Below are positions 1 to 64,000 of a DNA stretch of 64,000 bases, one piece after another. This stretch comes from Galerina marginata. Lineage: Eukaryota; Basidiomycota; Agaricomycetes; Agaricales; Galerinaceae. Each line of letters starts with the position of its first letter. The stretch's first letter is position 1. A program made the translations under genes and the position numbers. The notes beneath the pieces were generated by a model, which saw only the letters and a program-made list of their open reading frames with translations, did not search any database and was not told the DNA's origin. The stretch spans positions 2,170,001-2,234,000 of the forward strand of contig JAECYW010000012.1 in the NCBI GenBank assembly GCA_023014335.1. The letters are read 5' to 3'.

Positions 1-673
1 TTCAGATAGATGGGAATCGGTATCAGGAACTGCACAGCTGACTTGGTACGACTGGAGTGGCACCGTTCTGAACTCTACCCGCCAGCCATTCACAGTACCC
101 ACTCTCAATAATTCGCTTATCATGCAAGGCACGAACTTGTCAACAATCCTTCCTGCTGGACATGATGCGACACAAGCTTGGCTGCTCCTCAACGTCACGG
201 CGAAGGTTGATGGCAAAACTGTGACGAATGAACAATACGTACGCCACTTGTCTTTTTACATAACTGAGCAACGATTCATTGACGCCTATGTTTCTAGTTC
301 ACGCCTACCTCTTTAGCAAATGTTTCGCTTGTGGATCCCGAAATAGCCGTATCCGTCAAGCGCTCGAATGGATTCATCTTCACACTCTCTGCCAAAGGCG
401 GCGTAGCACCCTGGACCTGGATCGACCACCCGGCTGGAACAGTCGGCGTGTTCGTTGACACGAAGACAGGACTCCCCTCCAATGGCTTCTATCTGATTCC
501 TGGCATCGATCGTACATGTAAGTAAACTTGCTTTGGTCGACAAAATGGGAATTCACGACGTTGACATATTTGCTACAGTGCGTTTTGAACAGAACATGGA
601 CACTTCCAGAGTGAGGAACCCAAATGCTGCTGATTTTGTTGTGCGGTCTTTATGGAATAACACACATGTATAA
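1..673 (+). CDS. beta-mannosidase, glycoside hydrolase family 2 (3' end only)
   Basis: C-terminal part of a gene that begins upstream of the window. Three exons can be joined: 1-238, 298-517 and 579-673, with introns 239-297 and 518-578, both GT..AG and about 60 bp. The reading continues across both joins (NEQY|FTPTSLANVSL and GIDRT|LRFEQNMDT) and stops at TAA 671-673. The residues, including GVAPWTWIDHPAGTVGVF and LPSNGFYLIPG, resemble the C-terminal Ig-like sandwich domain of fungal GH2 beta-mannosidases, which release terminal beta-1,4-mannose from manno-oligosaccharides. The catalytic barrel lies outside the window, so activity cannot be judged here. Several NxS/T sequons suit a secreted protein. 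Family assignment is from recognition of this tail. Confidence 0.75.
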
Positions 674-1452
674 CTTCGTACGGTGACCGGTGACCGGTGA
701 GAGTTGGAATCCGGGATGAGGAGGATAGCATAAGTTCCTTAGGTCCCATGTTCCAGTGTACAGGCCTCAAAAATGACGAATCCTTTTTGGGCAGGAGACT
801 TCGCTTTTAGCTGTATCAACTAGCGTATGGATTGTGAGCCTAGTTGATGTAAAAGCAGTTCATATAGAAGCTCAATGGGTCCAAAGTATAATTTTTACTA
901 CACTAACGGCGCTTTTAGGGTCGGGACGGTCAAGACTCAAAATGCCTGAATCACATCAGTTCCGAAGATTTCAATCTCACATCAGGTTCTTGGATGAAAT
1001 GCTGCCTAGGGATAATGCTCCGTCGACATAGGAAAAACCCTGACTTTCTGAAAAATTGTAATTGATGTCGTTTTGTTGAAGACAACCCCGATAGGGGTTG
1101 GACGATATCGTGACCGCTTATAATTTCCTTCCTTCCTTCCACTTGCTTTTCTGTTTTCAGCCTCAGCCTCAGCCTGACATGCTCATGGTGGGGTGAACCT
1201 TTAGCCTGGCACTTGTATTGAAAACGCATGTAAATACAGCCATTTCGACATCTCATCCGTCAGGTGGGTCTTGCTAATGATAGCTTTGTCGCAGCCGTGT
1301 TCTAGAGAGCCTGGCGTATTAAGGACACCAGTGACTCGTGCCTACATCTCACGCCTTTCTATAGCTTCTTGATTTGCCCGGCTTCTTGTGAGGTGGGTCT
1401 TGCTTTTCATTTGTGATTATTGCCCTGCCTTCAACGGAACATACAGATCACG
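674..1452. other. intergenic spacer with short simple repeats
   Basis: No coding region is supported. A (CCTT)n tract lies at about 1129-1141, followed by a CAGCCT triplication near 1160-1178. A 13-base word, GGTGGGTCTTGCT, occurs at about 1263 and again near 1392. The right end should carry the promoter of the following hydrolase. Confidence 0.5.
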
Positions 1453-2331
1453 ATGATGTCCCTTCCCAACCCAGCTGCAGACCAAGCGTTTTGTAACGTA
1501 TCGGCGCTCGAAGCTGGCCTTCTCGACTTACCGGATGCCTTGTTCATTACCAATGCCGAAGAAGGACATGTCACGATCGCACCGTCATTATCTTTCCTCC
1601 TTCGCCACTCTCAGAAGGGCACCCACCTCGTATTCGATCTAGGAATCCGTAAAGATTGGGAAAACTACCCACCAGTCGTTGTCAACAGGATAAAGGCCAC
1701 CTATATCGTGCAAGTCAAGCAAGATGTCGTTGAATCCCTTGAAAAAGGCGGGACCTCCCTAGCCAAAATTGATTATGTCTGCTTGTCGCACTGCCATTGG
1801 GATCATATTGGTAACACCCTCCCATTCACAAACAGTACCTTTTTAGTTGGGAGTGCTTGTCAATCCCTTTTCAAGGCTCCCTATCCTCAAGACCCCATGG
1901 GCCGCTTTTCGTCTGATCTTCTTCCTCCCGGCCGTACAAGATTCCTCGACACAAGCGACTGGGATCCAATCGGCCCATTCCCTCGTGCCCTTGATTTCTT
2001 CGGAGACGGTAGCCTTTACATTGTCGACGCCCCTGGTCATCTTTCGGGGCACGTCAATATCCTGGCGCGCACCTCCAACGATGGAGCATGGATATACCTA
2101 GCTGGCGACAGCGCCCACCACTGGAACCTCATCACCCTCGAATCACAAGTTGCTGGACATCCGCATAGTTGCGCGCACGAAGATAAGGAAGCTGCTGAGA
2201 AGCATATTCGTCACATCCATGCACTCTGGAAGCTTCCTCGAGTTCAGGTCCTATTGGCCCATGATGAACCATGGTATAACAAAAATAAAGATGGCGATTC
2301 ATTTTGGCCCGGAAACATAGAATCATTGTAA
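1453..2331 (+). CDS. metallo-beta-lactamase-fold hydrolase (lactonase-like)
   Basis: Intronless gene of about 292 residues. The start is the first ATG, at 1453; a second ATG follows at once at 1456. The stop is TAA at 2329-2331. The zinc-binding signature HCHWDHIG (HxHxDH) sits at about residue 115. Further metal-ligand blocks are visible as VDAPGHLSGH and LAGDSAHH near residues 200-230, with a late Asp/Glu-rich HDEPW block. This layout matches MBL-fold enzymes of the AHL-lactonase/YtnP type, which open lactones or hydrolyse esters with a binuclear zinc centre. No signal peptide is visible, so a cytosolic enzyme is likely. The substrate cannot be told. Single-exon structure is unusual beside its intron-rich neighbours and would fit transfer or retroposition, but that is inference. 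Confidence 0.85.
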   Translation: MMSLPNPAADQAFCNVSALEAGLLDLPDALFITNAEEGHVTIAPSLSFLLRHSQKGTHLVFDLGIRKDWENYPPVVVNRIKATYIVQVKQDVVESLEKGGTSLAKIDYVCLSHCHWDHIGNTLPFTNSTFLVGSACQSLFKAPYPQDPMGRFSSDLLPPGRTRFLDTSDWDPIGPFPRALDFFGDGSLYIVDAPGHLSGHVNILARTSNDGAWIYLAGDSAHHWNLITLESQVAGHPHSCAHEDKEAAEKHIRHIHALWKLPRVQVLLAHDEPWYNKNKDGDSFWPGNIESL

Positions 2332-3354
2332 CAATTCAAAGCAATGATTCTTTTGAAAACGAGCCTTTTCTGGTATTTCTACATCTATACCACAAATCGC
2401 CATCATCAATTTCTTAAAAAACCGAAGGCCCGACGACCCACACCTTGCCCTGCCACGCAGAACGCTTCGCCGATCCCCACACATAGATAGCTCCCTGACG
2501 ATAGTCTTCTCGAACCTGGGATTGGAAAACTCATCCAGAACGCTGTTTTGCATAACCTCCAAAAACCCAAAAAAAACTTAACTTTGAACGAGATGAACCT
2601 TGCGTTGCTCCACAGAACGCTTTGGCAATCTTCACATGTTATAGATAGCTCTTGGTAGTAGGAAGGTATCCCATCCTTCAGGAGGAAAACTCATCGAGAG
2701 CATTAAGTATGCGCGAGGGAGACTGTAGTCTGTCAGCTCGACTGGCTGACAGGGCCGGCGTCAAGAAACCCAACGAATATCATACATAGCAAGCAACAAA
2801 ACAACAGCACAGCGCTGCGAAGAGCGAAACACTGGCAGGAGTGCAGGAAAATACAACACATCAGGGAAAGGAACGAAATGAGCGAAATTCAAATGCAGGT
2901 ACTAGATGACTATTATGTAGCTAAAGGGTACAATTTTGGACACGATATGAATACGTAGTGCGTCAAATCTCAATCACGGGTGGCTTGGTAGATTACGGAG
3001 AGAAGCTAGGTAGGTAGGTAGGTTGCAAGATAGTACTGTTTCGCAAGTAGGGTGGGTAGGATGGTAGAGTCGGACAGACAGACAGACTGGTGGTGTGCGG
3101 TGATACTGTAACTGATAGGAAGAGGCGGGCAGGAGATAGGAATTACGATGATCCTACTGAGAGAGAAAGTGTCCAGCTTCAAGGAAATAGACGGCGGCAG
3201 GTGCTGGTGCTGGTGCTGGTGCTAGGCGCACTGGGAGGCGAATAGAGAAAAGAAAGGCAAAAAATAAGGATAAAGTACGTAAAATTCAACAAAAACGAAG
3301 AAGAGAAAAAAAGGTTTCAGATCCAAAAATCGGATCACAAAAGACGAATCAATC
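2332..3354. other. spacer with an imperfect duplication and microsatellites
   Basis: About 1 kb between a + and a - strand gene ending toward each other. Two diverged copies of a roughly 105-base block lie at about 2447-2550 and 2596-2702. They share words such as AGAACGCTT, ATAGATAGCTC and GAAAACTCATC. A (GTAG)n tract lies near 3009-3022, (GACA)n near 3074-3088 and (GCTGGT)n near 3200-3222. I see no supported gene. Confidence 0.55.
2447..2702. repeat. imperfect direct duplication of about 105 bases
   Basis: The left copy (about 2447-2550) and right copy (about 2596-2702) align along their length with substitutions and one small insertion. Both keep ACCTTGC, CAGAACGCTT, ATAGATAGCTC and GGAAAACTCATC in the same order. 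Neither copy keeps a long shared reading frame. The block may be a decayed fragment of a gene or element, but nothing identifies it. Confidence 0.5.
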
Positions 3355-5799
3355 TCAATCGTCGTTCTCCTGCTCCATAGCTTCTCGCTCCAGTTTCTTC
3401 TTCATCGCGCTCACTACAAATGATGGTGATGATCAGTTGGGGGAAAGTAGATACAAAATAGTGACAGTGGAACATACCATCTCGGGAGATCTGACCAGAA
3501 CTCATCCACCCATCTGGGTATGCACTCACGATCTGAATTAGACAAGCAAGTCAGAGAATGCGACGACTCATAGACGACTACGCGAACACACCTTCTGGTA
3601 CAACACCTTGCGTAGCCCCTGATCGCTAATCTGTATCACCGATCCCTCCAAAGAACTGCAAGGTCAAAGAAAAGCAAGGTCAGCAAACAAGCTCATAACA
3701 CATTTCAAAAAATAAACAAAACGCACTTCTTCTCATTCTCCAACCGACAACACTCATTGCTCAACAACACAAGCTCCCAAACGATCGACTTCATCTGCTC
3801 CGTCATGCGATAGCGCTTCGCCGGCGGGTGCTGCCCGTGCTCCTTTCCATCCTTGTCTTTCCCGTCCTTCCCGCTGTCGCCATCTGCACCTCCGCCGCCG
3901 CCGCCGCCGCCTTGAGTGGGGGGCAGGGGCCCATCGACGTCCATCTCCTCCGTTGGGTGGCGCGTAGGCGCGGCGGACCCGGTGCCCGCGCTACCTTCTG
4001 CTGCTTCGTTCCGGATCTTTTCTTGTCGTTTGTCTGTACGAGAACAATGAGAATCGAAGAAAAAAAAACAAGATACAAGACGCACCCCATGCCAAAACGC
4101 TCTTCTCCCACTCCTCCTCCGCCTTGGCGAACCCATCTGCGGCCATCTGCTGGAGCTGGGCGAGGAGCACGTCCTGCCGCTCGGTGAGGAGCGCGAGGTG
4201 GTCTGTGAACACGGTGCGCTTGATGAGTTTCTGTGGTACAGGTCAGCGACGTGTAAGAAGAGACAATGGAGGTGGGATACATACGGTCATGGTAAATTTG
4301 TTATACGGAAAGAGCGTCGGCATGAGCGAGAAAAAGTCATCGTCGTACTCGTCCAGCCTGATCGCAAGAACAGCGAGCTTCGCAAGCGGAGGCTTGAGCG
4401 TCGGCGGGAACTTGCCCTTGTTCTCCCAAGACTCTGCACCAAAAACAAATCATCAGAACCAATACCCCAAACCACCGACACGACATGAACGAAAAACGCA
4501 CCGCTCGCAATAAGGTCCTTCATATCCTTAATCGCAACCTGCAGGTCCGGATGGAACATGGACTCATCCACCATCTTCTTCCTCTTCCCGCCCTCCATGA
4601 TCGCGCTGTTCTGCCGCTTGCGCTTCTGCCCCGCGTGCTCGGCGTCAGCGGCGATGCCTACCCCGCCATCGATCTTGAGCCGGTCGTGCGGGCTTGCATG
4701 GGTGTTTATGTTGGCGATTGAGCTTGGGATGGGGCCTGGGGCGGCGTCGACGGGGATCGGCGCGTCGCGCGTGCCTTCGATGGTGGGTGGGGGTTTTTGG
4801 GAGGAGGCGAGCCCGAGGTGTGGGGTTGTACCGGTTCCGAGAGAAGGATGCAGCCCGGCGGCGAAGGAGATCTTCTTTGATTTGGGTTTCTTGGGTGTTC
4901 TGGTGGGTACGTTAGATTGTTGGTGAAATACGAAAGTGGTAGGGTAGAAATGACGTACTTGTCCTTCATCAACGCGACTTCCCCGCTGGAGACGTAGAAT
5001 CCCTGCTGCTTCGTCTGCGCAAAGAACTGGCGCTCGTCGAGAGCGAGCTCAGAGTCATCGATGAAAGGATCAGACGTGTCGTAGTACTCTGCCGCGCCGT
5101 TCTTCCGCTGCAGGAAGAAAAAAAAGAATGTCAGCAAGATTGACACAAGCATTCAGGGTAGGAAAATACCTTTTTCTTCGACTTTGACTTTGGCTTCGCC
5201 CCTGCTTTGTCCTCTTCATCGTCTTCGGACTCGCTGGAGTCGGCGACCTTCTTGACGATGGGCGGGGGTGTCGGCGGCCGTTGACCTGTCTCTTTGGCTT
5301 GGCGGGAAATATCCACCTCATAATTTGAAGGCCCGCCGAGCCGGATATCGAGACGGATGGTCTTGAGTGGGATCGCTGGTGGGGGCGGGGGCGACGGTGA
5401 CGGCGAGCGCTTTGGTGGCTTGGTAGAACGCGGTTTGGCTGACGAGGCAGGTTTGGCTGCGGCTCCCGCAGTTGATGTTGACGTTGTGGCCGTCGTCACC
5501 GCCTCCGACGATGACGGGGGTGGGGCAGCGGTACCCGAGGCGACGGCGGCGGTCGACGACGACGAAGCAGCGGGGGGAACCGAGCCGACATTGGAGGGCG
5601 TAGGAGAGGGCGAGTGGACGAGGACGGGGATGGAGATGGGGACAAGTGATGAGCTGGCGGGGCCACCGTGGACGGTGATGCTCTTGTTGCTGCCAGCGAC
5701 GGCGAGGGAGGAGCGGCGGGATGTAGCGGGGGAGGCGGTGGTGGGCGGGGAGTGCTGGAGGTCGGGAGACTGGGGGCGGGCGTCCATCTCGACATCCAT
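3355..5799 (-). CDS. HPC2: HIR histone chaperone complex subunit, Hpc2/ubinuclein family
   Basis: Nine exons join cleanly: 5799-5170, 5107-4959, 4899-4502, 4433-4285, 4230-4086, 4033-3727, 3655-3592, 3532-3478 and 3413-3355, giving 651 residues. The start is ATG 5799; the frame runs further upstream but without another ATG. A low-complexity Ser/Pro/Ala-rich N-terminus is followed by the Hpc2-related domain (EYYDTSDPFIDDSEL ... GFYVSSGEVALMKDK, about residues 215-260). A middle ubinuclein block follows (FFSLMPTLFPYNKFTMT / KLIKRTVFTDHLALL, near residue 430). In yeast and animals these proteins form the HIRA/HIR complex, which deposits H3-H4 independently of replication. Basic KRKRQ and KRKKM runs could serve as nuclear signals. 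A poly-Gly run lies in exon 6. Confidence 0.9.
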
Positions 5800-8206
5800 G
5801 AGGGTGATGTGGAAGATGCCTAATCCGGCTGCCACATCCAACCCATATTCCAGCTCTCCAGCGGTTTTCAGCCCCCAAATCAGACGCACGGACGCTGAGC
5901 GAAGAAAAGACCTGTTGCTACATCCGCGTGAGACTCCTTTCGCGCGTTCCCATTGGTCCGGCGTTTCCCATCTTCCAACTCGACGCCCACAATCGCAAAC
6001 GGTTCCTCCAAATTATAATCAATCACTTGGTTTGCAAAATAAATGGTTCTGAGTCAAACCTGTTCGTTTCTTGTCGGTCCACCTCATATTTCTGCGGAAC
6101 ACTAACGATCACCGTTGACCCACCTGTCGACGCTCATCTCTGGTGACGAATGGTGACGATACGGAGTTCACTCACTGCCGTATAGGCATGATGTTATCTC
6201 CGCCTTTCGTAGCTCTCATGCCCACTGCCGACACAAATATCGGGTACGTGTGTTGCCCTCCAGATGTCCAAGCTTTTTATTATCGGCTTTGGGTACATTT
6301 CAGTATACGTCAACCTGGGAAACAGTTCGTATCTCATGAGGACCATCTCATTTGTGACAACGTAACATCTATGCCCGATTGCCATGAGGTGATAATCTAT
6401 TGGAAGGACCCACTGGGCTCTAGTGACCCACTGACTCAGTCTGACTGACCCATCGTAACAGGCAACCAACGGGTCAGTTGCACCAGAAAGGTTTAAAGTC
6501 ATTGGCGATGACCATCTTTCTAAGTAGGTCAGATTTTCAACTATTCAGCACTTATCTTAATAAATATTTTTGAAAGCGTGGCCTGAACGGCCCAGGTGAT
6601 AGACGGGCGTTCATACTTTCAAGAAAGATTCAAAAAGAATTACCCCATCACGTAAACAAAACTCGACCAACCGGTCAACCTCTCCGAGTCTACACGCTTA
6701 AATAACTGAACCAAAATGAAATCAAGCCCTATAACCGTCCAAACATCTTGAAGCACCCAGACTGATAGCCCAAACGGCAACTAGCGATCTCGAGGTGCCT
6801 GACATGTAAAGTCGGAGACGTTTTAGGTCTTCAAATTCAGGATAACAATGCAAGGATGTTTTCCGTCTCTCCCGTCAGTCATAGTGCTGAGCCTATTGAA
6901 GAGGTCTGGCAATATTTCACCTGCATGACTCTCTCCACACCTTCCAGCCGCGACTTCGTGGTTCAAGTTGAAGCAAATCAACCAGATTCAGAAGAACTGG
7001 GCCCAATCGAAAAGCAACAAGTCGTTTTTCGTAAACCCGGAGCCTTCACAGAGTGCGTCCTACGAGAAACGCTGGGGATAGTATGCAAGAACCCTTTATT
7101 TTTTTCTGCACGGGGCTCCCTCGTTTACACTAACGAAAACTAGTTACTAGATGAAAATGGTTTTTTCAGGATTCGGTTCTCCGTTCGAATACTTGTATTT
7201 CGTTCCGTTCTTGGTCGCTCTAACCTCCTGGAAAACCCGTATTTTTATGACAGCGATGCATTGCAGAAATCATAGCAGGCTTTCCGTTCCCATGTTTTCA
7301 GCCAGAAGTCCGGGTCAAAAACCCAAAGACTAGAAAATCCCTCCGCAGACACAAACCTCTCGAGTGGCAAGCCACCTGGTGGAGCTATGCCTATATATTC
7401 AAGATGTCAAAGTTACGCTTCGGCGAGGAGAACTTATTGAGGATTGGTTAAGGCAGCAGGAAAATCTGAGGATGCCAAGGTCGGGTACCTATCCAAACTC
7501 TCGGGGTCCTAACTCCCAATTCATTCAAAACGCGGCCTACTGCGCACTATACCTTCTCAGAACCTAAGGTAAAATCAGTAGAAAATAGCCTCTGGTTCGG
7601 TTCCAGAGAGTCTGAGAAGCTGAAACAAAAAACTCTATCTGTTATTGGATTATTTCGTCTTCTTAAGTAGGCGCCCTGTACCTCCTGATTTGGGCAGGGA
7701 CCCCAGGAGGTTTGATGGGTACGCAAAAAATCGAGCCTTTCCGTTTGCTTTCCGTTGAAACCCTATTCTCCTTCTAGGTCGCTTTTACTTGTTAATTGAT
7801 AAGTTAACAAAGACTGGACCATGATCCATGACTGGTGAGCTTGATTAGATGCTGATCGAATCCGGTGACGAACAATCCGGTGACGGACCCTACGACTATA
7901 AGGATCAAGGGGGCACCGGGTCATGAAAAAAAACCACAACTGGAAAATCACGGTTGCTAGACTCTGCTTGAGAATCAAAGATGGAGCATTTTACAGGCAG
8001 GAGTACATACATGGGAAACACAGCGTACAGACAAGAAAAGTTAACCAAAACACGGAGTGGGAAATTATCTACAAGTTCCCAGCAAAATCTCAAAGGGTCA
8101 ATAGCTGAGCCTGATCGACGTTCACCCAGCTAGACCGCTTGGAGCTATAGAAAAAAAAAATCAAAGAGACGACATGTGAGCTAATGTGAATCATACATGC
8201 AAAGAA
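5800..8206. other. 2.4 kb spacer without a supported gene
   Basis: The left end is the promoter region of the Hpc2-type gene. Several reading frames of 60-100 codons occur (for example + strand 6856-7143), but none shows a recognisable domain, signal peptide or convincing exon chain. A short repeated phrase, TCCGGTGACG, lies at about 7861 and 7876. I see no RNA gene. Confidence 0.4.
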
Positions 8207-11200
8207 TTAATCAACTAACACTCTTTTTTCGGAGGGGCTTGGGGGAAGCGTACCAAGTACCAGTTTGACGGTCTTGACTTCAAAGCCCCTGAAACTCAAT
8301 GATATGCTGGTGCCAGAACCGGAACTGCCGTCCGCTTCTGTTGACCGTAAGACGTAGAGTTCTTCGTTCTCGTCTTCCATAAGGTTGGTAACGAATGCTT
8401 TGGTTACAGGGAGATGACTGGAGATATTCAGTTGTGCCTGTGCGTGTCCGCCGAAAGCTTCATACAACCGCAGAACAACAGTGGCGGGCGTGTCCTTGTC
8501 TTCAAAGTTTACCGGCTCGTCGAACGCGTCGTATTCTCCACGCTTGACGGTCTCCAGGAATACGTTCCTGGCACCTTCGACTTTGAAAGGTGATTTCAAT
8601 GTCGAGGTAAAGTCAGGGGCGCCAGGAGGCAGGCAGCGGACTACACATGTATGTTAGATATTAAGTGAGAGAGTAAAGTCACGATATTTACCTCGTAAGG
8701 GCGAGTTGTAAAGGTAAGCTGCAACCGGGACGTCGGACTCCAGGAAATGACCTTCATGAGGCATCACTGCCCACGAGAAATGATGCTGGCCTATTTACGG
8801 ACCTGGTAAATGTAATATCCATGAAAGCATGCCTTCCTTGACAAACCTTGGTCTTGTTCAGCGTCAGGCGCAGTGGCCGAGCGAAGAAGAGAGATCCTGA
8901 GCATATTCCCTTGACAAGAGAAACCGTATTTCGATTCTGACAGGATGGCCACCCCATAGCCAAACTCGCTCAGGTCAGCAAACTGCACCAGCCTCATTAG
9001 TTAAGACTATCATAGCTATCTGGGTTTGGATGGTCTAACCTTATGCCCACAGACTTCAAACTGTCACCCACAGTATTTAGCAGTATCACTTAGAAGCAAA
9101 ACAAGCCAACATACTTTGGCGATGTCCCACGTCGTGTTCTTGTGCGTTGGTCGTTGAACGAAACCAAATTGTGTTTCATAGGTGGCATTGTCGCTGTGAA
9201 TATTGAGGGGCAGCTCGACTGAAGCAGAACACTGTCAATAACGAATGGTGCCGGAATACTGCGTCAAACTTACACTTCAAGAATTCATGACGTTGGTGCC
9301 AATCAACAATGGCGTCGAAGTTAAACAGCGATCGAGAACCTTCCTTAACCGTCGCTAAAAAGTGGGGCGATCATGAGGACAACACGGCCAAGTTCAGACG
9401 AATAACCTACCGGTTGTGGCATCCAAAGAAATCTATGCACAGTTTATGAAAAGGTTTCTTTGAAGGGCAGGCGACTTAAAAGACTTACAGTTACAGATAT
9501 GGTGCTCTGGCCATATCTCACCTCTGCACGCACTGCTGCACGCAGCGGGCCCTGAGAAACGACAGAAACATTGGAGAACTCAAGAGGGTCAGCAGTCTCA
9601 AGATGATGGACCTCGACATCTAAATAGTAGTTAATACCTTCTGCCACAGAAATTGTGTTAAAGGAGGCACATACCCCAAGCATCCCAGTAGTTCGGTCTA
9701 TCTTGGAAGATCACCAAGCCTCCAGTCATGCCTTCAGCGATGAGTTCACGACTATAAACACAAATAGTGAGTCAATCGACAGAAACATAAATTAGACAGA
9801 CGAACTTGAGTTTGACGTCAACCAAGCTGCTAATGCGTCCTTTCGAAATAGTAAGCTGAACACTTCCATTCCTAAGCACAAAATGATCTGATCCATTTGT
9901 GTACACTGCGAAGTAAACAGCAGTTTAACCAGAGCAAGCAAAAGAGGAAGACATTTTAAAATACCTGATACAGGTTTAAGATGCGCATGGAGGGCATTGG
10001 ACGCAAGCTTCAATTCTCCTGGGCCAGCTCCGTTCGCGCAGTGCATAATTGCATACCCTTCTTTCCCATCATCTGAGGCCTGAAGAATCTGCGACTTTAA
10101 GCTGGGGCCAGCTTTGGCGAGTGGAACTTTAACAATATCCCAGCGAGGGAAGAACGTGGTATTGTAGGCGACTATCTTGCTGGAACCGGCCAACGCTTTG
10201 GATCGTGTCGATGGTGTAAGAGGGACAGAGTTTGGGAAAAGAATAGAAAAGGCTTCTTCGAGCAATGCCTCTCCATCCTTCTTGACTTCCGCGTAGAGTA
10301 CCTCTGCATCATTGTAAACCATACCACTGATTGGGGGTCAGCAACCGCTGCAAGGCTTAGGGGTAACAACCCACATAGATGAACCAGGAAGAACTAGCCA
10401 GGATTTGTCAGATCAGCCCATTCATTCCAATAATAAAAGAAACTACCGTCATGGACTAAGATACCATGTCAGACAGACAACTACCGCAGATCAAAGAAGA
10501 CATACATTGGTTCAATAGAACTTTCTCCCAAGATTCATCAATCTTGTCTTTCGGGTAAACATAGTCTTTCTTGCTGTGTTTGTACAAAGACGCGAGAGTC
10601 GTAAGTTGCTGGAGTACACAGTCAGTTTCTCGAACAACTTGGTTGGTAGAGCCATCGAACAATACCTCAACGTCACGGAGAAGTATCTCGGAATTTCGAT
10701 TGCCTTTCTTGATTGACCCATGCGAAGTGTATGTACCACGATGGAACTGCAGAGCTTTTGAGGGCAACGAACAAAGCCACTAATAGCGAAAGTGACATAC
10801 CTCGAGGTAAAGTTCTCCGTTCCTGAAAACGAACCAAGGTTAATGGACGTCCCAATCAAGTTGAGTAAAACCCAAGACACACCAGTTTGGCAGAGTTTTG
10901 CCCGCCTTGGTCTCTTTTTCGAGTTGTTCGAAGAATTCATCAGCAGAGTGACCCATGTTGACAGGAGGCAATTCGCGATGAGTGTTAGTAACAGCCCTTA
11001 TGCGACGGAGCTAACCACGCTGAAAATGAGCAAACATTCACTTCTAAAGGAAATCCTACGCACGTTTTCAAGCATCTTGGCCAGAGGACCTCCTCCTCCA
11101 TCGCCGTTTCCAAATACAAGTAAAGATGTATCGGAGGATTCGAGATTCTACAGATTGTTTGAGTAATAGGAATGACTATTGGGAATGATTCTACCTTGTG

Positions 11201-13394
11201 GTTAGTAAGGCCTTTGTTGACATCTCCAACGGTGGCCTGAGCAGTGTATGTGTCGACTGGTACGAAGAATTTAGCCAATGGCTTGCATATTATTTATTAG
11301 CAATTTAAGACGTACCAGGGGTCATGTGGCACAGAACCTGACTGCCATCGATACCAACCCAATTGAAAGTGGAGTGGGGGAAGACGTTGCTGTCAAATGA
11401 ATGTTAGTAATAAATTCTCTTGTTTTACACCAATGGACGAACATATTATTCCTGAATAAATGCGCTTTAGCTTCCTTACAAAACTACGTAAACTGACGCA
11501 TACTTACCAGGATAGCTTTTGGGTAAAGAAGTAATTCATGCCTAGTTGTAGATGATGTCAACCTCGCTTATCAATACTCTACTCTCTGGAAAGAACTCAC
11601 CTGCACCGCGAATTAATTGAGGCAAGGAACCGGTAAGGCCAAAGGAGTCGGGCAACCACGCAGTGTCACAGCGCTTTCCAAACCGTGTTTCAAAGTATCG
11701 CTGTCCTAATAGGAACTGTCGAATAAGAGCCTCGCCAGAAGGCATATTACCATCATTCTCCACCCAGGAACCGCCAATCAGTTGGAACTGCCCGTCGAGA
11801 ACCTTCTCTTTGACTCGTTCAAAGAGAGAAGGATATAGCTTTGGACTTTTGTTAGCGTTGTGAGTATATAGAGAATTTGAAAACAAACCTGCTCAAGCCA
11901 CTTGAATTGTTGCGCAGAGCTACAGGTAAACCGATGTTCTGGGTATCGTTCCATCAGATCGACTTGCGTCGACCACGAACGCGCAACCTTTTGTTGAGTG
12001 ACGCTGTAAGGCCATAGCCAAGCAGTGTCAATGTGGCAGCTATGACAAGGTCATCATCTGCTTCTCGTGATATTCTAACATACTCACTATCCTATCAATG
12101 AAGTTAGACGAGGTCCAGACTAAGTATAAAATTCCACTAACCGATACCCCACACATTCGCCTTCTTCGGGCCTTCATCGTAGATCGCAGCTCCTTTCTCT
12201 TCCCACCCTTCTCCGAAAACTTGTTCAGCGAGCTTGCGGGCCTTTCCAATAGAAGATGGGTCTCCTTTGTTAAAGACATTCATAATTTCGTTTGCAGTTG
12301 CGAGAGCCTTGTTTTGAAGTCTGTAAACCACCTTTAGTTAGCACCCTTCGGTTTATGGCAGGAAATAGACAAACGGGGTATTTCCAGGGAGGGTATCAAC
12401 GAGTTCTCGAAGAGTTTGGAAATCCCAGAGAAGGCCCCACGCTTCCATGTTCGGGACAACAAGATCAGCCGAGGCAAGCGAAAAGTAGCGATTCATGTCT
12501 GGTGGCTGGATAGTATCGCCATTCCAAGGAACGCCGAACATGCCATTGCAGCTGGACTCGATGACAAATTCGTGGGTGCCTTGGTCGCGGGCCTCTTGGG
12601 GGATGATGTATTCCACCCTACGGTCGCCTCCGTAACCACCGGTTATGCCTGGTAGAGCAGGTCAGAATGGTACGAAGCCGATTATCAATGAAAAGGTTTG
12701 TTACCCTGTAACGGTGTGCCGTCGATGCTGTATATCATTGCTTCGCATCCGGGGTCGAATTCGACTATATGAAGTGCCGTCAGTCTCGTTAATTAAATGA
12801 GACAAAATCACATACACTGAACACGCTCATACTGTTGCCAATAGCTTGGAATGGTGACAGTGACTTTCCACCAGTGGTTCGTCTAAGGATATGATTCCGA
12901 AGTCAGTTATCCTTTCAATTTACTGGCAACCCTGAAGTTGCCTGCATGCACAAGCACAACTCACCCCTGTGAAGATATTAGAACGAGACTTTATATTCAA
13001 GAAGCAACTTACAAGATGGGCCAAAAGAATCTCCCTGAAGACGGTATCAGTCCTAGTATGATGAAACCACCTTCCTGACGCACCTTCTTGGCTGTCCTAA
13101 ACCTCTGCTGCATGGCTTCCTCGAATGTCGGTTTGGTCAAGCCTGGTGCACTCCATCTGCCAATCTCATGAGTACAGGCTCAGGCAATTCGCCAACAATA
13201 AGGACTTACACTTTCAGCTTAACGTTCTCCGGGTTGTCGAGACGATGCGTAAACAGAACCGAGGCAAGGTTGACGTCAGCGAAATGGCCTCCGTTGAAAG
13301 TCCCCAGCCTGTCCTTGGTCAAATTCTTGATCCACTTGGCGCCTGCGCCACGGTTGAGCTCTGGATAGGATCCATGGCCGTGATTACAGGCCAT
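8207..13394 (-). CDS. AMS1: alpha-mannosidase, glycoside hydrolase family 38 (vacuolar Ams1 type)
   Basis: Large gene split by many short introns, from ATG 13394 ([13 protein letters not shown]) to TAA 8207-8209. The N-terminal region matches Ams1-type enzymes ([20 protein letters not shown]). The metal-binding block [17 protein letters not shown] is encoded around 12041-11990, where the His and Asp would hold the divalent cation. The block [25 protein letters not shown] and then LPDSFGLTG follow. The Asp of the latter (codon at 11647-11649) is the expected nucleophile. The C-terminal beta domains end with [14 protein letters not shown]. The enzyme trims alpha-linked mannose from free oligosaccharides. 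No signal peptide is seen, as expected for Ams1, which reaches the vacuole by the Cvt/autophagy route in yeast. Exon edges were not all fixed. Confidence 0.92.
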
Positions 13395-13668
13395 ATTGTG
13401 TTGGTATTGGTCGAAAGTAAATGTGCACAGAAGTGAAAGTGTTCAAGGTTGTCGTGTGTCTTTGAATAGACTGTTCGGCTAAAGTGCAATAGCTATAGTC
13501 TGCCAAGAGCAGCCTGGGAAATTCACGTTTTATAAACTATAAACTGCTAATCATCCCTTTCAGCCTCCAGGCCCTGATGTTGTCCACTTATGAATTTGAG
13601 GTACGTCATGTATTCAAGCAATTGTATCCTGCGAGTACTTAACCCAAGACCAGTGCCCTCCACCTCCC

Positions 13669-16101
13669 CTATAAAACATATCTGAAGTCTCGATTCTGAA
13701 TATCGGTGAGGTCCAAGAATTCCTACGGGAAGTAATGGATAAGAAAAGAATTACAGAACCGGAGACGGAAATAGGCATACCTTGTCGACCTTGACTTTCT
13801 CAATCTCGCCATCCTTGCCCAATCTTTCGATGTAAACATCGTCGTAAGTGTGGTCAACGGGTTCATTATCACGGCGTTTGTTTTCAGAAGCCAAAAGTCG
13901 TCGAATAGCAAGGAGCAGACCCATGCAGATTAGGTAGCAAATGCCGATGACAATCCAAGGGACGTGATTTCTGCAAAGAGAATTTTAGGCGGTTAGCCAG
14001 TCCTCCATACGTCCGATGCGTACATAGAAAACCAACCTTGGTTTATACTTTGCCTGCCACATAAATGGGCCAGCAGAGTTCCCGATGCAGTATGCAGAGA
14101 GCATGATAGCATTTACAGTCACTCGTTTTGTATGCCCGGCGGTCACGTTCGAAAGCCAAGACAAAGATAGAACAAATCCAGTGGTGCCCACACCTGTCGG
14201 ACGATGTCAATATCAAAACAGAAGCGGTGGCATATGTGGACACAACGACAAACCTGTGGTCCATTGCGCGAACAAGAGCCCCACCTTGTTACTCCAAGGC
14301 AGGAAATTGATGAGGAAAACACCCAAAATATTGGGAAAGAAATATATGAAGCCGACGTATGCACGGCTGTTCGGTATCCTCGCAGCTAGGTTGACCCCAG
14401 TCCAGATCGTCACGATTTCAATGACACCGTCGACACATCCCAGGAGTGTTGTTTGCAAGGGAGTGAATCCAAAAGAGGCTACGATGATTTGTCTCTGGTT
14501 TGTGAGAGAATTGGGCACGTTATCAAGGGCAGAAAATAGAGCAAAAAGCCAGGTCTTTGGATCAGTCAAAGCCTCAATCATTCTGAAGGAACGTCGTAAG
14601 ATTAGGTCCCAGAAAATAATTTTATAACATACTGTTCTTTCTTGAAATGCTTGTTTTCGACTCCAGTTTGATTTTGCTACACAAAAACAGGTTAAAAAAT
14701 AGGCGCAAAAATCCGAGGTCAATTACATACCTTGATCCGACGAACAGCGACAGATCGCTCAGCAGGCGTCAGGAACCAAGCATTAGTAGGCGAATCCGGG
14801 AAAAGGAACCTAAATGGAAGTAAGGCGTGTCAGGCGGTTCTTGAACAGGTGAGAGGGAATGTGGTCAGACCAGAACGCCAACGCAGTCATAAGAGTGAGA
14901 ATGCCAGTGATAATCATTAGCCTGACGTGTGGTTTAGTGCGGCTATAGCCATAAGAAGGCTTATAGAGCTCACCATTGCCATGGTTCGAAAGCCTTTGTC
15001 TTAATATGTAGCGAGCCAAAGCTGATGAACCCAGAAATGATCTGGGCTAAAGATAACGTCAAAGGCATGCTGCGGAAAGTAGATGGGTGGGCTCGTACCA
15101 GTACCGTTCATGAGGACTAATGTAAAGCGTCAGCTGGAACATCCATTGGATGAAATGTCAACGCTTACACCAGTAGCCAACCCTTAACGTCTGCTCATTT
15201 CGCGTGTAGAACATTGAGCTGACAATCAGGAAACCCGCTGTGATAGATCCCTCGCACATCCCTAACACAAGGCGCACTGCGAAAAGACCAGCAAAATTTT
15301 TGCATGCCGCATGAGAGCACAGAGCTACAGCCCAGATTGAGATATTGAAGCTATAACAAGCCGTTAGAAAAGAATGGCACAACTAAAGTCAACCTACCTC
15401 ATCCATTTTCCAACAGGGAACCGTTGCAATGCGAGGTTTTGAGGGAATTCGAAGAGGAGGTAACTCAAGTAAAATATTGTTCCAAGCCTGCAGCGATTTT
15501 CAATTTAGTCGGCTGCCCTGTCGATGAACGGAAATGCGCGTACCAGTTGTACCTGGGGAGTTAAAATATCATAAGCTACCGCCCAAATCCAAGACATTGA
15601 AGTAAGCCTTACTGATTGGTTGTGAGGTGTGTGGATTCTCTAATTATGAAGTGTAAGCAAAAGCAGAAAAAAGGGGAGCAATGCTTGATGCACTTACCGT
15701 ATGCCCAAAATGGCAGCACTTCCTAAGGTCGTCTTATCCATAAACTGAATCCTGTTCATTATAAGTCGCTGAGTCGTGGGTTTTCTCGTGTATCTTACCA
15801 ATAAAGAACTGCGAGTAATCAGTGAAGATTTGTTTTAGAAAGTACAACGGACATACTACACATCAATGGCAGAATATGTTTGTCTATTTTGCGCCTATAG
15901 AGAAGTAATAATGTCAGATGTGGCTCAGAGGACAGCTGGGTACTGAACTGACCTGACACGAAGAGCTTCTGCGGGGTCCAGCGGTTCTTGCTCTCCTGAG
16001 GCGAGCTCTGCAGCGGTATCGACCTCCTTCGTGGATACAGCTACGAGGTCGTGCTTCCCCATTTCATGCTTCTCGTCGCTGGCTTCCGAGCTGGTACCCA
16101 T
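13669..16101 (-). CDS. MFS transporter, allantoate/anion:cation symporter (Dal5/Tna1) family
   Basis: Intron-rich membrane protein from ATG 16101 (MGTSSEASDEKHEMGKHD, an acidic cytosolic N-terminus) to TAG 13669. Family blocks are visible in order. QFMDKTTLGSAAILGI is near the first membrane helix. RLVLGMCEGSITAGFLIVSSMFYTRNEQTLRVGYW is near helices 4-5. A central LTDPKTWLFALFSALDNVPNSL stretch and a final hydrophobic VPWIVIGICYLICMGLLLAIRR segment follow. The C-terminal tail ends FLDLTDIQNRDFRYVL, typical for fungal members. Such carriers import organic anions such as allantoate, nicotinate, pantothenate or other vitamins by proton symport at the plasma membrane. The substrate cannot be read from sequence. 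It is co-directional with the alpha-mannosidase gene, 274 bp upstream of that start codon. Confidence 0.9.
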
Positions 16102-17920
16102 TGTGCGCAGAGGAAGGTAGGGATTAGAGGGAGCTGCTTATCCGAGCTGTCAGATTGACCTCATAAGTAGAGTATAAATACGTACCGGTACTCCATAGGG
16201 AGAGTGGGAGCCGCCAAATTCGCGATAACATGCCTCGCATGGATTAATCGCACCTTTGGCTCTTCTTTTCAATCTGGGGATGGCATGAGCTTGACTTTTC
16301 CCAAAATAACCTCGTACGATGGGGGCATGAGAATGGAAGATCAAACGAACGGAGCTAGCCTCTATCTCGGCGCACGAGACTGTGTGACTGGACTCTCGAG
16401 GACGCGGATATGATTTCGTTTCAGGGATCTTAATGCTCGGGTACAGGACAAAGATAAGAGTTGAAGTTCATCCGAAGAAAGCTGGGGTTTCCTTGTGAAA
16501 TGGCGGTATGTAGTAGAGTTTGGAGATAAAAAACTATCATAGGTGAGAGATTTAGGAGCGGGTGCAGTAAAGGGACTGATTTTCGTTGAGACTTTTCGGC
16601 GCGTATGTAAAATGACAGAATTCTTTGAAGGACATGTACAGGTGAACTGGGGTCAACGTCAACTTGGCACGCTGAACAATGAACACCGTTGAGGAAAGAG
16701 TATTTGTCTTCGTTTGGCAGGAGCCCGGGAGGTCGGGCCAAAGATCCTAAAAGTAACGTCTCAAAATGAACTTGGTCTCTCCTTTCTGAGCCAAAACTCT
16801 ACCACTGAATCACTGACTTTCAACAACTCGGTGCTGAATAAAATCCCTCAATTGCAAGCAGGTGTCACTCCCGTACTCGCCGTCCACTCGCATACGAAAT
16901 TGCCCTCCAAGTTATGTCTCGTCTCGGATCCTTCGCTCAAAACAATATCGTATTTGGGACCTCGTTCTTTTCCTGGGCCGCTCTCATAAAAGCCCTCCTA
17001 GCGCGAGCTCCAGCTTATTTGAATACCGTCTTGATGCTGTCGAGCTCCACTGACACTCTCCACAATGGGTTAACGGAAAATTCACGCAAAACATGGACGG
17101 GCATTTATCGAAAATGCTAAGATTCCTCGTGTCCTTTTCGTTCTAGGATTTGGCGTTGCTTTGAATATAAAATCTCAAGAGTCAAGACACAAGACAGTAC
17201 AGACATACTTCAGGCATCTTTGGAGAGGTTTTAGATGGTTGATAGTCATCATCCATTCCTATTACCAATTTTTTCTGGGCCTGGGCATGGTCGTGGAGAA
17301 AGCCTGGAGGTAGCAGTTCTTTCTTGATCATAGAGCCAATCGAAGCAGGTCGTGCATGCAGCTGACCTTATTGTGCTTTCGACGTTATAGAACACCGTCT
17401 CGATGCATGTGTCGCAGTCCGTCTTGTCGTGCTTCTGACACTTGTAGGTTTTGGTCTTGTCCTCGACAGAACAGCACCACATGCATATGCGTTAATCGAT
17501 GGGAGTATTTACATCGACTTCGTCGTGTATGCGAATCAATATCCCGCATTAGCTGACCCACTCGTCCTCAAATTGAGAGTTGTCTATAAATCGGTGATCG
17601 TAAAAGCATGGAAAGTATCTAAGTATCTTTCTTCTCCGAGTCCATGGTTAGAGCAGAAAACGAAGCCATTCACGACCACCACAGACGGGATGCCTGGAAG
17701 AAGCACAAGAAGATGAAGGGAAAGTGAGTGATTGATATTCGAGTCCACGTCGCCATTTCACCGAAAAAACCATTGCTGATCAAAAGGAGGGTACGCGATA
17801 TGTGGTAGGTCAGATAAAGTGGAATGTTATTATCCTAAGTTTTCGCTCCTGAAAAAGATGACGCTTGTCGAATGCATGTCTATTCATTGCAAGGTCAATA
17901 GTACAACTGGGCGCAAGCGT
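16102..17920. other. 1.8 kb spacer with weak coding-like segments
   Basis: The region lies between two - strand genes. Two segments look protein-like. On the + strand, about 16862-17120 reads SFAQNNIVFGTSFFSWAALI without a clear start. On the - strand a Cys/His-rich segment is listed separately. Neither yields a complete gene I can defend. Confidence 0.35.
17150..17650 (-). CDS. possible small Cys/His-rich protein (tentative)
   Basis: Coding-like segment on the - strand. Around 17460-17400 it reads DKTKTYKCQKHDKTDCDTC, a tight Cx2Hx4Cx2C-like cluster reminiscent of fungal MYND-related zinc-binding proteins. A 36-base GT..AG removal downstream would continue it as HARPASIGSMIKKELLPPGF and DDDYQPSKTSPKMPE, which reads smoothly down to a GTATGT donor near 17204. 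Upstream, an exon reading RFIDNSQFEDEW near 17600-17560 may belong to it. The start codon and both ends are not fixed. The proposed intron is short for this genome. I cannot exclude a decayed gene. Confidence 0.3.
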
Positions 17921-20900
17921 TTACATTGTCAACGTTGAATACCCAAAATTCGACCCTTCTAAGCCTCTTGCGACAAGCGTAAACTGTTGCGCTGCTTCCC
18001 GTGTCTTTTTGAGAGAACGTGAACTGAATATCACCAAAACGACACATTCAATAGAACACTTTGCAAAGGGGCAAGGTACGTACCCTGCAACAGCTTTGAT
18101 GAACTTAGCCTTCGCTTCTGGACCAGCTTTGCTTGGTACAAAGTCCTCCTGTCAGACGGAGCATCAGCATTTCATTTTAAAGCGAGAAAACGGAAAAAAT
18201 TACTCACAGACATCAAGACATCCTTTATCCACTGCGGAGCGCCTCCTCCAGGCCCACCATCAGCACCACTTGCTCGACTGAGAAGTGTACCCAGCATTTC
18301 AATAAGGTTCGGAACGACACTCCTCGGAGCAACACCCGCAAACCCTTGCAGAATGGCTCGCATCAATGAGCGTCCGTGGGTGGTCATGAGGGCAGTTTTG
18401 TGCGGAATAAGTTCGTCTGTCAATGACGAACGATGGATGATTGTGGCCTAGCATGATAGCGTGGGTGATCAGAAGGGGATGTCGTCTGCACAAAGAAACG
18501 TACAAGGAAGTTACAGGCTGAAACCAAAGAATATCTTTCTTGGAGAGATAATGCTGTAATTGCACATTGTATAAGCGCGTCGAACAATCCGGGGGGCAGA
18601 GTATAAAAGTTGTCGGTAAAATCTTGTGCAGCCTTGAGAACAGAATATTAATGAGTGTAGAAAGAAAAAGAAACCAGAAAGGTCTCACTTGATCCATGCA
18701 TGAGAAGAATTCTTGAACGATATCCGGGTTCTGATAACTTGAAGTCAATATCATCTGAAGGTCAACAACCATGGCACTTACACTCTCCATGGCGCCATCC
18801 ATTCCCAATGAGGTCAACCCACACTGGACCAGCACTGGCAACAAATTCCGCACAATGGTCTCCGCTTCTGGCGTTGGTCCGCTTTTTATAATGAGAGAAA
18901 ATACAGGTGGATTCAACTGCGCGATGAGGATATGGGCGAGGGACAGCCAAGCCGCTGTCAGCTGGCGTTGCGCAGCAAGACACACAAGTTCGAGAAGAGG
19001 TCCAGCAGGAAGCGAAATCAAGGTTATGTCGGCTGGAAGAGAGGTAATAGATTTGAAAAGATCACTCAGAGCCTGCCCGCAAGCATGAGCATCCAATTCC
19101 CAGATCGAATCCCAGAGAAAAGGTACATACATGGCCAACCGCTGCATCTGACGACCACAAATCCACAACGCCCCTTATCGCACTAAAGATAGTGTCCCGC
19201 AACTTGGCTGCTCTGGGATCCTCCCGGACCCTTTTCACGTTTTCTGCATCTGCTTGGAAGTCAGGATCCGATTCGTCCTCGAGAATAGTCATTCCTTCAA
19301 CGGTTCTGGTGAGGCCTTTAGCGACACCGGAAAGGGTTTCTAGGTGGAGAATTGTCGACGCTCGTGCCTCGTCCGGAAGCTGGATGGGATTCAATAAGAG
19401 AGTGAGGTGGCAAGACGACAGAAGTTGTCTAACCGTGGATGCCGTTTGAAGTGCTTCATAGAGTTTTTGTACGATTGGATTCACAATCGCCTAAAACGAA
19501 GGAAAGTGAGAAATAGCCACTAACGATCCAGACTACACATACCTCGATTGCAGGGATCTCATCTGCTGGTGGCACAGCCTGAATGACGCTTGCAATGGAT
19601 TGCAGTACCTTGCTCTTTTCTGAGTCCTAAACAGGATAATTCTTGAGTCAGATGAATGCAAAGATACTGTGAAAGGTGCTAACGGGAATGCTATTCAGTC
19701 CAGCATGCAATTCCCCGAACTTGGCAATATGCGGTGCCAGGTCTTTTCGGTTGGCCTCACACAGATTTCGCAGCGCGGTGGCAGCCGAAAGACTGAGAGA
19801 AGGATCCGGTAGCGCCGAGACCACATACGACAGAACGGTAAGAAGTAGGTTTGGTTCAGGTGATCCTGCAGATGCCTGTTGCGTTGCAAACCACGAAGAG
19901 TAAGAACCTGGACAAATGATCAGCATCATCTGACTTTCATTGTTAGGGAGTACACACCGATGACACCCAAAGCCGTTCTCCGGACTCTCGCTCTGCCAGT
20001 AGATGGTAGTCGTCCAAGGATCTCTGGGCTGAATAATCGATTTAAGTGTAATGCAGTGTCCATATCAATGGCCTCTTGGATAGACATTATGCAGTGTAAC
20101 GTGGCCTCGATTTCCTGAAGTTATTCTATAGTGTATTATAGCTCGTTTTTATTGTTACATGGACGCACCTGCCATCCGTCCGCCTCTTGCCTCACGGCCA
20201 AGCGCTCAGCGATGTCATTGACATAATACCCCAACATATCGTCACGAAGAACGTAATAACTGGGTTTTCAGTTAGGGAATAACGTAGGAAGAGAGAATTA
20301 GAGAATTACGCATTGATCAAGGTGTCACCGACATCTCTTCGATACCTATGGAGGAACGTTGAACGAAAGTTTTGAGTACAGGGAGAAGGTTATGACTGAC
20401 ACCTGGAATTTGTCAATTTGATCTATTGTTGAGATAGTAAGGCATAAGTTGTAATAGTACCAGATAAGAGCACTAACCTCGCGACCAACCACTACCTGGA
20501 GGCGGAAATGCCACTTTTCTTCTCAGAACCTTTACCAGTTCACTGAAAACGGCTTTCGCAACGACCACTTGTTTGGCTTCACCTGCTTCAGAAGTATCTG
20601 GAGGCACAGGCGAACGGTCGTCGCCGCCTTCTTCGATGTAGAAATCGGTACTCCATAAAGCTTCTTGAAACAAGTACCAAAACCCTAGGGTCATCTCACT
20701 CTCTTCTTCATCGACGCCATAGTAACCTGGCAAGCCAGTGTACGCCAATAATAACCGGAGAAAGTTCTGCGTCAGATGCCCTTTGGTGGTTGGTGGCGTA
20801 GTTGGCCCAGTAGGAACGGGCATAGATGAGGCGATGTTCGTGGCGATGTAGGATGTAGAATGATCACCCAATGCGACAACAAGCTTGCACAAAGAATGCG

Positions 20901-22134
20901 ACATAGGCAAAAGATCTAAAACATCTTCACTGGCTAACATGGATTCCATGATCCCATTTCCTGTCGTGCTCATCCAAACCATAAGGGGTTCAGTAAAAGT
21001 TTTCGTACCCGAACCATCAGATAGCGGGGACTTCGTCGACATTTCTTGCAGAACGTCCGAAGCGGCGATGAAAATAGAGTCATCGGAGAAATTTGGGTCA
21101 AGTAGGTTTATGATGAGCGGAATAATGGGGATCAGATGGCTGGCAAAAAAATGTCACAATTCTCAGGATGATGGAGACCTTCGCAAAAGCATAGAACTCA
21201 CTCTGTTTTTAGGAATGTCATCCACGCCTGGAGGCACCGAAGGGCTGAAAGGTATTGGTTCGTAGAAAATGTTCCAAGTGGTTGAGTGATCGTGGTGGTG
21301 ATAGCCTGGGCGACCATCGGCGAAGCGTCTATCATTGTCTGCTGCATCTGCATCCTAAACATACAAAATTAGCTATGTGTGAAAGCAATGTGAATAAAGC
21401 ATGAAGCAACGATGACGTACTTACTCGACCCGAGCAGATCCGCGTTGCCCACTTCCTCCGCGACAATAGCAAGAAAGTCGTGAATATGCTCTGTCGATGC
21501 CCCTTGAGCAGAGAAGGCCGAGATACACGAGATAATCCATTCGGGCCAACGCGATGGATGGCCAGATGCAAGTTTGAGGGCCAATGAGGTAAGCTGAATG
21601 AAAGACGACGACAATGGGAGATATGTCATGATAGCTTGAAGAGGGAGCGTACGGCAACAAAAAGCTTGCGAAGGATGAATTTACTGCGACCTATCGCGAC
21701 TGAATGAGCGCTCAATTGGACCATGAGATCGCGTAGATCTTCGACGTGGTCGACGGGAAACATTTCCCTACGAAAAAGGTTCGACATGAGCGTGATGTTT
21801 GCGAACATACACGCGTTTACTTACCAGTCCCTTGCGATCTTCACCTGAGCCGTATGAGCGCCAAAAAATTGAACATTCTGATCCTGATAGTTGAGAAGAG
21901 GAATAACTAAGCCCCAGGCCTCAGGTCGTTTCTGGATCTCGAAAAGGTCTTGCTGGAAACGCTTGAGCTCTTCGGGTGTAGTTGTCGTAGTCGACGGGGC
22001 ATAAGCCCGCTGGATTAGCTGACCGACATGTGGTGAGACGACAAAAGAGAGGGTGTTGCCAAGAGCAGACTGACTTGTGCGGCGTGCTCGATGTCAAACT
22101 GTGATAAAGTAGGAAGAAAAGCAGGGTTTGCCAT
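17921..22134 (-). CDS. importin-13-type karyopherin (importin beta superfamily)
   Basis: Long helical-repeat protein in many exons. The start is ATG 22134: a first exon MANPAFLPTLSQFDIEHAAQ ends at a GTCAGT donor, then continues LIQRAYAPS. The second exon carries the importin N-terminal signature RPEAWGLVIPLLNYQDQNVQFFGAHTAQVKIARDW, which binds Ran-GTP in this family. The middle contains LGFWYLFQEALW and the C-terminal HEAT repeats include GLTSLGMDGAMESVSAMVVDLQ. The last exon ends GLEGSNFGYSTLTM at TAA 17921-17923. Homologues (Mtr10, importin-13/transportin-3) carry proteins between cytosol and nucleus; the cargo here is unknown. Importin-13/Kap111-like is the best fit; Mtr10-like is the alternative. 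Confidence 0.88.
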
Positions 22135-23979
22135 CGCCTTCGCTGACGATGAGATCGAGGGAACGTGTGTTTGTGGCTGTAGCAAATGAAGAGGCGATCA
22201 ACGCAATGCTTTCAACGTCACGGTCAACTTCATCAAACAATCATCCAGAATTCCGGTCAATCGTCACAAGTGCAGATCCCTGGCTAAGCACGTTAAATCG
22301 CCGTCAATGACCTTCGAAATTTCCTATGGGAGTGGACACCGACATGGAGGACGAATGCGAGACCAATTTATCCGCTGTCAAGACTTTCATGCGTACTTCG
22401 CAAGTCCGTCCTTCCTGGAGGAATCTTGCAATTGCTTCTCCTTCACTGTGGAGTCTAGGGGTTAATCTCGAGTGTCTTCAGACGGAAATGTGAAGGAACG
22501 AGGCAATACACAGAGCTGGTGAATCCCGGTTGTACGTCAAGGGTAACTTATATCACCGCAGATCCCCAAATTCCACATCTTCTAGATCTTGGATGAGTCC
22601 TTGCCCAGAATACGCGCCGTTAGACTCGAATTCGCGAGCTGCAACCGCAAAATGGTAGATAAGCACCTCTCGGCCATACTTCAAGGACAGAACGGGTTTC
22701 AGCTCATTAACTGCTCCTAGGATTCAAATAATGCCGCATCTCAAAATACTTTGGGAATTCAATATTATGCTTGCATGATGCAGCATGAAAAAGTGATTTC
22801 CTTAGGCTATGTACTCGGCCTGAAGAAGTCAAACTTGGCATGGACCTACCAATTTTGGCGCATATTTCCGCATCATGCATCAGGCAAGAGCCCATCTTCT
22901 CTGAGATTGCTTGAGAACTGCTTTAATCAGGCCCAGATGTCAACTAATATCTCAAACAAACAAGAGCTTGGCGCCAGCCTGCCGTTTTTCACCGTCGCAA
23001 GCGTCAAGTTCATGGAGCTCAAGATAGGTATCAATGGAATATCTGGATCTTCAAAAAATTGGGAGCTTATTCTTTCAACTACTGACCTCGAATCAACGAC
23101 CAATGCGGTTACCCTCCGTCTCCTTGTTGATTTCCTTGACTTTATTCTTGGGCGCTCCTTCTTTCCTTTCAAACCTCAATTGCCTGGATCGACAGAGAAC
23201 GTGATCGTATCGAAGTAATCGGTACGTTCATTCATTCAAAAGATACTCAGAAGACTCCTATATCAATGTCGTATTTTAGCAAGAGTTGCTACGGTATGGT
23301 AGATTTTGAATGCCTCGAAGACATCACTGCCAACCTGAAGGTGATCGCTATGATTCGTAGAGGCAAAAAATTCTGGCGAGTACGCCTTCCTCTTCGTTCT
23401 TTGACTTTCCTGCTGACTTTCCTTCTCAGTCACACGAAAGTCATCAAGTCGCGGACACGTAGAGGGCCAGCGTTGGACTCGGAACACCGTCCTTCTCTTT
23501 GGTAGCTGAAGAAATTTATCTTTTTCTTTTCTTGCAGTCCACCCGGAAGTTGGGTCGCGCATACGCCGTCGAAATGATGTCCATACCTACTGTAAGTACC
23601 AGTTGCTACATACAGTAAGGACCCTTGTGTACCTCAACCTGAAAGTATTTTCGAAGCCGAATAACTTCAGTTATTCAAGTTATTGCTGGCAAATTCAAAC
23701 AAGTAGCAAGCAAATCGTCTCTGACAAATTTGAATGAGTGAATGGACGGATAGATGGGAAAATATCCGGTTAGGCCGCAAAGCATGGTCCCGTTTTATTT
23801 ACTTTAAAGCAGTGCTAGGTGTAAGTACTTTGTAATCCTTTATCTGTTCGCCGAAGCGGAGTAATGAATGGGCGTGAGCGCTAAAAATAGTTCTTTCCAA
23901 GATCACGTGAAAGATTTATCATCTTTTGGACCATGGCGGCAATTGCGCAACATTTAAGAGCTGAGCGCTGAACCTCACT
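22135..23979. other. 1.8 kb spacer between divergent genes, with gene fragments
   Basis: The region lies between the importin start (-) and the MsrA start (+). On the + strand, 22319-22486 reads an F-box-like phrase, WRNLAIASPSLWS, and 22751-23218 is an open frame of 155 codons with no recognised domain. On the - strand, about 22720-22563 reads ELKPVLSLKYGREVLIYHF up to a stop. No complete gene can be built; remnants of lineage-specific genes are likely. Confidence 0.4.
22319..22486 (+). pseudogene. F-box-like gene fragment (tentative)
   Basis: In one + strand frame, the phrase VRPSWRNLAIASPSLWS appears, which closely resembles the WRxLAxxTPxLWS core of the large F-box-like families of mushrooms. 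The upstream F-box start (LPxEIL) is not seen and the frame closes soon after LECLQTEM. An open frame of 155 codons further on (22751-23218) might be its former C-terminal part. This is treated as a remnant, as no intron chain links the pieces convincingly. Confidence 0.3.
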
Positions 23980-24904
23980 ATGCTTGGCCGTCTCAGAAAT
24001 CTCTTTTCTCCTTCAGTCATCAACCCAAACTCTTTTCGTGCTGAAATGTCTACAGGTACGCCATGGTTTTAGTCACTTCTTCAACTCATGCTCATCATTC
24101 AGTTCCAGCGACTACGACACCAGAAATAGCCACATTCGCCGCAGGCTGCTTCTGGGGCGTTGAACACATCTTTCTGAAGCACTTCCCACCCTCTCAGAAC
24201 AAGGGAATCTTATCGACTGCCGTCGGTTATACCGGTGGAAACCCTATTGTCACGAATCCAACCTACAAACTCGTTTGTGGTGGTGCAACAGACCATGCCG
24301 AGGCTTTGAAGATCGAGTTCGACCCCAGCATCGTGACGTATGACGAGTTAGTTGGTGAGTTTTGGACATTCTAAGCATAACGAGACGTCATTAATTTTGT
24401 TTATTGTAGAGTTCTTCTACCGCACTCACGACCCAACGACTGCCAATCGCCAGGGAGGAGACACTGGAACCCGTGAGTCCGAATCCCTTCCTTCACTGGG
24501 TTCATGAGCATCACGCGCGGGGTTCTCTTGATGCCTCTTCCTCTCTCCGATTTCATCTTGTCAAATAATCGCTGATCATTGTCGGTTTCAAGAATACCGA
24601 TCTGCCATCTTCACTCACTCCGATGATCAAGCCGCCATCGCGAAGCGGGTTACAGAAGAAGTCCAGGCAAAACACTTCACACCGAAAGGTAAGTCATTGT
24701 CCATCTTTATCCCACAACCACCGTCTTTCTATTCCGTTTTCAGTGGTGTCATATGCTGATTCCTTTCTTTGACCAATAGGCAAGAAGATCGTCACGGAAA
24801 TCGTTCCTGGAGGACAATGGTGGGATGCTGAGGATTATCACCAGCTGTATCTCTTCAAGAACCCTGATGGGTACCAGTGCCCTACCCATCGTCTTCACTG
24901 GTAG
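23980..24904 (+). CDS. MXR1: peptide methionine sulfoxide reductase A
   Basis: Five exons (23980-24055, 24103-24354, 24410-24472, 24593-24688, 24780-24904) give 203 residues. The catalytic motif GCFWGVEH is near residue 40. [39 protein letters not shown] and [12 protein letters not shown] follow in family order. A C-terminal GYQCPTH supplies the likely resolving cysteine. The enzyme reduces methionine-S-sulfoxide in proteins and free methionine with thioredoxin. The N-terminus [19 protein letters not shown] is Arg-rich without acidic residues, like a mitochondrial presequence. A second in-frame ATG (MSTV..., just before intron 1) would give a cytosolic form. Both ends and all splice joins are clear. 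Confidence 0.95.
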
Positions 24905-25788
24905 AGAGGGTACGCTGTCGCTCTTTGTTTTAGAAGAATGATACAAAGGTGCAGTTGTAATTGCCTAATTGCTCTTGTGGAGTTTCTGGATGTATTTCTT
25001 TCTGAATCTTGCTAATACATCAATACCTTGCTGTAGCTATGGATATACACGCGCAGTTGTCGACAAATCCAATGTGTTGTATCATCACCAATTCTAACTT
25101 GACATATGAAGACACAAGTAACACTGACACATTGAAAATGAAGGACGAGGGAGCTGGCCAAAACTGAACACCTGTGGGCCTGTGTCAGTCTTGCAGTGCA
25201 CGTTGGATCCGAGGACCCATGCTGTGAAAGTTTTATTTGCATTGAGGTTTGCCAGAGGCAGGTCGAACCACAAGTTGCAGTGTTCCAACTAAACAAAGTT
25301 GCGTGAAGAACACTAGTATTGTTCATTGTCGTGACCGTGTTTTTGACGGCAAACATTGGCTTCGGTGGATAACACATGCAAAAAAGACGGGTAGGAACTC
25401 GATTATGGCGACTCGTACAGTTGGACAGGCGTCTCATTTCAAGCCTAGTTGAAAACCCTGGTTTTCTCTGCCAGGATATCGCGTTCTTGATTGGGAGATG
25501 CAGGGTCCATCACCGTTTTGAGATCCAGCCTCCAGGAAACTGAAAGTAATTTGACGCCGACACCGCGTGGTTTTCGGTCATGCTGGTCAGGGTTTGTCCC
25601 GACTCACACACTTGGGGTCGTTGGCCGCAGAGGACTTATAAAATGGGCCACCGCGCATTTTTCTTTCCCAGTTCGCTGGTCGAATCTACATCTATAATAT
25701 CTGACGGGTGAGCTCTCAACTTTTTCTGCCTCGAGTTCTGGATTGCTGCTGACATGTCTGCAGGCTCAGATATCATTCTTAAGTCGGC
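24905..25788. other. spacer and promoter of the first repeat-protein gene
   Basis: On the - strand, 25280-25094 reads LWFDLPLANLNANKTFTAW in an open frame that resembles the end of a secreted protein, but no start or exon chain was found. The right end holds the TATA box and a probable 5' UTR intron (25708-25763, GTGAGC..GCAG) of the following gene. Confidence 0.4.
25637..25643 (+). promoter_or_regulatory. TATA box of the PVKGSPAG repeat-protein gene
   Basis: TATAAAA lies about 150 bases upstream of the ATG at 25789. Part of that distance is a probable 5' UTR intron at 25708-25763, so the spliced leader would be short. Inferred from position and sequence only. Confidence 0.5.
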
Positions 25789-27113
25789 ATGCATTTCCGC
25801 ACAGCTCTGTCTGTTCTGTTCGCTTTGATCTCCGCACAAGGTAGGCTTGGCTTAGCTCATTTTCGCATTTAATTGATTCGTGTAGATGTCCTTAGTGCTC
25901 CGATCGTTACTGTGGAGGTAAGTGGTGCGATGGAGAGGATTGAACGTGAGTCGATTGTCCAAATTGCCAGAAAGTTCGGAATGATCTCTCAACGTTCGCC
26001 TGGAATTTAGAGAAAAGTTTTCTTGCTAAGATGTTAGAAAACCCCAATGTCGTCTCTCGTTCTCGTAACAATCGTCGAGCAATCGTCGCTTCCAAGAAGA
26101 TTTCTACTAGTCCTGTCAAGGGAGGTCCAGCGGGCAGTCTCGGTACTCCAGTAAAACCAGGGTCGAATCCTGTCAAGGGAAGTCCGGCTGGTACACTTGG
26201 ATCTCCACATAAGCCAGACGGTAGTGGTCCAGTCAAAGGGAGTCAGGCGGGCAGTCTTACCCCAGGAAAGCCTGGCTCTGGTCCAGTGAAAGGCAGCCCG
26301 GCTGGTACGCTTGGATCTCCGTGGAAGCCAGATGGTACGAGTAGCGGTCCAGTCAAAGGCAGTCCAGCGGGTTCTCTTACTCCAGGAAAGCCTGGTTCAA
26401 GTCCAGTGAAAGGTAGTCCAGCCGGTACGAGTAGCGGTCCAGTCAAAGGCAGTCCAGCAGGTTCTCTTACTCCAGGAAAGCCTGGTTCAAGTCCAGTGAA
26501 AGGCAGCCCAGCCGGTACGCTTGGATCTCCGTGGAAGCAAGATGGTACGAGTAGCGGTCCAGTCAAAGGCAGTCCAGCAGGTTCTCTTACTCCAGGAACG
26601 CCTGGTTCAAATCCAGTGAAAGGCAGCCCAGCCGGTACGCTTGGATCTCCGTGGAAGCCAGATGCTACGAGTAGCGGTCCAGTCAAAGGCAGTCCAGCAG
26701 GCTCTCTTACTCCAGGAAGGCCTGGTTCGAGTCCAGTGAAAGGCAGCCCAGCAGGTACACTTGGAGGTGGTCCGGTGCAGGGTAGTCCAGCAGGTGGTTT
26801 TGGTGGCTCTGGCACTAGTTCAGCCGGTGGAAGTTCGGTTGGTACTTGGAAGCCTGATGGTAGCGGTCCGGTGAAGGGCAGTCCTGCAAGTGGTTTTGGT
26901 GGTTCAGGTTCAGGTTCAACTCAAGGAAGTTCGGTAGGCACCTGGAAGCCAGACGGCCCTGTGAAGGGTACTCATGGAGGTCCTATCAGCTCCCCCGGAA
27001 AGCCAGGATCCAATCCTATCAAGGGAAACCCGGCAGGCACACTGCGTAGCCCTCCAAAACCAGTTCCAAAGCCACGAAACCTCCTTCGCATTCCTACTAC
27101 TCAGAAAATGTAG
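25789..27113 (+). CDS. secreted PVKGSPAG-repeat protein
   Basis: Three exons (25789-25840, 25886-25917, 26031-27113) give 388 residues. The N-terminus MHFRTALSVLFALISAQDVLSAP is a signal peptide. After a short region with one dibasic site (RNNRRAIVA), the rest is repeat. Sixteen copies of a P-V-K-G-S-P-A-G motif alternate in two flavours, ending SLTPGKPGS or TLGSPWKPDGTS, to make a higher-order unit of about 40 residues (120 bases). The repeat is rich in Gly, Pro, Ser and Lys, without Cys, and should be disordered and cationic. One unit near 26400-26440 is shortened. The repeats carry no KR/RR sites, so it differs from its convergent neighbour. A wall-bound or matrix role is possible but unsupported. 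No known family recognised. Confidence 0.8.
26113..27050. repeat. coding minisatellite, about 120-base higher-order unit
   Basis: Tandem array inside exon 3 of the secreted repeat gene. Units contain words such as GTCCAGTGAAAGGCAGCCC and GGTACGCTTGGATCTCCG. Neighbouring units near 26340-26700 are nearly identical, and outer ones are diverged, as expected when unequal exchange acts mainly in the centre. Confidence 0.85.
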
Positions 27114-27841
27114 GGCAAGTCTATCATCCCACGAATCCGACTGGTCAGCGCAATCCCGCCATGTTCTAGCGTCAACCCAAACTGACACCTGGTTTGGTCA
27201 GCGTAATCCCAAGATTGATCATGATTTATGTATCGCATTACGACCACTTATTTGAATTCCATTGGTTGCCAATAGGAAGCTTTGGTGTTGAAGAGAATAT
27301 TCATAATCGATGACGATACGATGATGGGTACGATCAAAATCATAGTTTTTCGATTGGAGGCAGCGACGTCATATTATCTATCCGAGTTTCTTGTGATAAG
27401 TATTGTGCTTCGCTGATATACAGAGTCCTGCAGCCGTTAATTGCTGAACCTGTCAACTTTGTACTCGACTATCTCAGTGCTAGTGACAGAGAGACAAAGA
27501 CGACGAATGCTTTACGGTTCCGATGGTTTTTGTTAAAACAAAACATTCAATTGTAATCAATAACCTGAGCGTGGTACAGCTTTTTTAACTACATATCAGA
27601 GGCTACCAGTCTTTTGTTCTTGGAAATGATACAACTAATCAAGACAAGGAGGGGATTTCGTGTGATTTCGGTTTTCGTCGAAGGGCTCGTATGTCCTAGT
27701 GGTACAAAGAAAGGAGCAAGGAACCGGAAGGATAAAACGTTTCATAAGAGAAGGAAATGGGGAGCAGACCTGGGAATAGAATCGACGACAAGGGAAGTTG
27801 ATAAAGGGTATCCGGCGGGTAGACAAACCGTAGTTGTTCCA
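27114..27841. other. spacer between two convergent repeat-protein genes
   Basis: Both flanking genes end here, so it should hold two 3' UTRs. The left half is AT-rich with several AATAAA-like stretches. No gene is supported. Confidence 0.5.
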
Positions 27842-29738
27842 TCAAAGTGCCCGCCCGCTGCGAGAACCGTTTCGAGAATCTCCATGGCGGCGACGTTCTA
27901 GGGCACGTCCGCTGCGAGACCCGTTCCTTTCGCCGGAACCGTGTCGCCGGGCCTCGAGAGCGCGGCCACTGCGAGAACCGTTCCTTTCTCCAGATCCATG
28001 ACGACGGGCCTCAAGGGCGCGACCACTGCGAGAACCGTTCCTTTCTCCAGAACCGTGACGGCGGGCCTCAAGGGCGCGACCACTGCGAGAGCCATTCCTC
28101 TCTCCGGAACCGTGACGACGGGCTTCGAGATCGCGGCCACTGCGAGATCCATTCCTCTCCCCAGAACCGTGGCGGCGAGCCTCAAGGGCGCGTCCGCTGC
28201 GAGAACCGTTTCGAGAATCTCCGTGACGGCGACGCTCTAGGGCACGACCGCTGCGAGAGCCATTCCTTTCTCCGGAACCGTGTCGGCGGGCTTCGAGGGC
28301 TCGCCCGCTACGAGATCCATTCCTCTCCCCAGAACCGTGGCGGCGAGCTTCAAGGGCCCGTCCGCTGCGTGAACCGTTCCTTTCTCCAGAGCCGTGTCGA
28401 CGAGCTTCGAGAGCACGACCGCTGCGAGAGCCGTTCCTCTCTCCAGAACCATGACGACGGGCTTCGAGATCGCGGCCACTGCGAGATCCATTCCTTTCTC
28501 CAGAACCATGACGGCGTGCCTCAAGAGCGCGTCCACTGCGTGAGCCGTTCCTCTCTCCTGAGCCGTGGCGGCGGGCTTCGAGAGCGCGACCGCTGCGAGA
28601 TCCGTTCCGCTCTCCGGAACCATGGCGGCGAGCTTCTAGATCACGTCCACTACGAGAGCCGTTCCTTTCGCCTGAGCCGTGACGACGGGCTTCGAGAGCG
28701 CGTCCGCTGCGAGATCCGTTCCGTTCTCCAGAACCGTGGCGGCGGGCTTCGAGAGCACGACCACTGCGAGAGCCATTCCTCTCTCCGGAACCGTGACGGC
28801 GGGCTTCGAGGGCTCGACCGCTGCGAGATCCGTTCCTTTCTCCAGAACCGTGTCGGCGGGCCTCAAGGTCGCGACCGCTGCGAGAGCCATTCCTCTCTCC
28901 GGAACCGTGGCGGCGGGCTTCAAGGTCACGGCCACTACGAGAGCCGTTCCTTTCGCCTGAGCCGTGACGACGAGCTTCGAGAGCGCGTCCGCTGCGAGAT
29001 CCATTCCGTTCTCCAGAACCGTGGCGGCGGGCCTCGAGAGCACGACCACTACGAGATCCGTTCCTTTCGCCAGAACCATGGCGGCGGGCTTCGAGGGCGC
29101 GACCGCTGCGAGAGCCATTCCTTTCTCCAGAACCGTGTCGGCGGGCCTCAAGGTCGCGACCACTGCGAGAGCCATTCCTCTCTCCGGAACCGTGGCGGCG
29201 GGCTTCAAGGTCACGGCCACTACGAGAGCCGTTCCTTTCGCCTGAGCCGTGGCGACGGGCTTCGAGATCGCGTCCACTACGAGATCCGTTCCTTTCACCA
29301 GAACCATGGCGGCGAGATTCAAGGGCGCGACCGCTGCGAGAGCCATTCCTTTCTCCAGAGCCGTGACGGCGAGCCTCAAGGGCACGACCACTGCGAGAGC
29401 CGTTCCTCTCTCCTGAGCCGTGGCGGCGGGCCTCGAGATCGCGACCACTACGAGAACCGTTCCTTTCTCCAGAACCATGGCGGCGTGCCTCAAGAGCGCG
29501 TCCACTGCGAGAGCCATTCCTCTCTCCTGAGCCATGGCGGCGTGCTTCGATCTTGAATGGCTCTCTAGCGACTAGGACGTCGCGAGTGGCTAAGTCGGCG
29601 CCAAAAGGTGCAACCTAACATGGTAGCTCAGGTTAGGACAATAGATGGGAAGGAAAAGAAATAGAAACTTACAGGGATGGCGTGTGCCGTCAAGACGGCA
29701 GCGAGAACGAAGGCGATAAAGCTCTTGTTAAACTGCAT
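27842..29738 (-). CDS. secreted 30-copy repeat precursor with Arg-Arg sites (KEP-like)
   Basis: Exon 1 (29738-29673) encodes the signal peptide MQFNKSFIAFVLAAVLTAHAIP. A 58-base GT..AG intron (29672-29615) follows. Exon 2 (29614-27842) starts VAPFGADLATRDVLVAREPF and stays open for 590 codons to TGA 27842-27844, giving 612 residues. After a 26-residue leader ending IEARR come 30 units with consensus HGSGERNGSRSGRALEARR: 28 of 19 residues, one of 18 and a final 14. Position 14 is Ala or Asp and position 17 is Ala, Ser or Arg. Two units (18- and 14-residue) replace SGER by DSR; otherwise all are identical in protein while codons vary synonymously. Arg-Arg closing each full unit is a Kex2-type site, and each unit has an N-G-S sequon. 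Similar architecture is known from fungal Kex2-processed repeat proteins. Function unknown. Confidence 0.88.
27845..29536. repeat. 57-base coding minisatellite, 30 units
   Basis: Tandem array in exon 2 of the - strand precursor gene. The period is 57 bases, a multiple of three, so other frames on both strands also stay open by chance for hundreds of codons. The differences between units fall at synonymous positions of the - strand frame that ends at 27842, for example GGT/GGC/GGA/GGG for Gly and CTC/CTT/CTA for Leu. Two units (the 18- and 14-residue ones) carry the same 3-base loss and substitutions. Confidence 0.92.
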
Positions 29739-32009
29739 TGTGGTAGTTGGTGGCTGATCGGTTCTGTCTTGTTAGAGCAAAGCTGTATGAGAGCGAATCA
29801 ATGCTGAGATCGAGACTGGAGAAAGAAACTCGAGAGATGGTGGTTTTTATAGCCCTCAGGAATATGTCTAGGACACGGAAGGTGAGCATAATTTTCTATT
29901 GAGGTCAGAAACATTGACCTTGGCATCAGGATTACCACCGTTATTCATACGCACACAGTCTGCAACAAAAGACGAAAATATCACGCCAAGATAGGTTTGA
30001 AATCCGTGTCAACATAGCAAATTTGTATAATAATGTCACCTGGATGAATGAATATTCATGGATCCTTGAGGAAGATGTCGAACATCTGAACGTGAAACCA
30101 GATGTCGAAAGTTTACGTCAATTCAAGGACAAAGTCGACGAATGTAAACCCTCGCACGAGTAGCTCGGTAAAGACAGCATCGGGTGGATATTCCTGGAGT
30201 ATGACCGCCGGTACGACTGGGTGATTTCCACAAGAATTAACAATGGCGACACATCTCCAAAGAATTCGTCAATGTCACTGTCATCTTGGATTTTCTAAGC
30301 GGACTGCGGAGCTGCGGTTTGGGAAGATTAATCTTTTGGAGGAGACCAAGCCAAGTACTTCCCATGTTACCATTGCGCTCGGACGACCTTGTTTCGAGCT
30401 AACGCCAAGAGCAGAACAGTAGAAACGCGGTGCAAGAAAGGCAGACTAAACTAGGAAAATGGTCAGCGTTGGTAGGATCTAGGCACCGAAGCAACTCAAG
30501 AATCACAACTGTCAGACTCAATGCAGCGGGAGTATGATCAAAGGCACTAGGAGAGCTCCGAACAGAATCGGTATTCTCTCAAAAAATCCCGAGGTAAACA
30601 TCTGGTAAACGGGAAAGAGAGGGCCCCGTTGGGTCTATAAATGAATTCGGGAGCCTCAAGGTGAAGCGCAGCACAACATAGAAAAGATATACTCTGCAAC
30701 AACCGGAATGATTAGCCAAGATCGAGAGAAAACAAAACTACAGATGTCACGATCGTAAAAGAAACAATTGTCGCACAGGATGGGATGGAAAACCACAGCA
30801 GTGGACCCGAGCATGAGTTGGTTCCCAGAAACCCGGAACTTCAAGCAACCAGCGTCGTGTATGGCGTATTTGATATGTAACAACGAAATATTTTGACTTT
30901 GCTTGCGTCGGAAATATTCGAGGTATTGGCCACCCGAGAATTGAGAGCATACACCAGCCGCTCGGTACTGTTTCCCAAACTTCGTGTATGGAACGGAGTA
31001 TTTTTCAGGCTATAATTTGAGCAAGAATTCCGGAAATGAATTGACGGGTTAGAGAGGGAGAAACTGTACACACATTGCTATAAGACGCTTCAATTGGCAG
31101 TGGGCTTTGAAGGCAAGACAGAGGCGGCAGAGTTCAACTGGAAGCAGAGTTTTTCAAGGTCGGCGTCATGCCAGAAAGCAAGCGGATGTTGTGACACATC
31201 ACGTGTCACGTCACAAATATAATTAGTCACGCTCGATGTCCCACTCACCGACCTGGGTCAGAAGAACGTCTATCTTACCCGAACCACACGTACAGCATGT
31301 AAACTACCTACTCTGGCGGAAACCTCATAGAACAAGTCCAGTTCCATCAAGTCCCGTGTTTAACTATAGCGCCCGCAGGCCCAGGGGATCCAGTGGGAAA
31401 GCACTCCTAGTCCTACAACTTGTCCTTGACCGTGTACGGTTAACTGGAAGTAGTAGTCACAGAAACACGATCGCGAGCAAGGCCACCGTGTAAGCTGTAT
31501 GCAGTGGTCTATACTCGTCAGATCGGATGACTTCTGTGTAGTTTCACTTGGCGCTAGTCCTAAGAGTGAGGGACTTCCATTCGGTACTTTTCACATCAGA
31601 CCTTTCTTGTACTTGTAAGCGCACTTACACGCTACGCAAACGCTACAAAGCCGGGATTCAAGCTGCGGAAAATGACATATGCAGGATCAGACTCAAGCAT
31701 TTGACGTGAAATTGAATGGTTTCTCGAACACTAGGCTGCAGCGCTTTGGGGTGATTCATTTCCGCTGAGTATCGTTTAGGGTTTCACATTGCCTCTTTAC
31801 CTGCCAACCAATAACCTTATGTAGGTCCGCTCAGGGCAAGCCGTCAACTGTTGCGGCGCTGACTCTGCCTCGTTCTTGCCTGTAAGAGTTCATGTGCCGC
31901 TGACCATTCCTTCGAGAGTCCAGTGAAGCTATTTAGACAGCTGTATCGGCCAGGTTCTTTACGATTTCACGGTCTCCCTTGGTTCCGAGCCCCAGATTAC
32001 CCAGCCACC
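29739..32009. other. 2.3 kb spacer between divergent secreted-protein genes
   Basis: Promoter region of the KEP-like gene on the left and of the small Ser/Thr-rich gene on the right. Frames of 65-85 codons occur on both strands (for example 31236-31493), without domains. An inverted repeat GTGACAC/GTGTCAC with a central CACGTG lies near 31190-31210 and could bind a bHLH factor. No gene is supported. Confidence 0.4.
29844..29851 (-). promoter_or_regulatory. TATA box of the KEP-like repeat gene
   Basis: On the - strand the sequence reads TATAAAAA about 105 bases upstream of the ATG at 29738. Its position suits a strong, regulated secreted-protein promoter. Inferred from sequence and distance only. 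Confidence 0.55.
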
Positions 32010-32510
32010 ATGAAGTTTGCGACCTTAACATCGCTCCTTGCTCTGCTCGTTCTCGCGTTTGTTGCAACCGCACAAGACACGACCACCACAGATGACGACT
32101 CGACATTTACAATTGATCCAGATCCCACCACGGACGATTTTCCAACACCAACTGGGTCCGTATAAAACACACTCTTCTATTTACACTTCACTAAACAAAA
32201 CTTTCAATCGAAAATTAGAACTGATACGATCACAGATATCATTCCAACTGATGATACTTCGTCAGCTACTCTGTCGAGTACCTCTTCTTCCTCCCTGATC
32301 ACATTAACGACTTCAAAAACGACGTCGAAACTCACCACTATAACGCCGAAACCGACTACTACCCCGTCTACCACATCTACAAAGCCAGTGACTTTGGCCA
32401 GTAGCACTGTCACCGCCCAAAGCATTAATTTTGCTCTGCCAACTAAGGTATCAAAGGTGGAGCAGGTTATGATTGGGGTGTTCGCTGGGGCGGTTGCGGT
32501 GATATTGTGA
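32010..32510 (+). CDS. small secreted Ser/Thr-rich protein, possibly GPI-anchored
   Basis: Two exons (32010-32155 and 32219-32510) give 145 residues; the start lies in a good context (CCACCATGA). The N-terminus MKFATLTSLLALLVLAFVATA is a signal peptide. The mature part opens with an acidic Asp/Thr stretch (TTTTDDDSTFTIDPDPTTDD) and continues as a Thr/Ser-rich segment that would be O-mannosylated. The C-terminus ends with a hydrophobic tail (VMIGVFAGAVAVIL). This architecture suits a GPI-anchored cell-wall or plasma-membrane protein. No cysteines and no known domain are visible. The intron uses a GTCCGT donor. Confidence 0.8.
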
Positions 32511-35500
32511 GCTCCAGTTAATATCCGTCGAGGAGAGCTGCATTGCGTGAAGGACATTGAGCGAACAAATGGACATCCTAGACATTGTAATTGATTTAGA
32601 GTTGCGGACATACACTTTTTTACGGTTCTCTTCGTCTGTCTTGAACTATGTAAGTTAGCAAGAGGATTGTGTTCGGCACAAGAACCCCCAAAGCAGCTCG
32701 TGGTGGTAAAGTAGTTGCTTGCTCACAGGGCGCAGGGCCTGGCATTTTTTAACACGATGCCTTTTATCGAATACAACAACTTTACACTTTTGTTACTGGT
32801 ACCGTAAGAGAGGTGTTTGTCCATAGATCGTAGGTCATTTTGAAACGATGGCACTTCAGCCTCGCTTTAGCGCCCGTCAGTGGCTGAGCGTGGGAATCGG
32901 ATCGGACTTGAGCCGGCCAGAAGTTGGACTGAAGAGAATCAGATCACAATACTAGATATCGTTTTCTCCAAGTCCTCTCCTTCAACATTTCAATTTTGTG
33001 CTTCGAAAGGCAAATGCCTTGTTAGTGATCCTTTACAGTTTATTACTACCCTATGGACGAAACTAATTTGGGAGGGTTGACCTGCAGAGGGAAATTGTGC
33101 GTTAACAATGGTATGCACCTCACTGTCCAGTGGACAATCTCGTCTATCCTATATTCATTATTGTCGTCGATCGCTATAAAAAAAATTCGACTGGATTGCT
33201 CTACTTCCTAGTGGATCTGGAATTTCTCCTGTATGTAATTCATTGGACAATATGAAACCGTCCCAGCGACGGGGTTCCGCACATGAGCCACGGGATAACT
33301 GGGTAATCCTTTCTCCTGTAGATGTGGTCTATTAGTATTTCTCCGGCCTAAGGAAGAACCGGATACGGATGTATCCTTATAAGAATTGAATTCATACGAA
33401 GACTTTCGTTTATAATTTTTTCCCGTCTTTCCCAGTGGCTTCAACCATATGAGTGTAAATATCCTCCAAATTAGACGTACCCTCAGTCGGAGAATGGCTC
33501 GAAAGTACACACACAGTATCTTCCGTGGCTCCAATTGTTTATGACTGCAAAATATGACGAAGAATATGACGGTATGCTGGTCCTTAAAAGTACCGGGATA
33601 TAAGTTTACTTCCCAGTCCCCTTTCCAAGGCAGCTGTTCTGGTTCAGCATATACAAGACTTCATCCATATTAAATATGCATCAGCCGGCATGGGCCGCGA
33701 CGTTGACTCGATACAATTATTGACACGGTGTCAAATATTGCGCAATTGCAGAGGCTCGCCAGTAATGGCCAGGTTTGCGTTCCTCGTATCAATCAGCGTA
33801 CTCACAATCTTTAGGCATTTTTTAGGCATAGTGCGTACTATTTGAGGACACCCAACGTTAGTCATATTACCTGTGTTATTAAACGGACATGGTCCAACTA
33901 TTTGTTACTATCAACAGACAATTTTACCCATGTCCAGATGCTTACCAGTTGCTTTCCAGTGAACAAACAGAATTCAAATAAGAGTGAAGTACGCTCAATA
34001 CGGGTTCTCTCTTACTTAGTACTTGCGTTCAAAATACAAATACAACACCAGGTATGGCTACTCCGGTTTCTTTCAAAAATAGATCAGTTATTGACACCAA
34101 CTTCTTTCGGTTTTACAACATTCCGCCTTCGAACGCGCGTGGATCAACGATCAGCTTCCGTGAACGCTGCGGAATACTCGACTGGACCCGGTCAAAGCTG
34201 TGAATATCGGAGAGGCTTATTTCTCAAGGGTTGGTGTGTCCTTTTTTCCCTGCTTTTGGGTACTTTTGCCGTATAGCTACTAAATTTAATTCGTTTCTTC
34301 TCATGGGGTCTTCGGATTTCATTGAGATATGGATGGCGCCGCCGCAGTAGCCATTATTGCCAATAACTTAAGACTTTTGCCCAAGTTTCGTGTGGTTAAT
34401 TTTGTGCACTTGGCGTTCTCCGTGTTTATAAGCATTGAGTAAACAGGGGTCCCAGACAGCTGCTTCGTTTAATATAACATTCGGTCCGAGAATTTCCCAA
34501 CAACGAGCGCGACTAATTGTATTGCAGTATTCAGCATTTTCACTCGTGTGCCCAACCTGAACCTATACACACCAGGAATCTCCTGTCGCATGTTAGTAAT
34601 TTCATCCAGCGAGGGCGGACGCGGATCTGACCTTAATGTACTTATAAGTTATGAGAACAGTCTCATTCGGATGTTTGAACGTTATTCACCTAACACCGTC
34701 CTTCGATTAGTTTTTGTTATCGTAGAAGGTGTCAGATTTTTTTGATTATACCATAACTATGGATGGAGCAGTCTCCGGCGACGTTAATCACTCCTATTTT
34801 TCAAATTTCCGAGGGTTTGAAAACCTGCTGAATTTTTTGCCGCTGGGAGGAGTGACAACAAGGGTAATTCTTCCCAAGCCAAGTCCTTAGTATGTCCGTT
34901 GCTGTCAGTGTATTTGAATGTCGTCTATTCTGGTCAGACTCAGTATTGTGGAGAAGCATCGAATCGGATTAGTTGGATTCTCGCTCTCGTGCCAGCCAGA
35001 AATAACTGTGCGCGCTAAAAATATCGTTTTTGAAACGCTACTTGGCGCAGGTCGTCCGACCCTGCATTGAGATAGACATGGACCGCCGCGAACAAAGCCA
35101 AGTATCTCATTTGGTGTGGTATACGAGAATACGAAGACTACATGAGAAGATCAGTTCGGAAGTGGAGGGTGCTGTTCGTCAAATTTTTAGAGAGGGGTAA
35201 AACTTGAGAAGGGCCAAGAGATATCGCAATTATAGCAAGCAGAGGCGCAAGTATTTATCCTCAAGTTCTTGGGAAACAAGGCGCGGGTTTGTGCCTATTG
35301 GACGGCAGTTCCAGGTCCTCGACCATGTAGCATGCTTTCGAAATCTCAGGCTGTAATTCGATGCTGCGGAAAGATTCCAGGGTAGTTTGGGTGGGCCAGG
35401 TGGGCTTAAGTGGCATTCAAGTATTGTTGGCCTCTGCAGGCTTGTCGAGAATGCTCGTATCGACCCCGCCTTCGATGCGATGCCTTCGAAGTCAAGTCAG

Positions 35501-37415
35501 CCCCAGGATAGAAGAGCACCACCAAATCGGAACAACCAAGCGTTCCAGTTCTTTGAACTGTTCAGCCGTGAAGAGAATAGTCGATCAGAAAACTATTGTG
35601 GTTGAATACAAAAACTAGCTCCAAACATAAAGGACTTCCACAGGTAACAAAACAGGCCAAGGAGTCCGGTCCAGACCAGTCGTATCAATTGGCAGCTTCC
35701 ATCAAATCATTTTTCTTTGTAAAAGCAAGAGGAGCATAACCTTGGGGCTTGAAGGAGGCATTTAAATCGGTCGGAATCTTGCCTTTAGACTGTAAGGACG
35801 ACGAGGGCAAGAATTGACCCAATCTTTGAGCTCCGATGTTGAGGTGACGGGCCAGTTAGCAACACGGTCGAACGCCACTGAGTCTAATGCTAGAATCGTT
35901 TTATGCTGGTCTTTGCTAACAGTATACCTCTGTCACCAAAGGTTGAACGTCTCGGAAATGCTGCCGTATATTGCTGAATTTCCAGGGTAGATGGTAACCA
36001 GAGCGCTTTCTGTTCCGAAAGCCTCAGTAGTTTGAGCAGTGAAGCACTTATATGCCAGTGTACCAGCGTCCGATGTGCGCCTAAGAGGTAAACCGTAAAC
36101 TGAATCAGTACTTTGCGACGGTTTATTCCACATACGGTCACCACCTGCGCATTGGCACCCTAGCTTCCACAAAACAGGAGAGCGACGATTCCTTGCCATG
36201 TCCGAGCGTGAAGGTGTAAGCAAGGAAGGCGCCTGTAACGCTGAATATCAAGCCGACTTCTCTGACGATAGGTTTACCCTGTTGAATTAGAATTATGAAA
36301 ACTTTGAACGGTCGAGCTCCAGTTGCCCAATGCCTTTTCTCAGCTTTCCAGTTCCGTGATTCGGCGTGAACATCGTGTGCATGACGTCACGCGCTCACCG
36401 GAACGACTCCGACCCGATCACCCGCCCGTCCAACTCGGGCCGATCACGACGGCGCTGCCCTTGCCCGACGTCCACCTCGCCTTAAGCTTGCGACCTCCTG
36501 CAGACACCAGCAGGAGCGGTACGGCAAAAGTGAGAGAAGCATTGTTGCAGAAGGAATCTGGCTCATATGATCTAGAGTCTTACACTTAACGCCGTTCAAC
36601 AGGAATTGCCAGCAAAACTCTTTGCTTACCTCTGCCCGTTATGTATGGCTAGTGACTTCTACGATAACCGGCTAGTTGAGGATGAAGGTTTTGGCTTGAA
36701 GGAAGTGGGCCGTGCCCGAGATAGCGGGATCCGCGACTCCGTTCAAATAGTGTGATGAGGTTCTTTTGACCGTCGAGAGACGCGTGCAGGGTGCGGTTGT
36801 GGCAAGCTTGTGGAGTGGCGGACATAATCGGTGATGGAGAAGAAGGAAGCTCTGGTAAGTCTGCCAAACTTGACATCGAGCGACGTGGTTATCGGTGCTC
36901 TGGAGACGCCAATTAATGTCTAGAAATGATTGAGACAGACGAATTTCGGTGAGAAAAACAATGAGGAGAGTTCTCGAAGCTCAGGAAGTAGATAAATAAA
37001 GGTTAAGTGATCGATGATGAATTTGGGAAGAGACTTACCTTGTTAGACTTTGAGATGAAACGACGAGAGTAGTAGTGTATCGTCCAACCAGAGATTCACA
37101 AGTATCAACAGTGGTGTGAAGCCCTGCGAAGCAAAAGGCGCGTCACGACTGAGTATCCATGCGCGTATTGGAGACACGCGACCCGTCGCAGAGAGTTCTT
37201 GCCAGCATGAAGGTGACGAGATGTAGAGAACATGTGGTTATTGGGGAACATATGGGGTATGGGGAGCAGAGTGGTGAGAAAAAGGAAGGAGAGGAGATTA
37301 TGTAAGACAATATCGAGGCGAAGAGAACCGTAAAAATAACTCGGCTCGCGATGGCCTTGAGGTACTTTAAAAACTCGGATGACGCTAGTGCTACCAGTTT
37401 CTGAACCCCTCCACT
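32511..37415. other. 4.9 kb gene-poor segment
   Basis: No complete gene could be assembled. The sequence is richer in AT than its flanks over much of its length. A - strand segment at about 36170-35933 reads GLPLRRTSDAGTLAYKCF and IYPGNSAIYGSISETF in one frame and resembles an exon of a secreted protein, but no partner exons fit. A GC-rich patch at 36380-36520 and a - strand frame 36876-36649 (MSSLADLPELPSSPSPIMSA) remain unassigned. No terminal repeats or transposase motifs were seen. Confidence 0.4.
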
Positions 37416-40400
37416 ATGCGCTCTCTCTCTGCTGCCGCCTTCTGGCGGTGTGCTCTCCTCCTTCCTTTTGTTCTTGCTCAGGATGAGTCTCCAGCGGTTT
37501 CGGCAAGTGCTTCGGCAGTTTCTGGTCTCAGTATTTCTATACCTGCATCTACGTCGGCGAGCGTATCGTCGGTCGCTGTTTCAACCAGCGCACAGCTCAG
37601 TGCCAGTTCAGCTGCAGCTTCAGTTTCAGCCTCAGCATCCTTGCCTGCGTCTCCAGCAATCAGTCCACCATCACCGCAGGTGACGGAACCGACTTCCGCA
37701 CCCGCAATATCCTCTGCCAGCTTCTCTGCATTCCCCGTGCCATCGGATGTTCCAGTGCCCCCAGTATACCCTGCAGTAGATCCCAGCAACCCCCCCGACG
37801 TACGTCGCCTATATTTTTTGAAACTTTTTTATTCATAGTTCCTGACATCATTGGTGGTTCTTCTATTTATTTTTGGTTTTCGATGTAGGCGGAGGATAGC
37901 ACAAATGTTCTTCCTGACTTTGGGCCAGCATGGAAGGCGGCACATGCGAAGGCAAAGGCGAAGGTAAGCACTGTGATACTTTATGCACATTTCCTCTTCT
38001 CGCTTTCGAGAACGTTGTGGTTGAGGATGCTCGCATTGCTCGGAGATCCATGGCGCCTGGGGAGAAAATGGAACTACTCCTAGCCCGGGGCACCACTGCG
38101 TGGTGGCGCTCAGCTTCACTGGTCACCTCGTTTCAAATAATCAACACGTGTAGAAGCTTCTAGTCAAATTTCTATGATCTGACCCCATGGCGCTCAATCT
38201 CGAGGCGTCATATTTCCGAGTTTACTGGACAAATGTGTACCAAGTGACCTCAAAGTTGTTTCGTCATGCCGTTTCTAATTTTATGTCCATTGCTTAATTT
38301 TGACCCTCATAATTTCCTCTTTGAATAGATTGCCTCCTTCACATTAGAAGAAAAAGTCAACGTTACCACTGGAGTCGGTTGGACTGGTGGTCGATGCGTT
38401 GTACGTACCTCTCTGCGTTAGGTTTATTCGCGACACGGTGCTGACCTAAGTTTCCAGGGAAATACCCCTGCGATAAACGGAAAAGGCTGGCCAGGACTGT
38501 GCCTCGAGGTATGTATCTTCTCTGCCCGAGTAGAAACCGTAATAGAATTATCCAGGACTCTCCCCTCGGCGTACGCTTCGGCGACTTCGTAACGAGTTTC
38601 CCAACAGGAGTGAACACCGCAGCTTCGTATGTCTTCCACTGCTTCCCCCCTTTCTCGCCCCCGCTTAATGAACCTCGCACAAATAAACAAACAGTTTTAA
38701 CCGCCGTCTAATTCGCACCCGTGGCCTTTTCATGGGTCTCGAGCACAAAGGAAAAGGAGTGAACATCGCTCTAGGGCCGATGATGAACATGGGTCGTGTC
38801 GCAGCGGGCGGACGGAATTGGGAGGGCTTTGGAGCTGACCCATTCCTTGCCGGCGAGACGGCTTATGAGACCATTTTGGGGATGCAGGCTGGTGGTATTC
38901 AGGCGTGTGCGAAGCATTTGATTGGAAAGTGAGTTTCGTTTTCTTTTTCTCGGCTCCCTGTGGATCGCTGCCCCAAATAATAGGAAGCGTTTCTGAAACG
39001 TAATACTAATCTTAATATCTTTTAGTGAGCAAGAACATTTCCGAACAACGTCAAGCTCTGACATTGATGATCGTACTATGCACGAAATCTACGCCCAGCC
39101 ATTCTTGAAGAGTATCATGGCCGGTGTCGCCAGCATCATGTGCAGTTACAGTGCGTGTTTCTTGCTTCTCGTGTTTTGAGAATCATATACTGAGATGGAA
39201 ATAGATTTGGTTAACGGGACCTATGCATGCGAGAATGATAAATTGATGAACGATATTATAAAGAGAGAGTTTGCATTCCAAGGATGTGAATAATTTTCTT
39301 TCCCCGTTGCTATGTTGGTTTTGTTTCTGACTCCTCTTTTCCTCCAGTTATCATGTCCGATTGGTCTGCGTAAGTGTTCATAACATCCAGGTAGAAAATG
39401 AGAGGCTCATTGACTTGCAACGAAATCATCTCACAGACAACATTCTACGATGTCAGCTGTAACTGGCTTGGATGTCAGTTGTATTTTCGTTTTCTTCTTG
39501 AAGTAAAATCTCTTACTGACTTTTTGGCATTTATCAAACAGATGACAATGCCCGGAGATATCACCTTCAGCTCTCACACCTCCTGGTGGGGCCCAAACCT
39601 CACCGCATTCGTTAACAACGGCACGATCCCCGAAAGCCGCGTCGACGACATGGCCACCCGCATCCTCGCCTCCTGGTACCTCCTCGGCCAAGACGACTCC
39701 GATTACCCTGAAACCAATTTCGACGCGTTCAACCCCGACAGCGATACCACAAACTCGCATATTGATGTCCAGGACGACCATTTCCAACTTGTGAGGGAGC
39801 TAGGCGCGGCGAGCGCTGTGTTGTTGAAAAACGTGAAAGGCGCGCTGCCGCTGGGTAAGAAGGATAGGAGCATTGTGCTTATTGGGAGTGGTGCGGGACC
39901 GGGGAAAGCTGGGCCTAACGAGTTCTCGGATCAGGTAGGTTTAGATTTATCCGAGTTTAGATGAAGTTCTTGACGCTGATGAATGTTTAGGGAGGTTCAG
40001 ATGGTGTGCTCGCCATGGGATGGGGCTCTGGAACAGCCAATTTCACATATCTTGTGACAGTAAGTCGTTTGAGGTTCCTGTCGCAATCATAAAATATTTA
40101 CTTCGCTGCGTTCATCTTTAGCCTCTCGACGCTATTCAACGTAAAGCTCGCGAGTTCCGCTCAAGCATTTCTTGGCTCCTGGACGACTTCAACCTGCCAC
40201 GCGCGGGCAACATGGCCAGGAAGAGGTCCACTGCTCTCGTATTCCTTAGTGCAGACAGCGGTGAGGATTATATTACCGTCGATGGAAATGAGGGCGATCG
40301 GTGCGGTTACTCGTTCTGCTTTCGTTTGGCGCTTCTGACTTTACCTCCCATTTTTAGCAAGAACTTGACTGCCTGGCATGGAGGCGATAACCTTGTGCTA

Positions 40401-41428
40401 TCCGTAGCGGCACAGAACAACAACACCATCGTCATCGTGAACAGCGTAGGACCACTTATCCTCGAGCCATGGATCGACCACCCAAATGTCACCGCAGTGG
40501 TTTGGGCAGGGTTGCCTGGTCAAGAAGTCGGAAACTCGCTGGTCGACGTGCTGTATGGCGCCTGGAATCCGTCGGGTCGCTTGCCATATACTATTGCAAA
40601 GAGTCCTCAAGACTATGGGGCTCAGGTTAACCTTGGAGGAGATAACCAGCACATACTGAGTATTCCATACACTGAAGGGTGAGTTGCCTTTTCCTCTGGT
40701 CGAAAACTTCGGTCTCTGATGGTTATTTTTTGCGACGAAGGTTAAATATTGATTACCGACACTTTGACGCTGTCAGTCATTTTCGGATTTTACTCAAATA
40801 TGGAACTGACACTGATATTGAACAGAACAATATTACTCCCCGCTTCGAGTTTGGATTCGGGTTAAGTTATACCAATTTCACGTATTCCGGTCTCAAGGTT
40901 TCGAAAATTCCCGTTCAACCCACCCCAGCTGAGGAACCTCTTGTATCGGCCTGGGAGAACGGAAATGCCACTGCCATTGGTGAGGGGTCGTCAAGGGCCT
41001 TGTGGTGAGTTGTGGTTTAGTTCCTTGGAAAGTGTTATGTTTGCTTACAGATTTGAAACGTAACAGGCTTCACCGACCCGCCTACCAGGCAACCTTTAAC
41101 GTTAAAAACACGGGGCCCTTCTTCGGCGGCGATGTATGTCCTTCTTAATTATACTGAGAATTTTTGAAAGCTCACTCTTTATCAGATCCCTCAGCTATAT
41201 ATTAACTTCCCCGCTTCGTCCGGTGAGCCTCCCTCCGTTCTCAAAGGATTCACGGACACGACTATGGGACCTGGCGATACGAACAGCGTGACCATCACAT
41301 TTTCTCGGTATGACTTGTCGATCTGGGACGTTGTGCAGCAGGGATGGAGGAAACCTGACGGGAAGATCGGCGTTACGGTTGGTGCGAGCAGTAGAGATGC
41401 GAGGTTGAAGGGTACTGTGCCGGTGTGA
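37416..41428 (+). CDS. secreted beta-glucosidase, glycoside hydrolase family 3
   Basis: Multi-exon gene from ATG 37416 to TGA 41426-41428. A signal peptide ([22 protein letters not shown]) is followed by about 105 residues of Ser/Ala/Pro-rich linker before the catalytic domain, which is uncommon. The GH3 N-domain shows [68 protein letters not shown] and ASIMCSYN. The nucleophile block FIMSDWSA has Asp at 39359-39361. [13 protein letters not shown] joins MTMPGD across an intron. The (alpha/beta)6 domain follows ([29 protein letters not shown]) and then a fibronectin-III-like C-domain ([10 protein letters not shown] ... [11 protein letters not shown]). The enzyme releases glucose from beta-linked oligosaccharides outside the cell. 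All key blocks are intact. Confidence 0.93.
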
Positions 41429-41698
41429 GTCATGGAAATGGACATGAACTTGGACTTGGACTTGGAATGAGGAGGCGTTGTTTAAAATTGTATTTCATTC
41501 GCTGCATTTGCTGTTGTCTGTTGTTTCTTGTAGAATACGCTGTAACGTCGCTGTTGACTGGATGTTTTATACCCGAATGGAAGTTGTCTTCTGTGTATAA
41601 GTAGCGTGCATGCATAGTTTTTAAATCTCTTCAGCGCTTATTAATCATGCTTCTGCTTGCAGTGATCCTGATTTTGCCATTGTACAAGATATTTTCTG

Positions 41699-42905
41699 CT
41701 AGAGTTTAATTCCTACGTCTTCCGGCTTATTTAGTAAGCGGCCTGGAGTGGTGGCTGAATGTGAGGTCAAGAAACCAGAAAATATTGCAGGCCACTGACC
41801 TTCCATACCCCCTTCTACCATTAGCACTTGACCAGTAACGTGCCCCGACACCTTGTTGGATGAGAGAAGGACGATTTGGGTCGCTATGTCGCTTGGTTCG
41901 GCGATTTTTTTGAGGGGTGTACTGCAGTTGATTCCAAAATGCGTTAGGATTGTACTAAAATGCTACAACTTGACTTACGTTGCGAGAGCGCTGTATTTGA
42001 CACGCGGGTTCTTCAAGGAGTCCGTGGCCATTGCCTAGTTTGGGAATAGTATCCTTTTCAGGATGACGTTTGACCAAATAAAATGACAGAAGACGAACCG
42101 TTTTCACCCAGCCGGGGCCTATGCAGTTGACCCTTCCCTTAGGCGCGAGTTTGACGATCTCGTTTTTAAGCGACATTGTCAGGCCGTACATCATCGCTGG
42201 GGCAAGAGGGATTGCATATTTATTGGTGAGAAATGTAAGGATGACATACCGCTTTTTGATGCAGCGTAGTCCGCGTGTCCAGCTTCACCTAAATAAAGTC
42301 CACGGTTGGACTTTCCCGCAGCAGGCTTGGTGGAAGGAAAAACCACTAACCATATTTACCAGCCGTGCTGCCAATCAAAATAATGGATGCTTCTTCCTTC
42401 AGGTCAGGAGCCATCGTTTTCAGCTGTCGCAAGTACTCGCGTGCGACGAGGAAGGAGGAATTCAGATTCGTATCAATAGTCTTCTTCCATCTGTCATAGG
42501 ACATTTCCCATAGATTCGCGTCTTCGACAACGCTTATAGCGTGGTTGATCACCAGAATCTGAACGGGCCCATAGGTGTACGTTGCTGACTTGAAGAGGTC
42601 AATGACTTCTTGTTCCTTCGTTAAATCCGCTTTGATGACTTGGCTTCTCGAGTCGATGAAGCATTCAAGAGGTTTTAAATTGGTATTGTAATGTGCTGTT
42701 ACGATCGCGCCTTGCTCTGTGCTTATCAGCGCGTTGGTACAATAACGAAAAAAAAAAGAGACTTACCGTAGTAAGTCTCAGCGGTCTCGAAGCCTATACC
42801 ACCGCTCGCTCCTAAGCCATATATTTTTGTTACCAGGAGTTACTTCGGAGGCAGAGAAGACGAACCGGTAATCAGAACATGAACACCTTCGAGGCCTAAA
42901 TCCAT
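41699..42905 (-). CDS. short-chain dehydrogenase/reductase (SDR)
   Basis: Several short exons from ATG 42905 to TAG 41699. The N-terminal cofactor site reads HVLITG|ASGGIGFETAETYY across the first intron, a TGxxxGIG Rossmann motif. The catalytic residues are present: Ser in SIILIGSTAGKYG and Tyr/Lys in ADYAASKS (YxxxK). NHAISVVEDANLWEMS and RVNCIGPGWVKT are usual SDR blocks, and the C-terminal AEPSDIATQIVLLSSNKVSGHVTGQVLMVEGGM is typical of classical SDRs. It should be an NAD(P)(H)-dependent oxidoreductase, probably cytosolic. The substrate is unknown. It converges with the beta-glucosidase gene, leaving only about 270 bases between the two stop codons. Confidence 0.9.
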
Positions 42906-43606
42906 AATAGTACGTTTGATTCAAAGTAAACCTCGTATCTGATGAGGAGGGGATAGTAAGCAAGACAGAGTTTGTGAGAAGATCGATGTATATATACTGG
43001 AGAAAGAGAAGGCGGGCGAGAATCTGGTGGACTTTACTACACGTGATAGGATGCGCAGAATGGTGGGAAGCACTGCAAGGCACCTGCTGCTCGAAAATTC
43101 ATTTCAAGGTTATGAATCTGATTGCGTGAAATTTCTCCAAAAGTTTGCCCCGAAGGTAATGGAACGCCAAGGCAGCGAGCGCTCTGCAAGTTTATTGAAG
43201 TTCAAGACACGACAAATTTTGCGACATGGCATTCTGGTTTTATTGTCAAGGACTTACAACCGAAGCGTTCTGGGTCGCGATCTGGAAACTATCTAATAGA
43301 CAGGTTTCTCAGTTGTAGGATTAGAGTGTCTAAAAAGATATGGGAATGCTCACGCGACCATCTCTTGACCATCTGGGACTGACTGCCGCAGAGGTAGGTT
43401 CCGGAAAGAGAAACGATTTGTTTGTCTGTGTTTGAATCTGGAGATGAAAGCAAGGTTGTTCTGGCACGTGACTCGGTTTAACTTGATCGCGATTCACAAT
43501 TCGAACTCCGCCACTGCACGTCTCTCACCAAGTTGAACCAAGTTTGTACTTAGAACTACTCACCAACCTCGACCCCTTTCTCTCATTAATCTCCTCTGTA
43601 ACCATC
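42906..43606. other. divergent promoter region, SDR and E2 genes
   Basis: About 700 bases between the SDR start (-) and the E2 start (+). An 89-codon frame at 43027-43296 has no recognised feature. It should hold both promoters. Confidence 0.4.
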
Positions 43607-44741
43607 ATGGTCAGTCTTATTTATATATCTGTGGTTGTTCGACCGGCTTATCTCCCATATTTCAGTCTACTTCACCCGCCGTTGTCCGCCGCGTCATGCG
43701 AGAGCTTGGCGAGCTTGAAAAGAACCCTCCAGAGGGTATTCGCATCCAAACGAGCGACCAGGATATGCTTGACGTCACGGGGATTATTGAAGGCCCAGGT
43801 ACGCTTTCCCGTCAAGAGTGGCAAATTCGAATATCAAGTACTAATGTCGCGTTCTGTGACTTTGTCATTAGAGGGCACACCGTACGCGGGAGGATATTTC
43901 AGAGTGAAGTTCAAGTTTACAGAAGAGTTTCCGGCTGCTCCACCAAAATGTACGTTCCTATGAGCCAAATATCCTTCCTTGACTAACACATTTGCTAGGT
44001 TGGTTCGCGACCAAGATTTTCCATCCAAACGTCGGGGCGACCGGCGAGATTTGCGTGAACACGCTGAAAAAGGACTGGAAATCGACCTACGGGATCTCAC
44101 ACATCCTCGTCACTGTTAAATGCTTGCTCATTTATCCCAATCCGGAATCGGCCCTGGACGAGGAGGCCGGTAAACTTCTGCTGGAGGATTACTCGAGCTA
44201 TTGCAGCAGAGCGAAGCTCATCACCAGTGTTCACGCTACTCCACGCGTCAAACCTGTTGAATTCAACACGCCGTCGGCATCAGAAGTTGAATCGTTGGCA
44301 TCTTCGAGTAAAGATGCCTCAGAAAAGCCATCACCTGTGGCCTCCACTTCCAAGCTCATAGCTTCACCTTCTCCTGTTGCTCTCCCTCCTTCTCCTTCAA
44401 TTTCCAAAACGTCGACGGCAACTCTGACACCGCTAGCCGTTCCAGCGATCACTCGCAAGTCTGCATCTCCCGCTCCACAAATATCACTCAAGGCATCTCT
44501 AGCATCTGAAAAGGAGGGCCTGAGTGTCGGACCCCAGAAAGAAAGACATCCGTCACCCTCTCCGCTGGGTACGGCCGACGCGAACGTAGGTAACGGTAAG
44601 CCTGGAATGGGTGTCGGCATCGGCATGGCGTCAACTGCGGGCATGGGAGGTGTCACGGGTACGAAGTCTATGAAGAGGGCAGCTACCGGCTCAGCCCCTA
44701 CAGGGGCGGAGAAGAGAAAGAAGGCCTTGAAAAGATTGTAA
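43607..44741 (+). CDS. ubiquitin-conjugating enzyme E2, UBE2S type
   Basis: Four exons (43607-43609, 43666-43798, 43872-43949, 43999-44741) give 318 residues. The first coding exon holds only the ATG, directly followed by a GTCAGT donor; the frame then reads [26 protein letters not shown]. The UBC fold is complete: [49 protein letters not shown] with the catalytic Cys, and [30 protein letters not shown] and the long C-terminal tail resemble UBE2S, which extends Lys11 chains with the anaphase-promoting complex. The tail is Ser/Pro/Ala-rich and ends KRKKALKRL, a basic end like the APC/C-binding LRRL tail of UBE2S. The assignment to this subfamily is inference. Confidence 0.9.
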
Positions 44742-45050
44742 AACCATTTATGATGTGTGGTGGTCGCTACTGTACTCTAGAGTTAGTTACGAGTATGTAT
44801 TGTAGTTGAAGTTGGACAGGGGATCGGGATTGTGTCATTAATATTTACTATTTTCCTTGCTTTCTGTATTTTTGTGGCTCTTCTCCATGTTGGAATTATA
44901 CCCATTTCCGCGCAGAGGCCTTCCAGATCCTGAACAACGCCAATGGAGAAAGCTGAGCTGCTGTGGAAGCTGACGTAAGCTCGGCTGGAGCGTCGGGGCT
45001 CCCGGTCAGTTCTTTTCAACAGTCGACTTGCTGTCATTCAAAAAAAAACG
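44742..45050. other. short spacer between two + strand genes
   Basis: About 310 bases. An A-run (eight A) precedes the next start codon by a few bases. Nothing else is seen. Confidence 0.5.
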
Positions 45051-46076
45051 ATGGACTCGAAGAACGTCGACGTCTTGCTCAGCCAGTTTCACTCTCTGGT
45101 AGACCTCAGCAAGACATCTTTAATCGTCTCCGTGCTGTCTATCGCGTTCAACCCTACAGCATGGAACATCGTTGCGCAGAATGGTATGTGCCACGATTTC
45201 TCTATTTTTATCAAATTTTGGCATAATTTTCTGCCGTCGTCTTCGAACTTTTTATAGTTTCAACGTTGGGCTAACTATGTGCATTAGAATACAGGAATAA
45301 AACCATCACGCGTCTCTTTGGAGGCAATGCACGTTACGGGTGCTACTTCCTCGCTATCCTCATTTTCTCTTTTGGAATTCTTAGAGACAATTTGTGAGTT
45401 CAAACCTACCCCTCTTCTCTCTCTTCTCCTTTATTTTTCTATCCAATTTTGACCATATATCCGCAGGTATCATCGAGCCCTCCTAGAACAACCCCAACAA
45501 GCCATCCTGCCCGAAGAATACGCGACCATCGTCCCAGCAGTTTTGTTCTTCCTCGGCCAACTTTTCGTCATTACCTCGACATGGTCCTTGGGCGTAACCG
45601 GCACATTCTTGGGAGACTACTTTGGGATTTTGATGGACCATCGCGTAGAGGGGTACGTTCTTCCTCAAGTTCTTTATTGGTTAGCTTTCATTCTGAAACT
45701 GTTCTTCTGACTTTTTCCCCCGTTGGATAGGTTCCCTTTCAACGTTCTCCGTGACCCAATGTACGTGGGCAGCACGATGTGCTTCGCCGCTACCGCTCTT
45801 TGGTGAGTACACACGTGAGGATGTCGTAGTCGTACTCTGACACGTGTTCTTCACCGTCTCCTTTACTGACTGGATGGAACTTTCGAAGGTACGAAAGGCC
45901 CGCGGGACTGCTTATTACGCTCTACGTGTACATTGTTTACATCATCGCATTACGCTTCGAAGGGTACGCCAAACCTTACTTCCAAATAACCACTTTACTG
46001 ACTAATTCTTTTTTATAGACCTTTCACGGATATGATCTACAGCAAACGGGCAGAAAAGGCTGCCAAGGCGCTTTAG
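45051..46076 (+). CDS. OPI3: phospholipid methyltransferase, Opi3/PEMT type
   Basis: Six exons (45051-45183, 45288-45393, 45467-45652, 45731-45802, 45889-45963, 46019-46076) give 209 residues, the usual length for Opi3. Several hydrophobic helices are visible (YGCYFLAILIFSFGIL, IVPAVLFFLGQLFVIT, GLLITLYVYIVYIIALRFEGP). The family signature GFPFNVLRDPMYVGSTMCF, which binds S-adenosylmethionine, lies before the last helix. The protein ends DMIYSKRAEKAAKAL, with a lysine-rich tail suited to ER retention. It should carry out the last methylations from phosphatidylethanolamine to phosphatidylcholine in the ER membrane. All splice phases fit. Confidence 0.93.
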
Positions 46077-46487
46077 AGATTCGAATCTAGAATTAGAGTC
46101 ACGATGTAGAAAGCCACTTGACGATCATTTACACTGGCATACTTTTTGTCATTCCCCTATACCTACCCTATTAACGAATCCACGACAACAACACACGCCT
46201 GCCCTACCGTCCTCACACCCATTACACTGCGTCAACTTCATCAGTTAGCACCCTTACATTATCCGTAGACTTTACACGCTCCATTTATAATGCGATAGAG
46301 TCCTTTGGCTTCAACGCCATATTATTCTTGAAGCTACTTCGAAAAAACTGGAACAATTTGACAATTGGAATTCAAGGGGCTTTACTTGTGTTCCATTTCA
46401 TGATCCAATCAAGCGAGTTGTGAAGATAGATTATGGATATAACTTAATAAAATCTAATATCTAGAAGGAGTAGAAGGCACCACATCT
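46077..46487. other. spacer between convergent genes
   Basis: About 410 bases holding two 3' UTRs. AATAAA-like AT-rich stretches occur near 46440-46455. No gene is seen. Confidence 0.5.
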
Positions 46488-48822
46488 TCACCCAAGTGTA
46501 TACTTCCCAACTACTTTATCCCAAATAGCCTTCGTGTCAACTCTCGCGCCGAGACGCGAAGCAAGGAGGAAGCTCCCACTCAATTTCCTGCACACGCAGG
46601 TCAGAATCATCATCAGACAAAACCGGTCAATCGACAAACCTGTTCAAGCTATAAGTTTCTTTCGGCGGAGGCATCAGCCGATGCTGGAGCATCACTGGGA
46701 TTTGAGCCCGAATTTCAGCAGTGATATCTGCCCATTGTGAACCTTGTCCGAAGGAGAAAGGCTGAGGCGTCGAGGCTTTGAACGGGGTGGCGAGGAGTGT
46801 CATGGAGTTTACGTGTGCGTCGAGCATGACCTTGAAAAGAGACAGGAATAAGACAGATTTGTAGGAGGAGAGGACAATGTGAGGACGACTGACCTGATTT
46901 TCCTCTCCTGTTAAATAACCGACTTTTGTACTCCACTCAACGCATGCTTCTCGATCAGCTAGCGCCGCAGCTTGCAGGAGGGAGAGCCAACTATCCATGA
47001 ATTCTTTTGAGTACTCTCTCGTTGCGCCAAAGTCCACTAATTCGATCTGCATCGCCTTATTTAATGATGAAGGAAAAGAGTGAAGGTTGGAAGACCAACC
47101 TGTCGTGTGTCAGAGTTCCAAAGGAAGTTCGTCCAGTTTGGGTCGGTCTGCATTGCGCGGAACTCAAAGAGTTCTTTGAGACACAGCTCGATAATCCAAG
47201 CAGAGATCTAACAGAATAGCTCAGATAGTAAAACCAGCAAAAGTCATGAAGGAATCGCACATCGTTCCTGTCTTTCTGCGTAAGGTTGCTCGCATCCGCT
47301 TCACCCACGCTGACTCCATCTACTCTCTCCATCACCAAAACTGTCGACGTACTGCCGTCCCATACCCATGGAACTTTGAAACGCGAATCCTTCCCCAGGT
47401 ATTCTGGTGTTCCAAAAGTTTTGAGGTAGGACGCCTCGCGCACGTAATCGCACTCGTCCGCGAGTTCTGCTTTCATGACCTAGCGCAACTATTAATGCTC
47501 CTTCTTTCGTCTTCCTTCCATTCGCCTCACCGAGATGGTCCTATCCAAGAAGAGGCCCTTTGGCAACAACTTGCCTGCCGTCAGCAATAGCTTGATGTAC
47601 CCTAAGTCGGTCTCTATGGAGTTGACGATGTTCGGGAACTGGATCTTCACAGCCACGCGCTCTTCCTTCCCAGAAGGAGACACCGAAGCTGCGAGGATTG
47701 CAGTGTGCACTTGCCCTATAGAGGCCGCGGCAAATGGGATCCTGTCGAAGCTTATGAAGTTTTCTGACCAGGACGGTCCGAGGGCAGTGGACATGACTTG
47801 CTAGGAGGCAGGCTAATTAGTTGTGCCATGCGGAGAGGAAGAGGGAGTACGAAGGCCCACCTCCATTTGCCAATTTGGCATGTAATGTGCGCTATCTTGC
47901 ACTCTGCGGAAGATTTTGTCGATCTCTGGTGGAAGGATATGCGTGTCTGTCTCGATCCGTGGTCAAGATACGACCTTTGTTGAGAGTGTGGTAAAAAAAA
48001 ATACACACCCTGTATACTCATAAATTGTCCCAGTTTCAAAGCTGCGCCTCTCATTTGCGATAGTTTTGACACGAGCCGTTTGATGTTTGCTTCAGTCATC
48101 ATCACCGAGGATTGGTCTGAGGAGCCTGCTCCTGTCCTACGAAGTACTTCCGACGCTGCTCCGTATCCCAGGGAAGCAGCAAGTCCTGTCGCACAAGGAA
48201 ACAGGCTTAGTAAAATGAAACGTTGGCTATTCAAAGGTTTGGTTCACCTCCATAGTGGAACAGCCTGCCTATTCGTGATGATGGCACCCTCGAGGATTGT
48301 AAGTTTCTTGACACGGGCGACGGATAAGTGTGCATTGGCACAGCCGGTGGTTCCTAGCGTCAAGAAAAAAATGGGTGTATCGGCCACAAGCATAGGCACG
48401 GTGGGACGTACCGCATTCTCCAAAATCACCTCAGAAGGTTCGGTTTCAACATTCAACGTAACCTCCTGCAGCACCGGCGCGTCGTTTACTTCCTGAGGGC
48501 TTCGTGCAGGTTCCAGCACGCGAGAAGCATACAGTTGTTTAGTGGATTGCACTTCCTCCAAATCGACGCGATTCTGCGCAGGTTCAAAAGCTTTCTTGTC
48601 TTTGACGAGATCCTGAGTATCGTGCTTGACTACCGGAGCATGTTCAACCGGTTCATCTGGCTTTTCTCCTAGGCCTTCCGTTCTACGCCTTTTCCTGGGA
48701 TGTGCAAACGAAGCACTGGCTAGGGGAGTAAGCTGAGCCGCCCTGTACCGCGCCGCATTGGATAAGATTTCCGCTGTAGAATATAGGACGCAGAACCAGT
48801 TGTAGGCAGGGCCTGGTGGCAT
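46488..48822 (-). CDS. COQ8: ABC1/ADCK family atypical kinase, Coq8 type
   Basis: Multi-exon gene from ATG 48822 ([20 protein letters not shown]) to TGA 46488-46490. The N-terminal 190 residues are variable and contain a basic run, RKRRR. The UbiB hallmarks follow in order: the KxGQ motif in [14 protein letters not shown], the Ala-rich loop [11 protein letters not shown] in place of a Gly-rich loop, the lysine in [21 protein letters not shown], the catalytic [10 protein letters not shown] and the metal-binding DFG in [11 protein letters not shown]. Coq8 sits in the mitochondrial inner membrane and is needed to assemble the ubiquinone synthesis complex; its ATPase activity is thought to matter more than protein phosphorylation. 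A clear presequence is not obvious. All core motifs are intact. Confidence 0.9.
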
Positions 48823-49492
48823 AGAGCAAGCCCTCTACGATGCCAATCGGTTTGTGTTGCAACTCAAGAGGTCCTCGACCGTTGACGATGACCGCTTTTG
48901 TTTGGCAAATGCTTGGAAAGACAATTCAGTTTCGATAGCCGACGGCCTCTCCTCCTCATTATGAGTCAACCTCATGTGGTCTTTCATCTCCACACCTATA
49001 ATGTTGCTCCTGCTGGTCCGACTACCGGGATTTCCTCTCTCATCTTATCATGGTATGCGCATGCAATGTCTTTGCTCTGGATTTCTCGTCTTTGGGATTT
49101 CTTTTCTTCTCTGTGATCGCGTTTTCCTTCTCCGTTTTTCCATTCAAGTTAGTTCCTTTCTCTATTTTATCGACCTATCAGACGAAGCCTACAGCAAGCA
49201 TGTAGTGTCGAGTGGTCTATTCCCAGTCCACACAAGGCATGACAGAACTTAAACCGCAATATTCCATTGATTGACCATTGGGGATTAACGCTGGGATGCT
49301 GTTCGCATTTAAGTAAGTAAACATAGCCGCTGAATCCAGGTTTTGACAGCAACTATGGGCTACCACACCAATCTAGTTCAAGGCTCGGCCCCAGTCATAG
49401 CGATATCAAAAAAAAAAAACTGCATCAGGTCACCATCGGTGTTCTCGTGTTCTTGTGCGCCGATTTTTGGGTGAGTTTCCTGTAATCTTCGA
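48823..49492. other. spacer with a possible small + strand exon
   Basis: An ATG at 48961 opens MSQPHVVFHLHTYNVAPAG and could be the first exon of a short divergent gene (a GTATGC donor is near 49050), but I found no convincing continuation. A tract of eleven A lies near 49409. Otherwise nothing is supported. Confidence 0.35.
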
Positions 49493-50464
49493 CTAAAGGA
49501 ACATAACTGTGAGAGCCTGAATCAGTTCTATCTTAAAACTTGGTGACTTGCCTTGGTATTGTTTGAGATCCCCTGGTTCGCTTGAATCCTCGGATTTCAG
49601 GACCTCCTTACATGATCTCTTATGTCGTTTGAGGGCATCGGCTCTGTTGCCGGGTTGAATCGAGAAACGGGGGAGAAATGCAGAAACGACTGACCTGCAG
49701 AACTGGTTTTTACAGGCAAGGCAACCAAATTTCGAGTTCGAGTGCGTGCTGTCTATGTGCCGTCTTCTGTCGGACTCTCTTGAAAAGGTTCCTCTGCAAT
49801 GGGGTTCAGTACAGGGAAAACCTTTTTTCCTTCCTCCCTTCACTTCCTTCGTGGGTGGAAGCTGTGCCTCAATCGGCGGTTTCAATGAGGCAGCGGTTTG
49901 CTTTCTCCTGCCACGGACTGGTTTGACCTCCTTTTTCAGACGATTTGAAGATGGCCCATCATTTTCTATATCTTTCTTTTCTTTAAGGTCAGGTTCGAGG
50001 TCTGTTCTCTTACGCTTCTTCAAGTTCTTGGAAGTTTGATTTGCTGTGGTGAGTTGTTCCCCACGCCCAATGGTCTGCCTTTCCAGCGGTCCTGAGTCTG
50101 CCTTCAACGACAGTTTATTATTCAACAGCTTTGGACGGCCTTGTTTGACGGTTGTGGGCTCGTCTGATCTGGCGAATGTGTGCGGTTGGCCAGGATGTTG
50201 AAAAGACGAGAGGATATGCTGGTCTCTTTGGTACTCGGTGGAAAACGGTACTCCGGATAATGTTCCATAGTTTTCAGACATCCGGCTGGTATTGTTTTCT
50301 ACTTCAAGGTTCTTGCAGCCATTGCTCATTGGATCAGCACTCCCACTCCCGCCTGTTTTCGTTGTCGGCTCGACTTCTATGGGCTCTTCTCTTGTATATT
50401 CTGGGGGGAAGACATCCTTGGGACAAACTGTTCCAGAGTATAGATAAAGGTTGTATCGGAACAT
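49493..50464 (-). CDS. C2H2 zinc-finger protein, likely transcription factor
   Basis: Two exons (50464-49695 and 49643-49493) give 306 residues. The start is ATG 50464 (MFRYNLYLYSGTV); the frame is open upstream but has no ATG. The N-terminal two thirds are polar and charged with basic runs (KKRKR, VRGRRKQ) that may be nuclear signals. Near residues 215-245 lies FPCTEPHCRGTFSRESDRRRH, a C2H2 finger, and a second finger, FGCLACKNQFCR|ADALKRHKRSC, is split by the 51-base intron. Joining it restores Cx2C...Hx3-4C/H spacing (last ligand Cys). It should bind DNA in the nucleus. Targets are unknown. Confidence 0.85.
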   Translation of the reverse strand: MFRYNLYLYSGTVCPKDVFPPEYTREEPIEVEPTTKTGGSGSADPMSNGCKNLEVENNTSRMSENYGTLSGVPFSTEYQRDQHILSSFQHPGQPHTFARSDEPTTVKQGRPKLLNNKLSLKADSGPLERQTIGRGEQLTTANQTSKNLKKRKRTDLEPDLKEKKDIENDGPSSNRLKKEVKPVRGRRKQTAASLKPPIEAQLPPTKEVKGGRKKGFPCTEPHCRGTFSRESDRRRHIDSTHSNSKFGCLACKNQFCRSVVSAFLPRFSIQPGNRADALKRHKRSCKEVLKSEDSSEPGDLKQYQGKSPSFKIELIQALTVMFL

Positions 50465-51584
50465 CGTCGAGGTTGCCTGTGACTTGGAGGTCGATGTGCG
50501 GTGGGGATTCTTCAAAGGGGCAGGCCTGCTCTCGCGTGGAGAAGTGGAGAAGGATCACAAGATATATATTCTAAGCGTATTGTACTCCTTGTTTGTTTTT
50601 GATAACTATTGGAGCCATTACCACAACTGGTTGCTGTTCTGACGAATAAATAAGAGCGACGTTGTGGTTTTGAACAACCAATCTATAGGCTTTATACTGC
50701 CGACTGGAATAGTAAGAATGACCCGGATTGCCAGTTTCCCGGCATTAACTGGCGCGTCCTGCAACCCCTGTTGTGATTTGAGGCGTGCTAGCATTGCCGA
50801 TCTATAGTCGCTGCAGTGGCGTCTGTAATTTGGGTTCGAATGAGTCGTTGGTTGACATGTATTTCCTTCGCATCATCCCTGGATGAAAGTTTGGCACTCA
50901 GTGCGCGCGCTGCTGTGCTGGATAGGGGGCAGCCACACGTTAATTTCACGACGCTCAATAACTTATTCCCATCGAGGCTACTTGACCCCGGTGTCCGAGT
51001 CTATTTCACTCCTCGTGGGAACAATTTAAGCGCGCATAAATGTTCTGACTGTTGATGATTTCACTGGGTCTAAGCATTCGTTCTGATGGTATGAGTTCTT
51101 TAATCCTGCGTGGATACTAAAAATCTAGATTTGGTCCATTTTCCGTCCTGAAGGGCTTTCCAGCTCCCGAGGATCATTGCCACATCCATTACTTAGACTT
51201 GAACAAGTATCACCGTCCCGCCTTCCTTATCGGGTTTGTTTTTGTGCGCTTATACTGCACCCGTTATCTTTCATCACCTGCAGGCTGCAGCAGGTGGAGA
51301 AATTGCGGATCTTTTGAAGGGACTGCGGACAGCGTGCCTTACTCCCAAAGTAGTTATCCTGTCCGTAAAGGGATCGTGATCATGAATAGGGCCAGAGAAG
51401 GCGAAGTGCACAGCGTTAAAACGACATCGAATATCGAACCCGCGTATTCAGCGCGTTTTTCGAGTCAAACTGTCGTCCGCACTAACATGCCGTATAGATA
51501 TTATAACTTTTCGAGTGTTCAGTTCGACACCCCACACTCACCTTCTTATTCTTGTCTCTTCCCAGTTATTCACGCTTCCAGCAA
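50465..51584. other. 1.1 kb divergent promoter region
   Basis: The region lies between the C2H2 gene start (-) and the next + strand gene. A + strand frame from 51382 (MNRAREGEVHSVKTTSNIEP) runs to 51681, overlapping the next gene in another frame; no evidence supports it. No other feature is seen. Confidence 0.4.
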
Positions 51585-52581
51585 ATGGCACACTCAATTA
51601 CCGATTTTCTTGAGGAAAACTCATCGCTACAAGAAACTGTCCCGTCTGGAGCTACGGATACATCCCAATTACGTCCCCTAGCAGTTTCTGCTGCTGTGCT
51701 TCACGGGGAGGGTCAGAATGCACTCACAGTGGCTCCGTCTTCGCATTCCAGATCCCCACGTTTTCTATTAGAGGCACTCGTTAGGTTAGCCTATAATGAG
51801 CGGGAAACCGAGCTACGTCTCCAGCCCCCTCAGGAAGAAACGACTATCCCCTCACTTGTTACTACTCGACCCGAAAAAAATCCCCGACTGAGGCTTCGTT
51901 CGCGAGTCGAGAAAGAGAAGGCAACTAGAGCTCCGGAGTATCCGAACAATGGGCTAGGCCGTTCAATCGGTACCACATTGATAGCAAAAGAGAAGAATAT
52001 ATCCAGTAAGTCCCGCACACAGAAGATACGGGAAACGAAGAATGCATCCCACCGTCGGCAGGTGGTTACACGACCGAAGAGAGCCAGGAATATGTCGGAG
52101 ACATTTAGAAAAGTTTTCCTCTCAAAGCACCCCTTCGTAATTTACTTTTCCGAGAACGCTATTACTTGTGCACTCTGCCATAGGAACATCAAACTTGATG
52201 CTCGACGCAGATACTACCCCGGTTTCGCCGTCAAACATTTTACCAAGTGCAAAGGGTTTGATTCGTCCTACGTTGAAAGGTATGTAAGGCGAGGATTTGT
52301 CGGAGACTTGGCCTGGAAGCGCTTACAACCCTCTTCAAAATTCCAGTGAGCCTCTAAACAGGCCAATCTACCGAGGCGGTTATTCCGGAGAAATTCCAGA
52401 AGCTTCTGTTCAAGGGTTAAGGGGAGAAGAAGCGAGTTCCTTTGTCGCCCAACCTCGCGAAGTCGAGAACTTGAACCGTTCTGGGCTGAACCCATATTGT
52501 GCGCGATATTATTCGACCGATGCAATCTGTGAATGTAAGGTCCATCTGAATCTAGCTCACGAGAGCAAGATACGCATGTAG
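51585..52581 (+). CDS. lineage-specific protein with a Cys/His cluster, possibly DNA-binding
   Basis: Two exons (51585-52279 and 52347-52581) give 309 residues, from MAHSITDFLEENSSLQ to TAG at 52579-52581. The first half is polar with several basic clusters. Residues about 195-225 read ITCALCHRNIKLDARRRYYP and continue to KHFTKCKG, a CxxC...HxxxC arrangement that could bind zinc. The C-terminal exon is polar and includes a second small Cys pair (CECK). I do not recognise a named family. The basic middle (RRQVVTRPKRARN) together with the zinc-like cluster suggests nucleic acid binding, as an inference. The splice join, 66-base intron, is clear. Confidence 0.7.
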
Positions 52582-52707
52582 GTTATGCTTTTACTCCTGT
52601 AGATTACATGGAAAAGCCTTGTGTTTTCTTTGTCCGAATTATACTTCTTCCGTGTTGCTTTACATACCACAAATACATTTATTTCGTTCTAAATTTCTTC
52701 AACAATG

Positions 52708-55413
52708 TTAGTGTTTTTTGATGAAGTCCGCAACTTCAGAAATACATAGTTAGCCCTTAAAAGTATCAAGAGTAGGCAATCATCTCACCTTTTTCCCCAA
52801 TCACATATGCAGTTGCTTTCAGGATCGCGAGTCAGTTGTATTTCAAAAATTGTTGGGCGTGGCTCACCCTGGGTATGAGCCGCGATGTGAAGAGGAATGA
52901 TCGATATATCAGCCACCCGAAGATTCGTTGTGCCGTAGACCTTGTAAAATACAATAAATCGGCAGTAAAATGAGCAAAATAAAAACCCATGTGTACCTTC
53001 AGTTTCGGATCAACGACACCTCGTTTGTCAAGAGGAAGCATGGAGCAACTTCCGACGGTGTCTGCGTTTTGATTAAGTCAGTCATTCATGTTGGAAGACG
53101 AAGAACAAACGCCAAGTGCTTGATAGGTTGTTCTTGATGAATTCTTGGGACGCGGAGTTTAGTAGACCAACTTCAAGTCGTAGAAGCCGCATACCTCGAA
53201 TGTCATCATCGGAAACACAAGTGGGACCAGGCGATACTTCTCGAAGAACTCCAGATTTCCATGGCTCGACCTCTTTCAGGCTTCTGATGAATTTGAATTG
53301 CTGAACAAGAATCTCGAGATCTCAAAATTAACTGAGATGGTTGACTAAGACCAACGAAGGTCGGCAACTTACCAATGCTATTTTCCAAATAGTGCGGATC
53401 GATCTTGGGATGAGCTGCAGGATCCTTCGTTTCGACATGCTGCTTAAAGTGGTCAGAAGGGTGATGCAAGTTCATTATATGCTCAGAAAACGCACGATCG
53501 AGCCTCTTGAAATGGGGTGATTGACCATAGCAATAGGGGAAACGTAACTTTTACCAGGTTCTGGTTTGACTGAGTAGCGAATGGGTTATTCAACACATTT
53601 CAGCTGCAGACGAGACAGAAAAAGTCACTTACGCACTCCTAAGAACATACTAGGGAAAACGACAAGTTCGCAATCAGGTATTGCGTCATTTCGAAGAGCG
53701 GCGATTTGGAGATGAAGTTGCTCTTTCAGACCTGGTTCCAGGTCCTTTTGGGCATTAACTTCTGTTTCCAGATTATCAATCAAAGCATGGGCTGCCTCAG
53801 AGTTTATCACAGATAACGGAAAGTACGAGAACGAGGTAATTCCATGGCGTTGCATACCCTTTCCAACAGTACTGGATAGATCGAATATTATGTTAGAGGA
53901 GAGAGAGAATCAAAGAGTGATGTTTCGCTCAACTGGAGAGATTTGGCTTTGGCCGCATAATCCGGGTCAGCAAGCAGATCCCAAGTTTCATGGGTTGTAT
54001 CAGGATCCAGCTCGTAGATGAGAGTCGAAAAGATGTGTTCCTGCACATTCTCCCCAACACCAGGAAGGTTTATTTCAAGGTCGATGCCCGCCTTAGACAA
54101 CACCTGAGGGTCGCCAATTCCGGACAATTCCAATATCTGAGGTGATTTTATGGCTCTGCACGTAGTGTTAATCTCCCCTCATAATTTAACTTTTCTCGCA
54201 GGCTTACCCAGCGCTCAAGACAATTTCTTTATTAACTTTCACTTCATATGCTATATCGCCACGAATGAACTCAACTCCTGTCGCTGTTCGAACTTTGTCT
54301 TCCACTGCAAGGTCGAGGATGATGCGGGAGACTAAGGCTCCAGTAAGCACCTATCGAATGAGCCATGTAACTGTAAGATTTTCATGATTTCACAATGACC
54401 AGTGCTTACTCTCAAATTCGGGCGGCCACCAATATTGGGGACTAGGTAAGCAGTAGCTGCATAAGACCGGGTCCATGTTTTGGGGTCCAGATTCGCAGAA
54501 GCGATCCATGTCCCATTGATCTGAAATTTGGTTAAAATCGGATCATTGAGCAATCGTGACTTTTAGAGTCCTCACGTCGCCACCATATGGGTCTTTAATC
54601 GCCTTCACTCCCTTCTTCACCACCGTTTCCTGGAAAAGTTTGTCTATTGTGTGAACATGAGGAGGAATGGTGACCTGGATGGGCCCAGACGTTCCTCGAA
54701 CGTTGAGATCGAAAGTGTGCGGATACAAGTCGGTTTGCTCTTTTGCTGGAAGGTGGAAGCTAGAAATGGGGGATAAAAATGAAATACAGCAGTGAAAGCG
54801 AGTGTTCTACGCACGTTTCGGAATTCTTGGAGTGCTTCTCGTAATCTGCCCAGTTCCATCCTGAGTTGCCCAGCTTTTCAAAGGCGTCGATGTCTGCCGC
54901 TGGTGGCTTTATCCAAGCGTAAAAATTCATCGCAGAACTTCCACCTGAATTATTCTGCCGGTAAGATCCAGAGAAGATGAAAATTTTTAGAAATACTCTC
55001 CTAGCCCTTTCCCTCGTGGCCATACAAATTCCTTGTCGTTGGCATTTTTCTGTTTAGCGGTTTTGAAAGCCCAGTCGTACTTGAAAATCATAATGAACGC
55101 CGTTCAGCATACAGTGGATCTTAAGTGATCGTGAAACAAGAGACGCATACCTGTGGATTTCCAAAAGTTTGACCAAACTGCAGTGGGACGTCGATTAGAG
55201 GATCGCCTAGGTTCTTTTCCCCAGCTTCCAGAACAAGCACGGTCACTGACGGGTCCTCTGAAAGGCGAGCTGCAGCAGCTAGTCCAGCTGTCTGATTAGG
55301 AGTGGCAAGCTCAGCAATGAACTTTTGAGAGAGCCGACGCCACCTACTCCTCCCCCGATGACTACATAGTCGAATGATTTGTCGACAGTATCTACAACCT
55401 CGATGAATGGCAT
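52708..55413 (-). CDS. GMC-family FAD oxidoreductase (aryl-alcohol oxidase-like)
   Basis: Many short exons from ATG 55413 (MPFIEVVDTVDKSFDYVVIGGG) to TAA 52708. The FAD site reads VVIGGG|TAGLAAAARLSE across the first intron. GMC signature 1 (WPRGKGL|GGSSAMNFYAW) is split by an intron with no usable GT donor. Signature 2 follows: ILELSGIGDPQVLSKAGIDLEINLPGVGENVQEH. The catalytic region reads HTVGSCSMLPLDKRGVVDPKLKVYGTTNLRVADISIIPLHIAAHTQ, with both expected histidines, and the protein ends VADFIKKH. No signal peptide is visible, so it is probably intracellular or peroxisomal. Family members oxidise alcohols, making hydrogen peroxide. Substrate unknown; see the finding on the splice site. Confidence 0.85.
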
Positions 55414-55941
55414 GAATGCGGTGTTGAGCGGCGAAGTAGAAGGGGGGGAACCAGAGGAGTTCGTAGATAGTTAAGGTCTCCTATTTATATTCCGAGCGAC
55501 CCCACTCTCCTGATGGGACTAAGCATTTAGGTAGACCAGAGGAACCTGTAACAGGCGTTCAAATCTGACTTCTCACCACCTGACAGTCTTGTTCTATATC
55601 CGTCACTGTGGCATAGCGGTGTAGAAACGCCAAGTTCGGCGTTCTCTCGGAAGCCGTGAATCCCCTTTACCGGGAGGATTCTTGGGGATCGAATTCTATG
55701 GCGTACATAAATGCAAGAACTTGCAAGTAGCAGAAAGTGACAAAGTTTTGACGAGGTGCGCTGGACCCTGGTCAAGAATTTAATATTTGCTTACATAATT
55801 AAAGTACGTTAGCCAAAAACGCGGGTGCCGGCGGTTTTCGGCGTCTGTTACGGTGCTTTATGCTCTGGCGTCTAATGTGCCCCGTCCCTACCTTTTTTAG
55901 CGCCGCCTTTGTACCTGACTGGGCAAGCTGTTATAGATAAG
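55414..55941. other. divergent promoter region
   Basis: About 530 bases between the GMC gene (-) and the EEP gene (+). A TATTTATA-like stretch near 55480-55490 could serve the - strand gene. No coding region is supported. Confidence 0.45.
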
Positions 55942-56907
55942 ATGACATTACTCTGCCAACGGACTCTCTCCGCCATCAAACGATCCAACCGCCTGTGGTC
56001 CTCGGTGTCTTCTTTGAGATGTGCATCGAGCCAAGCGACGCACCGGCGTGCTCAGCCATCCCACTTCTCTCTCATAACACAGAACATGGACGCCTTCTCC
56101 TCGCGTCCTATCGCACGAGCTAAACTACTCCTCGACGACATCCTCGAGGAATCCAAACGCCCTGACGTCATCTTCCTCCAAGAAGTCACGTCCGAAGTTT
56201 ACTCTGCTATCCTGGCCAATCCGACAGTTCGCAAAGCCTTCTTGCTGGCGGACGCGCGGGACCAGATGTTGTTTGCTGAGGTTCCCTTTGAAAACATGAC
56301 CTTGTTGTCTCGCAAGCGCTTTACCTTCGACCCAGAGCCGCAGAAGGAGGAGGAGGGTAGGGTCGAGAGTAGGGAAAAGTTCGTGCTTGGTTCCGTTTCC
56401 CGCGTCAAACTCCCTAGCAAGTATGGGAGGTGCGCGCTCTCCGTAGACATCATCCCCCCATCTGCCCCGTCCACCCCGTCGCCGGTCTATCGTCTCATAA
56501 ACGTCCATCTCGACTCTCTCTGGCACACGCTCCCGTACCGCACCAAGCAGCTGGAGATCCTCGCCAACCTCCTACGCGAGCCCGGATGTGCTGGTGGGAT
56601 AATCGCGGGAGATTTCAACGCCATAAGCCCCGACGATCACGCCCTTCTCGAGAAGAACGGACTGCTGGATGCGTGGGTCGCGTTGCATGGAGAGGAAGGG
56701 CTTGACGGGGCTACGTGGGGAGTGGGGGTGGAACGAAGGGACGAACTGAAAGCGGGAAGGTTGGACAAGGTTGCGATATTGGGCGTAGAGGCGAATGATA
56801 TGGGGATTATACACCCTCGCCTTATCGAGGTGCCCAAGTCCACCGGGAATTCCGACTATATCCCCTGCAGTGACCATGACGGGCTGAGACTTAGCTTTAA
56901 TATCTGA
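55942..56907 (+). CDS. endonuclease/exonuclease/phosphatase protein, TDP2-like
   Basis: Intronless gene of 321 residues from ATG 55942 to TGA. The EEP fold is recognisable by its metal and catalytic blocks in order: SLITQNMDAF, PDVIFLQEVT (Glu metal ligand), GRCALSVDI, LINVHLDSL, GGIIAGDFNAI (Asp/Asn), a middle GATWGVG, AGRLDKVAIL and a final CSDHDGLRLSF (Asp-His pair). The order and the late SDHDGL resemble tyrosyl-DNA phosphodiesterase 2, which removes topoisomerase II peptides from 5' DNA ends. The first 45 residues (MTLLCQRTLSAIKRSNRLW...) are Arg/Ser/Leu-rich without acidic residues, like a mitochondrial presequence. Another EEP nuclease is possible. Confidence 0.83.
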   Translation: MTLLCQRTLSAIKRSNRLWSSVSSLRCASSQATHRRAQPSHFSLITQNMDAFSSRPIARAKLLLDDILEESKRPDVIFLQEVTSEVYSAILANPTVRKAFLLADARDQMLFAEVPFENMTLLSRKRFTFDPEPQKEEEGRVESREKFVLGSVSRVKLPSKYGRCALSVDIIPPSAPSTPSPVYRLINVHLDSLWHTLPYRTKQLEILANLLREPGCAGGIIAGDFNAISPDDHALLEKNGLLDAWVALHGEEGLDGATWGVGVERRDELKAGRLDKVAILGVEANDMGIIHPRLIEVPKSTGNSDYIPCSDHDGLRLSFNI

Positions 56908-58202
56908 GTACTTGGGCTACTATGGGAGACTGGTGGTGCGTGGCAATACGTGTCTTTTCGATTTATTAAGACAATAATTTAAAGTTGATCGTTATGTAGA
57001 CACCTTACTCGAGTACATAATTTATTACATCCCTGCTCATTAGATCTCATGTAAAAGTATTCACCAATATATTTATCTCATGTAAAATACATGCAGTAGT
57101 ACCCATACTATGTAATACTAATATGAGGGAAAAGTGCAGGGATTGTATCCCAATGCAGTCCTAGCAACGGTCGTCTGCTTTCTACTATCGCCACCCATCC
57201 CGACTGGCCTTGCGTCCGGCATCCTCCTCGCTCGGCCCCGTGGAGGTCGACGCGTCGAACCACACCGCGCCACTCCCGCGGCGCGTTCGTTCATGGTCGA
57301 AACGGCCATACGAACATCATCGTTCCGTCCAGCCTGTCCGTCTGATTGTTCCCATGAACCGTTGCCGACGTGTGGCGTGTGTGACGAGCCTGGAGAGGCA
57401 GAAGGATAAAAGGGTTAGTTGAGGCGCTAACACGAGCCGCACGGGGACAGGGGGTGGTCATGGGCAACTGAGGCTGGAAGGCGCCTCCCGGCGGGTGAAC
57501 GGGATTTAAATGTTGACAACATTTTAGAGAAGGCATGGCACAAGCCCTGACGCCGCTAAGGAAGTACATGCCAGGAGAACTTAGAGAAGCGTCTTTTGGG
57601 GCGGTATCTCGCCCAAGGTGATCATTAATTGATCATTTATGACCCCGGTGTCCGCACGGGCAACAGTTGGAAAGGCTGGCACATAAAATCACAGGAGTAG
57701 TACTAGAGCCATGCACGAGGCCGAGAAAACACAGATGCACCGCTCCTTGGTGGTAGAAATGTCTAACAGAGTTTCAGAAATGCAAGATTTCTAGGGCACC
57801 AGGCAGGACTCGGATAGCAGAGACACAGAAGCCCAACTTGAGCTCGCCAAGGACAGTTAACGGTCATGAATCAGTCGTGAAGTGCAGTATAATTCCACTG
57901 CTTTGACATTGTATATATGTAGACGCAGGTGCAAAGCTGGTAGGCGAGATCCAGGCGGTCCATGCCAGAAACAGATTTCGAGGAGGGGATTGGGAGGGGA
58001 AGAGCAAAACAAGAACGAAAAGCAATTAAGTATGGGCATTGTTTGGCAACCGGCAGGAAAGATAACAGGAACGGAGTGAACTCGAATTCAACTGTCGAGT
58101 TTCAAATTTCAACGGTGAACACATCCTGTACTCTTTAATTACTCACTCTCATCTTACTTTGTTAAGAACATATCCTTTCCTTTGACTCTCATTCTTTGTA
58201 AA
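56908..58202. other. 1.3 kb spacer without a supported gene
   Basis: The left part (56960-57120) is AT-rich with two copies of TCTCATGTAAAA near 57047 and 57077. The centre (57130-57570) is GC-rich with open frames on both strands but no domain. No exon chain was found. Confidence 0.4.
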
Positions 58203-59530
58203 ATGCAGGTCCATCCCACCCCGGGACACCAGGCCGGTCCTTCGAATTCCGGGACCTCCAAATACCTCGTCCAAACGTGAGCCAGTGCTCAAATTAATTA
58301 TCCATCGGTGTAAACTGACTGACAGAGAAACTAAGGTCGGACGTAATACAGGATATGCGAGTCAACGTCTCCGAGGAAGGTTCTGACAAGGTTATCTGGT
58401 ACAAGGTGAACGATGCAGAGCATATTTGTGCCCGTCCGCTTTGCTGATGAAGATTCGAAGGAAAGGTTCCTTGGAGATAACGAAATAATCGAGAATCTCG
58501 TCGTATGTCCTCTTATCTGTCTACCAGCGCCCCCAATCTAAAATTCAACTTCTGGGAAACAGCACAATGCAACGAGCACAGTCCACTGGACGATACACCG
58601 TCCCCTACGCGGGTGGTACATCCGCATCCGGTCCCCCACCTTCCCTCCAGGCGTCTTCATACCACTAACCCCCGTGCCCTCATCGTCGCCGCTGCACACC
58701 GACGCCGCCCTGTCCCTCACAACACGCACGAACCAGGCCCCGACCCTCCCCACCTCGGAATCGCAGTTTACGCTGCAGGATAGCGAGAGCGACATCGGCA
58801 CATCGAGCTCGGCAGGCGTGCACTCCTACCCACCAACCCCCACCGCACCTGTGAGCGTCAACGTCCAGCCGCCTTCACCTCTGCCGTCTGCCTCGTCCTC
58901 TGGAAAGTCACCAGGTTACTTCGACCAAGGTCAGCCCAACGGAAATGGATCCAAAAAGTCCCTCCGACGTCCTCCAAAACCCTCATCGTCGCAGATAACC
59001 CAGTTCCTCCTTTCCCCAACCTCAATCCAGCCAACCCAGCAGCCCGAGACCGCCTCTTTCTTCGCCCGCGCTCTGTCAGTGCTGAAGAGCCACAGACCCT
59101 CACACTCCAACTCATTCACCCTCTCCCGCGTCATCCCCCCAAACGGAAGTGTCAACGGCTCGTCGACCCCACCCCCTCCGTACGCGTCGAACATCTCGAT
59201 CGCAACAGCAACAGCGCCAGCGGCCCAGTCGTCAGCTGCCATTCTCGGTCTGAATCCACATCAGCAGCCGGCGCAGCCTCAGCTGCACACCCCTCTGCTC
59301 GTCTTCCATGACCGTACACCGGTACTGACTGTGCGCTCGCTGACGGGTCTTATCGAAATGGAGAAGGCAGAGGAGACATGTTTGGGTGTCGACACGAGTT
59401 TTTGGATCGCGGTTGCGTTGACCTATTTAGAATTCCTGGAAGAGCGAGAGGTGCGTTTGGGAGTGTTAACTTTTTCCCTGATATTAATATGCCCTCCCAT
59501 GTAGAGCTACCTCGCAGCTCTGAGCGATTA
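58203..59530 (+). CDS. conserved-type Pro/Ser-rich protein of unknown function
   Basis: The coding chain is clear from about 58326 on. It reads KLRSDVIQDMR, then after a 58-base intron SIFVPVRFADEDSKERFLG, then after another intron TVHWTIHRPLRGWYIRIRSP and FPPGVFIPLTP. A long Ser/Pro/Thr-rich stretch follows, then a C-terminal block LLVFHDRTPVLTVRSLTGLI ... CLGVDTSFWIAVALTYLEFL and, after a last intron, SYLAALSD and a stop near 59530. The first exon (ATG 58203, MQVHPTPGHQAGPSNSGTS) does not join in frame with its best donor (58277), so the N-terminus is uncertain. The ordered ends and disordered middle suggest a scaffold, but no family is recognised. Confidence 0.65.
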
Positions 59531-60023
59531 AAAACATCTGCAATGCGTCGACCAAATTGCAGATGAAAAAGATGGACCAACCTCACCATGATGCTGAGCA
59601 TCATTCATGTTGTACCCTGTATTTCACCCAACCAACCTGTACCTCATACATGTACAGTCTACCGATACCCAAATACCCAAAGACCTCAAAAAGGGTGGAC
59701 ATTATACAGACAAGTTATTAAGTATGTAACTCGGAGTGTACTATCATATATATACGCTAGCATAATAGTCTCCTTTTTGTTTTGCGCCAACGCTTGTAAA
59801 ATGCAGTGTAAGTATATGATGAGCGGGATGTCGAGTAGGGTAACAGTCGAATGGAGAGATAAATAGTGCATAGCGTAACGCGGCATAGCAGAGTGAGATG
59901 GAGGGCGATAAGGATGAAGAGATAAGATACAGTGGCTGGGACCAGCAAAGAGTGCAAAGGCAGGATGAAGCAACGACCGGACAAAAGGGAGAGAGCAAGG
60001 AACGAAATCTAGATCACAAAGCC
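59531..60023. other. spacer between convergent genes
   Basis: About 490 bases with two 3' UTRs. AT-rich, with TATATATA near 59750. No gene is supported. Confidence 0.5.
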
Positions 60024-60140
60024 CTAAAACCTGTCTCGTCCTCCGCCAAAGCTGTCTCGTCCTCCACCATAACTGTCCCGCCCTCCACCATAGCTATCCC
60101 GTCCTCCACCATAGCTATCCCGCCCTCCTCCGCCTCCTCC
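60024..60140 (-). repeat. short RDSYGGG-encoding tandem repeat
   Basis: The 3' end of the RRM gene has a 21-base repeat encoding RDSYGGG about four times, next to a poly-Gly run. Such Gly/Tyr/Arg tails are common in RNA-binding proteins. Confidence 0.8.
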
Positions 60141-61220
60141 TCCATAGCCACCCCGGCTATCTTCTCGATCCCCACGATATTCCCTCGACGTATAATGTGC
60201 ACGCCTCGGCGACCGCTCCTGACGGGGGTTGTTCCTCCTGTTCCCAGGAACATTGCCCTCCTTACGCGCACGGGCATACGAGAGGCGGATGGTCTCGCCG
60301 TCCTCGAGCTGTGAGCCGTCAAGCTTGTTGATCACCTCCGTGGCGGTCTCGACGTCTTTGAACTCGACGAAGCCAGAGTTAAGCTTCTCGCCCGTGTTGC
60401 CGTCACGCACTGTTGGGGGCTGGGTTAGTGAATGTTTTTTTGGTCGAAAAAAACAAGGAAGTGTCAAAGCCAAAGGTTAGACCCAAGATAACCCAAGGCA
60501 GACGGAAAAGTAAAACAAGCCGAGAAATAAGGAGAAAAACTCACTGAAGAAAACGCTAACGATCGAGTCGCCAAACTCTCCGAAAAAGTTTCGCAGCGCC
60601 GGTTCGTCCGCCGAGAAGCGGTTGAAGTACATCCTCGGGCTGGGGTCCGCCCGAGTGTACGTCGATGCCGGCTGGCGCGCGTAGTCCACGACGAGGTCGC
60701 GCCCTGAGACGTGCAGGGGCTCCTCCCGCGCGGAGGTAACGGCAGCGATGGCGCTGTCCTTGCTCACAAAGGTGACGTGCGCGAAGCCGCGTGGCCGTCC
60801 GTCCGCGTGTGTTTCTGCAGGTTGTAAGTATACGAGAAGGGCGACGGTGAGCATGTGTTGGTTGAAAACGGGAGAGAAAGAAAACTTACGCAGCCGGACA
60901 TTGTCCACCTCCCCGAACTCGGCGAACATATCCGCCAGGTCCTCCTTCGTCATGCTCCAAGGCATATTGCCAATGTATATCGACACTGAGGGGTCAGTCG
61001 GTGCCACATCCCGCTCTCGCTCCTCGTAGCACAACACACGCGCTGACGAGAACGTACGCGACGACACCGCGAGCCGTGACACTGACACTGACACGGGTGC
61101 GGCAGGAACAGCTTGTCGAACGAGGAAGGAGCTGAGACTCCTCGACGCGGGCACTGCTGTTGAGCGGGCTGTGCTGAGCAGGCTGAGGCGGGCCTGCGAG
61201 CGGAGGGCGCTTGAGAACAT
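60024..61220 (-). CDS. mitochondrial-type RNA-binding protein with two RRMs and a Gly-rich tail
   Basis: Three exons (61220-60890, 60814-60545, 60409-60024) give 328 residues. The N-terminus MFSSALRSQARLSLLSTARSTAVPASRSLSSF is rich in Ser, Ala and Arg with no acidic residues, a likely mitochondrial presequence. RRM1 starts SVSIYIGNMPWSMTKEDLADMF (RNP2) and has RGFAHVTFV (RNP1). RRM2 is recognisable by RMYFNRFSADEPALRNFFGEF and SGFVEFKDVETA. The tail after KEGNVPGNRRNNPRQERS is Gly-rich with repeats of RDSYGGG, ending FGGGRDRF. It should bind RNA, perhaps mitochondrial transcripts. The start ATG 61218-61220 was chosen because the presequence begins there. Confidence 0.9.
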
Positions 61221-61564
61221 GCTTTTTTTGGTGGTTGGTGTTGTGGGAGGAGGGAAGGGGTATTCTGCAGAAAACCAAATTCGAGAAAAGTTTTCGACAC
61301 CCAGCACGTGACGTGTATCCCTGAGCTGCATTCAACAGTTGGCGGCGGCGACCACTGACGGCATTCAAATTCTAAATTAAATACTGGAGAAATGGGAGCG
61401 AAAAAAGGGAGGAAAGTACAACCGTACAAGACCAAAATGTCTACAAAAAGGGAATTATTAGTACAGTTATTACAGAAGATGCCGACAGATTACAACTTTT
61501 ACAACACTATCGTACAGCAATGGTACATACAATGTCCCGAGGTATCAAAGTAGTCCAAATATTT
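61221..61564. other. short spacer
   Basis: About 340 bases upstream of the RRM gene, downstream of the next - strand gene. Nothing is seen beyond likely promoter and 3' UTR sequence. Confidence 0.5.
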
Positions 61565-62814
61565 TTACATCCCCTGTTCTACCCGCCTCTTCGCCTCCTT
61601 ATTCAAAAAAGGGCAGCCAACCTTCCATAGATCCACGAACTTCCAGACCCGTTCCTCGAGGTTATACTCGTCTTCGTCGTACTTCAGCGTCGCCAGCAAC
61701 CTGATGGAGGCGAGCACGCCAGGAAGCTATTGGGATTTCAATAGATATGATATGAGACTCGCAGCTACTGTCAAAGAAGGGTGAGAGGAGAGGAATGAAG
61801 GTAAAGCGCACCTCGTATATCCGAGGCTCACACTGTACGGGCTTGTCTGCGAGAGCGAAGTCATATTCCTCGTGGACGGCTTCGATTTTGTGTAGGGAAG
61901 TATGGATCAGGGAACGGACAGCCTGCGAGAAGCTTAGGAGGTGACGGTTTCATCGACTCTGAATAAACGAACTGTAACCGGCCCCGTCCCATCCTTGTCG
62001 ATTGTAGGTTGCAGAATGAGCATCGCATTGGCGTTCTCGTGAAGCTCACTAAACGACTGCACAATAACAAGCCCTAGAGTACCATGCAATGGAATCAAAC
62101 ATTTACCCTGCTAAAAAGCGAATGAAAGACACCAACCATGACGAGCCAGCCCAAATTCCTCCTCAATACTACTCCGTAGCCTGTAGGTCATCTCCACAGG
62201 AAACACACGACCACACAGCGCTTCTGACTGTGCTAACGCCGATAGAATGACCTTGTGGGTACTCTCGAACACCTCGCGCGGCGAGCGGCTTGCGTTCCGC
62301 CGCAGGGAGATGCAGCTGAGGTACAGGGCGTATCCGAAGACGAATGAGGATGCCTTACAGTCTATGGTCTGGAAATTGACGCCGCCCCAGTCGGAGGGGT
62401 GCCTGAGCCTCATCCCGAGCCTGCTGAGGTAGATAAATATTTCTCGGAGGGTACGCAGTAGGCTGGGAGTGAACGAGAAAGAAAAGAAAGTTAGACGAGA
62501 TGTACAGTATTCGAAAGATAATGCATGCCATACCTGGCATCGTGCTGCCGCACGTTCTTCGGGATATCAAAGGCTTTAGCTGCAATCTCGCTCGATATCG
62601 CCTTGAAGCCTCCAGAAACCTGATGCAAGGTATCCATCACACCCCTCTCCCATGTCGTGTCTTCCGTCGACACACAGATCGAGTGTACGCTCTCAGAGAT
62701 GGCGAGCAGTATAACCTTGTACAGCAGCTCGTTTGGAAGGGCCAACTCGCGGCGTGGCTTCCACTCCGCATTGACATATACCACCGTCGGCCTGGCTAAC
62801 GTCGTTGAAGACAT
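61565..62814 (-). CDS. hypothetical protein of fungal type
   Basis: Several exons from ATG 62814 (MSSTTLARPTVVYVNAEWKP) to TAA 61565. The chain reads ELALPNELLYKVILLAISES, then DTLHQVSGGFKAISSEIAAKA. An intron joins RQHDA to SLLRTLREIFIYLSRLGMRL, followed by SDWGGVNFQTIDCKASSF. The last exon ends LASIRLLATLKYDEDEYNLE and NKEAKRRVEQGM. The opening LPNELLYKVILLAI resembles the LPxELxxxI start of F-box domains, but the rest does not fit well. No signal peptide or membrane helix is evident. I do not recognise a family. The middle exon edges (about 62100-61860) were not all fixed. Confidence 0.7.
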
Positions 62815-64000
62815 TCAAGTCACAAGAGATGAGGGCCGGGAGAGCAATTTTGTTTGAATTTAGCTCTCAGTTGGAGTGATAACGACAGTTTCGATGTCTT
62901 CCTTCAAAGCAGTAGTAAAGGTGGGCAGGTTTTACACCAGGAAAGCGGTTGCAGGATCATGGGCTGTGTTATCTGGGGTGGACAGATAAAATGTCCTCGC
63001 GGAAGCGTGGCTAGAAGTCCGACTAATGCTGACAAATCAATCCGAGGAACCTTGTCTCCGAAACATCCAGGCCAAACGTTCAAACTGAACCATCATCTCG
63101 AAAAACCCTGTTTTCTGCATCTAATTTCGGGTCGAACGACTTCATATTGCGTAAATTCCCTTGGCCTTGTAAATCCTACTCGAGTACTTTTGAAAAGATA
63201 ACTCGCCCATCTTCGTGTTTTCCTCACTTGGAATTGGTCTAACTTGGTCAACTTCTACTTTCCACGTTTACATGGGTTTCAAGATCGTCTTTGTGGTTAA
63301 TGGGGCTTGTTGTTTTCAGGAGGCTTGGTTAATACTGTGGAAAATTTAAGAAATCGTCGGTACAGCACGGCCAAATTACACAATTTATTAAAGGTGAGTC
63401 TTCGATCTGTTCCAGACTTCTTGTGTGTTGGAGCTAGTTCAATAACTCTGCACGCAGTGTCTAATCTTGGCACGACGCAAAGAAAAGATATCTTCCGGGG
63501 GTGTTTCCAGGCCAGAACAATCTAGGAATTGCACATGTATGATGTATCGGAAATCAGTTTAATTTTGGTTCAGACTTGCATAAAGTTCGCGATTTTTCTT
63601 TCCGAATTCGGACTCTCCCGCTTGGTGCAGAAGGTTCCGAAATTCGAGAGTCCGAACCGCCGCCAATCCGCCTGTCCGCCTAAGCCTGCACGTGGCTGAC
63701 AAATATTCCAAAAATGGTATATCGCCTGATCAGCGCGCGTATCCGAGTTGGGACGCGCCTCGCGCCGCCTGCCTGCCTGCTCGTGTCTATTGCTCTGTAT
63801 TCGTCAGTATCTGTTGGATAGCATCAATCTGTAGTCCCAAACCAGCATGCGCCTATACCGCCCGGATTAGAAGTGGTGAAAATTATATTTTTGAAGTTTA
63901 ATCACCTCCTCCCCATGGAATTTCGCCTCCGTCTCTTCTCGAAAGCCGAAGGCGAGTCCCGCCTTCGATAAAAATACACGGAAATTCTATTGTTACCTTG
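62815..64000. other. terminal spacer with small inverted repeats
   Basis: No gene is supported in the last 1.2 kb. An 11-base inverted repeat (TTCGGACTCTC at 63607-63617 and its complement at 63646-63656) and a 7-base one (63947-63953 with 63961-63967) could form hairpins. Frames of 60-115 codons lack any recognised feature. Confidence 0.4.
63607..63656. repeat. 11-base inverted repeat
   Basis: The arms TTCGGACTCTC (63607-63617) and GAGAGTCCGAA (63646-63656) are perfectly complementary, with a 28-base loop. It could be part of a decayed element or a binding site. Confidence 0.6.

What the first reader, a model, noticed from the sequence alone, without database searches (positions are those of the whole stretch)
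27842..29738. Hidden 612-residue secreted precursor with 30 near-identical Arg-Arg-terminated repeats
The start codon and signal peptide sit in a 66-base exon, and the 1773-base repeat exon has no Met codon, so ATG-based ORF calling reports only shadow frames. Reading the - strand shows a signal peptide, a short leader ending ARR, then 30 units of consensus HGSGERNGSRSGRALEARR. Variation between units falls almost entirely at synonymous codon positions in this frame only, a sign that the peptide is under selection. Each full unit ends in Arg-Arg (Kex2-type) and contains an N-G-S sequon. Known fungal Kex2-processed repeat proteins include RiPP precursors (dikaritins such as ustiloxins) and pheromone precursors, but dikaritin cores need Tyr, and these units lack Tyr, Trp, Cys and Lys. 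The predicted product, a basic 17-residue peptide, fits no class I know.
Basis: partly seen in the sequence, partly recalled or inferred. Interest (0 to 1): 0.92.

Follow-up and report, generated by a model that had tools for sequence, protein, structure and literature searches.

The report
Mushroom gene encoding thirty-fold repeated peptide
A fungus, likely a mushroom-forming one, carries what is very likely a gene, predicted to be split by one small intron, that strings together 30 almost identical short peptides which its Kex2 protease would likely cut apart for secretion; proteins with the same cut-site pattern are found in five orders of mushroom-forming fungi, so it is likely an old, unstudied family within a known class of fungal peptide precursors.

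Summary
Minus strand 29738-27842 reads as a 66-nt signal-peptide exon, a 58-nt GT..AG intron and a 1773-nt repeat exon: 612 aa, 30 units of consensus HGSGERNGSRSGR(A/D)LEARR, 29 ending in Arg-Arg. Units differ almost only at silent sites (pN/pS 0.031); every other frame is far worse or interrupted. A second haplotype (C11) has exactly one 57-nt unit fewer and one amino-acid difference; a diverged paralogue (C41) keeps the exon-intron layout but is frame-disrupted. It does: KEX2-processed repeat proteins (KEPs). It is not a dikaritin: no Tyr, and none of the genome's 49 UstYa matches lies on the contigs that carry it. 21 database relatives (11 named species, five agaricomycete orders) share the cut-site grammar: RR, a core starting His-Gly, often a second dibasic site, a short acidic spacer, RR; 10 leaders compared match too. 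Here the second site is a single Arg, and the main amino-acid variation (A14/D14) falls in the spacer. Processing, product length and function are inferred. Verdict: very likely a real gene, new member of a known kind.

The parts
29673..29738 (-). Exon 1: start codon and signal peptide MQFNKSFIAFVLAAVLTAHA-IP (predicted cut after AHA)
   Evidence: same 66-nt exon in the C11 haplotype (0 of 66 differences) and in the C41 paralogue
29615..29672 (-). Predicted phase-0 intron, GTAAGT...TTAG, 58 nt
   Evidence: C11 haplotype 58 nt with 1 difference; C41 paralogue has a 61-nt intron of different sequence at the same place
29537..29614 (-). Leader VAPFGADLATRDVLVAREPFKIEARR before the first unit
   Evidence: signal peptide plus leader resemble Psilocybe cyanescens P0008 (score 151, z 22.5 against shuffles)
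27845..29536 (-). 30 tandem units of consensus HGSGERNGSRSGR(A/D)LEARR; 29 end in Arg-Arg
27842..27844 (-). Stop codon TGA after ...SGRAL
29846..29851 (-). TATAAA box, 113 bases before the ATG (126 bases before it in the C41 paralogue)
29948..29991 (-). Upstream block shared with the C41 paralogue (82% over 44 bases), possible regulatory element
30291..30366 (-). Upstream block shared with the C41 paralogue (79% over 76 bases), possible regulatory element
30758..30832 (-). Upstream block shared with the C41 paralogue (77% over 75 bases), possible regulatory element

Best explanation
This is very likely a gene: 30 near-identical units whose differences are almost all silent are predicted to be spliced to a signal-peptide exon and to form a secreted precursor that Kex2 would likely cut after each Arg-Arg into many copies of one short His-Gly-starting peptide. 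It has the architecture of the KEX2-processed repeat proteins (KEPs). Shown: the open frame, the repeat, the silent-site pattern, the second haplotype, the paralogue, relatives with the same leader and cut-site grammar, and a kexin locus in the genome. Inferred: splicing, signal-peptide removal after AHA, Kex2 cleavage after RR, trimming of RR by a Kex1-like carboxypeptidase to give HGSGERNGSRSGR(A/D)LEA (17 aa), and possibly a further cut at the single Arg before (A/D)LEA, giving the invariant 13-residue core HGSGERNGSRSGR or its 12-residue form without the last Arg: in 25 of 67 units of relatives a dibasic site stands there and would free a short spacer that always holds Asp or Glu. Most likely role, a guess: a diffusible extracellular peptide made in many copies per transcript, acting as a signal between hyphae or toward neighbouring organisms. 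The role is less certain (about 0.4) than the precursor assignment (about 0.85).
For: Gene model and 30 units. pN/pS 0.031 among 28 units; other frames 3.2 to 727, or 0.10 with stops in 10 of 28 units. Second haplotype C11: exactly one 57-nt unit fewer, 20 third-position and 1 first-position differences, 1 amino-acid change. Paralogue on C41: same exon-1 length, intron place, matching leader, units varying at third positions (0.068/0.031/0.505 per codon position), three shared upstream blocks and a TATA box. Relatives: 21 proteins (both capped searches), 13 named, 11 species; all 21 score above every one of 200 shuffles of themselves against the family profile (four of the 21 helped to build it). 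For the 10 leaders compared, z is 5.8 to 22.5, with at most 1 of 1000 shuffles reaching the score. Spacer between two dibasic sites: 25 of 67 units, all 25 with Asp or Glu, mostly DLEA, ELDA or ELEA. Kexin: 3 P-domain places, one of which (C41:976112) lies beside an exon that matches yeast Kexin 1ot5 at 2.1e-69, with Peptidase_S8 and P domains; the other two were not followed. Serine carboxypeptidase pieces are present (43 matches). KEP peptides have been detected in Coprinopsis, Lentinula and Pleurotus, and products made in Pichia suggested single-Arg cuts (PMC9769878).
Against: No transcript, peptide or splice evidence is available here. The C41 paralogue is frame-disrupted, and two decayed pieces lie on C8 and C23, so not every copy is kept. 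A search with the leader alone (residues 1-56) found nothing at E <= 1 among 88 candidates. No partner gene was recognised, but only 27 of the window's 139 stop-to-stop frames of 100 codons or more were scanned for neighbours. Silent divergence between haplotypes in the array (pS 0.043) exceeds that of the flanks (upstream 6 of 798, downstream 19 of 672), so conversion between units may add changes. For Ramaria and Sanghuangporus kinship rests on the units; their models have no comparable start. Several relatives' gene models leave the repeat frame in their second half.
Confidence: 0.78

Rival explanations
1. The precursor is secreted but works mostly uncut, as a hydrophilic, disordered repeat protein of the cell wall or extracellular matrix; the Arg-Arg pairs are incidental or only partly used.
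For: Units are very hydrophilic (mean hydropathy -1.84); many fungal wall proteins are repetitive (recalled). Peptide release was not tested.
Against: Arg-Arg ends 29 of 30 units and does not vary in the 28 full ones; in relatives the dibasic pair and the Gly-containing start after it persist while the residues between differ, which an uncut matrix protein would not need.
Confidence: 0.13
2. It is a modified RiPP precursor of the dikaritin kind or a new kind, in which the released core is cyclised or otherwise altered by dedicated enzymes.
For: Signal peptide plus Kex2-separated repeats is also the dikaritin layout (PMC9769878). UstYa-family sequences exist in this genome (49 exon-level matches).
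Against: No Tyr in any of the 30 units; 0 of 49 UstYa matches lies on C4, C11 or C41; no tailoring enzyme among the 27 of 139 window frames scanned with Pfam.
Confidence: 0.05
3. The array is a non-coding GC-rich minisatellite, or codes on the plus strand; the open minus-strand frame is an accident of base composition.
For: Several frames are open across much of the array, including a 577-codon plus-strand frame.
Against: pN/pS 0.031 in this frame; the plus-strand frames have 11.4, 11.7, or 0.10 with stops in 10 of 28 units. Leader and signal peptide resemble those of other genera; the haplotypes differ in length by exactly one in-frame unit.
Confidence: 0.02

Closest known systems
KEX2-processed repeat proteins (KEPs) of Agaricomycetes, e.g. 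Lentinula edodes KEP 2599 and Coprinopsis cinerea KEP 497993 (PMC9769878)
   Same: Signal peptide, then repeats of a short core separated by dibasic Kex2 sites; function unknown.
   Different: Core sequences differ by eye: those detected peptides end in -AADW or are pyro-Gln peptides; here 30 copies, and cores start His-Gly, with no Gln at the N-terminus for pyroglutamate protection.
Ascomycete alpha-pheromone precursors and the alpha-like KEPs of basidiomycetes (PMC6339444, PMC9769878)
   Same: Multi-copy secreted peptide precursor cut by Kex2.
   Different: STE13 dipeptides (XA/XP) directly after the Kex2 site are absent: units start HG. No Trp in the units.
Dikaritin RiPP precursors (ustiloxin, phomopsin, asperipin-2a)
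   Same: Signal peptide and Kex2-separated repeats (PMC9769878).
   Different: No Tyr in the units, and no UstYa match on the contigs that carry the gene.
Ustilago maydis Rep1 peptides (amyloid-like fibrils in PMC9769878, hyphal wall properties in PMC6339444)
   Same: Multi-copy secreted peptide precursor cut by Kex2 in a basidiomycete.
   Different: Units here are 19 aa and strongly hydrophilic; Rep1 was not compared by sequence.

Membership tests
KEX2-processed repeat protein (KEP) | N-terminal signal peptide | tested here: met
   MQFNK-SFIAFVLAAVL-TAHA: hydrophobic stretch mean hydropathy 2.79, A-H-A before the presumed cut; signal and leader resemble those of 10 relatives compared. SignalP was not available.
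KEX2-processed repeat protein (KEP) | Repeated core peptides separated by dibasic Kex2 sites (KR, RR, KK) | tested here: met
   30 units, 29 ending in RR.
KEX2-processed repeat protein (KEP) | Kexin available in the organism | tested here: met
   3 P-domain places; one locus matches yeast Kexin (E 2.1e-69) with Peptidase_S8 and P domains.
KEX2-processed repeat protein (KEP) | Peptides actually released by Kex2 | not testable with these tools
   Needs peptidomics.
Dikaritin RiPP | Tyr in the core (recalled as defining) | tested here: not met
   0 of 30 units hold Tyr.
Dikaritin RiPP | UstYa (DUF3328) gene close by | tested here: not met
   0 of 49 matches at E <= 0.001 on C4, C11 or C41.
Alpha-pheromone-type KEP | XA/XP dipeptides directly after the Kex2 site | tested here: not met
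   Every unit starts HG.
His-Gly KEP family of Agaricomycetes (grouping proposed here) | Common ancestry of leader | tested here: met
   10 of 21 relatives' leaders compared: z 5.8 to 22.5, at most 1 of 1000 shuffles reaching the score. They come from 8 named species of Polyporales, Agaricales and Geastrales and 2 unnamed sources; the other 11 models have no comparable start or were not compared.
His-Gly KEP family of Agaricomycetes (grouping proposed here) | Likeness of whole proteins beyond composition | tested here: met
   21 of 21 relatives score above each of up to 200 scored shuffles of themselves; 4 of the 21 were in the profile. Shuffling also destroys repeats, so this excludes composition, not convergence of repeats.

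The most novel reading that the evidence does not exclude
The window shows one branch of an agaricomycete-wide peptide hormone: an ancient family of precursors, spread over Agaricales, Polyporales, Hymenochaetales, Gomphales and Geastrales, each releasing many copies of a His-Gly-starting peptide, with acidic spacers between cut sites, that mushroom-forming fungi use as a shared extracellular signal and that gene callers have largely missed because the start codon sits in a tiny exon and the repeat is low-complexity.
Probability: 0.3. Interest if true: 0.72.

Novelty: new member of a known kind. Interest (0 to 1): 0.48.

Why it matters
[quoted passage not shown] This family has recognisable members in five orders, a leader that can be traced, a conserved cut-site grammar, and exact peptide masses to look for, so a peptide-signal hypothesis for mushroom-forming fungi becomes testable. 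By its sequence, trypsin would break the units into pieces of at most 6 residues, which would hide it from standard proteomics, and its start codon lies in a 66-base exon, which hides it from simple ORF calling.

Tried and rejected
Rejected: non-coding minisatellite and plus-strand coding; dikaritin; STE13-type pheromone (no XA/XP after RR); N-glycosylation as the family's theme (sequon in 1 of 67 units of relatives); an RNA element near the gene (no Rfam match at gathering scores in 27000-32000; no tRNA in the window).

Led nowhere: Pfam on the repeat exon (no family); leader-only protein search (88 candidates, none at E <= 1); 27 of 139 window frames scanned with Pfam (10 each) showed no peptide-tailoring neighbour; six core strings of the family occur in none of the held papers' main texts.

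Weak points of my own counts: the 67 units of relatives were picked by a pattern that demands H or R followed by G after an Arg, so 63 of 67 starting with H is not an independent test; some of those units come from gene models that leave the frame. The profile held four relatives (P0001 whole, parts of P0002, P0004, P0005), three of which one search then found again. Both protein searches scored only the candidates sharing most words (7993 and 7987), so 21 relatives is a lower bound.

I had also overstated how far the paper on KEP types describes its types.

Full report
The finding. On the minus strand, 29738-27842, the window reads as a 66-nt exon (MQFNKSFIAFVLAAVLTAHAIP), a 58-nt intron GTAAGT...TTAG and a 1773-nt exon ending in TGA, 612 aa in all. 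Exon 2 gives a 26-residue leader ending EARR and 30 units: 28 of 19 aa, one of 18 aa and a last one of 14 aa; 29 of 30 end in RR, 30 of 30 hold NGS, none holds Y, W, C, K or M. The first 13 residues, HGSGERNGSRSGR, are identical in all 28 HGS units. Among the 28 full units only two positions vary in amino acid: position 14 (19 Ala, 9 Asp) and position 17 (25 Ala, 2 Arg, 1 Ser).

More than chance. Tandem Repeats Finder reports the array at period 57. Among 28 full units, 18 of 22 variable columns are third codon positions (P 4e-10, columns taken as independent); pS 0.61, pN 0.019, ratio 0.031. The other two minus-strand frames have ratios of 727 and 3.2; the plus-strand frames 11.4, 11.7 and 0.10. 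The 577-codon open plus-strand frame is not that frame.

Other copies in the same genome. The genome is 69.3 Mb in 43 contigs. A second haplotype on C11 (97% over 1.7 kb upstream) has the same gene, exactly one 57-nt unit shorter, with 20 third-position and 1 first-position differences and one amino-acid change. Exon 1 is identical, the intron has 1 of 58 differences, the flanks 6 of 798 upstream and 19 of 672 downstream. Silent divergence in the array (0.043) is thus higher than in either flank, perhaps because units convert one another; I have not tested that. A paralogue on C41 has a 66-nt exon 1 (MRFNKSFIAFVLTAVLSAHALP), a 61-nt intron at the same place and phase but of different sequence, a matching leader, and 26 readable units HGDSGERNGSRSGR...RR, again varying at third positions (0.068/0.031/0.505); unit spacing is off at four places in its first third, so it is frame-disrupted, by decay or by sequencing error. 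It has a TATA box 126 bases before its ATG (113 in the window gene) and shares three upstream blocks of 44, 76 and 75 bases at 77-82%. Genome searches with one flank of each copy hit only C4, C11 and C41 at the 76-base block, and C4 and C41 at the 75-base block, besides the query's own place and haplotype; the 44-base block was seen only in the direct comparison. Short decayed pieces lie on C8 and C23.

Relatives elsewhere. Two capped protein searches gave 21 distinct proteins (5, 19, 3 shared), 13 of them named: Lentinus brumalis, Cubamyces menziesii and lactineus, Gymnopilus junonius, Steccherinum ochraceum, Trametes sanguinea and punicea, Psilocybe cyanescens, Ramaria rubella, Sanghuangporus baumii and three of Sphaerobolus stellatus. 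Orders looked up: Agaricales (Psilocybe), Polyporales (Steccherinum), Hymenochaetales, Gomphales, Geastrales; the rest recalled. Leaders of 10 of the 21 were compared with the window's: z 5.8 to 22.5 against shuffles kept within signal and leader parts, at most 1 of 1000 shuffles as good; the best is Psilocybe cyanescens. These 10 cover Polyporales, Agaricales and Geastrales and two unnamed sources; for Ramaria and Sanghuangporus kinship rests on the units. As a control for composition, each of the 21 was scored against the family profile with 200 shuffles of itself: none of the scored shuffles reached the real score (real 44 to 239 bits, best shuffle 14.0; four of the 21 had helped to build the profile). 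A third search, with the leader alone, found nothing. In 67 units cut from the 21 relatives, 25 end in dibasic-spacer-dibasic (such as GRR-DLEA-RR), and all 25 spacers hold Asp or Glu, most of them DLEA, ELDA or ELEA; 32 units contain RGD and 1 has a sequon. The comparison suggests that the window's ALEA/DLEA is the spacer of its relatives, fused to the core because the cut site before it has shrunk to a single Arg.

How it probably works. The genome has kexin: three P-domain places, one beside a subtilase exon matching yeast Kexin at 2.1e-69, with both expected domains; the other two were not followed. It has serine carboxypeptidase sequences (43 exon-level matches), among which Kex1 was not singled out. 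For KEPs in general (PMC9769878: abstract, introduction, parts 1 and 2 of 3 of the results, and discussion read): the signal peptide is removed, Kex2 cuts after dibasic pairs, Kex1 trims, peptides are secreted; products in Pichia suggested single-Arg cuts. Applied here: about 28 copies of a 17-mer per precursor, or 13/12-mers if the single Arg is used. All of this is inferred for this gene. A role as extracellular signal toward other hyphae or organisms is my choice; knockouts of six C. cinerea KEPs had no visible phenotype in that paper.

What is known. KEPs were named in PMC6339444 (passages seen) and surveyed in PMC7329392 (passages, and section 6: 7878 KEPs in 1345 of 1461 strains, 838 types). 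Features that its text names for several widely shared types (Tyr-rich, Trp pairs, di-His) do not fit this family; other types are not described in the text, its figures are not held, and the full type table is supplementary and was not seen. Six core strings of this family are in none of the held main texts; the listings showed no paper on such a family. So: a member of a known class, in a family I could not find described.

Scores. Real gene: near certain. KEP precursor: about 0.85. Signalling role: about 0.4. Interest 0.48, higher (0.72) if the family proves to be a class-wide signal.

Noticed in passing
window 25950-27110 (+): Convergent neighbour: 387-codon open frame of PVKGSPAGSLTPGKPGSS-type repeats, no Pfam family. 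Between haplotypes it differs by 210 in-frame bases and at all codon positions (6/11/10), so selection on it looks weak or it may not be coding.
   Followed up: partly
window 29948-29991, 30291-30366, 30758-30832: Three upstream blocks conserved with the C41 paralogue although the sequence between is diverged; candidate shared regulatory elements.
   Followed up: partly
L010 (C41:2534500-2541500): Paralogue in which units ending ALEARR and ALERRR often alternate; frame-disrupted at four places in its first third; no second-haplotype copy found with its flank.
   Followed up: partly
L011 (C8) and L012 (C23): Short decayed pieces of the same repeat whose flanking translations resemble each other by eye, as if copied together.
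   Followed up: no
P0001-P0021: 32 of 67 units in relatives contain Arg-Gly-Asp; the window's units do not. Whether this is more than composition was not tested.
   Followed up: no
P0002, P0004, P0005, P0009: Database gene models start in the repeat frame and then, by eye, continue in another frame of what looks like the same repeat, so annotation of this family is probably unreliable.
   Followed up: no
whole genome G000: 49 exon-level UstYa matches, several close together (for example on C43, C23, C39, C28): possible dikaritin-like clusters elsewhere in this genome.
   Followed up: no
window 60031-60128: Tandem repeat of period 21, 4.7 copies, 88% match, about 350 bases from a frame with RRM domains at 60480-61331.
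   Followed up: no
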